Source: Clostridia bacterium
GTDB taxonomy: Bacteria > Bacillota > Clostridia > Lachnospirales > Lachnospiraceae
Length of the DNA stretch: 32,564 bases
Direction: 5' to 3'
Assembly (NCBI GenBank): GCA_028722515.1
Contig: JAQYGS010000158.1
Span: 1-32,564 of the forward strand
The notes under the pieces were generated by a model. The model saw nothing but the letters and a program-made list of their open reading frames with translations. It ran no database searches and had not been told where the DNA came from. A program made the position numbers and the translations under genes. This document shows positions 1 to 32,564 of this stretch, in pieces (the stretch's first letter is position 1; each line of letters begins with the position of its first letter).

Positions 1-532
1 CCTTTCCTGACAGAACATAGGCAAGTCCGATCTTGATCAGATCAGGAATAATGAAGGGAACCACGCACCATCCCAGAACTGTGGCAAGACCTACAGCACC
101 TGAGGATCTTGTATAAACGATCATAAACCATATGGTTCCAATAGCATAACACACGATGAGCCCTGCAAGCATGGAAAGAATCTGCATTACCGGCTTTTTC
201 CCCAATAATCTCTCAAGTCCCCACATAACAAGGGCAGAAAACAGAAAACCTACAATATATCCTCCTGTAGTTCCAAGCAGGATTCCCATTCCTCCCTGAA
301 AACCGGCAAATACCGGAATTCCCAGAGCTCCCAGAAGAATATATACCAGCACTGCAAGAGTACCTCTTTTCCCTCCCAGCACGCCTACTGCCACAAACAC
401 TCCAAAAGTCTGTAAAGTAAAAGGAACCTGGGCTGGTATGGAAATCCAGGAACATATTGCCATAATTACTGCAAAGACGGCAATATAGACCATATCATAA
501 GTTTTACTTCCTTTTATTTCTGTTGACATCAT
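1..532 (-). CDS. bioY: Biotin transporter BioY (3' end cut by window edge)
   Basis: This is the S component of an ECF-type biotin importer and sits in the cytoplasmic membrane. The ORF track misses it because the reading frame runs off the left edge; the listed 213-455 ORF is its shadow. Reading minus from a tandem ATG-ATG at 532 gives a protein starting MMSTEIKGSKTYDM, followed by hydrophobic helices and the BioY-typical stretches PAQVPFTLQTFGVF, GALGIPVFAG and GGTGGYIVGF-like glycine-rich turns. About 177 residues are visible, close to the usual full length of 180-190, so only a few C-terminal residues are missing. An AGGAGG site lies 5-6 nt upstream of the start. A promoter and an inverted repeat sit directly upstream. 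No biotin synthesis gene is in the window, so this looks like a scavenging gene. Confidence 0.9.
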   Translation of the reverse strand, partial: MMSTEIKGSKTYDMVYIAVFAVIMAICSWISIPAQVPFTLQTFGVFVAVGVLGGKRGTLAVLVYILLGALGIPVFAGFQGGMGILLGTTGGYIVGFLFSALVMWGLERLLGKKPVMQILSMLAGLIVCYAIGTIWFMIVYTRSSGAVGLATVLGWCVVPFIIPDLIKIGLAYVLSGK

Positions 533-548
533 TTTGTCCTCCTCATTA

Positions 549-572
549 GTTAAATGATGTATTTAATTTAAC
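549..572. promoter_or_regulatory. Inverted repeat over bioY -10, candidate biotin repressor operator
   Basis: GTTAAAT and ATTTAAC form perfect 7-bp arms around a 10-bp spacer. The repeat covers the -10 box and the likely transcription start of bioY. Known BirA boxes in Firmicutes have GTTAAC-like arms, but from memory they are spaced about 3 bp wider. The arms and position therefore fit BirA while the spacing does not fit exactly. Another repressor remains possible. Confidence 0.4.
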
Positions 573-593
573 ACTGCGAAGCAAAAATGTCAA
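566..593 (-). promoter_or_regulatory. bioY promoter (TTGACA-16-TTAAAT)
   Basis: On the minus strand TTGACA (588-593) and TTAAAT (566-571) are separated by 16 bp, about 40 bp before the bioY start. The fit to a housekeeping sigma-A promoter is good. The -10 hexamer lies inside an inverted repeat, described separately. Confidence 0.6.
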
Positions 594-627
594 CTGTTTT
601 ATTGTGTAAGTTTACATTCTGTTATTT

Positions 628-3189
628 TTAAATCTCCGGTCCACAATATACTCTCTGCCTGATGATATCCGAGTACAATTCCAGTCCCTTTCCATCTGTC
701 ACATAAATTATATGGGCATACTGGCCGCAGTCTGGAAGAATATCCGTAAGAAGATTATTCTTTTTTGCCTTTTCCTCCTTAAAAAGAACTCCCGGCTGTT
801 CTTTAAAAAGAGCAATATAGAACACTCCGGATTCTACCAGATCCTGAAAGAAATGGCTGCCATAGGATATCTCAGGCATCATTCCCTCATTCTGATAAGA
901 AATCTCGCACATTGCTGCCATATTACTGATCTCTGTAAAATGAACAGGAACACCAAGAGACGGTGTGGTTGTTCCCCATCGTCCGGGACCCATCAGAAGA
1001 ACATTCTGATCTTTCAGCAGCTGATTCAGTCTGCCTATCACTCTGGCTGTCTGATACTTCTCCTGTTCCTGACATTTCATATATTCATGTATATCCACAA
1101 AAATTATCTTATCCAGAGCAATTCTTATATTTCCTCCCATAAAGTTTCCTTCTGAATAAAAAAGGCAGTCATCTTTGCTTTTTATTTCCGGTATTTCAAC
1201 TGTTCTGCCCAGTCCTCTGGTCTGAAGGGGTCTGCACTGAACCAGATTAATAAAGAAGTGGTCTTCATCCTGAAAATTCACTGTAAATTCAATATCTACA
1301 GGATAATCATAGGTATCAGATAAAAGCTTCAGTATTTTTCTCATAATTTCCGGAAATCTGGTCTGGGTCAGCATCTTTTTAAAGTTCACGGTAAACGGCA
1401 CCGGAATGTCTGTATAGCCAAGTTCGCGCAGCCGGTCTGCCTCAGAATAATCCATAGTCATAAAAAGATTCTTATCTACTCCTATATTCTCTTTCATCAG
1501 GTCGCTGATCTCTATACTGCGCCACTGATTTCTTTTCAGATCCAGAACGTCTGCTTTATGCTGGGAATATTTTCTCTCATCCTGTGATGCCAGAAGAGGA
1601 AGTCTGGATGGATCATCCAGTGCTGCAATTTTCACATAATCTCCTGTCACACGATCTACAGCCCTTGTTCCCAGCCCAAATACAAGACGCAGCATTCCCG
1701 CATTCATATCCATATTTTTATCCCAGACATACAAATTTGAAGAATTTCCTACTCCCGCTGCGTGAGGAAAAAAATAATCTCCATAGTAGTCTCCGGAAAC
1801 ACGCTGAACCAGAATGGCCATCTGTTCATCTTTAAAAGCCAGCCCTCTCTCTTTCCTGTACTGCAGTGCATCCTGACTCATTGTGCTTGCATAAACCCGG
1901 CGCACAGCATCCTCAAAGGCCTGCAGACGCTCTCCGGGAGTTCCCTGATTCACGCAGAAAATACTCTCATATTTACCTGCAAAGGCATTTCCAAAATTGT
2001 CCTCCTGCAAAGAACTGGAACGTACGATCACCGGGGACTGGCCAAAATATTCCAGCATATGTATAAATTCTTCTTCAATAATCTCTGGGAAACTGCCTGC
2101 GAGAAGTTTTTCCCGCAGGGGCTGTGCCATGGTAAAATATCCTTCCTTTGTTTTCTGCTGCAGCCTAAGTTCCCACCAGCCATTCTGTACAATATAGGTA
2201 TAATAAACATCTGAACCTATAAAAAAGGAATCATCAGGCTCCAGACATTCCTGTATTTCCGGCATTTCCTTCGCTGCATTTTTAATAATTCTGCGGGCAA
2301 GAAGCATTCCCACACTTTTTCCCCCGATATATCCGGTTCCTATTTCCCTGGAAGCAATCTTAAGAAGGTCTTTCAGCTGAAAGTTCTGAACACATAGCTG
2401 TCTGATCCTTTCCTCCCGTCCAATAAAAAGTCCAATGAGAAGCTGCTTCATTTCTTCCTGATTTTCTTCAGGTTCCTTCAGAAGTTCTCTTGCTTTATCC
2501 ATAGTTACATTCCAGTAATCCAGATGCTTTTTATCCCATTCAAAATCAGAAAAAAGCTCTGCAGCCTTTGCACTGGAAGTAATACTTACAGATTTTTCTC
2601 CCTCAATCTTATGGGGAAAGAACATGGTAGGAGAATATCTTCCATCAGCCTTCAGAGGATGAATATACATTTCTCCCTGAATCATATAAAGATCAAAGAG
2701 ACACTGGGTAGTTTCCCTGATCCTGGCAATAGTATCAAATACATGCCGGTTCCTCTTAATTGCGAAATACGCAACTGTATCCATACGGTAAAGATAAGGA
2801 CAGGTGACTTTAAAAAAATTACCGATCATAAGGTCAGAATACCAGAATTTTAACAAGTCTGTCAGGCAGTCAAAGACATAAAAAACATATCTCCCCTCAT
2901 GCTCTGCAATCTGATGTACTGTAGTGGCAAACTGTTCAAAGCCTTTGGCTGCATTCAGCCGGTATACTTTTACATCCTCTGCCTTGTCCAGAACCGGAGG
3001 ATGACTTCCAAACCTCAGATACACGATCCTTCTTTTATCTTCCCTTGCCTTTTTTATATAGGGATCCACCACTTTCTGATAATCTTCCATGTTATCGATC
3101 TGCCATACAACATTATCTCCGATTCGAAGCATGTCAATGGTTTTATCAAATCCCGGCATACCTGTGCTTACTTTTCCATGATATTGCAT
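628..3189 (-). CDS. PEP-synthase-like protein: PPDK_N ATP-grasp domain with KaiC-like N-terminus
   Basis: The protein has 853 residues. The start was moved from the listed TTG at 3195 to ATG at 3189 because AGGAGGG (3196-3202) abuts the TTG but sits 6 nt from the ATG. Residues 1-280 begin STGMPGFDKTIDMLRIGDNV, which resembles KaiC/RadA-type folds, but the Walker A GKT is absent. Residues 285-700 match the nucleotide-binding half of pyruvate phosphate dikinase/PEP synthase (IGGKSVGML, VIVRSSSLQED at 387-397, LVQCRPLQTRG). The C-terminus carries a GPGRWGTTTP...GVPVHF...GSHFFQDL block seen in some PEP/pyruvate-binding-domain proteins. The phosphohistidine swivelling motif (TSHAAI-like) and the PEP TIM barrel are missing. 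A canonical PEP synthase reaction is therefore unlikely and the substrate is unknown. It lies 36 bp downstream of the RNase H gene, probably co-transcribed. No terminator is seen before bioY. Confidence 0.8.
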   Translation of the reverse strand: MQYHGKVSTGMPGFDKTIDMLRIGDNVVWQIDNMEDYQKVVDPYIKKAREDKRRIVYLRFGSHPPVLDKAEDVKVYRLNAAKGFEQFATTVHQIAEHEGRYVFYVFDCLTDLLKFWYSDLMIGNFFKVTCPYLYRMDTVAYFAIKRNRHVFDTIARIRETTQCLFDLYMIQGEMYIHPLKADGRYSPTMFFPHKIEGEKSVSITSSAKAAELFSDFEWDKKHLDYWNVTMDKARELLKEPEENQEEMKQLLIGLFIGREERIRQLCVQNFQLKDLLKIASREIGTGYIGGKSVGMLLARRIIKNAAKEMPEIQECLEPDDSFFIGSDVYYTYIVQNGWWELRLQQKTKEGYFTMAQPLREKLLAGSFPEIIEEEFIHMLEYFGQSPVIVRSSSLQEDNFGNAFAGKYESIFCVNQGTPGERLQAFEDAVRRVYASTMSQDALQYRKERGLAFKDEQMAILVQRVSGDYYGDYFFPHAAGVGNSSNLYVWDKNMDMNAGMLRLVFGLGTRAVDRVTGDYVKIAALDDPSRLPLLASQDERKYSQHKADVLDLKRNQWRSIEISDLMKENIGVDKNLFMTMDYSEADRLRELGYTDIPVPFTVNFKKMLTQTRFPEIMRKILKLLSDTYDYPVDIEFTVNFQDEDHFFINLVQCRPLQTRGLGRTVEIPEIKSKDDCLFYSEGNFMGGNIRIALDKIIFVDIHEYMKCQEQEKYQTARVIGRLNQLLKDQNVLLMGPGRWGTTTPSLGVPVHFTEISNMAAMCEISYQNEGMMPEISYGSHFFQDLVESGVFYIALFKEQPGVLFKEEKAKKNNLLTDILPDCGQYAHIIYVTDGKGLELYSDIIRQRVYCGPEI

Positions 3190-3195
3190 GCTCAA

Positions 3196-3202
3196 CCCTC
3201 CT
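3196..3202 (-). promoter_or_regulatory. RBS deciding the start of the PEP-synthase-like gene
   Basis: AGGAGGG on the minus strand is 6 nt before ATG 3189 and directly touches the alternative TTG at 3195. The spacing rules out the TTG start. Confidence 0.75.
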
Positions 3203-3225
3203 GTTATGAAAAAAATTTCTCAAAT

Positions 3226-3825
3226 TTACTGATACAGTGCCTCTTTTGCCAGCTTATCCGCCTGTTCATTATAGAAATCCCCGGTATGAGCTGCAACCTT
3301 GCAAAAGGAAATATGAATGGTTTTTCCTGATCTCTGCATATACTGTGCATATTTGGATGTAAGTTCATTCTTTGTTCTCCAGGCGCCTGTTACCCACTTT
3401 TCAATTCCCTGATAATCATAACGGATTTCTATTCCCTTGTATCCATTTTCCTTTGCCCACTTTACGGCATTCATAGCTCCCAGCATCTCTCCGGCCACAT
3501 TTCGGATCGCTGCACAGGCAGGATCATCTCCGTTTCCCGATTTTCTGGTTTCTTTTCCGTCAGGTGTAAGAAGAATACAGCCATAAGAATATTTATTAAC
3601 AGACTTTTCAAAGCTTCCGTCTACATAGGCAATGACCATATTGTCAGGCACCTGGATCTTTTTCTGTTCCTTTAGTCCCAGATAATCCATTGCTTCTTCT
3701 TTATCTGTAAAAGATTTAAACTCTGCTCCTGAATAGCCGTCAACAGCCTTTTTACACTGATCCCATGTCTGAAAAAGACCTGTCTGAAATCCTTTTTTTA
3801 CTGCATATATTTTTTTCTTTGCCAT
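3226..3825 (-). CDS. RNase H type 1 with N-terminal viroplasmin (Cauli_VI) domain
   Basis: This cytoplasmic nuclease cuts the RNA strand of RNA-DNA hybrids. The 199-residue protein starts MAKKKIYAVKKGFQTGLFQTW, the Cauli_VI/viroplasmin hybrid-binding fold (about residues 3-50), as in eukaryotic RNase H1 and several Firmicute proteins. The catalytic domain follows. The four acidic residues are visible as D69 (AYVDGSF), E113 (VAGEML), D137 (RYDYQG) and D190 (NEQADKLA), with the histidine H180 in AAHTGD. All expected catalytic residues are present and the length is normal. It is the first gene of a likely two-gene unit with the PEP-synthase-like gene. The start ATG at 3825 has only a weak upstream purine tract (AAAAAAGGAATAAT). 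Confidence 0.92.
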   Translation of the reverse strand: MAKKKIYAVKKGFQTGLFQTWDQCKKAVDGYSGAEFKSFTDKEEAMDYLGLKEQKKIQVPDNMVIAYVDGSFEKSVNKYSYGCILLTPDGKETRKSGNGDDPACAAIRNVAGEMLGAMNAVKWAKENGYKGIEIRYDYQGIEKWVTGAWRTKNELTSKYAQYMQRSGKTIHISFCKVAAHTGDFYNEQADKLAKEALYQ

Positions 3826-3916
3826 ATATTATTCCTTTTTTATTAAATTTGTTTTGATACACTTTCAGTCTACACTATATACGCTGGTGCTGTCTACATA
3901 ATTCACAAATACCATA

Positions 3917-3946
3917 TTGACAATTTCCTTTTCTTAAAGGTATAAT
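3917..3946 (+). promoter_or_regulatory. ilvB operon promoter (TTGACA-18-TATAAT)
   Basis: A consensus -35 TTGACA (3917-3922) and a consensus -10 TATAAT (3941-3946) are separated by 18 bp. Transcription should start near 3953, giving a leader of about 140 nt before ilvB. Confidence 0.8.
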
Positions 3947-4027
3947 ACTGAGTAATCAGACAGGCAATGCAATGACAGGGAGGAGTATACAACCCCGAAA
4001 TGCACAGAGAGGAAGTAAGCAGTTTTC

Positions 4028-4058
4028 GCCCTAGGCAATATGCCCGGGGCTTTTTTTT
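4028..4058 (+). terminator. Intrinsic terminator in the ilvB leader (attenuator)
   Basis: GCCCTAGGC (4028-4036), loop AATAT, and GCCCGGGGC (4042-4050) form a strong hairpin with one mismatch and one wobble, followed by eight T. It lies between the ilvB promoter and its ribosome site, so it should stop transcription before the operon unless overridden. CCCCG at 3993-3997 can pair with CGGGG in the 3' arm and may form a competing antiterminator. No AGGGTGGNACCGCG T-box element is present. The leader contains AGTA and CAGAGAG strings, which resemble the 5' part of T-box stem I, but this is too little to call one. Confidence 0.75.
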
Positions 4059-4092
4059 GTAATTTCCATTCACAAAAGGAGGTTTCAATATT

Positions 4093-5811
4093 ATGAAACA
4101 GATTTCAGGAAACAAATTACTGGTCAAAGCCCTGAAAGAGGAGGGTGTAGAATACCTTTTCGGTTATCCGGGTGCTTGTACCATTGACATCAGCGATGAA
4201 TTATACAAACAGGATGATATTAAAGTAATCCTTCCCCGCCACGAACAGGCACTTGTACATGCTGCAGATGCCTATGCCAGAACCACAGGCAAGGTAGGAG
4301 TATGTCTTGTTACCAGTGGTCCCGGTGCAACCAATCTTGTCACCGGTCTTGCTACAGCCAATTATGACAGCGTTCCCCTTGTATGCTTTACTGGTCAGGT
4401 GGCCCGTCCTCTTATTGGAAATGATGCCTTTCAGGAAGTGGATATCGTAGGAATCACCCGAAGCATTACCAAATACGGAGTGACAGTAAGTAACCGTGCA
4501 GATCTGGGACGTATTATTAAAGAAGCTTTCTACATTGCCCGTACCGGCCGCCCCGGTCCTGTGCTCATCGACCTTCCCAAGGATGTTATGGCAGAGCTTG
4601 GAAGTGCAGAATATCCAAAAACCGTAAACATCCGCGGATATAAACCTAACACGGATGTACATATCGGCCAGCTCAAAAGAGCGATCAAGGTTCTGAATAA
4701 AGCGAAAAAGCCTCTTTTCCTTGCAGGAGGCGGCGTAGTCATTTCCCGTGCTCACGATATTTTCCGCAAGGTTGTAGAGAAAACAAAGGTGCCTGTGGTT
4801 ACCACTGTTATGGGCAGAGGTGCCATTCCTACCGACCATCCTCTTTTCATCGGTAATCTTGGTATGCATGGTTCCTATGCGGCAAATATGGCTGTCAGCA
4901 ACTGTGATGTACTTTTTTCCATAGGAACCAGATTTAATGACAGAATCACAGGCAAGCTCCATGAATTTGCTCCTCATGCACAGATCGTTCATATTGATAT
5001 TGACACTGCCTCTATTTCCAGAAACATACATGTGGATATTCCCATCGTTGCAGATGCAAAGGAAGCAATCACCAAAATGGACGAATATGTTCAGGAATGT
5101 GCTACTGACAAATGGCTGTCCGAGATCAGGGCCTGGAAAGAAGAGCATCCTCTTACCATGCGTCCCAACAGTCTTCTGAGTCCGATGGACATTCTGAAAG
5201 TGATCAATGAGCAGTTTGACAATACTATCATTGTAACCGATGTGGGACAGCATCAGATGCTTGTTTCCCAGTATGCAGAGATTACAGAAGGCAAACAGCT
5301 GATCATGTCCGGAGGACTGGGCACTATGGGTTATGGTCTTCCGGGAGGCATTGGAGCCAAGATCGGCAATCCGGATCGTCCTGTGATCGTTATCTCCGGT
5401 GACGGAGGCATTCAGATGAATATTCAGGAGCTTGCCACAGCTGTACTGGAAGAGCTTCCTGTAATCGTCTGTATTTTTAACAATGAATATCTGGGTATGG
5501 TGCGTCAGTGGCAGAAACTTTTTTACGGAAAACGTTACAGTATGACAAACCTGCGCTCCGGTGCCCTTTCCCGTCGTACAAACGGAGAGGAATTCCCGGA
5601 ATATACTCCTGATTTCATTAAACTGGCAGAAAGCTACAGGGCAAAAGGCATCCGGGTAACAACGAAAGAGGAAATTGCTCCTGCCTTTGAGGAAGCCAAA
5701 AAGAACACCAAAGCACCTACAGTAATTGAATTTATCATAGATCCGGAAGAGATGGTCTACCCTATGATCAAACCGGGCGGCACTCTGGAAGATATGATTA
5801 TGGATTGTTAG
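4093..5811 (+). CDS. ilvB: Acetolactate synthase large (catalytic) subunit
   Basis: It condenses two pyruvates to 2-acetolactate, or pyruvate with 2-ketobutyrate to acetohydroxybutyrate. This is the first shared step of valine, leucine and isoleucine synthesis and uses thiamine diphosphate, Mg2+ and FAD. The 572-residue length is normal. The N-terminal TPP-binding domain shows YPGACTIDI and the catalytic glutamate E51 in PRHEQALVHAADAYAR. A central FAD-type domain includes GRGAIPTDHPLFIGNLGMHG. The C-terminal domain has the TPP motif GDGGIQMNIQEL...FNNEYLGMVRQW. The start ATG follows AAAGGAGG by 10 nt. The stop lies 14 nt before the ilvN start. Expression is probably set by the leader attenuator. 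Confidence 0.97.
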   Translation: MKQISGNKLLVKALKEEGVEYLFGYPGACTIDISDELYKQDDIKVILPRHEQALVHAADAYARTTGKVGVCLVTSGPGATNLVTGLATANYDSVPLVCFTGQVARPLIGNDAFQEVDIVGITRSITKYGVTVSNRADLGRIIKEAFYIARTGRPGPVLIDLPKDVMAELGSAEYPKTVNIRGYKPNTDVHIGQLKRAIKVLNKAKKPLFLAGGGVVISRAHDIFRKVVEKTKVPVVTTVMGRGAIPTDHPLFIGNLGMHGSYAANMAVSNCDVLFSIGTRFNDRITGKLHEFAPHAQIVHIDIDTASISRNIHVDIPIVADAKEAITKMDEYVQECATDKWLSEIRAWKEEHPLTMRPNSLLSPMDILKVINEQFDNTIIVTDVGQHQMLVSQYAEITEGKQLIMSGGLGTMGYGLPGGIGAKIGNPDRPVIVISGDGGIQMNIQELATAVLEELPVIVCIFNNEYLGMVRQWQKLFYGKRYSMTNLRSGALSRRTNGEEFPEYTPDFIKLAESYRAKGIRVTTKEEIAPAFEEAKKNTKAPTVIEFIIDPEEMVYPMIKPGGTLEDMIMDC

Positions 5812-5825
5812 GAGGATGGATTATA

Positions 5826-6335
5826 ATGGAAAAAGGAATGAAAAAAAGGTGGATCTCTCTCTATGTGGAAAATCAGGTCGGTGTTCTGTCCAAAATATCC
5901 GGACTTTTTTCCGGAAAATGTTATAATCTGGACAGCCTGACTGTGGGGACTACAGAAGATCCTACAGTATCCAGAATGACCATTGCTACTGTCAGCGATG
6001 ATGAAACCTTTGAACAGATCAAGAAACAGCTGAACCGTATGATAGAGGTAATTAAAGTCATAGATTTTACGGATATTTTTGTCCGAATGAAGGAAATCCT
6101 TTATATCAAGGTCTTTAATTGTACCATTGAAGATAAAACAGAGCTGTTTCAGATCGCAGAAACTTTTAAGGCAAAGGTAATCGATTACGGCAAAGACAGC
6201 CTTCTTCTTGAGTTTGTCCAGACAGCTACAAAAAACGACGCTGTGATCAAACTTATAAAAGAGGAATTCCACCATATTGAAGTGGTACGTGGAGGAAGTG
6301 TGGGAATTGAATCCATCAGTATGATGGAACGTTAA
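5826..6335 (+). CDS. ilvN: Acetolactate synthase small (regulatory) subunit
   Basis: This ACT-domain protein activates IlvB and gives it valine feedback control. The ORF track starts at a TTG (5805) inside the end of ilvB. The better start is ATG 5826, preceded by TTAGGAGG, giving MEKGMKKRWISLYVENQVGVLSKISGLFSG. A second in-frame ATG (MKKRW) four codons later cannot be excluded. The N-terminal ACT domain (about residues 8-80) has the ligand-loop pattern NQVGVLSKISGLF. The C-terminal half (LYIKVFNCTIEDKTEL...RGGSVGIESI) is the ALS small-subunit C domain. The 169-residue length is typical. It is followed 20 nt later by the alarmone synthetase gene. Confidence 0.95.
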   Translation: MEKGMKKRWISLYVENQVGVLSKISGLFSGKCYNLDSLTVGTTEDPTVSRMTIATVSDDETFEQIKKQLNRMIEVIKVIDFTDIFVRMKEILYIKVFNCTIEDKTELFQIAETFKAKVIDYGKDSLLLEFVQTATKNDAVIKLIKEEFHHIEVVRGGSVGIESISMMER

Positions 6336-6355
6336 ATATTGAAAGGATAATACAA

Positions 6356-7033
6356 ATGAATAACAATAATCAGGAAACCTGGCTTGCAACACCGGATCCC
6401 CGTCTGTTCGTCAGCAATACAGCTAAATTCAATGAACTGATGATGAAATACCGATGTACGGTGCGTGAAGTTCAGACTAAGCTTGAGGTCCTTAATGATG
6501 AATTTTCAGTTGAGTATCAGCGTAATCCTATTTCTTTCATCAAAACACGGATCAAATCTCCTGAAAGTATATACAAAAAGCTACAGAAGCTGGGATATGA
6601 TTTTACAGCAGAGAATATTCTTAATCATTTAAATGATGTAGCGGGAATACGCGTAGTATGTGCCTTCATCGATGATATTTATACGGTAGCAGACCTGCTT
6701 GCAGGACAGGATGATATTAAAGTGCTCCAGGTCAAAGATTATATTAAGAACCCCAAGCCAAACGGCTACCGAAGCTATCATATGATCGTTGAAATCCCCA
6801 TCTTTTTCTCAGAAGGGAAAACGCCTATGAGGGCAGAAGTGCAGATTCGTACCAATGGTATGGATTTCTGGGCTACTCTGGAACATCAGCTTCGTTACAA
6901 AAAAGGTCTGGAAGAAATGGACGGTTATGAGGATATCAGTGAAGAGCTTACCAAATGTGCCATTGAGCTGATTGAGATGGACAATGAAATGCAAGGCATC
7001 AAAAACAAAATCGGTCGGTTTTATAATATTTAG
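6356..7033 (+). CDS. relQ: Small alarmone synthetase, (p)ppGpp synthetase (RelQ/YjbM type)
   Basis: It transfers pyrophosphate from ATP to GDP or GTP, making (p)ppGpp in the cytoplasm. The 225-residue protein is only a RelA_SpoT synthetase domain. It has no HD hydrolase, TGS or ACT parts, as in stand-alone alarmone synthetases. Visible motifs are RIKSPESIYKK (65-75, ATP side), DVAGIRVVC (94-102), NPKPNGYRSYH (132-142, acceptor/G-loop) and AEVQIRT...DFWATLEHQLRYK (160-182), with catalytic glutamate E161. It lies 20 nt after ilvN with AAAGGATAA as a modest ribosome site, and a strong terminator follows the stop at once. Co-transcription with ilvBN links alarmone output to branched-chain amino acid control; the logic of that link is inference. 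Confidence 0.93.
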   Translation: MNNNNQETWLATPDPRLFVSNTAKFNELMMKYRCTVREVQTKLEVLNDEFSVEYQRNPISFIKTRIKSPESIYKKLQKLGYDFTAENILNHLNDVAGIRVVCAFIDDIYTVADLLAGQDDIKVLQVKDYIKNPKPNGYRSYHMIVEIPIFFSEGKTPMRAEVQIRTNGMDFWATLEHQLRYKKGLEEMDGYEDISEELTKCAIELIEMDNEMQGIKNKIGRFYNI

Positions 7034-7075
7034 ATAATAAAAAAGAACCTGAAAAACAGGTTCTTTTTTATTATC
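7033..7075. terminator. Bidirectional terminator between relQ and the nup operon
   Basis: GATAATAAAAAAGAACCTG and its exact reverse complement flank an AAAAA loop, forming a perfect 19-bp stem. The A and T tracts within the stem give a T-run on either strand. It ends the ilv-relQ operon on plus and the ABC transporter operon on minus. Confidence 0.9.
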
Positions 7076-7077
7076 TG

Positions 7078-8067
7078 CTACCTTTCCTCACGGAAATAGG
7101 AAAGTCCAAGACTTTCAGGCGGCTGGTTTTCTTTCTTCTTCCGGAAGCTGACCACAACAAGAACAATAATGGTTACAACATATGGAACCATCTGGACAAG
7201 ATCAGTCACATAGCTTGCCACTTTGATGCCCATAAGACTTGGAAGGAACTGATACAGCCAGTAAAGCATTCCGAAGAGATATGCTCCCCAGATTGCGTTT
7301 AACGGCTTCCAAGTAGTAAAGATAACAAGTGCTACAGCCAGCCAGCCAAGTGCTTCGATCTGTCCTGTGGTAGCCCATATACCCTGGTTATAATCCAGCA
7401 CATAATATAATCCGCCGATACCGGAAAGTCCTGCGCCAATACAGGTTGCAAGATATTTGTATTTCGTAACATTGATACCTGCCGCATCTGCAGTGCCCGG
7501 ATTCTCTCCTACTGCACGGAGATTCAATCCCACACGTGTTTTATTCAGAATGAAATGAAGAAGCACTGCAATAATGATTGCCACATAAACAAGAAATCCA
7601 TAGCCAAACACTGTTTTTCCCACTACTCCAAGCTTATGAAGATAGGGGATCTTTTTTGAAAAAGAAGCATAAGCCAAAGGTGCTGCACTGTAGCTGGAAC
7701 CGTTCAGGATAAATACACCAAAGAAATTAGCAACACCCATACCAAAGGTAGTAAGTGCAAGACCTGTTACATTCTGGTTCGCTCTAAGTGTAATGGTAAG
7801 AAAACTGAAGATCAGGCCTCCAAGCATAGACGCCAGAATTGCAGCCAGCAGAGCTATGATCACACATATCACACCATTAGGATTGGGTGAAAGTTTTTCA
7901 TAAAAATAGGAACTTGCAAAGCCTGCAAAACCGCCAAGGTACATAATTCCTGGAACGCCCAGGTTCAGATTTCCGGATTTTTCCGTTAATATTTCACCCA
8001 TTGATCCAAACATAATAATGGTGCCAAATGGAATTGCTCTTATAATCCATGCAATTAAATTACTCAT
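7078..8067 (-). CDS. nupQ: ABC transporter permease, BMP/nucleoside (NupQ) family
   Basis: This is one of the two membrane subunits of a BMP-family importer, the branch that takes up nucleosides such as guanosine or uridine in Bacillus and streptococci. The 329 residues contain about nine to ten hydrophobic segments. The BPD_transp_2 signature region reads GENPGTADAAGINVTKYKYLA, with an N-terminal GEILTEKSGNLNLGVPGIMYLGG block typical of this permease type. The ATG directly abuts the stop of the other permease (TAG-ATG), and its ribosome site AAGGAGGTG lies inside the last codons of that gene. Tight translational coupling is therefore expected. It is the last gene of the operon. Confidence 0.9.
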   Translation of the reverse strand: MSNLIAWIIRAIPFGTIIMFGSMGEILTEKSGNLNLGVPGIMYLGGFAGFASSYFYEKLSPNPNGVICVIIALLAAILASMLGGLIFSFLTITLRANQNVTGLALTTFGMGVANFFGVFILNGSSYSAAPLAYASFSKKIPYLHKLGVVGKTVFGYGFLVYVAIIIAVLLHFILNKTRVGLNLRAVGENPGTADAAGINVTKYKYLATCIGAGLSGIGGLYYVLDYNQGIWATTGQIEALGWLAVALVIFTTWKPLNAIWGAYLFGMLYWLYQFLPSLMGIKVASYVTDLVQMVPYVVTIIVLVVVSFRKKKENQPPESLGLSYFREER

Positions 8068-9165
8068 CTAGCGCACCTCCTTCCTGGAATTACGAAATAC
8101 CATGCGATAATTAATAAAGAATTCACTGCCCAGGATAAAGAACAAAATCACGCCTTCAATAATACTGGATGCAAAATCATTCAGGCTGTATGCAGAAGCG
8201 ATTTCTGCCGCGCCTCGGGACAGAAATACCAGCAGGAAGGAAATCAGTGCCATATAAAATGTATTAAACTTAGCTAGCCATGCTACGATAATTGCCGTAA
8301 ATCCCTGTCCTCCTGCAGAAGCAGTGGAAATAGTCTGATCCTTTCCCGCTACAATAAGGAATCCTGCCAGACCACAGATGGCTCCGGAAATAATCATAGT
8401 TCGTATGGTTACTTTCTTTACATTAATTCCTGCATAGCGGGCTGTATTTTCAGATTCACCCACAACTGAGATCTCATATCCCTGTTTGGAGTATTTCAGG
8501 TAAAAGAACATTACAAAAGTTAATATAACTACAATAAGAATATTAATATTGTATCTCTGTCCCAGAAACTGAGGAAACCATCCTGCCTGTGTTGACATAT
8601 TCAGTTTACCAAGGCTGGAAGCCTTTCCCCGCATAATATTCGTCATACATGCTACAATACTTGTGGCAACATAGTTCATCATAAGGGTAAAAAGTGTTTC
8701 ATTTGTATTCCAGTGTGCCTTGAAAAACGCAGGAACAAATCCCCAGACTCCACCGGCTATGATGCTTGTAAGAAACATAACAAGGAAAAGAATGGGTGTA
8801 GGCAGGCTCTGACCACATTTTACCATAACAAGGGCAGTAGCAAGTCCCCCCATTAATACCTGGCCTTCAGCTCCGATATTCCAGAACTTCATCTTAAACG
8901 CAGGGGCAAGTGCAATACCAATGCAGAGAAGGGTTACCAGATCTCTCATTGCCCAGGAAAAACGTGTACTGTTCATAAAAGTACCATTAAACATTACACC
9001 GTAAACAGACAGGGGATTAAGTCCCGTTACCGCAAAAATAAAGATTGCATCCACTACAAGAGCCAGCAGAATAGAAATTGCGCGGATAAATATCTTCTTT
9101 CCCATAGTGGTACCGTCACGCTTGACAATACGTACAAAAGGCTCTTTCACTTTAGTATTACTCAT
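8068..9165 (-). CDS. nupP: ABC transporter permease, BMP/nucleoside (NupP) family
   Basis: This is the larger permease subunit of the same importer, 365 residues. A short cytosolic N-terminus (VKEPFVRIVKRDGTTMGKK) precedes about eight to ten membrane helices. Family motifs include FWNIGAEGQVLMGGLATA and GESENTARYAGINVKKVTIR, the cytosolic coupling-loop region that contacts the ATPase. Its start overlaps the end of the ATPase gene by 8 nt (ATGAGTAA), again pointing to coupled translation. It should pair with NupQ as a heterodimer. The substrate cannot be read from the sequence; nucleoside is the family-based best guess. Confidence 0.9.
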   Translation of the reverse strand: MSNTKVKEPFVRIVKRDGTTMGKKIFIRAISILLALVVDAIFIFAVTGLNPLSVYGVMFNGTFMNSTRFSWAMRDLVTLLCIGIALAPAFKMKFWNIGAEGQVLMGGLATALVMVKCGQSLPTPILFLVMFLTSIIAGGVWGFVPAFFKAHWNTNETLFTLMMNYVATSIVACMTNIMRGKASSLGKLNMSTQAGWFPQFLGQRYNINILIVVILTFVMFFYLKYSKQGYEISVVGESENTARYAGINVKKVTIRTMIISGAICGLAGFLIVAGKDQTISTASAGGQGFTAIIVAWLAKFNTFYMALISFLLVFLSRGAAEIASAYSLNDFASSIIEGVILFFILGSEFFINYRMVFRNSRKEVR

Positions 9166-10699
9166 TTACCGCACCGCCCTTCTTAAGATTTGTCATAAGA
9201 AGACCCACTTCTTCTTTCGTAGTATTCCTTGCGTCCAGAATACCATTAGCCTGTCCGTCACACAGCACAAGGATTCTGTCACACAGATCAATCAGCACAT
9301 CCAGATCCTCTCCTACATAAACCACTGCAGAACCGCTCTCTTTCTCCTCATTCAGCAGGTTATAGATCGTGTAGGAAGTATTAATGTCAAGTCCCCGGAC
9401 TGCATAGGCTGTCATAAGGACTGTAGGCCTTTCTGCTATTTCACGCCCTACCAGTACCTTCTGCACATTACCACCTGAAAGTCTGGAAACAGGAGTATTA
9501 ATACTTGGAGTTACAACTTCAAGATCATCTCTTACCTTCTCTGCAAGAGACTTGGGTGCTTTCATATCTGTAAGAGGAGAATGACCTTTACCATAACTCT
9601 TCAGCAGCATATTTCCTGTCATTCCCATAGAACCAACAAGGCCCATTCCAAGACGATCCTCAGGTACAAAAGCAAGATGGACGCCTGCATCACGAATCTG
9701 TCTTGGGTTCATTCCCACAAGCTCCAGAGGTTTATCTTCTTTTCCTTTTTCAAAAAATTTAATGCTGCTTCCCTCTGCAGTAGTCTGAAGTCCGGCCACT
9801 GATTCAAGCAGCTCTTTCTGCCCGTTTCCGGAAATTCCGGCAATTCCAAGAATCTCTCCTCCATAGGCATCGAAGCTTACATTATTAAGCACCTTTACAT
9901 TTTCTCTGTTATATACTGTGAGATTTCTGACCGCCAGCCGCTTAACAGGATTTACGGGGTCCGAACGCTTGATGTTCAGGGTCACTTTCTTTCCAACCAT
10001 CATTTCTGTAAGAGAAGACTCTGTTGCATCTTTAGTATCTACAGTACCTACGTATTCTCCTTTTCTTAAAATTGCCACCCTGTCAGAGATTTCAAGAACT
10101 TCATGAAGCTTGTGAGTGATAATGATCACAGATTTATTATCTGCTCTCATATTTCTGATCACATCAAACAGTCTTTCTGTTTCCTGAGGTGTAAGAACCG
10201 CAGTAGGTTCGTCAAGAATCAGAATATTGGCACCTCTGTAAAGAGCCTTTACAATTTCAAGGGTCTGTTTCTGTGACACACTCATTTCATAAACTTTTTG
10301 ATTCAAATTAAGGTCAAAATGATATTTATCACAGATTGCCTTTGCTTTTGCCTGAATCGCCTTCATTTCAAACTTTTCGCTTTTGTCAAGACCAAGAGCA
10401 ATATTTTCGCAGGCTGTAAAAACATCGATAAGTTTGAAATGCTGGTGAATCATTCCGATTCCAAGATCATAAGCATCTTTCGGAGAACGTATCTCCACAG
10501 GTTTACCCTCAACCAGAATCTCTCCTGAATCCGGATAATAAATTCCTGCGATCATATTCATGAGGGTAGTTTTACCACTTCCATTTTCTCCAAGAAGTGA
10601 AAGAATCTCTCCCTTTCTGATATCCAGCGACACATCTTTATTTGCAATAACCTTTCCAAATGTCTTGGTTACATTCTTTAACTGTATTGCATATTCCAT
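9158..10699 (-). CDS. nupO: ABC transporter ATP-binding protein, double-NBD (NupO) type
   Basis: This cytosolic energy-coupling subunit has 513 residues and two fused nucleotide-binding domains. Domain 1 has Walker A GENGSGKTT (37-45), an atypical signature VSQKQTLEIVKAL and Walker B ILILDEPTAVLTPQE. Domain 2 has a degenerate Walker A (GIAGISGNGQKEL), an intact LSGGNVQK signature and a changed Walker B (VLMTAYAVRGLD, where relatives have a Q-P-T-RGLD type motif). One composite ATP site should remain competent, as is usual in this asymmetric family. GGGAGG lies 9 nt before the ATG. A terminator-like stem-loop separates this gene from the upstream substrate-binding protein gene. Confidence 0.92.
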   Translation of the reverse strand: MEYAIQLKNVTKTFGKVIANKDVSLDIRKGEILSLLGENGSGKTTLMNMIAGIYYPDSGEILVEGKPVEIRSPKDAYDLGIGMIHQHFKLIDVFTACENIALGLDKSEKFEMKAIQAKAKAICDKYHFDLNLNQKVYEMSVSQKQTLEIVKALYRGANILILDEPTAVLTPQETERLFDVIRNMRADNKSVIIITHKLHEVLEISDRVAILRKGEYVGTVDTKDATESSLTEMMVGKKVTLNIKRSDPVNPVKRLAVRNLTVYNRENVKVLNNVSFDAYGGEILGIAGISGNGQKELLESVAGLQTTAEGSSIKFFEKGKEDKPLELVGMNPRQIRDAGVHLAFVPEDRLGMGLVGSMGMTGNMLLKSYGKGHSPLTDMKAPKSLAEKVRDDLEVVTPSINTPVSRLSGGNVQKVLVGREIAERPTVLMTAYAVRGLDINTSYTIYNLLNEEKESGSAVVYVGEDLDVLIDLCDRILVLCDGQANGILDARNTTKEEVGLLMTNLKKGGAVNE

Positions 10700-10748
10700 G
10701 AAGCTGTGCCTCCCTTCTCTATATTTATATTCTGATTAATTATACCAT

Positions 10749-10783
10749 AAAAAAGCACAAAGGGAAGCACAAAGCTCCCCTTT
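10749..10783 (-). terminator. Intercistronic terminator-like stem-loop between bmp and nupO
   Basis: On the minus strand AAAGGG and AGC pair with GCT and CCCTTT around a 5-nt loop with one internal mismatch, followed by GTGC and six T. It lies just after the bmp stop. It probably allows partial read-through or shields the bmp transcript, giving more binding protein than transporter. Confidence 0.6.
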
Positions 10784-10810
10784 GAAGTCATTTTTTTATA
10801 TATATTTACT

Positions 10811-12097
10811 TTATTCGACTGCTTCTGCGTCCTCAGTGATTCCATCAATACGAAGTGTAAAGTATGGTGCACTTCTGAATGTAGATTCAGAAAAATGTCC
10901 ATCTTCAATTGCTTCTACAGTGTCACCCTGGTAAACAACAGTTGCAGGATCTGTTGTGAAATCCATGAAGGACATATCACATTCTGCTGTAGTAACTTCC
11001 TGGCCATCTACAGTAAATGTAGAAGTATCAAATACCTGAAGAGAACCATCTTTCAGCTTGGATTCGATATCATTTACATATTCTTCTGTACCTTCTGCAC
11101 AGGACTCGCCAAGAGCTGTGATTCCTACAGCATCTTCATCAAATCCTTTTGACCAGTCTGTATCAATGGTTCCACCATTCATTGCAGTTTCCAGAGCATA
11201 TTTATAATATACAGACCAGTTATTTGTTGCAGATGTAAGAGCAGCTGTAGGAGCAGTCTCAAGCATATCAATGTTATATCCTACAGAGTAGCAGATCTTT
11301 CCGGAATCCAGAAGCTTCTGAGTAGCTGCAGGCGCACCTGTGGAGTCTGCATGCTGTCCGATAATAACTGCACCATTTGCAATAAGTGCTTCTGCTGCTG
11401 CGCCTTCTTTATCAATATCAAACCAGGAGTTTGTATACTTAACTTCCATTACTGTGTTAGGAACAATGCTCTTAACACCAAGATAGAATGCTGTGTAACC
11501 GGAAACAACTTCTGCATAGCTGAAAGCACCTACATATCCGATCTTAACATTGCCATCTGCATCAAAGCTGTCTGGCTGTGTCTCCTCTGTCAGAGTGCCA
11601 TCGTCTAAAAGTTCCTTTAATTTCAGGCCTGCAACCACGCCTGAAACATAACGTGCTTCGTAAATATTGGTAAATGCGTTTTTGAAGTTATCGCATCCGC
11701 TGATGGCTGCAAAGTCACCGGTCATAGAAATAAATGTGGTATCCGGATATTCCATTGCTGCCTGTACCATATATGTCTGATGTCCGTAACTGTTGGAAAT
11801 AACGAGCTTGCATCCCTGGCCTACAAGGTCAACAGCTGCATCGTAACAGGAAGAATCTTCTGGAACTTTATATTTCCAGATAATCTGGCTGTCATCAAGA
11901 CCTAATTCCTTGGCAGCCTCCTTAAGCCCTGTAATGTGTGCCATAGAATAGCCTTCTGTTTCATCACCGACAAGAATTACACCGACTTTAAAATCCGGGT
12001 CAGCTTCTGCGTATACGGTGGTGCTGAACGCAACAAGTGAGATCACCATTATAGCGGCCAACATCAGGCTGACAAGTTTCTTCATGCCTTTTTTCAT
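10811..12097 (-). CDS. BMP-family ABC substrate-binding protein (nucleoside type)
   Basis: This is the extracellular substrate receptor of the importer encoded downstream, 428 residues. The signal peptide MKKGMKKLVSLMLAAIMVISLVAF is followed by STTVYAEADPD, which looks like a signal peptidase I site. No cysteine occurs before residue 80, so the lipobox found in most Gram-positive BMP proteins is missing. The mature part starts KVGVILVGDETEGYSMAHITGLKEA, typical of the BMP/PnrA fold, with further motifs LVISNSYGHQTY, GYVGAFSYAEVVSGYTAFYLGVKS and IIGQHADSTGAP. AGGAGG lies 9 nt before the ATG. A good promoter precedes it, making it the first gene of the operon. Without a lipid anchor, how it stays at the cell surface is open. 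Confidence 0.92.
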   Translation of the reverse strand: MKKGMKKLVSLMLAAIMVISLVAFSTTVYAEADPDFKVGVILVGDETEGYSMAHITGLKEAAKELGLDDSQIIWKYKVPEDSSCYDAAVDLVGQGCKLVISNSYGHQTYMVQAAMEYPDTTFISMTGDFAAISGCDNFKNAFTNIYEARYVSGVVAGLKLKELLDDGTLTEETQPDSFDADGNVKIGYVGAFSYAEVVSGYTAFYLGVKSIVPNTVMEVKYTNSWFDIDKEGAAAEALIANGAVIIGQHADSTGAPAATQKLLDSGKICYSVGYNIDMLETAPTAALTSATNNWSVYYKYALETAMNGGTIDTDWSKGFDEDAVGITALGESCAEGTEEYVNDIESKLKDGSLQVFDTSTFTVDGQEVTTAECDMSFMDFTTDPATVVYQGDTVEAIEDGHFSESTFRSAPYFTLRIDGITEDAEAVE

Positions 12098-12140
12098 AAT
12101 TGAAGTCCTCCTTTATGTATTTGTTTTTTATAACAAGCTT

Positions 12141-12169
12141 ATTTTAGGTAAAACGAAGACAAAAGTCAA
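12141..12169 (-). promoter_or_regulatory. Promoter of the bmp-nup operon (TTGACT-17-TAAAAT)
   Basis: TTGACT (12164-12169) and TAAAAT (12141-12146) are 17 bp apart on the minus strand. The leader is only about 35 nt, leaving no room for a purine riboswitch. Confidence 0.75.
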
Positions 12170-12197
12170 CACATTTTAATCATTTAATACGATAAAA

Positions 12198-12569
12198 TCA
12201 TAAATTTTTTTCTCTTTCCTCTTTTGCCTTTTCTCTTTGTCTGGTAAGATCATAATAATCGTCAGTCAGAATCCCGTGACGGCACATAGCATCGAAAACT
12301 TCCTGCTGTGCAGGGGTCATTTTCATACCAATGGAATTATTATAATCCGTAAGCACACATCCTGTTTTTTCAATCAGCCAGAACAAAGGTGAATCATTCT
12401 CCGGAATCATTTTAAAAATATCATTTTCCGAATATGGAAGCAGCTCCATCATGGCATGTAAATGCCCCTTATCTATTCTCCTGTAATCCCCATCCGGTAA
12501 GATGATCCCATCTGAAAAATTGCTGTCTTTCTTTTTCATTTCATTAAGCAGTTCTTCCGTAACTTTCAT
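12198..12569 (-). CDS. Hypothetical protein, about 123 residues
   Basis: I do not recognise the family. The soluble, charged protein (KVTEELLNEMKKKDSNFSDGIILPDGDYRRI) ends in a lysine/glutamate-rich helix (TRQREKAKEEREKNL). It has no signal peptide or membrane segment. The track starts it at GTG 12575; ATG 12569 two codons later is equally possible. Neither start has a strong ribosome site (GGGAAAAGAG lies upstream), so the choice is weak. It sits after the terminator hairpin of the SH3 protein gene and no promoter of its own is obvious, so it may depend on read-through. It looks coding because the frame is open and in line with the neighbours, but the evidence is moderate. Confidence 0.55.
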   Translation of the reverse strand: MKVTEELLNEMKKKDSNFSDGIILPDGDYRRIDKGHLHAMMELLPYSENDIFKMIPENDSPLFWLIEKTGCVLTDYNNSIGMKMTPAQQEVFDAMCRHGILTDDYYDLTRQREKAKEEREKNL

Positions 12570-12586
12570 ATCCACATCTCTTTTCC

Positions 12587-12631
12587 CAAAAAGAACAGCC
12601 GTATGAATAACTTTCAGATACGGCTGTTCTT
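12587..12631 (-). terminator. Terminator after the SH3/Pro-Thr protein gene
   Basis: AAGAACAGCCGTAT and its exact complement form a 14-bp stem around a 13-nt loop, followed on minus by CTTTTTGGG. It lies 26 bp after the stop of the SH3 gene. The T-run is short, so some read-through into the small downstream gene is plausible. Confidence 0.75.
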
Positions 12632-12656
12632 ACATAATCATTGATATCCTGATCTG

Positions 12657-13739
12657 TTATTTTTTCTTCTTAAAATACCACAGCAAAAGAATAATGAGAA
12701 TAATTCCGATAATGCTGATTACTATAATAGGTACAGCTGTCCCGGATGATGACTTTACATCTTCCCCTGAGGCTTTCTGAGTTTTCTCTTCTGAAGATGC
12801 AGTCTCTGTCGTTTCATCAGTTGTCTCTGCAACAGTTGTGACTGTTTCTGTCGGAGTGGCTTCTGCTGTTGGTGTTACTGCTTCCGTCGGAGTGGCTTCT
12901 GCTGTTGGTGTTACTGCTTCCGTCGGAGTCGCCTCTGCTGTTGGTGTTGCTATCGGCTTCGGTGTGGGAGTTCCTGTTGGCTTGGGTGTAGGTGTTGCTG
13001 TCGGCTTCGGTGTAGGCGTTGCTGTCGGTTTCGGTGTAGGTGTGGCTGTTACCTCTGCTGATGCCTGTGCATTTCTGACCTCCATAGTCTGAGCAGAATC
13101 ATTTGCCTCCATATTCACTACATCATTTTCCGGTTTATAGTCTGTATCTTTGTCCAGATTAATCCATCCTTCTTCACTTTCCGTATCAGCCTTTCCCCAG
13201 TTAACCCCGTCTTCGGCCTGAACAAACTGGGAAATATGTACTGTCTGTCCATTGGCAATGCTCTGGGGTGGAGATACTTTTTCAAATTTCTCACCCGGTC
13301 CTCTGTAAAGTTCTGCAGAGCCATCCTCCGTTTGAACCTTTACATCAAAATCCACATTATGGCCGCCAAAAGCATTGTACTCTTCTTTAGCCGCCTCAGA
13401 AGGTGTAACAGGCCTCAGATCATCCATGGAAACATAACCGTTCATTCCATGATATTCCACATAGCCCCAGTCCTTATTATCTTTTCCTTTCTTCTCACCC
13501 TGAATATGAAATGCAGTTCCATTGGCAACAAGCTTATCATTAATCTGATTGCTCTGCGGATCTGCCTCTGAATTTATATTGATTCCTCCGGCAGCACTCT
13601 CTACTACCATGTAATAATCCGTTACATAGTCCGGTTTCTGTCCGGATCCCTCATCAGCCCACACATTCAGTGCAAGAATAAAGCTGCACAATATTGATAA
13701 AAAAACGTTAAACCCCTTCTTCATGTTTCCAACCTTCAT
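12657..13739 (-). CDS. Secreted, membrane-anchored SH3-domain protein with Pro-Thr stalk
   Basis: The protein has 360 residues from ATG 13739. An alternative ATG at 13724 has a better-spaced AAGG site and gives a cleaner signal peptide (MKKGFNVFLSILCSFILALNVWA). Two bacterial SH3-like regions follow, with GYVEYHGMNGYVSMDDL (about 90-110) and AELYRGPGEKFEKV...WGKADTESEEGWINL (about 145-200). Next is a low-complexity stalk of TPTPKPTA and TPTAEATPTEAV repeats (about 230-305). A single membrane helix (VPIIVISIIGIILIILLLWYF) ends in KKKK. The layout predicts an extracellular, wall-spanning protein anchored in the membrane with SH3 domains outward. It starts 8 bp after the protease stop, so the two are almost certainly co-transcribed. 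It has no sortase motif. The function is unknown; tethering or peptidoglycan binding are guesses. Confidence 0.85.
   Translation of the reverse strand: MKVGNMKKGFNVFLSILCSFILALNVWADEGSGQKPDYVTDYYMVVESAAGGININSEADPQSNQINDKLVANGTAFHIQGEKKGKDNKDWGYVEYHGMNGYVSMDDLRPVTPSEAAKEEYNAFGGHNVDFDVKVQTEDGSAELYRGPGEKFEKVSPPQSIANGQTVHISQFVQAEDGVNWGKADTESEEGWINLDKDTDYKPENDVVNMEANDSAQTMEVRNAQASAEVTATPTPKPTATPTPKPTATPTPKPTGTPTPKPIATPTAEATPTEAVTPTAEATPTEAVTPTAEATPTETVTTVAETTDETTETASSEEKTQKASGEDVKSSSGTAVPIIVISIIGIILIILLLWYFKKKK
12838..13057 (-). repeat. Tandem repeats encoding the Pro-Thr stalk (36-bp and 24-bp units)
   Basis: Two full 36-bp units start at 12858 and 12894 and encode TPTAEATPTEAV, with partial copies at the ends. 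The rest of the tract is a series of 24-bp units encoding TPTPKPTA. All are multiples of three, so copy-number change would alter stalk length without a frameshift. Confidence 0.85.
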
Positions 13740-13747
13740 TTCTCAGA

Positions 13748-16225
13748 TCACCGCTTCACAGCAGATGATTCTGTATATTTACTTAAAACTACTCCATCAG
13801 GTTCCTTTACATATGCTCTTACCGCATAGTAGTATAATACACCTTTTTTAGCCGTTTTGTCCAGATATGTTTCATAAGTTCCTTTAGAAAAATTTTTCAG
13901 CATTTTATATGATCCGTTTTTGGTTTTTCTGTATACACGATATCCATCACAGTTCTTCTGAGGTTTCCAGGAAATACGGATTCCAGTTGACCCGGGCTTG
14001 AGGGAAGATATCTTTTGTCTGGCTGGAGCTGCTTTTATTACATCTCCTGTTACATATTTACTGCTATATGTTTTATCTCCTGCTTTCTGATATGCCCGTA
14101 CCGTATAACAATAAGCTGCATTAGCAGTCACTTTGCTGTCTTTATAACTTAACACGGAAGATTTCACATCAGCCAGTCTGGTCCACTTTCCTCCCTTTCC
14201 AGGTTTTCTCCATACTGTGTACCACTGTGCTCCTGATACTTTTTTCCAGGTAATAGTATTATATCCACTTGAAGAAACACTTACCTTAAATTTGGGAGTT
14301 GCCAACTGTCTGGGAGGATTTACCGTAACGGTTACTTTTTTAGTCAAGCCTGTAGAATCTGTACTTCGGCAGGTAATAACTGCCTTGCCTGGATTTCTGG
14401 CAGTAATTTTCCCGTTCTCATCCACAGATGCCACACTCTTATCACTGCTCTGATAAGAAAGCCCTATATACCTCACGGAAGATGGAGTGACCTGAGCATT
14501 CATACAGGAAGTTTCACCAATATTTAAAGTAGTTTTATCAGGATTAGCAGAAAGCTTTGGGGTCACCGGACTGCTCTGAGTTTTTGTGTGAGCTTTAATT
14601 CTGGCAGTCCAGGATTTTGTATAGGCATCTGTCCATGTCTCAGATGTTTTTCCTTTGAAGAAAGTCTGTCCTTTCTCAATTCCAGGTGAAGTATTAAACC
14701 AGCCTGAGGAATACCCGGCCTCTATTCCCAGGCGGATGCTGTTGTTTCCTTTATTTTTGATCACAACGGAAAATTTTGTATTCTGAAGCAGAGTGACTTC
14801 GGGAAGAGCTATGGTACGTATTCCAGCCATAGACTGGTAATACTGAATGGGACTGCTGTATACAGGACTTCCGCTTGAAGGATCTGACGGATCTTTTACA
14901 TTGGCATATACCTGTATCTCATAAAGAGCAGGATCGTTCAATGATGTTATATTGATCTCGCCAAGTGTTTCCGCCTTTCCCTTTCCTGCCTTGGCATCAA
15001 ATATGGCAGCAACTGACTGATCTGCAGCAAGGGGTATTACAGTAGTAGCCGAAGAGCCATCATAAAAATAATTGTTTTTATACTTTACTGAATTTACGGC
15101 ATCTACGGCAACCAGGTTTCTAAGCTCAGTGCTTTCATAGGATATATAAAAGAAACCGTTGTCTCCCCATTCGCTTCCCCAGCTGTTTTTTGCAATCCAT
15201 GCTCCGTCAGAAGTTACTTTGGATCTGTCCAGGAAGTTATTTCGGGAATAATTGTCATCCCATCCTACTATCGTAACGATATGATTGTCTCCACCGGAAG
15301 CTCCCGACGGGTAACAATATGCTGCCGTATCCGGATTATAATAGAAGCCCTTGTTCATTGGAAGCATTACAGATACTGCATGATTTCCCATCAGCATTTC
15401 TTTTATTTTTTCCTGTGAATAATTAAAGAAATAGGCATTTTTTAAATAAGCCTCAGTATGATATGCCTTTTCTGCCGGAATAGAATCTGAAGGCAAAGGC
15501 ACATCCTCTTCTGTAGTCATTCCTGACCATGTAGACAGAAAAATAGATGCCAGCATATTGTTTCCACCGGCATTCCGGTAATTTCCGGTCACACTGTTTA
15601 CATCATCAGGAGTATTATTCAGGGGATCATTCTGCCTGTGTGAAAAAAAGTAGCTTAAATGTTCCTCGGAAAGGTCATATATCCCTTTATTCTGTGCCAT
15701 AAGGGAGCTCTCCATAATCGCAGCCATTCCAAAAGCCCAGCAGTTTCCATATGGATTCTGATCTTTTGCAGGAGTAACATAATTCAGTTCCCGCATATCA
15801 AATGTCTCCGGATAAGACGATCTTCCCGCACTAAATGCTGCCACACATGTATCATCCGAATAGCTCTCAATCTCAGGTCCGGGGTCAAGTGGGGCCAGTG
15901 TGTCAAAGGGGGCCATCTGTTCCTCTTTTTCCTCCTGTGTCAGGGGACGGCCTTTAATATATCGAATTCCCTCGGTATGGGAATCATTATTCTGCTCCTC
16001 ATCCTGAAAATTATCCTGTACATTTTCCTGTACATTTTCCTGTATATTTTCCTGTATATTTTCCTGTATATTTCCCGAAGAAAATTCCTGCTGTATTTCA
16101 TTCTGATCGTTAAAAATTCCATCATTAAATTCTTCCTCTGCCATAACCGGCATACCAGTCAGAACCAAAGCTGAAACAAGAAATGCAGAAACAGTCTGCC
16201 TGATGCGATTTCTTTTTTTCTTCAC
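13748..16225 (-). CDS. Secreted papain-like (C1A) cysteine protease with Ig-like and FN3 domains
   Basis: The protein has 825 residues from GTG 16225. The track's ATG 16258 is rejected because AAAGGAGG lies inside that longer frame, 9 nt before the GTG. The GTG start gives a clean signal peptide (RIRQTVSAFLVSALVLTGMPVMA). A short ENIQ repeat tract (about 52-72) and a propeptide-like region follow. The catalytic domain (about 136-370) shows Q157/C162 in QNPYGNCWAFGMA, H315 in GGDNHIVTIVGW and N347 in AKNSWGSEWGDNGFF. All four active-site residues are present. A lectin-like beta domain, a Big_2 domain (LSANPDKTTLNIGE...VTVTVNPP) and two FN3-like domains with GYRVYRKTKNGSYK and YYYAVRAYVK come next. 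No anchor is visible, so it is secreted or held by its domains. It is co-transcribed with the SH3 protein. Confidence 0.9.
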   Translation of the reverse strand: MKKKRNRIRQTVSAFLVSALVLTGMPVMAEEEFNDGIFNDQNEIQQEFSSGNIQENIQENIQENVQENVQDNFQDEEQNNDSHTEGIRYIKGRPLTQEEKEEQMAPFDTLAPLDPGPEIESYSDDTCVAAFSAGRSSYPETFDMRELNYVTPAKDQNPYGNCWAFGMAAIMESSLMAQNKGIYDLSEEHLSYFFSHRQNDPLNNTPDDVNSVTGNYRNAGGNNMLASIFLSTWSGMTTEEDVPLPSDSIPAEKAYHTEAYLKNAYFFNYSQEKIKEMLMGNHAVSVMLPMNKGFYYNPDTAAYCYPSGASGGDNHIVTIVGWDDNYSRNNFLDRSKVTSDGAWIAKNSWGSEWGDNGFFYISYESTELRNLVAVDAVNSVKYKNNYFYDGSSATTVIPLAADQSVAAIFDAKAGKGKAETLGEINITSLNDPALYEIQVYANVKDPSDPSSGSPVYSSPIQYYQSMAGIRTIALPEVTLLQNTKFSVVIKNKGNNSIRLGIEAGYSSGWFNTSPGIEKGQTFFKGKTSETWTDAYTKSWTARIKAHTKTQSSPVTPKLSANPDKTTLNIGETSCMNAQVTPSSVRYIGLSYQSSDKSVASVDENGKITARNPGKAVITCRSTDSTGLTKKVTVTVNPPRQLATPKFKVSVSSSGYNTITWKKVSGAQWYTVWRKPGKGGKWTRLADVKSSVLSYKDSKVTANAAYCYTVRAYQKAGDKTYSSKYVTGDVIKAAPARQKISSLKPGSTGIRISWKPQKNCDGYRVYRKTKNGSYKMLKNFSKGTYETYLDKTAKKGVLYYYAVRAYVKEPDGVVLSKYTESSAVKR
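16009..16074 (-). repeat. 12-bp tandem repeat encoding E-N-(I/V)-Q units
   Basis: About five copies of a 12-bp unit (ATTTTCCTGTAT/C on plus) encode repeated ENIQ/ENVQ just after the protease signal peptide. The copies are near identical at DNA level, which suggests recent slippage. Changes in copy number would keep the frame. Confidence 0.85.
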
Positions 16226-16523
16226 GTCTGGATTCCTCCTTTTGTCAGATACTGCCATTATATCTTTTTATTCTGTAAAAGTCCATCGAAAATTCTTTCT
16301 TATATGTAATAAATCCACAGAACAACATAGTATGCTATCCTGTGGATCCATTTTGTCCTTTAATTCTTCTGTTGAGCCCCAAAAGCCCCCCGGAAGCTAC
16401 GCTAAATGCCTGTGAGCACTTTCTTTCGCATAAAGAAAATAAGAAAGACTGTTCCTGCGGGCATAATCTGACACCATATATGTAATCTAATATAAGGTTT
16501 ATGGTCTTTTGTCCGCCTTTCTA
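16226..16523 (-). promoter_or_regulatory. Long 5' leader of the protease operon with several hairpins
   Basis: The predicted transcript start (near 16516) is about 290 nt before the protease start. On the minus strand the leader holds a TTTCTTT-ATGCG-AAAGAAA hairpin near 16420-16440. It then has a G-rich segment (TTCCGGGGGGCTTTTGGGGC, about 16376-16395) and an ATCCACAG...CTGTGGAT stem (16313-16347). No intrinsic terminator with a T-run is seen, so any control would act on translation or stability. I could not match it to a known riboswitch class. No gene is supported in this stretch. Confidence 0.4.
16235..16240 (-). promoter_or_regulatory. RBS deciding the GTG start of the C1A protease
   Basis: AGGAGG (within AAAGGAGG) is 9 nt upstream of GTG 16225. 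It falls inside the longer ORF listed in the track, which has no ribosome site of its own. Confidence 0.8.
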
Positions 16524-16552
16524 ATTCTAGCAAATACAATAACAGATTACAA
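16524..16552 (-). promoter_or_regulatory. Protease operon promoter (TTGTAA-17-TAGAAT)
   Basis: On the minus strand TTGTAA (16547-16552) and TAGAAT (16524-16529) are 17 bp apart. This is the best promoter match upstream of the protease. Confidence 0.5.
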
Positions 16553-16609
16553 TCACAATCGTTCTCTTTTATTTTTTAAAATACGACATGCCAAATCTCT
16601 TCGGATTTA

Positions 16610-16897
16610 CTACATGCCTTTTATTTTTTTCATTAATTCTGCAAGTTCTTGATATTTGGAAGTTATATAACCATAATTCTGCCTCTTATGGGGAATCTGA
16701 CAGTTAGTGCAATCCTTAAGCCCGGAGTCTGTATATCTGAAATTTCCTCCACACTTATCACCAAGAGCATATAATGGACAATAACAGAAAAGGCAATTAA
16801 AATTATCTGGATCTGCACCCTTATGGCATGGAAAATATTCGCATTTTTTATGACTGAAATAAGAATACTCCTTATCTTCCCAGCTCTGTTTATGCAT
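16610..16897 (-). CDS. Small cysteine-rich protein (PF04071-like) under B12 riboswitch control
   Basis: This 95-residue soluble protein has eight cysteines (19, 24, 35, 38, 40, 49, 63, 66) plus histidines, in the order KKCEYFPCHKG, FNCLFCYCPLYALG, KCGGNF and KDCTNCQIPHK. The pattern fits the 'cysteine-rich small domain' family, which likely binds a metal or Fe-S cluster. That assignment rests on motif recall. There is no signal peptide. The ATG follows AAAAGGAGAAGGAAAT. Upstream on the same strand lie a cobalamin riboswitch, its terminator and a second long hairpin with a T-run. The gene should therefore be made when cobalamin is scarce. A role in cobalamin or corrinoid metabolism is inferred only from that control. 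It is the sole gene of its transcription unit. Confidence 0.85.
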   Translation of the reverse strand: MHKQSWEDKEYSYFSHKKCEYFPCHKGADPDNFNCLFCYCPLYALGDKCGGNFRYTDSGLKDCTNCQIPHKRQNYGYITSKYQELAELMKKIKGM

Positions 16898-16925
16898 ATT
16901 TCCTTCTCCTTTTCATATAATCCTT

Positions 16926-17015
16926 AAAAAAAGAGGGAGCGATGCTACTTCGGGGTAGAAGTCTGATTCGTTCAAATATGCGCGGAGGGAACGAATATTT
17001 CCGAAGTAGTATCGC
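16926..17015 (-). terminator. Second long hairpin with T-run between B12 riboswitch and Cys-rich gene
   Basis: GCGATGCTACTTCGG (16939-16953) pairs with CCGAAGTAGTATCGC (17001-17015), 14 of 15 positions plus one G-T pair on plus. Inside, ATTCGTTC (16966-16973) pairs with GAACGAAT (16989-16996). On minus the stem is followed by TCCCTC and seven T (16926-16932). It could be a second terminator, a processing or stability structure, or a small palindromic element. Confidence 0.65.
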
Positions 17016-17061
17016 CTGCCATTTAATCATGTATAATTCATAAAGAACAGGCGCATTCCAT

Positions 17062-17092
17062 AAAAAAATGTCTGCTTTCGTAAAAGCAGACA
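17062..17092 (-). terminator. Terminator of the cobalamin riboswitch (expression platform)
   Basis: A perfect 10-bp stem (TGTCTGCTTT/AAAGCAGACA) with a 4-nt loop is followed on minus by seven T. It lies about 60-90 nt after the riboswitch aptamer, where a ligand-controlled terminator is expected. Confidence 0.85.
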
Positions 17093-17149
17093 ACGCTTCG
17101 TGGCTGCGGAATCCACAAAGTTGGTTGTTACACTTTACACGGAAGTTTA

Positions 17150-17325
17150 ACCTCGCCATACCAAGCAGGTTTCCTGGCTCCAGGCTCATCGCTCCTCTCT
17201 CCTTCTCATGCTATGGCACAATGGAATCTTCTGAGATTCGCTCCTCTGTTACAGTGACCGGATCGCTCAGGTTTCTCACCTGATTCCCTCTTTCTGTACC
17301 GTATCTTATACGGTATCAGCACTTA
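17150..17325 (-). ncRNA. Cobalamin (B12) riboswitch aptamer
   Basis: On the minus strand the conserved core reads in order: GGGAATCAGGTGAGAAACCTGAG, CCGGTCACTGTAACAGAGG, GTGCCATAGCATGAGAAGGAG and GGAGCCAGGAAACCTGCTTGG. These correspond to the known B12-box elements (GGGAA...GGTG...AA.CC, CACTGTAA, GCCA...G, AGCCAGGA.ACCTGC). A short extra hairpin (ATACCGTATAAGATACGGTA) precedes the core. The B12-box identity is strong; the exact ends are approximate. A terminator follows downstream, so cobalamin binding should switch the Cys-rich gene off. Confidence 0.92.
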
Positions 17326-17355
17326 ATATGTTCTATATGGAATTATACTGATGCT

Positions 17356-17384
17356 ATAATAACATCTCACATTATTAATGTCAA
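17356..17384 (-). promoter_or_regulatory. Promoter of the B12 riboswitch transcript (TTGACA-17-TATTAT)
   Basis: TTGACA (17379-17384) and TATTAT (17356-17361) are 17 bp apart on the minus strand. Transcription should begin about 25-30 nt before the aptamer. Confidence 0.75.
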
Positions 17385-17390
17385 GAGCTA

Positions 17391-17434
17391 AAACAGAAAC
17401 AGGTTCCTCGTCTCTTATGAGTCGAGGAACCTGT
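17391..17434 (-). terminator. Terminator of the NlpC/P60 gene
   Basis: ACAGGTTCCTCG (17399-17410) and CGAGGAACCTGT (17423-17434) form a perfect 12-bp stem, followed on minus by TTCTGTTTT. It starts 6 bp after the NlpC/P60 stop codon. Confidence 0.85.
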
Positions 17435-17440
17435 CCCTGC

Positions 17441-18772
17441 TTATACAAGTCTTCTTACAGAAGTAATAGTTCTGTAGGCTGCATTATTGCTTACCTTAAT
17501 TCCATCTACAGAATTGGATGCATGAACGATCTGTCCATTTCCCATATAAATGGCAACATGACTGCCGTAACAGATCAGATCTCCAGGCTGAGCATCAGAA
17601 TAAGAAACTTCTGTTCCTGCATTCTGCTGTTCATAAGATGTTCTTGGAAGATCTACTCCAAAATTCTTATATACACTCTGCACAAATCCTGAGCAGTCTG
17701 CACCATTGGTAAGGCTTGTTCCTCCCCATACATAAGGATTTCCAACAAACTGTGTTGCATAATCAACTACGGAAGAACCGGAAGATGAACTTCCTGCACT
17801 GCTTTCCTGTCCACTGTAATATTCTCCCTCAGGTACTGTATTATCGGAATCGATCACATTACCGTATTCATCGTACGTCACATCATCCTCATAACTCTCA
17901 TCGGACTGAGTATCATAATATGTATCGTCTCCATCCTCTGATTCAGTATCCTGTTCATATTCTTCTGTATCTGCCTCCTCCTGAGCAGCTGCTGCCCGTG
18001 CAGCCTCTTCCTCAGCCTGGCGTCTTGCTTCCTCTTCAGCTGCAATCCGCTCAGCCTCAAGTCTGTTGATCTCTGCAGTCTGCTCTGCTAAAAGATTAGC
18101 ATATTCTTCTGCCATCTGCTGTGCGTATGCCAGTTCATTATCAAAATCTGCAGATGCAGCTTTCTTCTCATCTATCTTACACTGAAGAACATATGACTGA
18201 TCCTCGTAGGATTTCTTCATATCTTCCAGATCAGCCTTTTCGGATTCATACCGCTGTTTAATCGCTTTAACCTGTTTAGCAGTATTCTCGTATTTTTCAA
18301 GGCTTTTTCTGTCAAGCTTGTAAGTTTCCTGTGTGTATTCCACTTTTGTAAGAAGATCTGCAAGATTGTCTGCATTCATCATCATATTCAGCCATGCATC
18401 TTCTCCGCCTTTTTCATAAAGGAACTGAATATGTTTCTTAACTGTATTATACTGAGCCTCACAGGCATTCTGAGCTGCAGCAAGATTCTTCTTGGTTTTG
18501 ATGATCTCCAGTTCTTTATTATCTATATCACCTTTCAGAGTATCAATTGTAACCATAGTATTAATAAGATCTGAATCAAGCTGTGCAATCTCACTCTGAA
18601 GCTGTGCTTTTGCACTTGCCAGTTCATCCATACGGGAATAAACCGAATCAAGCTGCTGACTGGTCCAAGCCTGTTCTTCCCTCAGTTCATCTTCCCTGGA
18701 TGCGCTTACAGTGGCAGCCTGAGTCATACTCATCATTATTGCTAAAGTCAGACATACAATTTTTTTCTTCAT
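17441..18772 (-). CDS. Secreted coiled-coil NlpC/P60 peptidoglycan endopeptidase
   Basis: It cleaves within peptidoglycan stem peptides outside the cell, for division or wall turnover. The protein has 443 residues. The signal peptide MKKKIVCLTLAIMMSMTQAATVSA precedes a long coiled coil (about 27-250) of PcsB/RipA-like type, ending in EAERIAAEEEARRQAEEEAA. A strongly acidic, Tyr-rich linker (about 265-325) comes next. The NlpC/P60 domain (about 335-443) has catalytic Cys360 (ADCSGF), His405 (GSHVAIYMG) and His417 (IVHAS). In PcsB-like enzymes the coiled coil keeps the domain inactive until FtsEX triggers it; ftsEX is not in the window, so that remains family knowledge. It is transcribed alone, with a terminator behind it. 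Confidence 0.93.
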   Translation of the reverse strand: MKKKIVCLTLAIMMSMTQAATVSASREDELREEQAWTSQQLDSVYSRMDELASAKAQLQSEIAQLDSDLINTMVTIDTLKGDIDNKELEIIKTKKNLAAAQNACEAQYNTVKKHIQFLYEKGGEDAWLNMMMNADNLADLLTKVEYTQETYKLDRKSLEKYENTAKQVKAIKQRYESEKADLEDMKKSYEDQSYVLQCKIDEKKAASADFDNELAYAQQMAEEYANLLAEQTAEINRLEAERIAAEEEARRQAEEEAARAAAAQEEADTEEYEQDTESEDGDDTYYDTQSDESYEDDVTYDEYGNVIDSDNTVPEGEYYSGQESSAGSSSSGSSVVDYATQFVGNPYVWGGTSLTNGADCSGFVQSVYKNFGVDLPRTSYEQQNAGTEVSYSDAQPGDLICYGSHVAIYMGNGQIVHASNSVDGIKVSNNAAYRTITSVRRLV

Positions 18773-18844
18773 GAAATCTCACCCTCATAATATTTTTATT
18801 GAATAATGTGTAACATTTTTGAAATATCTTTTTAATTCTTTTAT

Positions 18845-18873
18845 ATAGTAACATATCATTACCATAAATGCAA
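18845..18873 (-). promoter_or_regulatory. Candidate promoter of the NlpC/P60 gene (TTGCAT-17-TACTAT)
   Basis: TTGCAT (18868-18873) and TACTAT (18845-18850) are 17 bp apart on minus. The surrounding 258-bp gap (18773-19030) is very AT-rich. It holds three TGTTAC strings on the minus strand (18810-18815, 18848-18853, 18903-18908), which resemble half-sites of WalR boxes but not in the required tandem spacing. Confidence 0.4.
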
Positions 18874-18967
18874 GGATTATTTCTTATTTGTTTTATATAT
18901 TTGTAACATTTAGTAATGATTTTGAAATCATATTCCAAAAATAAGACTTTTATTATTTTGCTTAAAC

Positions 18968-19003
18968 GCAAAAACTGTACACCTATAATCTGGTGTACAG
19001 TTT
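18968..19003 (-). terminator. Terminator of the cell-wall-binding peptidase gene
   Basis: AAACTGTACACC (18972-18983) and GGTGTACAGTTT (18992-19003) form a perfect 12-bp stem with an 8-nt loop and a T-run on minus. It is 27 bp after the stop codon. Confidence 0.85.
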
Positions 19004-19030
19004 CTGTTTCATATATTTTAAAAAATACAC

Positions 19031-20500
19031 TTAGTTAAACAAGTCTGCAAGAATCTGGTCTGCTGTCATATTCAGATATCCATCAGGATCTGCAAGAGTC
19101 TTTCTGTTCCATCTTAAGTAATTTCCTCTTCGTACATAATTACCACTTGAAGTATGATAATCATATTTTGTATAACCTGGATATCTTGACATATATTTTT
19201 TAGCAAGAGCTATAGCCTGGCTGGAATAGTCCCCATCAGGAGTAGGCGTTCCTGCTATCTGGCACCCAGCCTGTGGAGTGGAATGTACAATTACAGCACT
19301 CTTATCCTTACATTGTCCGAGAATGATCCATGTGTGGCCGTCATCATATCCTACATCACCGGGATATAGTTTCCATTTATTCTTGGAAAGGTCTGTCTGA
19401 GTAAGAATACTGCCCCAGCCTAAGGATTTATAATAGGGTCCCACTTCTCCGGAAACAACTGTATAGCCGGAACCTATTCCGGATTTTGACTGCATAACCT
19501 GGTATGCTGACCATCCTACAAATCCCGAACAGTCAAGACCCTTTGCCCTGTTTGCGTCACTGAGATCTCTGTAGTTATTATAATCATAATTACTGTTCTG
19601 GCTGTCATACCAGGATTTCCATTTGGGACTGACACCTTTTCTGGTGGAATCATTCCATCCCCCGCCCCATACGTAAAGAGCCTGACCTACAGGCTGAAGC
19701 GCTCCTGCCAGATAATTCTTAATCGTCTTAGTACCCGTTGAACTGACAGTATTAGTCAGTGCACCGTCAGAGCCAAAAACATATTTCTGACCATCAATGG
19801 TCACATTGCCTGTTGCCATTACACCGGTTTCCGGATCAAAATAATATTTATTGGAGCCGATGGTCTTCCATCCGGTTACCATTTTACCATTGCTTGGATT
19901 AAAATAATATTTCTTACCGCCTATACTCTGGAAGCCTTCCGCCATTACACCATCCTGGTCGAAAAATCTGGCTTCGCCATTAGAATTCTTTGCCCATCCC
20001 GTGAGCATGAAGCAGGCACTGGTAAAATATCTGGTCCTGTCTTTGCTGTCCGTCAGAAATGTTTTACATGCTGCAATACCGCTATTACTGTAAAAATAAT
20101 ATTTCTTACCGTTTAAAGTCAGCCATTTGGTCTGCATAAATCCTGTAACAGGATCAAAGTATCTCTTGTTCCCATTGGAATCCTCCAGCCATCCGGTAAG
20201 CATGATACCTGCACCTTTACTGAAGTAACGCTTCCTTCCCTGGCTGTCTGTTGCCCAGCCTTTCACCTGAACACCGGTGGAAGCATTAAAATAATATTTC
20301 TTATCACCCAGAACCAGCCAGCCCTTCTGTTTGGATCCATCTTCATTTATGTAATATGATTTCCCATCAATAGTAACAAATCCAGTCTTCGTTTCTGCTT
20401 TAACTTCTGCAGGAGAATAATACAGTTTAAAGCCCGCCATAAAAAGCAGCAGGAACAAAAGAATTCCCCATATTTTCAATTTCCTGTTTTTGTTTCGCAT
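19031..20500 (-). CDS. Secreted cell-wall-binding-repeat protein with NlpC/P60-like peptidase domain
   Basis: The protein has 489 residues. An N-terminal hydrophobic segment (IWGILLFLLLFMAGF) after a basic start acts as signal or anchor. About ten choline-binding-type repeats follow (about 38-250), of the form GWLVLGDKKYYFNASTG and GWKTIGSNKYYFDPETG. These are known to bind wall teichoic acids or glucans. The C-terminal domain shows Cys324 (GLDCSGFVGWSAYQ), His389 (YDDGHTWIILG) and His406 (VIVHSTPQAG), the Cys-His-polar layout of NlpC/P60-like amidases or endopeptidases. The spacing is looser than in the neighbouring NlpC/P60 gene, so the family label is less sure. It is transcribed alone from a strong promoter and is a likely wall hydrolase fixed to the surface by the repeats. 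Confidence 0.87.
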   Translation of the reverse strand: MRNKNRKLKIWGILLFLLLFMAGFKLYYSPAEVKAETKTGFVTIDGKSYYINEDGSKQKGWLVLGDKKYYFNASTGVQVKGWATDSQGRKRYFSKGAGIMLTGWLEDSNGNKRYFDPVTGFMQTKWLTLNGKKYYFYSNSGIAACKTFLTDSKDRTRYFTSACFMLTGWAKNSNGEARFFDQDGVMAEGFQSIGGKKYYFNPSNGKMVTGWKTIGSNKYYFDPETGVMATGNVTIDGQKYVFGSDGALTNTVSSTGTKTIKNYLAGALQPVGQALYVWGGGWNDSTRKGVSPKWKSWYDSQNSNYDYNNYRDLSDANRAKGLDCSGFVGWSAYQVMQSKSGIGSGYTVVSGEVGPYYKSLGWGSILTQTDLSKNKWKLYPGDVGYDDGHTWIILGQCKDKSAVIVHSTPQAGCQIAGTPTPDGDYSSQAIALAKKYMSRYPGYTKYDYHTSSGNYVRRGNYLRWNRKTLADPDGYLNMTADQILADLFN

Positions 20501-20572
20501 AAATACCTTCCTTTTCTTTCTATTGATTTGTTCCGCAAAACTTTTACAATGTTATTAAGTTTCTGTTAACCT

Positions 20573-20601
20573 ATTATAATTCATTTTTATGTTGCCGTCA
20601 A
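20573..20601 (-). promoter_or_regulatory. Promoter of the cell-wall-binding peptidase gene (TTGACG-17-TATAAT)
   Basis: TTGACG (20596-20601) and a consensus TATAAT (20573-20578) are 17 bp apart on the minus strand. The 5' leader is about 65 nt. Confidence 0.8.
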
Positions 20602-20633
20602 CTTCCAAGTAAAAAAATGTTAATTTTTTTAAA

Positions 20634-20664
20634 CAAAAAAGACAGGGATCGAAACCCTGTCTTT
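20634..20664 (-). terminator. Terminator of the rRNA methyltransferase-J-domain operon
   Basis: AAAGACAGGG (20638-20647) pairs with CCCTGTCTTT (20655-20664) around a 7-nt loop, followed by a T-run on minus. It lies 13 bp after the J-domain gene stop. Confidence 0.9.
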
Positions 20665-20676
20665 ATCCTGTTTTGA

Positions 20677-21312
20677 TCAGCAACAGAAAATTCCGCTGCC
20701 CGGACAGCATATGCTGCAGGCCAGGTTAGCCAGACACAGTTTGGTGCAGAATCCATCTCCTGAATTGGGCATACCGCCAAAAGGACTCTGCATTTCCTGA
20801 TACCAGGTGCCTCCGCCCTCCATTCTCTGAAGGAGCATACGGTACTGTGCATTATCCGGTTCCAGTCTGACGGCTTCCCGGATATCATTTAAAGCATTTA
20901 CATTGTTGCCAAGTCCCATATTTGCCATAGAAGATAAGTAATACCACTGGCCATTGCGGGCAGAAAGAGACTGCAGAACATTCATCGCCTCTTTATAATG
21001 CCCGCTTTGAATATAGTTGGCCGCCGCCTGCCTGCGGATACTCTCTTCATCCTGATAACCACCGTTATTTGCCTGGCCGGAGAAGCCCCCGAACCCTCCA
21101 TAATTATCATAGGAAGTTCCCTGCTCTCTTTCCTTCAGGATCTGTTCATATGCCTGCTGAACCTGCTTAAATTTTTCCTCTGCTTCTGCTTTATTGGGAT
21201 TATTGATATTTGCATCCGGATGGTATTTTCTGCTCAGCTTTCGATATGCTTTTTTTATTTCTTCATCAGATGCATCTCTGGATACACCCAATACACTGTA
21301 TGGATCACTCAT
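20677..21312 (-). CDS. J-domain (DnaJ-like) co-chaperone with cysteine-rich tail
   Basis: The protein has 211 residues from ATG 21312. The track's longer start (21372) lies inside the upstream gene. The N-terminal J domain is complete: [33 protein letters not shown] includes the HPD motif that stimulates DnaK. A Gly/Asn-rich linker ([17 protein letters not shown]) and a TPR-like helical part ([18 protein letters not shown]...[28 protein letters not shown]) follow. The last 25 residues contain seven cysteines ([21 protein letters not shown]). These could bind metal or sit at the membrane. It lacks the DnaJ zinc-finger and C-terminal domains, so it is a specialised J protein, not DnaJ. Its start overlaps the DUF5685 stop by 8 nt (ATGAGTGA), showing translational coupling. 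Confidence 0.9.
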
Positions 21313-22150
21313 TTTTTTTCTCCCGTGCTTCCTTCCTCGCTTTGCTGACTGTTTCAAAGCGGCACCATACACCGGAATACAAAATATTCCTGAGAATATC
21401 CGTGTATTTTACAATTGGAAGCTTTTCAAATTCTCTGCAGGCCTGTGCCATCATCATCATGAGAATCTCCTGAACCTGCTCATCGAATCCTTCTTCCTTA
21501 TATTTTTCAGAAAAAAGATTGTAATTTCCTTTTTTTACATCATTTTCCACATCATCATAGGCATCCAGAAGATAAATAAATTTTCCCAGATAGAAGCCCA
21601 TTCTTCTTAAAGTATCCTCCCAGACGTCTTTTTTCCAGGCAAAAATTTCCTCCATAATCCTGCCGAAGCATCCTGCCATTCTGTCCGGATCCTGTTCTCC
21701 TGCCTTTTCCATTCGGGAAAGCTGTGATAACAGCTGTCTGATTTTCCTGGCTTTATCACAATACCGGATTCCAAGTTCCCTGTTCTTCCCCTCAAGCATT
21801 CCTGCATAACCAAGAGCAGAAATTTTCTTTTCATCCTTCCAGTCATCCATGCATTTATAATAAGTAAGAAGTACATTCATATCCGCCCCGTATTCTGTGG
21901 CCGCATTGCATCGGACTGCCTGTTTTTTCACAGGATGGAGTATGCAATGTGTGGAACCTTTCTTAGTAGGCGGTTCATAAAGTCCGCTTAAAAGTATTAC
22001 CACAAATGTCATATCATACGTAAGGGAAATCTGTCCGGATATTCCATATTTTTCTCGCAGTTCTCTGCATAATCCACAGTAAAAGGAACGATAAAGATCA
22101 AAATCCTTAAACTTGATTTCCGGTTTGTTCATTACAACGTAGCCAAACAT
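21305..22150 (-). CDS. DUF5685 family protein
   Basis: The protein has 281 residues and is soluble and mostly helical. The start [36 protein letters not shown] is characteristic of DUF5685, a Clostridia family of unknown function. A CGLC pair and further cysteines ([13 protein letters not shown]) could bind metal. The segment [21 protein letters not shown] resembles the Asp-rich helix of all-helical prenyl or phytoene synthases; this is only a visual resemblance. It overlaps the J-domain gene and lies 1 nt after the zinc-ribbon membrane gene, so the two probably act with the J protein. No ribosome site is strong apart from TAAGAGGAGTTAAG, which precedes the ATG well. Confidence 0.82.
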
Positions 22151-22151
22151 C

Positions 22152-22568
22152 TTAACTCCTCTTAATAAATTTTACATGGCATTTTGGGCATTCTATTTCG
22201 ATTTTGCCTTTTCCCCGGGGAATCCTGATCTTCTGACCACATCCGGGACATGTATAAATATGATGTGTCTTTCTCTGCTGCATCATACTCTTTTCTTTAC
22301 TGAATATCAATCTCATATTCTGAGTTTTTGAAAGATATTTCTGATTCTCACTGTAACGCTTCTGGATGTTCCTGGACAGAATTCTGTAATACGTGTAAAC
22401 GATCAAAGCTAAACCCAATGTATTCAGTATCTGTCCTACTCCAGGCAGCGAGAAAACAGCCAGTACGGACCCAAGAAGTACACAGAAAAGCGCTGCTCCC
22501 AGAGTAAACCTGGCAAACTCATCTACTCCATATCTTCCCTGCATAAATTTATTCAGTTTATCTCTCAT
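22152..22568 (-). CDS. Small membrane protein with C-terminal zinc ribbon
   Basis: The protein has 138 residues. Two membrane helices lie at about 21-42 (FTLGAALFCVLLGSVLAVF) and 44-64 (GQILNTLGLALIVYTYY). A basic cytosolic stretch follows. The zinc ribbon has two CPxC knuckles (YTCPGCGQKIRIP and IECPKCHVKFIKR). The function is unknown; the layout suggests a membrane-bound zinc-ribbon adaptor. Its ATG overlaps the stop of the flavin reductase gene (TAATG), and it ends 1 bp before the DUF5685 start. It belongs to the middle of a tightly coupled five-gene operon. Confidence 0.8.
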   Translation of the reverse strand: MRDKLNKFMQGRYGVDEFARFTLGAALFCVLLGSVLAVFSLPGVGQILNTLGLALIVYTYYRILSRNIQKRYSENQKYLSKTQNMRLIFSKEKSMMQQRKTHHIYTCPGCGQKIRIPRGKGKIEIECPKCHVKFIKRS

Positions 22569-23080
22569 TAAGCATCCTCCCTGACCAGAATCTTCTGTAT
22601 TTCTCCAATATACATAGTATGATAATCTTTTTCAGGATACCATTTTGAGTCATTTTCCTTTACGTCAAAACCTTCCGGTTTTATCACATCATGGTACATC
22701 TTTCTGCAGACCATGATCATATCTGCTTCTTCAATGCCTGTAGTCTGATCTACATAATATGGGGTGAGACCTGCATCTTTTATCTTATCTGTTCCCCTTC
22801 CGGACACCGTTCCGCAGTAATTTAAAGCTTTTCTGTATTTTTCCCCAAGAAAAGAAAGTGTAAACTGTTCTTCTCTGTCCACAAATTCTTTCGTATATCT
22901 CTGGGGACGAATGTATACTGTCACAGCATTTTTACCCCACATGACTCCCATAGCGCCCCAGCTTGCAGTCATAGTATTACATTTTTTCTCATCACCGGCT
23001 GTGATCAAAAGCCATTCCCTGCCTATTTTTGTAAATGGATTTAAAATAAGTTCTTCAGGTTTTATCTCTCTGAATTTCAT
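22568..23080 (-). CDS. Flavin reductase-like FMN-binding protein
   Basis: The protein has 170 residues and a flavin-reductase-like split-barrel fold. Family-typical parts are LITAGDEKKCNTMTASWGAMGVMW (FMN phosphate and dimer contacts), AVTVYIRPQRYTKEFVD and FTLSFLGEKYRKALNYCGTVSGRGTDK. Members of this Clostridia branch bind FMN and probably move electrons to small acceptors; the real partner is unknown. The next gene's ATG overlaps its stop codon. It lies 28 bp after the rRNA methyltransferase gene. The ATG has an AGAGAGGG tract upstream at about 9-15 nt. Confidence 0.87.
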   Translation of the reverse strand: MKFREIKPEELILNPFTKIGREWLLITAGDEKKCNTMTASWGAMGVMWGKNAVTVYIRPQRYTKEFVDREEQFTLSFLGEKYRKALNYCGTVSGRGTDKIKDAGLTPYYVDQTTGIEEADMIMVCRKMYHDVIKPEGFDVKENDSKWYPEKDYHTMYIGEIQKILVREDA

Positions 23081-23108
23081 AATATATACCCTCTCTCTTT
23101 TTTAATAT

Positions 23109-24311
23109 CTATCTCTCACTACATACCTGGAAAATATAAAATTTCAGGTAATAGGATTCATCAGCCGACCATAAGACAGGATGATCCGGAGCCTGTGTTC
23201 TGTATTCCACCTGTCTGAGTCTCTTATGAACATTTCTGGCAGCCTGCCCGATGGTTTTTGTAAAAAGTTCATAGTCCATAAAATGGGAACAGGAACATGT
23301 TGCCAGAAATCCCCCGTCCTTTACAAGCTTCATCGCACGTAGATTGATCTCCCTGTATCCTTTTACTGCGTTCTTTACAGAACTGCGGGATTTGGTAAAT
23401 GCCGGAGGATCAAGAATAACCACATCGTATTTTTCACCTTTCTCCTCAAGTTCCGGAAGAAGTTCAAAAACATCCCGGCATATAAATCTGACTCTGTCAG
23501 ACAGTCCATTTAATCTTGCATTCTCTTTTGCCTGGTCGACAGCCAGCTGGGAAGCATCCACACCGGTTACCTCTGATGCCCCTGCAATCCCTGCGTTTAA
23601 TGCAAAAGATCCTGTATGGGTAAAACAGTCCAGAACTCTTGCCCCTTTGCACAATTTCTGAATTGCAAGCCTGTTATACTTCTGATCAAGGAAAAATCCT
23701 GTTTTCTGTCCGTCTTTCACATCTACCTGATACCTGACGCCATTCTCTTCAATATTCACAAGGGTAGGAAATTCAGGTCCTATAAATCCCTTAACCAGGT
23801 CCATGCCTTCCTGAGAACGGACCTTCACATCACTTCTCTCATATACACCACGGATAATAATTCCATCCTGAGCAAGCACTTTCTTAATAATATCAACGAT
23901 CATTGTCTTGAAACGGTCAATTCCAAGAGCCAGTGACTGCACCACAAGAACATCCGAAAATTTATCAACGATCAGTCCCGGCATAAAATCCGCCTCTGCA
24001 AAAATAATTCTGCAGCTTCCCGTATCTACAACTTTTTTACGATACTCCCAGGCATCTCTGATGCGCTGTTCAAAAAAGACTTCATCTATTTCTTTCCGTT
24101 CATCCCGGGTAAGCAGGCGGACCGATATCCTGGAATTGGTGTTAATAAATCCCTTTCCCAAAGGATATCCATCAAAATCATGAATTAAAACAATATCTCC
24201 ATTCACAAAGCTTCCCATAATCGAATCAATTTCATTATCAAAAATCCACATGCCGCCGGATTTGAGAATTCTTCCTTCTCCCTTTTTCAGTGTGACCACT
24301 GCCAGACTCAT
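23109..24311 (-). CDS. RlmI-like 23S rRNA (cytosine-C5) methyltransferase
   Basis: This SAM-dependent enzyme modifies cytosine in 23S rRNA. The start was moved from 24326 to ATG 24311 because GGGAGGG lies 6 nt before it, giving MSLAVVTLKKGEGRILKSGGMWIFDNEI and 400 residues. The N-terminal PUA domain (about 2-75) is followed by a middle domain (FFEQRIRDAWEYR...GRIIFAEADFMPGLIVDKF-type block). The Rossmann methyltransferase domain has motif I VLDCFTHTGSFALNAG, an acidic SAM-binding residue in VTGVDASQLAVDQAKENA, motif IV VILDPPAFTKSR and the motif VI region TCSCSHFM with the likely catalytic cysteine. The length matches RlmI/YwbD-type proteins. It is the first gene of the operon that runs down to the J-domain gene. 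Confidence 0.92.
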   Translation of the reverse strand: MSLAVVTLKKGEGRILKSGGMWIFDNEIDSIMGSFVNGDIVLIHDFDGYPLGKGFINTNSRISVRLLTRDERKEIDEVFFEQRIRDAWEYRKKVVDTGSCRIIFAEADFMPGLIVDKFSDVLVVQSLALGIDRFKTMIVDIIKKVLAQDGIIIRGVYERSDVKVRSQEGMDLVKGFIGPEFPTLVNIEENGVRYQVDVKDGQKTGFFLDQKYNRLAIQKLCKGARVLDCFTHTGSFALNAGIAGASEVTGVDASQLAVDQAKENARLNGLSDRVRFICRDVFELLPELEEKGEKYDVVILDPPAFTKSRSSVKNAVKGYREINLRAMKLVKDGGFLATCSCSHFMDYELFTKTIGQAARNVHKRLRQVEYRTQAPDHPVLWSADESYYLKFYIFQVCSER

Positions 24312-24341
24312 TTCTAACCCTCCCATAACAGTTTAGATTAC

Positions 24342-24350
24342 ATTTTATCA
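24342..24350 (-). promoter_or_regulatory. Extended -10 promoter of the rlmI-type operon
   Basis: TGATAAAAT on minus is an extended -10 (TGn-TAAAAT) about 30 bp before the start. No good -35 is seen at 17 bp. Confidence 0.45.
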
Positions 24351-24384
24351 CACTAATTTCTTTTTTTCCACCCATAACGCAAAG

Positions 24385-24417
24385 CAGCCTGTGAAATCAC
24401 GAAAATTTCACAGGCTG
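24385..24417 (-). terminator. Hairpin after the DUF1002 gene
   Basis: CAGCCTGTGAAAT (24385-24397) and ATTTCACAGGCTG (24405-24417) form a perfect 13-bp stem with a 7-nt loop. On minus the following CTTTGCGTT is a poor T-run, so termination may be incomplete. Confidence 0.65.
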
Positions 24418-24434
24418 TAATAATTCAAATCAAA

Positions 24435-25967
24435 TTATTCTGTTTCTTCTTCTACATAACCATCTTCAGAAGCTTCTGTTTCCTCTGCTGCATCTGTCTC
24501 ACTGGTCTGAACTGTTTCACCATAAAGTTTCTCAAAGAACTTCATAGTATCATTGTATAATGTCTGTCTCATTTCATCGGTCTGATCAATAAGGGACGGA
24601 TCAGCCTGAACCTCGGGATTAAGGCCAAAGATATCTTTCAAAGATTTATCCAGCATATTCAGTTCCGTTGTCATATAAACCTCTGTTCCATCAGGAACAT
24701 AGGAAGCTGTTCCCTGAGTCAGAATATCCAGGTAAATCTTCTCAACTGTCTTTGTGAGAGTTGCTGCTGGTTCTGCATCCAGAATTACGGTTGACACAAC
24801 GTCAGGATCTTCCATTGCAGTCTTAAGAGATTCCGCATCTCCCTCATATTCCCCTTTACAGAAAGTATCAAGCTTATTATACATAGAAAGCTGGTCTTCC
24901 GTTAACATTGAAGTGTCGAGAGTATCTTCCATCTGTCCGTCAGCAGAATCTGTCTGTTCTTCTTCAGTATAAACGGGATCATCTATGATTTCATCCCCCA
25001 TTTCCTCAGGAATATCTGTCTGAATCATATCTGACTCCATACCTGTTTCTTCTTCCAATGCAGGATCCTGAGTAGAACTTGCGATCACATCTTCGCCTAA
25101 GGCACTTTCATCAACACTGTTCAGGATATCATCCTCATCTGCGTCCACAGTTGCATCATCTTCAGCGTCCACATCTCCAATTTCTCCGTCACCGGATGTA
25201 TTATCATCCACACGCTCAAGAGTTTCCTTAACATCATCATAATTGTAATCCTGCTGGGCAATCTGCTGAAGAAGACTAACGATCTCATCAATCTGGTCTG
25301 AGCTTAAGCCTACATTGTTCTGATCTGCAATATTTACCACAATGTTATAAATATCATCTGCATCCTGCACATTATCTGCAATCACCTGCATCTTGGCTTT
25401 ATTGATAACTGTTGTGGCATCATTTTTACCAATTTCATCTGCAAGGTTACCTGTCACTACCATCTCTTCTGTAGCGATCTGCTTCTTTGTATCATCCAGC
25501 TTCTCTCCGGTTGCCGTCTCATATGCCATCTGAATTCCTGTAAGAGCTCCTGTACCTGAAACTTCAAAAGGACAGGCGGCCACAACCTCACAGTTCTTTA
25601 CTCCTGAAGTAGAAAGTGATGTGGCGATCATGTTACATGTTACCCAGTTCAGATTGGCTGTACGAACCTTGATTCCGCCTGACTCAGTAGGCTTTACATA
25701 AGCACAGCTTACTGTTCTGGTTCCAATCTGTTCAAGTGGAACATAAGCACTTAAATGTTCTCTTTCATCCTGGTTTGTGATAGTAAGAATCTGTACCTGG
25801 CTGCTGTCCACGTTAAAATACTTCATCATTGTATTCTTCTGTGCATCTGTAAGATCTGCCCCCAGCGTAACAACCTTCATGCCGTCAGCCATTGCAGGCA
25901 TTGCTGTTCCTGATACTGCCAGACAAGTGCTGCATAATAACACACCTAATAACTTACTTTTTTTCAT
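24435..25967 (-). CDS. Secreted DUF1002 protein with acidic C-terminal extension
   Basis: The protein has 510 residues. The signal peptide MKKSKLLGVLLCSTCLAVSGTAMPAMA has no lipobox at the cleavage site, although cysteines occur within its hydrophobic core. The DUF1002 domain (about 29-250) shows VVTLGADLTDAQKNTMMKYF and LNWVTCNMIATSLSTSGVKNCEVVAACPFEVSGTGALTGIQMAYE. A long, acidic Asp/Glu-rich low-complexity region (about 255-350) follows, then a helical C-terminal part ending EETEASEDGYVEEETE. DUF1002 proteins are widespread in Firmicutes without a defined role. AGGGAGG lies 8 nt before the ATG. It has its own promoter and is a single-gene unit. Confidence 0.85.
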   Translation of the reverse strand: MKKSKLLGVLLCSTCLAVSGTAMPAMADGMKVVTLGADLTDAQKNTMMKYFNVDSSQVQILTITNQDEREHLSAYVPLEQIGTRTVSCAYVKPTESGGIKVRTANLNWVTCNMIATSLSTSGVKNCEVVAACPFEVSGTGALTGIQMAYETATGEKLDDTKKQIATEEMVVTGNLADEIGKNDATTVINKAKMQVIADNVQDADDIYNIVVNIADQNNVGLSSDQIDEIVSLLQQIAQQDYNYDDVKETLERVDDNTSGDGEIGDVDAEDDATVDADEDDILNSVDESALGEDVIASSTQDPALEEETGMESDMIQTDIPEEMGDEIIDDPVYTEEEQTDSADGQMEDTLDTSMLTEDQLSMYNKLDTFCKGEYEGDAESLKTAMEDPDVVSTVILDAEPAATLTKTVEKIYLDILTQGTASYVPDGTEVYMTTELNMLDKSLKDIFGLNPEVQADPSLIDQTDEMRQTLYNDTMKFFEKLYGETVQTSETDAAEETEASEDGYVEEETE

Positions 25968-26017
25968 AGTAGAACCTCCCTGTATTAAAAAATACGATTG
26001 ATCTGATTTGTATTTCC

Positions 26018-26047
26018 ATTATATCACAACTCTGATATATTTTGTAA
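26018..26047 (-). promoter_or_regulatory. DUF1002 gene promoter (TTACAA-18-TATAAT, extended -10)
   Basis: TTACAA (26042-26047) and consensus TATAAT (26018-26023) are 18 bp apart. TG one base before the -10 (TGATATAAT) strengthens the match. Confidence 0.65.
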
Positions 26048-26061
26048 TAGTAATTGTCCTT

Positions 26062-26613
26062 TTACGGTTTTAATCCGCCAATAAGGATTTTCAGTCCGAT
26101 AAGGATAAGAATGATCCCGCCGCATCTTTCTGCTCTGGCTTTATATTTCATTCCAAAAAGACTTCCTATTTTAATTCCTGCTGCGGAGAGAACAAAAGTG
26201 ATCACCCCGATAAATGACACTGCCGGAATGATCTGCACCTTCAGAAATGCAAAGGTCACTCCTACGGCAAGCGCATCAATGCTTGTCGCAACAGCAAGAA
26301 GAAACATGGATTTCACATCCATGGAGCCATCCACATGTTCTTCCTCAAAGGATTCCTTAAACATACTCCCGCCAATAAAGACAAGAAGCAAAAAAGCTAC
26401 CCAGTGAGCGTAATGAGTAACCATGTCTGCAAAATACCGGCCGGCAAAATATCCTATAAGAGGCATACCGGCCTGAAATCCTCCAAACCATGCCCCTGCC
26501 TTGCACATATGCTTTATATTTATTTTTCCAAGAGACAATCCTTTACAGACGGACACTGCAAACGCATCCATGGACAGTCCCACAGCCAGTATAAAAAGCT
26601 CCAGAATACTCAT
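26062..26613 (-). CDS. mntP: Manganese efflux pump MntP
   Basis: This inner-membrane protein exports Mn2+ and protects against manganese excess. The 183-residue length is typical. Six membrane segments form two similar halves. Each half carries the conserved Asp motif: LSMDAFAVSVCKG near residue 16 and ATSIDALAVGVTF near residue 111. GGFQAGMPLIGYFAG and AGIKIGSLFG are further family blocks. It lies 30 bp after the HAD phosphatase gene and is probably co-transcribed. No yybP-ykoY manganese riboswitch is present in the 30-bp gap, so manganese control, if any, must act at the upstream promoter. Confidence 0.95.
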   Translation of the reverse strand: MSILELFILAVGLSMDAFAVSVCKGLSLGKINIKHMCKAGAWFGGFQAGMPLIGYFAGRYFADMVTHYAHWVAFLLLVFIGGSMFKESFEEEHVDGSMDVKSMFLLAVATSIDALAVGVTFAFLKVQIIPAVSFIGVITFVLSAAGIKIGSLFGMKYKARAERCGGIILILIGLKILIGGLKP

Positions 26614-26643
26614 ATAAATATCTTTCTCCTTATGTAAAAATGT

Positions 26644-27327
26644 TTAAAGTTTTTCCAGTAGATCTGGAATTTCCCCAAGACTGTACACTTCATAGTCAGG
26701 CATGATCTCTTCTGCCCGTATATGGGCAGGATTAAACCATACAGTACGGATCCCTGCATTAATTCCACCCTGAATATCAGAAGTCAGACTGTCTCCAATG
26801 ATCACAGCGTTGTTTTTGTGAAAATCCGGAATCTGGGAAAAACAATATTCAAAATATTTCCTTTCCGGTTTATTATAGCCTGTCTCTTCAGAAATAAATA
26901 TTTTTTCAAAATACTTTCCTATTCCTGAACTTTTAAGCCGCCCTTTCTGAACACTTAATGTACCATTTGTGACAAGAAACATCCGGTATCGTCCATAAAG
27001 AGAAACGAGAAGATTCTCTGCCCCGTCAACAAAATAATGCCCACAGGCCAGAAGAGTCTCATAACGTCTGGCAGCTTCCTGTGGGGAACCGGCAATATTC
27101 AGTTCATCAAAAAGAAGCTGAAATCTTCTTACTTTCACCTGGTCTCTTGTAAGTTTACCCTGCTCCAGAAGCTTCCACTGGGCATTATTCAATTCACTGT
27201 ACCGATTCAGCACATACTCGGATGATTCAATATGAAATTCCTTAAGAGTCCTGGTTACAGCTATCCTTTCAGCCTTACTGAAATCCAAAAGTGTATTATC
27301 CAAATCAAAAAATACTGTCTTGATCAT
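26644..27327 (-). CDS. HAD-family phosphatase, YjjG/YfnB type
   Basis: This is a cytosolic HAD phosphohydrolase of 227 residues, close to the YjjG-type pyrimidine nucleotidases. Motif I is FFDLDNTLLDF (nucleophile D8, acid D10), motif II is LVTNGTL, motif III lysine is in YNKPERKYF, and motif IV is IIGDSLTSDIQGGINAG. A helical cap (about 15-90) suggests a small phosphorylated substrate such as dUMP or damaged nucleotides; the exact substrate cannot be read. A GAGG site lies about 9 nt before the ATG. A five-codon reading frame with a stronger AGGAGG site ends exactly on the start codon. It is the first gene before mntP. Confidence 0.9.
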   Translation of the reverse strand: MIKTVFFDLDNTLLDFSKAERIAVTRTLKEFHIESSEYVLNRYSELNNAQWKLLEQGKLTRDQVKVRRFQLLFDELNIAGSPQEAARRYETLLACGHYFVDGAENLLVSLYGRYRMFLVTNGTLSVQKGRLKSSGIGKYFEKIFISEETGYNKPERKYFEYCFSQIPDFHKNNAVIIGDSLTSDIQGGINAGIRTVWFNPAHIRAEEIMPDYEVYSLGEIPDLLEKL

Positions 27328-27351
27328 TCTTTTATCCTCATTTTTCCTCCT

Positions 27352-27380
27352 ATTATATATAATTCTTTCTCCTGAGTAAA
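27352..27380 (-). promoter_or_regulatory. Promoter of the HAD phosphatase-mntP unit (TTTACT-17-TATAAT)
   Basis: TTTACT (27375-27380) and consensus TATAAT (27352-27357) are 17 bp apart on minus. The transcript leader is very short, about 20 nt. Confidence 0.55.
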
Positions 27381-27447
27381 CAGATGTTTTTATTTTTTAT
27401 TAAAAATTATATTTTATATTGTTATGGTAAAATACAATAAAAAGTGA

Positions 27448-27453
27448 TATAAT
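27448..27453 (+). promoter_or_regulatory. -10 box upstream of the small acidic membrane protein gene
   Basis: TGATATAAT gives an extended -10. No clear -35 is present. The leader before the gene is about 65 nt, with GAGAGGATGG as a ribosome site. Confidence 0.4.
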
Positions 27454-27526
27454 AAAGATAATTACACAGCAGAGTAATATTTTTGCCGTAATCAGCAGAC
27501 AGTAATATTGAGAGGATGGTGCTACT

Positions 27527-27748
27527 ATGAATGTTAAAATTGAAGATTTATTATCAGCATTAAAAAAGAAGGAAGAAGAAAAAGACAAAAATACAGTCCT
27601 CTGGGTACTTGCAATTATCGGTGCAGTAGCAGCGGTTGTTGGTATTGCCTTTGCAGTATACCGTTTCTTTTCACCTGATTATCTGGAAGACTATGAAGAA
27701 GATTTTGACGATGATTTCGATGATTATTTTGAGGATGAAGAAGAATAA
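27527..27748 (+). CDS. Small single-pass membrane protein with acidic tail
   Basis: The protein has 73 residues. A charged N-terminal helix (IEDLLSALKKKEEEKDKN) is followed by one membrane segment (VLWVLAIIGAVAAVVGIAFAVYRFF) and a tail of Asp/Glu/Tyr (EDYEEDFDDDFDDYFEDEEE). I do not know a function; short proteins of this layout are common in Lachnospiraceae. It has its own -10 box, a ribosome site and a terminator, which supports it as a real gene. The ORFs 27615-27803 (minus) and 27636-27842 (plus) over it are shadows. Confidence 0.8.
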   Translation: MNVKIEDLLSALKKKEEEKDKNTVLWVLAIIGAVAAVVGIAFAVYRFFSPDYLEDYEEDFDDDFDDYFEDEEE

Positions 27749-27788
27749 ATCCTGGTTTTCCATCTGTTTTTACAGAAAAGATTATATA

Positions 27789-27819
27789 ATAGCTCCGGCT
27801 CATACCGGAGCTATTTTTG
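27789..27819 (+). terminator. Terminator between the small membrane protein and the RNA methyltransferase
   Basis: AATAGCTCCGG (27789-27799) and CCGGAGCTATT (27806-27816) form an 11-bp stem with a 6-nt loop and five T. It lies 20 nt before the methyltransferase start, so that gene must rely on read-through or a promoter inside the small gene. Confidence 0.85.
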
Positions 27820-27838
27820 ATGAAAATACGGAGGTACT

Positions 27839-29203
27839 ATGAAAAAAGGCGATATATATGAAGGTATAATTGAAAAAGTTGATTTCCCCAATAAGGGAAT
27901 TGTCCTGGCAGAGGGTCAGAAGGTCATTGTCAAAAATGGAATTCCGGGACAGAAAGTTCGTTTTATGATCAACAAAAAACGCTCTGGACGTACTGAGGGA
28001 CGTCTTCTGGAAGTTCTTGAGAAATCCCCTCTTGAGACAAGAGATCCTGTATGCAGTGTTTTTCCTGACTGTGGAGGATGTATGTATCAGACCATGTCCT
28101 ATAAAAGCCAGCTTAATATGAAGGAACAGCAAGTCTGCCAGATACTGGACACTGCCTTAAAAGGTCAGCCTTATCAATGGGACGGCATATACGCAAGCCC
28201 TGTGGAATTTCGATACAGAAATAAAATGGAATTCTCTTTTGGCGATGCATATAAAGATGGCCCTCTCACCCTGGGTCTGCACAAAAAAGGAAGCACATAC
28301 GATGTATTAAATGCTTCTGACTGCGGACTTGTCCATAAAGATATAAATATAATCGTTTCCTGCGTACAGAATTACTTTCTGCAAAGAAATATCTCATATT
28401 ATAAAAAGCTGCAGCATACCGGCTATCTGCGGCACCTTCTTCTCCGCCGGAGTATGACCACAGGGGAAATACTGATCCACATTATCACTACCAGCCAGGA
28501 GGAACATGATCTTTCACCATTGAAGGAAGAACTTCTTTCTCTCCCTCTTGAGGGAAAAATCGCAGGAATTATGCATATTATAAATGATTCTCTGTCTGAT
28601 GTGGTTCAAAGCGACGAAACAAGGATTCTCTATGGTCAGGATTTCTTTTATGAAACATTGCTTGGACTTCGTTTTAAAGTCAGTACCTTTTCATTTTTTC
28701 AGCCAAATTCTCTGGCTGCGGAAATTCTCTATTCAATTGTACGAAAATACATTGGGGATACAAAGGATAAAACTGTATTTGACCTGTACAGCGGAACAGG
28801 AACTATTTCTCAGCTGGCAGCTCCTGTGGCAAAAGAAGTGATCGGTGTGGAGATTGTAGAAGAAGCGGTACAGGCAGCCCGGGAAAACGCGGCATTAAAT
28901 GGTCTTTCCAACTGCCATTTTATTGCCGGTGATGTTCTGAAAGTTCTGGATCAGCTTTCCCAGAAACCAGATGTGATCATTCTGGATCCACCAAGAGATG
29001 GCATACACCCAAAAGCACTGCCAAGGATTCTCTCCTACGGAGCAGACCACATTGTATACGTTTCCTGCAAGGCCACCAGTCTGGCAAGAGACCTGCCTGC
29101 CTTTTTCTCTGCCGGTTACCGTATGGAAAGGGCCTGCTGTGTAGACCAGTTCTGCCAGACGGTGCATGTGGAGACTGTGTGTCTTCTGTCACGAGCAAAG
29201 TAA
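27839..29203 (+). CDS. RNA m5U methyltransferase, RumA/RlmD/TrmA family, with Fe-S motif
   Basis: It adds a methyl group to C5 of uridine in 23S rRNA (or tRNA) using SAM. The protein has 454 residues. The N-terminal TRAM domain (about 1-60) binds RNA. A [4Fe-4S] pattern C72-x5-C78-x2-C81 (VCSVFPDCGGCMYQ) and a later cysteine in ASDCGLVHK match RumA. The catalytic domain has VFDLYSGTGTISQLA (SAM), VILDPPRDGIHPKAL, the nucleophile in YVSCKATSLARDL and the general base in HVETVCLLSR. GGAGG lies 5-6 nt before the ATG. Firmicutes often use one such enzyme (RlmCD) for two 23S sites, but which site is unclear here. The gene converges on fic with 48 bp between and no clear terminator. Confidence 0.93.
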   Translation: MKKGDIYEGIIEKVDFPNKGIVLAEGQKVIVKNGIPGQKVRFMINKKRSGRTEGRLLEVLEKSPLETRDPVCSVFPDCGGCMYQTMSYKSQLNMKEQQVCQILDTALKGQPYQWDGIYASPVEFRYRNKMEFSFGDAYKDGPLTLGLHKKGSTYDVLNASDCGLVHKDINIIVSCVQNYFLQRNISYYKKLQHTGYLRHLLLRRSMTTGEILIHIITTSQEEHDLSPLKEELLSLPLEGKIAGIMHIINDSLSDVVQSDETRILYGQDFFYETLLGLRFKVSTFSFFQPNSLAAEILYSIVRKYIGDTKDKTVFDLYSGTGTISQLAAPVAKEVIGVEIVEEAVQAARENAALNGLSNCHFIAGDVLKVLDQLSQKPDVIILDPPRDGIHPKALPRILSYGADHIVYVSCKATSLARDLPAFFSAGYRMERACCVDQFCQTVHVETVCLLSRAK

Positions 29204-29251
29204 AAATGATTTGTCCACAATATTAAGGGAACAGAAGCGTTATTGAGGGAG

Positions 29252-30298
29252 TCACTTTAATCTGTAATAGCATATACTTTTGCCGGCACCCTCACGCTTC
29301 AGTTCGCCGGATGCCACCAGCTTGCGGAGTGCACCCTCAATGGAACTGATACTAAGCGAAGGACATAGTTCACGGATGTCCTGCTTGGTGAATCGACCGA
29401 TTTTATTCATGGTGGCGCGCCTTACAATCTCCAATGCAGGCAGCCTGGTTTCCACCAGTGCAAAACGTTCTTCAAAATCCTTATAGGCGGCAAGGATTGT
29501 TCCAAGCAGATACTTAATGAACGGAACCACATCTTCTGTGCCTTCATGCCAACCAATCTGAGCCTGGCCAAGAGCGTCATAATAAAGGTCTTTGTTTTTT
29601 GCGATTTTTGCTTCCAGAGAGATGTACTTTCCGACATAGTAACCATTTCTGTAGAGCATCAGTGTTGTGAGCAGCCTGCTCATTCTGCCGTTGCCGTCAT
29701 TAAACGGGTGAATACACAGGAAATCGTGAATGAAAACAGGGATTGCAATCAGCGGTTCGACCTCCATATTCCCAATGACACGATTGTATTCTTCGCAGAT
29801 CCTGTCCAGCGCCTCCGGAGTTTCATAGGGAGCAAGAGGCGTAAACAAGACTTCCACATGACCATCCGGGTATGTGGCGCTGATATAATTTTGCACACTC
29901 TTAGTTCTGCCAGCCATAGGATTATTCATGTGACTGTACAGAATTTTATGCAGCTGCAGGATATAATTCTGTGTGATCGGAATGACATCGAAACTTTCGT
30001 GAATAATATTGAGAACATCACGGTAACCTGCAATCTCCTGTTCATCACGGTTTTTCGGTGTGGTTTTTTCCTCCACCAACTGTTTGATACGGGTACTTGT
30101 GGTCACAATACCTTCTATGGCATTGGATGCTTCGGTACTTTGCACCTTCGCTATCTCCACCAGTTTCTCCAATTCTTCCGGGCGCTGTTTTAAATACATT
30201 TCCTGCTTTCCGGCTTCTTTATATATTGCTGCAACGAGACCGAGAATGTCCGAATCCCATTTTTTGCTCTTTATTTCAGAATAATTAAAAGTTCTCAT
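29252..30298 (-). CDS. Fic-domain AMPylase (class II) with C-terminal winged helix
   Basis: The start was moved to ATG 30298 because GGAGGTAAGGTT precedes it; the track's 30361 adds 21 residues. The protein has 348 residues. It carries the Fic core IHPFNDGNGRMSRLL with H197, the catalytic histidine, and the phosphate-binding G-N-G-R. The inhibitory helix motif S-x-x-x-E-G (SNAIEG, 58-63) lies N-terminal, so E62 should block ATP until relieved. A flap-like segment (VEVLFTPLAPYE) presents the target. Residues about 285-348 form a winged helix (FTKQDIRELCPSLSISSIEGALRKLVASGEL). Fic enzymes usually transfer AMP to a protein hydroxyl. The target is unknown and no antitoxin gene is adjacent. The winged helix and promoter repeats suggest self-regulation. 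Confidence 0.93.
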   Translation of the reverse strand: MRTFNYSEIKSKKWDSDILGLVAAIYKEAGKQEMYLKQRPEELEKLVEIAKVQSTEASNAIEGIVTTSTRIKQLVEEKTTPKNRDEQEIAGYRDVLNIIHESFDVIPITQNYILQLHKILYSHMNNPMAGRTKSVQNYISATYPDGHVEVLFTPLAPYETPEALDRICEEYNRVIGNMEVEPLIAIPVFIHDFLCIHPFNDGNGRMSRLLTTLMLYRNGYYVGKYISLEAKIAKNKDLYYDALGQAQIGWHEGTEDVVPFIKYLLGTILAAYKDFEERFALVETRLPALEIVRRATMNKIGRFTKQDIRELCPSLSISSIEGALRKLVASGELKREGAGKSICYYRLK

Positions 30299-30305
30299 AA
30301 CCTTA

Positions 30306-30310
30306 CCTCC
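30306..30310 (-). promoter_or_regulatory. RBS deciding the start of fic
   Basis: GGAGG with 7 nt to ATG 30298. The track's longer start at 30361 lies upstream of the promoter -10, so it cannot be translated from that promoter. Confidence 0.75.
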
Positions 30311-30314
30311 AGGT

Positions 30315-30400
30315 TGTTCCCTCAAATCATAGTGCAAAATAAGGGAAAAGTCAATAAGCAAGGGATATTTCCCTTAATAGTATCTCAATTTTAAGGGAAA
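30315..30400. promoter_or_regulatory. TAAGGGAAA repeat cluster over the fic promoter, candidate operator
   Basis: Copies of TAAGGGAAA or its complement occur at 30392-30400, 30368-30376, 30360-30365 (short) and 30340-30348, with a variant TTGAGGGAA near 30317-30325. Two are arranged as an inverted repeat, AAGGGA-TATT-TCCCTT (30360-30375). One lies between -35 and -10 and one at the likely transcription start. Two further variants (TTAAGGGAA, TTGAGGGAG) lie beyond the gene's 3' end at 29222-29251. This is how a repressor operator array looks. The regulator is likely the Fic winged helix itself, by inference. Confidence 0.6.
30326..30354 (-). promoter_or_regulatory. fic promoter (TTGACT-17-TATGAT)
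   Basis: TTGACT (30349-30354) and TATGAT (30326-30331) are 17 bp apart on minus. The spacer contains one copy of the TAAGGGAAA repeat. Confidence 0.75.
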
Positions 30401-30420
30401 ATATTGTACATTTCATAAAG

Positions 30421-30468
30421 AAAAAGTGCAGAAAATGCCATATTCATCATAATTTGGATGAACACTTT
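30421..30468 (-). terminator. Possible weak terminator after the helicase gene
   Basis: On minus, AAAGTG and TTCATC pair with GATGAA and CACTTT with an asymmetric bulge, followed by TTTTTC. The gap 30401-30485 holds nothing else. It is a weak candidate only. Confidence 0.3.
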
Positions 30469-30485
30469 CTTGTCTGTTATTCTGA

Positions 30486-32564
30486 TCAGATCTTTTTCAG
30501 TTTTGCAAATCCTGCAAACATCTTTTTTACACCGGCTCTGTCGAAATCTACGGTAACCTCGTAATCTCTTCCGCCATCTGCAATATTTTTCACCACTCCC
30601 ACACCAAACTTCACATGGAGAACCCTGTCGCCGACCTGGTAATCCAGTGAAGCAGCTTTGGTTACTTTGACTTCTCTGGTCTGATAAGGTCTGGATGTAA
30701 AAGCACTTTTCATTTTTTCAAGACTTCTGTCTGTGGGAATACTGTCCTTTATTTTATCTTTCTTCTCTTCCACTGTATAGCCAAGTTCTACAAGTTCTCT
30801 TGGAATTTCCCTTACAAATCTGGAAACCTTGTTATATTTTACCTCACCCCGGATCATCCGCTGTCTGGCACATGAAAGGGTAAGCTCCTTCATCGCCCTG
30901 GTGATTCCCACATAACACAGGCGTCGTTCTTCCTCCAGGTCTGTACCATCATCTGAAATAATGGAAAGATAGGATGGAAAAATGCCGTCTTCCATTCCTG
31001 TCAGGTAAACCCGGGGGAACTCCAGGCCTTTAGCACTGTGCAAAGTCATAAGAAGCACATAATCCTGACCTGGATCCACACTGTCAATATCAGCGATCAG
31101 GGCAATTTCCTCCAGAAAACCAGACAAAGTAGCAGGCTGTCCCTTTTTTTCCATAGTTTCCTGGTAAGACTCTGTTTTTGATATTAATTCATCAATATTC
31201 TCGATTCTGTCTCTGGCTTCATCCGTATCTTCTGCTTCCAGTGCATCCACATATCCTGTAAGCCGGATCACTTCTTCCAGAAGCTCCCTGACTGTACAGC
31301 AGTCCGCCTTGCTTCTAAGTCCCTGAATAAAAGTCACAAATCCTTCTATTTTGGAGGCTGTCCTCCCAAGTGAGGGAATTTCGCCTGCTTCACGAAGGGC
31401 ATCATAAAAGCTTATATCCATTTCCTCCGCATAATCCTGTACTTTGCCAAGAGTGGCTGCTCCAATACCTCTTCTTGGAATATTGATGATTCTTTTTACT
31501 GCCAGATCATCTCTTGCATTATCAATTGTTTTCAGATAACAGATCAGATCCTTGATCTCTTTACGAGAGTAGAAATTGATTCCTCCCACAATTTTGTATG
31601 GAATATTTGCATACAGGAATTTTTCTTCAAACAGCCTTGACTGGGCATTTGTCCTGTAAAGAACCGCACAGTCTTTATAACTGCATTTTCCCTCTCTGTG
31701 AGCTTTGGAAATATCTCCCACAACGTATTCCGCCTCTTCAAATCCGTTCATAAACTGCCGAAAATGAATCTTATCTCCCTCAGGGTTCTCTGTCCAGAGT
31801 GTCTTGGGCTTACGTGCCGCATTATTGGCTATTACATGATTGGCTGCATTTAATATATTCTTTGTAGACCGATAATTCTGCTCCAGACGGATTACATATG
31901 CATTTGGAAAAACCTTCTCAAAGCCCAGAATATTTCCGATATTAGCCCCCCTGAACTTATAAATTGACTGATCATCATCTCCCACCACGCACAAGTTTCC
32001 ATATTTTGATGCCAGAAGACTTACAAACTGAAACTGAGCCGTATTGGTATCCTGATATTCATCCACCATAATATACCGAAACCGTTCCTGATAATTTTTC
32101 AGTACATCCGGACAGGTTTTAAAAAGTTCAACTGTTTTCATGATCAGATCATCAAAATCAAGTGCATTGTTCTTACGCAGAGAAGCCTGGTATTCTCTGT
32201 AGACTGAAGCTATTTTTTTCTTGTTAAAATCTCCTCCAGCATCCTTTTCCATTTCATCTGGAGTGATCAGTTCATCCTTGGCATGAGAAATTTGTGAAAG
32301 TATGGTGTTTTCCCTGAGGTATTTCGTATCAATATTAAGGCGCCGGCAGATGTCTTTCACCAGAGATTTCTGATCATCCGTATCATAAATGGTAAACCGG
32401 TTATCAAATCCCAGTCTGTCAATATAACGTCTTAGGATGCGGGCACATGTAGAATGGAATGTGGATACCCATATGCTCTCCGAACCAAATCCCACAATCT
32501 GATCCACACGTTCTCTCATTTCACTTGCAGCCTTATTTGTAAAAGTAATAGCCAGAATATTCCA
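30486..32564 (-). CDS. pcrA: ATP-dependent DNA helicase PcrA/UvrD (N-terminus cut by window edge)
   Basis: This superfamily 1 3'-5' helicase acts in DNA repair, plasmid replication and clearing of RecA or RNA polymerase. The frame is open to the right edge, beginning WNILAITFTNKAASEM (motif Ia). Walker A and the first part of domain 1A therefore lie outside; the track's start at 32519 is an internal Met. Visible motifs are VDEYQDTN (II, DExx box), VGDDDQSIYKFRGA (III), LEQNYRSTKNI (IV), LMTLHSAKGLEFPRVYL (V) and EERRLCYVGITRA (VI). The C-terminal part (YQVGDRVLHVKFGVGVV...VTVDFDRAGVKKMFAGFAKL) is the Tudor-like PcrA tail that contacts RNA polymerase. About 692 of roughly 740-760 residues are in the window. 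Confidence 0.96.
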   Translation of the reverse strand, partial: WNILAITFTNKAASEMRERVDQIVGFGSESIWVSTFHSTCARILRRYIDRLGFDNRFTIYDTDDQKSLVKDICRRLNIDTKYLRENTILSQISHAKDELITPDEMEKDAGGDFNKKKIASVYREYQASLRKNNALDFDDLIMKTVELFKTCPDVLKNYQERFRYIMVDEYQDTNTAQFQFVSLLASKYGNLCVVGDDDQSIYKFRGANIGNILGFEKVFPNAYVIRLEQNYRSTKNILNAANHVIANNAARKPKTLWTENPEGDKIHFRQFMNGFEEAEYVVGDISKAHREGKCSYKDCAVLYRTNAQSRLFEEKFLYANIPYKIVGGINFYSRKEIKDLICYLKTIDNARDDLAVKRIINIPRRGIGAATLGKVQDYAEEMDISFYDALREAGEIPSLGRTASKIEGFVTFIQGLRSKADCCTVRELLEEVIRLTGYVDALEAEDTDEARDRIENIDELISKTESYQETMEKKGQPATLSGFLEEIALIADIDSVDPGQDYVLLMTLHSAKGLEFPRVYLTGMEDGIFPSYLSIISDDGTDLEEERRLCYVGITRAMKELTLSCARQRMIRGEVKYNKVSRFVREIPRELVELGYTVEEKKDKIKDSIPTDRSLEKMKSAFTSRPYQTREVKVTKAASLDYQVGDRVLHVKFGVGVVKNIADGGRDYEVTVDFDRAGVKKMFAGFAKLKKI

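Follow-up and report, generated by a model that had tools for sequence, protein, structure and literature searches.

A cobalamin riboswitch and a second conserved RNA element precede the gene of a PF04071 cysteine-rich protein in Blautia and other Lachnospiraceae

The window, i.e., the whole stretch of 32,564 nucleotides of Lachnospiraceae DNA that we analysed, encodes on its minus strand a 95-residue protein with eight cysteines (16897-16610), as proposed in a first-pass annotation of this DNA. The promoter, B12 aptamer and terminator recognised in that annotation were also recovered. The predicted promoter (TTGACA-17-TATTAT, 17356-17384, minus strand) is sigma-70-like with an extended -10 box, and promoters scored between 10 and 12 out of 12 in all 35 homologous leaders scored. 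The putative 5' end of the transcript, GUAUAAUUCCAUA (17336-17348, minus strand), was placed from the -10 box, which ends 7 nt upstream, rather than by mapping; in 35/35 leaders scored, 6-7 nt separate the end of the -10 box from one and the same leader motif. In a covariance-model scan, the aptamer (17147-17341, minus strand) matched the full-length RF00174 model (positions 1-189) with 87.1 bits, against a gathering score of 31.5 (E 2e-20). It is followed by terminator 1, TGTCTGCTTTTACGAAAGCAGACA plus T7 (17062-17092, minus strand, with a 10-bp stem at 17092-17069), which corresponds to the riboswitch expression platform, and 28 of 30 leaders had an intrinsic terminator at this position. The region contained two terminator-like sites vs. 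0.8 expected in shuffles. A TATAAT in the leader was considered as the -10 box of a second promoter and rejected as weaker (mean score 8.1 vs. 10.6 of 12 for the upstream promoter) and devoid of a -35 box, though not in every leader with the same certainty. The leader scans gave no match to the Rfam T-box family.

This protein had been presented as the single gene under riboswitch control. Such an arrangement is plausible but stays unproven in the source genome, where a gene for a peptidase-like protein (13748-16258) comes next, also on the minus strand, and starts ~350 nt downstream. No canonical terminator was found in the stretch scanned downstream of the gene (16400-16610), and the following gene lies on the opposite strand in three homologous loci (L034, L042, and L048). 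The product of 13748-16258 (minus strand) looks like a papain-like secreted protein, while an NlpC/P60-like gene (17441-18772) is located upstream of the riboswitch, with related upstream genes in the Blautia loci L034 and L184.

The first-pass annotation had reduced the leader to the aptamer and its terminator and overlooked a second conserved RNA (17061-16931), so that the leader comprises more than these two parts. Read from the sequence, a predicted promoter, the aptamer, terminator 1, a second folded RNA and a PF04071 gene succeed one another in this order. The riboswitch and the protein family are both of known kinds.

The 95-residue protein (16610-16897, minus strand) had been described as having no known role. 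It does belong to a known family, since it matched Pfam PF04071 (zf-like) over residues 11-92 with 106.1 bits, for a cut-off of 27 (E 9e-31). It resembles this family by its full-length match and by its cysteine and histidine pattern. To our knowledge, no function has been assigned to PF04071, the "Cysteine-rich small domain", which we take to be the same as COG2158. None of the NCBIfam models matched the protein. In an alignment of 56 homologues (A1), the eight cysteines (19, 24, 35, 38, 40, 49, 63, and 66) and two histidines (25 and 70) were invariant, a conservation that suggests the binding of a metal or cluster. The AlphaFold2 model was confident (pLDDT 88); no solved relative was detected by sequence and the predicted fold had no match in the PDB, so no chemistry could be read from the structure. 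Searches of open-access papers returned nothing on PF04071, COG2158 or MmCobD, and the name "CblZ" occurs in the open literature only as an alternative to CobC. The source genome has one copy of zf-like, and the best matches, with 86-88% identity, came from Blautia and unnamed relatives. A divergent PF04071 subfamily (40-49 bits) was also seen in L181 and in matches from G291, G395, and G470 (family f65), in genomes with no detected cobalamin riboswitch.

Among the 80 nearest homologues from named genomes, 35 were preceded, within 1 kb and in the same orientation, by a cobalamin riboswitch, contigs being identified by matching coordinates and the B12 box being read directly in 30 leaders. These 35 were nearly all from Blautia, and nearly all Blautia copies of zf-like follow a cobalamin riboswitch. 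Elsewhere, PF04071 was fused to CobT, to CbiC-CobT, to a CobC-type histidine phosphatase and to a CbiL-type TP-methylase, or resided in operons with cobU-cobS, cbiA, cobD, cbiC, cbiK-cbiL, and cbiB-cobT. In a tree of 128 sampled copies, 41 were linked to a riboswitch, 19 to cob genes and 68 to neither. Along the well-supported branches of this tree, which was built on 92 columns and has weak deeper forks, the riboswitch label required at least six changes and the cob label at least seven, indicating repeated gains or losses of the B12 link. The tie to corrinoids suggested for this protein is thus supported by the 35 upstream riboswitches and by fusions and operons with cob/cbi genes on many branches; the homologue search did find a link to B12, recurrent but not universal in view of the 68 unlinked copies and of 11 carriers lacking CbiD (see below).

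We found zf-like in 39 of 150 Lachnospiraceae. CbiD was encoded by 28 of these 39 carriers vs. 59 of the 111 other genomes, a modest enrichment, and its absence from the remaining 11 carriers indicates that zf-like also occurs outside de novo producers. These counts are more in keeping with a role in late assembly or salvage than with one in ring synthesis, without proving it. The source genome encodes CbiD, a Btu-type ABC system and CbiK. Its other two cobalamin riboswitches precede, respectively, the Btu-type ABC system followed by CbiD (L134, G000:C130) and a secreted-looking CbiK (L135, G000:C3).

The C-terminal cysteine-rich domain of Methanosarcina mazei CobD (MM2060, a threonine kinase/threonine-phosphate decarboxylase), which presumably belongs to the zf-like family, is reported to hold iron. 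In terms of domain arrangement, rather than of the MM2060 sequence itself, zf-like is a C-terminal domain in M. mazei CobD whereas it is a stand-alone protein under a riboswitch in Blautia. Proteins of M. acetivorans and M. jannaschii, used as controls, matched PF04071. One paper (PMC6461909) cites MM2060 as a kinase/decarboxylase of the cobamide pathway. In Firmicutes and, as far as family membership tells, in methanogens, the zf-like protein recurs alongside cobamide enzymes, and the clean B12 control predicted for Blautia would provide a system with a single gene for studying it.

The protein could instead have a general function in metal storage, metal delivery as a chaperone, or redox chemistry, for instance as a cobalt or zinc buffer, its regulation by B12 being incidental. 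Half of the zf-like copies are located in unrelated neighbourhoods and the ten invariant residues are ligands of a metal type, as such a function would predict; we nevertheless consider it rather unlikely, given that fusions and operons uniting it with cobamide enzymes recur in separate lineages. We most likely deal with an accessory protein that binds Zn or Fe-S and serves in the assembly or salvage of cobamides, predicted to act as a partner or domain of CobT, the CobC-type phosphatase, CobD, CobS/CobU, CbiC, and CbiL, that is, in late and middle steps of the pathway.

Several neighbours and fusions of zf-like deserve mention for themselves. In several lineages, the gene next to zf-like encodes a MATE efflux transporter (L066:6297-7664, L077:6298-7665, L193 from G136, and L128:4582-6063); it is sometimes located behind the cobalamin riboswitch and possibly serves corrinoid export. 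In L016 and L128, a CobQ-zf-CobS arrangement was wrongly suspected, the neighbour being a MATE transporter, and the neighbour in L026 and L123 had no Pfam support as an ECF S-component. The zf-like domain forms the C-terminus of a Gfo/Idh/MocA dehydrogenase in L122 (5603-7246, minus strand), with no visible B12 context, and a CbiK-CbiL fusion (cobalt chelatase and C20-methyltransferase) lies downstream of zf-like in L127 (6161-7690, minus strand).

The second RNA element (16931-17061, minus strand) spans ~130 nt between terminator 1 and the zf-like gene and was strongly conserved in every Blautia riboswitch leader that we read. It scored 135 bits (E 4e-31) with our covariance model, R1, whose training set includes the window. 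The consensus of 33 aligned copies consists of three helices, P1 (CGCCUG/CAGGCG), P2, and P3 with a near-invariant CCCUCCGC loop, and a variable hairpin is inserted in the P1 loop in many species. In the window, P1 (17013-17053, minus strand) pairs CGCCTG with CAGGCG around the loop GAATTATAC (17039-17031); P2 (16939-17015, minus strand) pairs GCGATACTACTTCGG with CCGAAGTAGCATCGC and encloses P3, formed by ATTCGTTC and GAACGAAT and closed by the near-invariant loop CCTCCGC (16988-16982, minus strand). P1 and P2 share a GGCG segment, which is both the 3' side of P1 and the 5' side of the extension of P2, and the two pairings of this strand swap were possible in 33/33 sequences. Across the 33 homologues, in a plain MAFFT alignment, 97% of the cells were paired and 9 of 27 pairs had changed on both sides. 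None of 500 shuffles gave a covariation as high, and slid controls were paired at 26-45%. In particular, the three strands covary together in L006, L066, and L077, where CGCC/GGCG/CGC becomes CACC/GGTG/CACC, i.e., a G-C to A-U compensation in P1. In L222, P2 has been rebuilt with an unrelated sequence but, as judged by eye, the strand swap is kept.

Rfam 15 gave no meaningful match to the element of the window at E<=10, only two chance matches to miRNAs, and no match to those of L006, L187, and L222 at E<=1. By a loose rule, a second canonical terminator was present in 17 of 30 leaders; the window has in its place a U-run located 6 nt beyond P2, which, because of this gap, is weak as an intrinsic terminator.

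We also tried to explain the element as something other than a structured RNA of this leader. A coding function (ATGGAAT... within a 99-residue ORF of the window) was rejected because the reading frame of L035 is interrupted by a stop after two codons and the hairpin insertions make the length variable. A mobile repeat was rejected because the source genome has no second copy and the element occurs once per Blautia genome except in G892; there, the copy that we read (L203) precedes zf-like and the coordinates of the other resemble those of the L049 zf-like locus. A viral match to part of the motif (L194) was discarded, the rest of the element being missing.

These features suggest that the element might be an undescribed class of riboswitch arranged in tandem with the cobalamin riboswitch and providing two-input control. 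Its compact, covarying fold with invariant unpaired nucleotides, the strand common to P1 and P2, the presence of its own terminator at many loci and the lack of an Rfam counterpart are all in line with this interpretation. Tandem AdoCbl arrangements are moreover known, including an AdoCbl/T-box Val leader in Blautia itself (PMC9481103). We consider a new riboswitch quite possible, if somewhat short of an even prospect. It is weakened by L222, in which P2 and P3 have been rebuilt without the CCCTCCGC loop, by L187, in which both helices are altered, and by the distribution of the element.

This distribution is indeed narrow. In covariance-model searches, R1 matched 30 of 41 Blautia genomes (18 of the 20 good ones) and only 5 of 397 genomes of the family, which speaks against a riboswitch class of its own. 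Beyond Blautia, we detected the element in three other lineages, plus one decayed remnant. Wherever the upstream sequence was read, the element was directly behind a cobalamin riboswitch, and no copy was found away from one, again unexpected for an independent riboswitch. Over 1.09 Mb of collected loci, R1 gave no strong match outside its training set, with two weak antisense matches.

The zf-like gene followed the element in nearly all element loci checked. Three Blautia element loci lacked it, two of them ending at a contig edge, and in L054 about 5.7 kb separate the riboswitch and the element from zf-like, a stretch that includes a secreted protein similar in look to that downstream of zf-like in the window. 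A decayed element (G821, L188) has a MATE-like gene downstream and lacks zf-like. The tight association with one gene raises the prospect that a protein binds the element, zf-like itself for example, in an autogenous control. We regard this as improbable, since most zf-like genes have no element and the decayed copy of L188 has no zf-like.

The loop of P1 exhibits a further feature. Its sequence GAAUUAUAC (17039-17031) is the reverse complement of GUAUAAUUC. Since the distance of the latter from the -10 box is 6-7 nt in all leaders scored, it would correspond to the nine nucleotides with which the RNA begins. Loop and 5' end could form at least 8 of 9 pairs in 35/35 leaders. In L066 and L077 both partners have changed, ACAUAAUUC or ACAUAGUUC facing GAAUUAUGU. 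A 9-nt match in the window alone was only moderately improbable (46 of 2000 shuffles), and the weight of the 5' pairing is thus carried by its conservation and by the compensatory changes. This motif was absent from L001, the other cobalamin riboswitch that we checked in the source genome.

The complementarity of the loop to the exact 5' end that we infer, the conserved spacing from the -10 box to the motif, its absence from L001 and the constant position directly behind a cobalamin riboswitch would all be explained if the element were a long expression platform of that riboswitch, or a clasp for its 5' end, with no second ligand. As a clasp, the pairing of loop and 5' end would shield the latter from 5'-to-3' decay (RNase J/RppH) or steer late folding. 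A device of this kind would hardly require ~130 nt, near-invariant loop nucleotides (TTCCCTCCGC, ATTAAA) or the separate second terminators found in about half of the leaders, and we retain it as a possibility on the doubtful side.

Taken together, we favour, as rather probable, a gene repressed by B12 through a two-stage leader, in which the second element would add a further level of control and the product would be an accessory metal-binding protein of the cobamide pathway. When cobalamin is plentiful, the aptamer would favour terminator 1 and the gene would be off; when it is scarce, the polymerase would read on into the second element. The middle strand GGCG would then have a choice of partners, either the 5' strand of P1 or the 3' strand of P2. 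The P1 loop, for its part, could bind the nine nucleotides at the 5' end of the transcript. The element, acting as a second switch (an orphan riboswitch or an attenuator) or as a 5'-end clasp, would set the completion, translation or stability of the read-through RNA, and zf-like would be made when B12 is short.

There is a fair chance that the second element is a new class of RNA. More specifically, we tentatively suggest that an undescribed riboswitch class or a device capturing the 5' terminus works in tandem with the cobalamin riboswitch for the two-input control of a metalloprotein of the cobamide pathway, a proposal that we hold to be credible without yet being the more probable outcome. 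Compared to RF00174, the Blautia leader has the same aptamer, covering the full model, and a terminator as platform, to which it adds the second element and the motif complementary to the 5' end. Tandem riboswitches are known for SAM-I/AdoCbl and for the AdoCbl/T-box Val of Blautia (PMC9481103), in which, as in the present leader, a second structured RNA with a regulatory role stands behind a cobalamin aptamer. Unlike in these tandems, the second RNA described here matches no known class, precedes zf-like and may pair with the 5' end of its own transcript. We found no description of this element, or of a cobalamin leader whose 5' terminus may be captured downstream, in the open literature, to which our search was confined.

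Compact, covarying and present in abundant gut bacteria, this RNA could be an orphan riboswitch, and its context (low B12 and one target gene) narrows the list of candidate ligands. If true, the pairing with the 5' end would give the RNA an uncommon means of detecting that it had been transcribed past its own first terminator. Two other candidate pairings were noticed in the sequence: the CCUCC of the P3 loop (16988-16982, minus strand, in the window) is complementary to Shine-Dalgarno sequences, and UUCCCU is complementary to the conserved AGGGAA of cobalamin aptamers.
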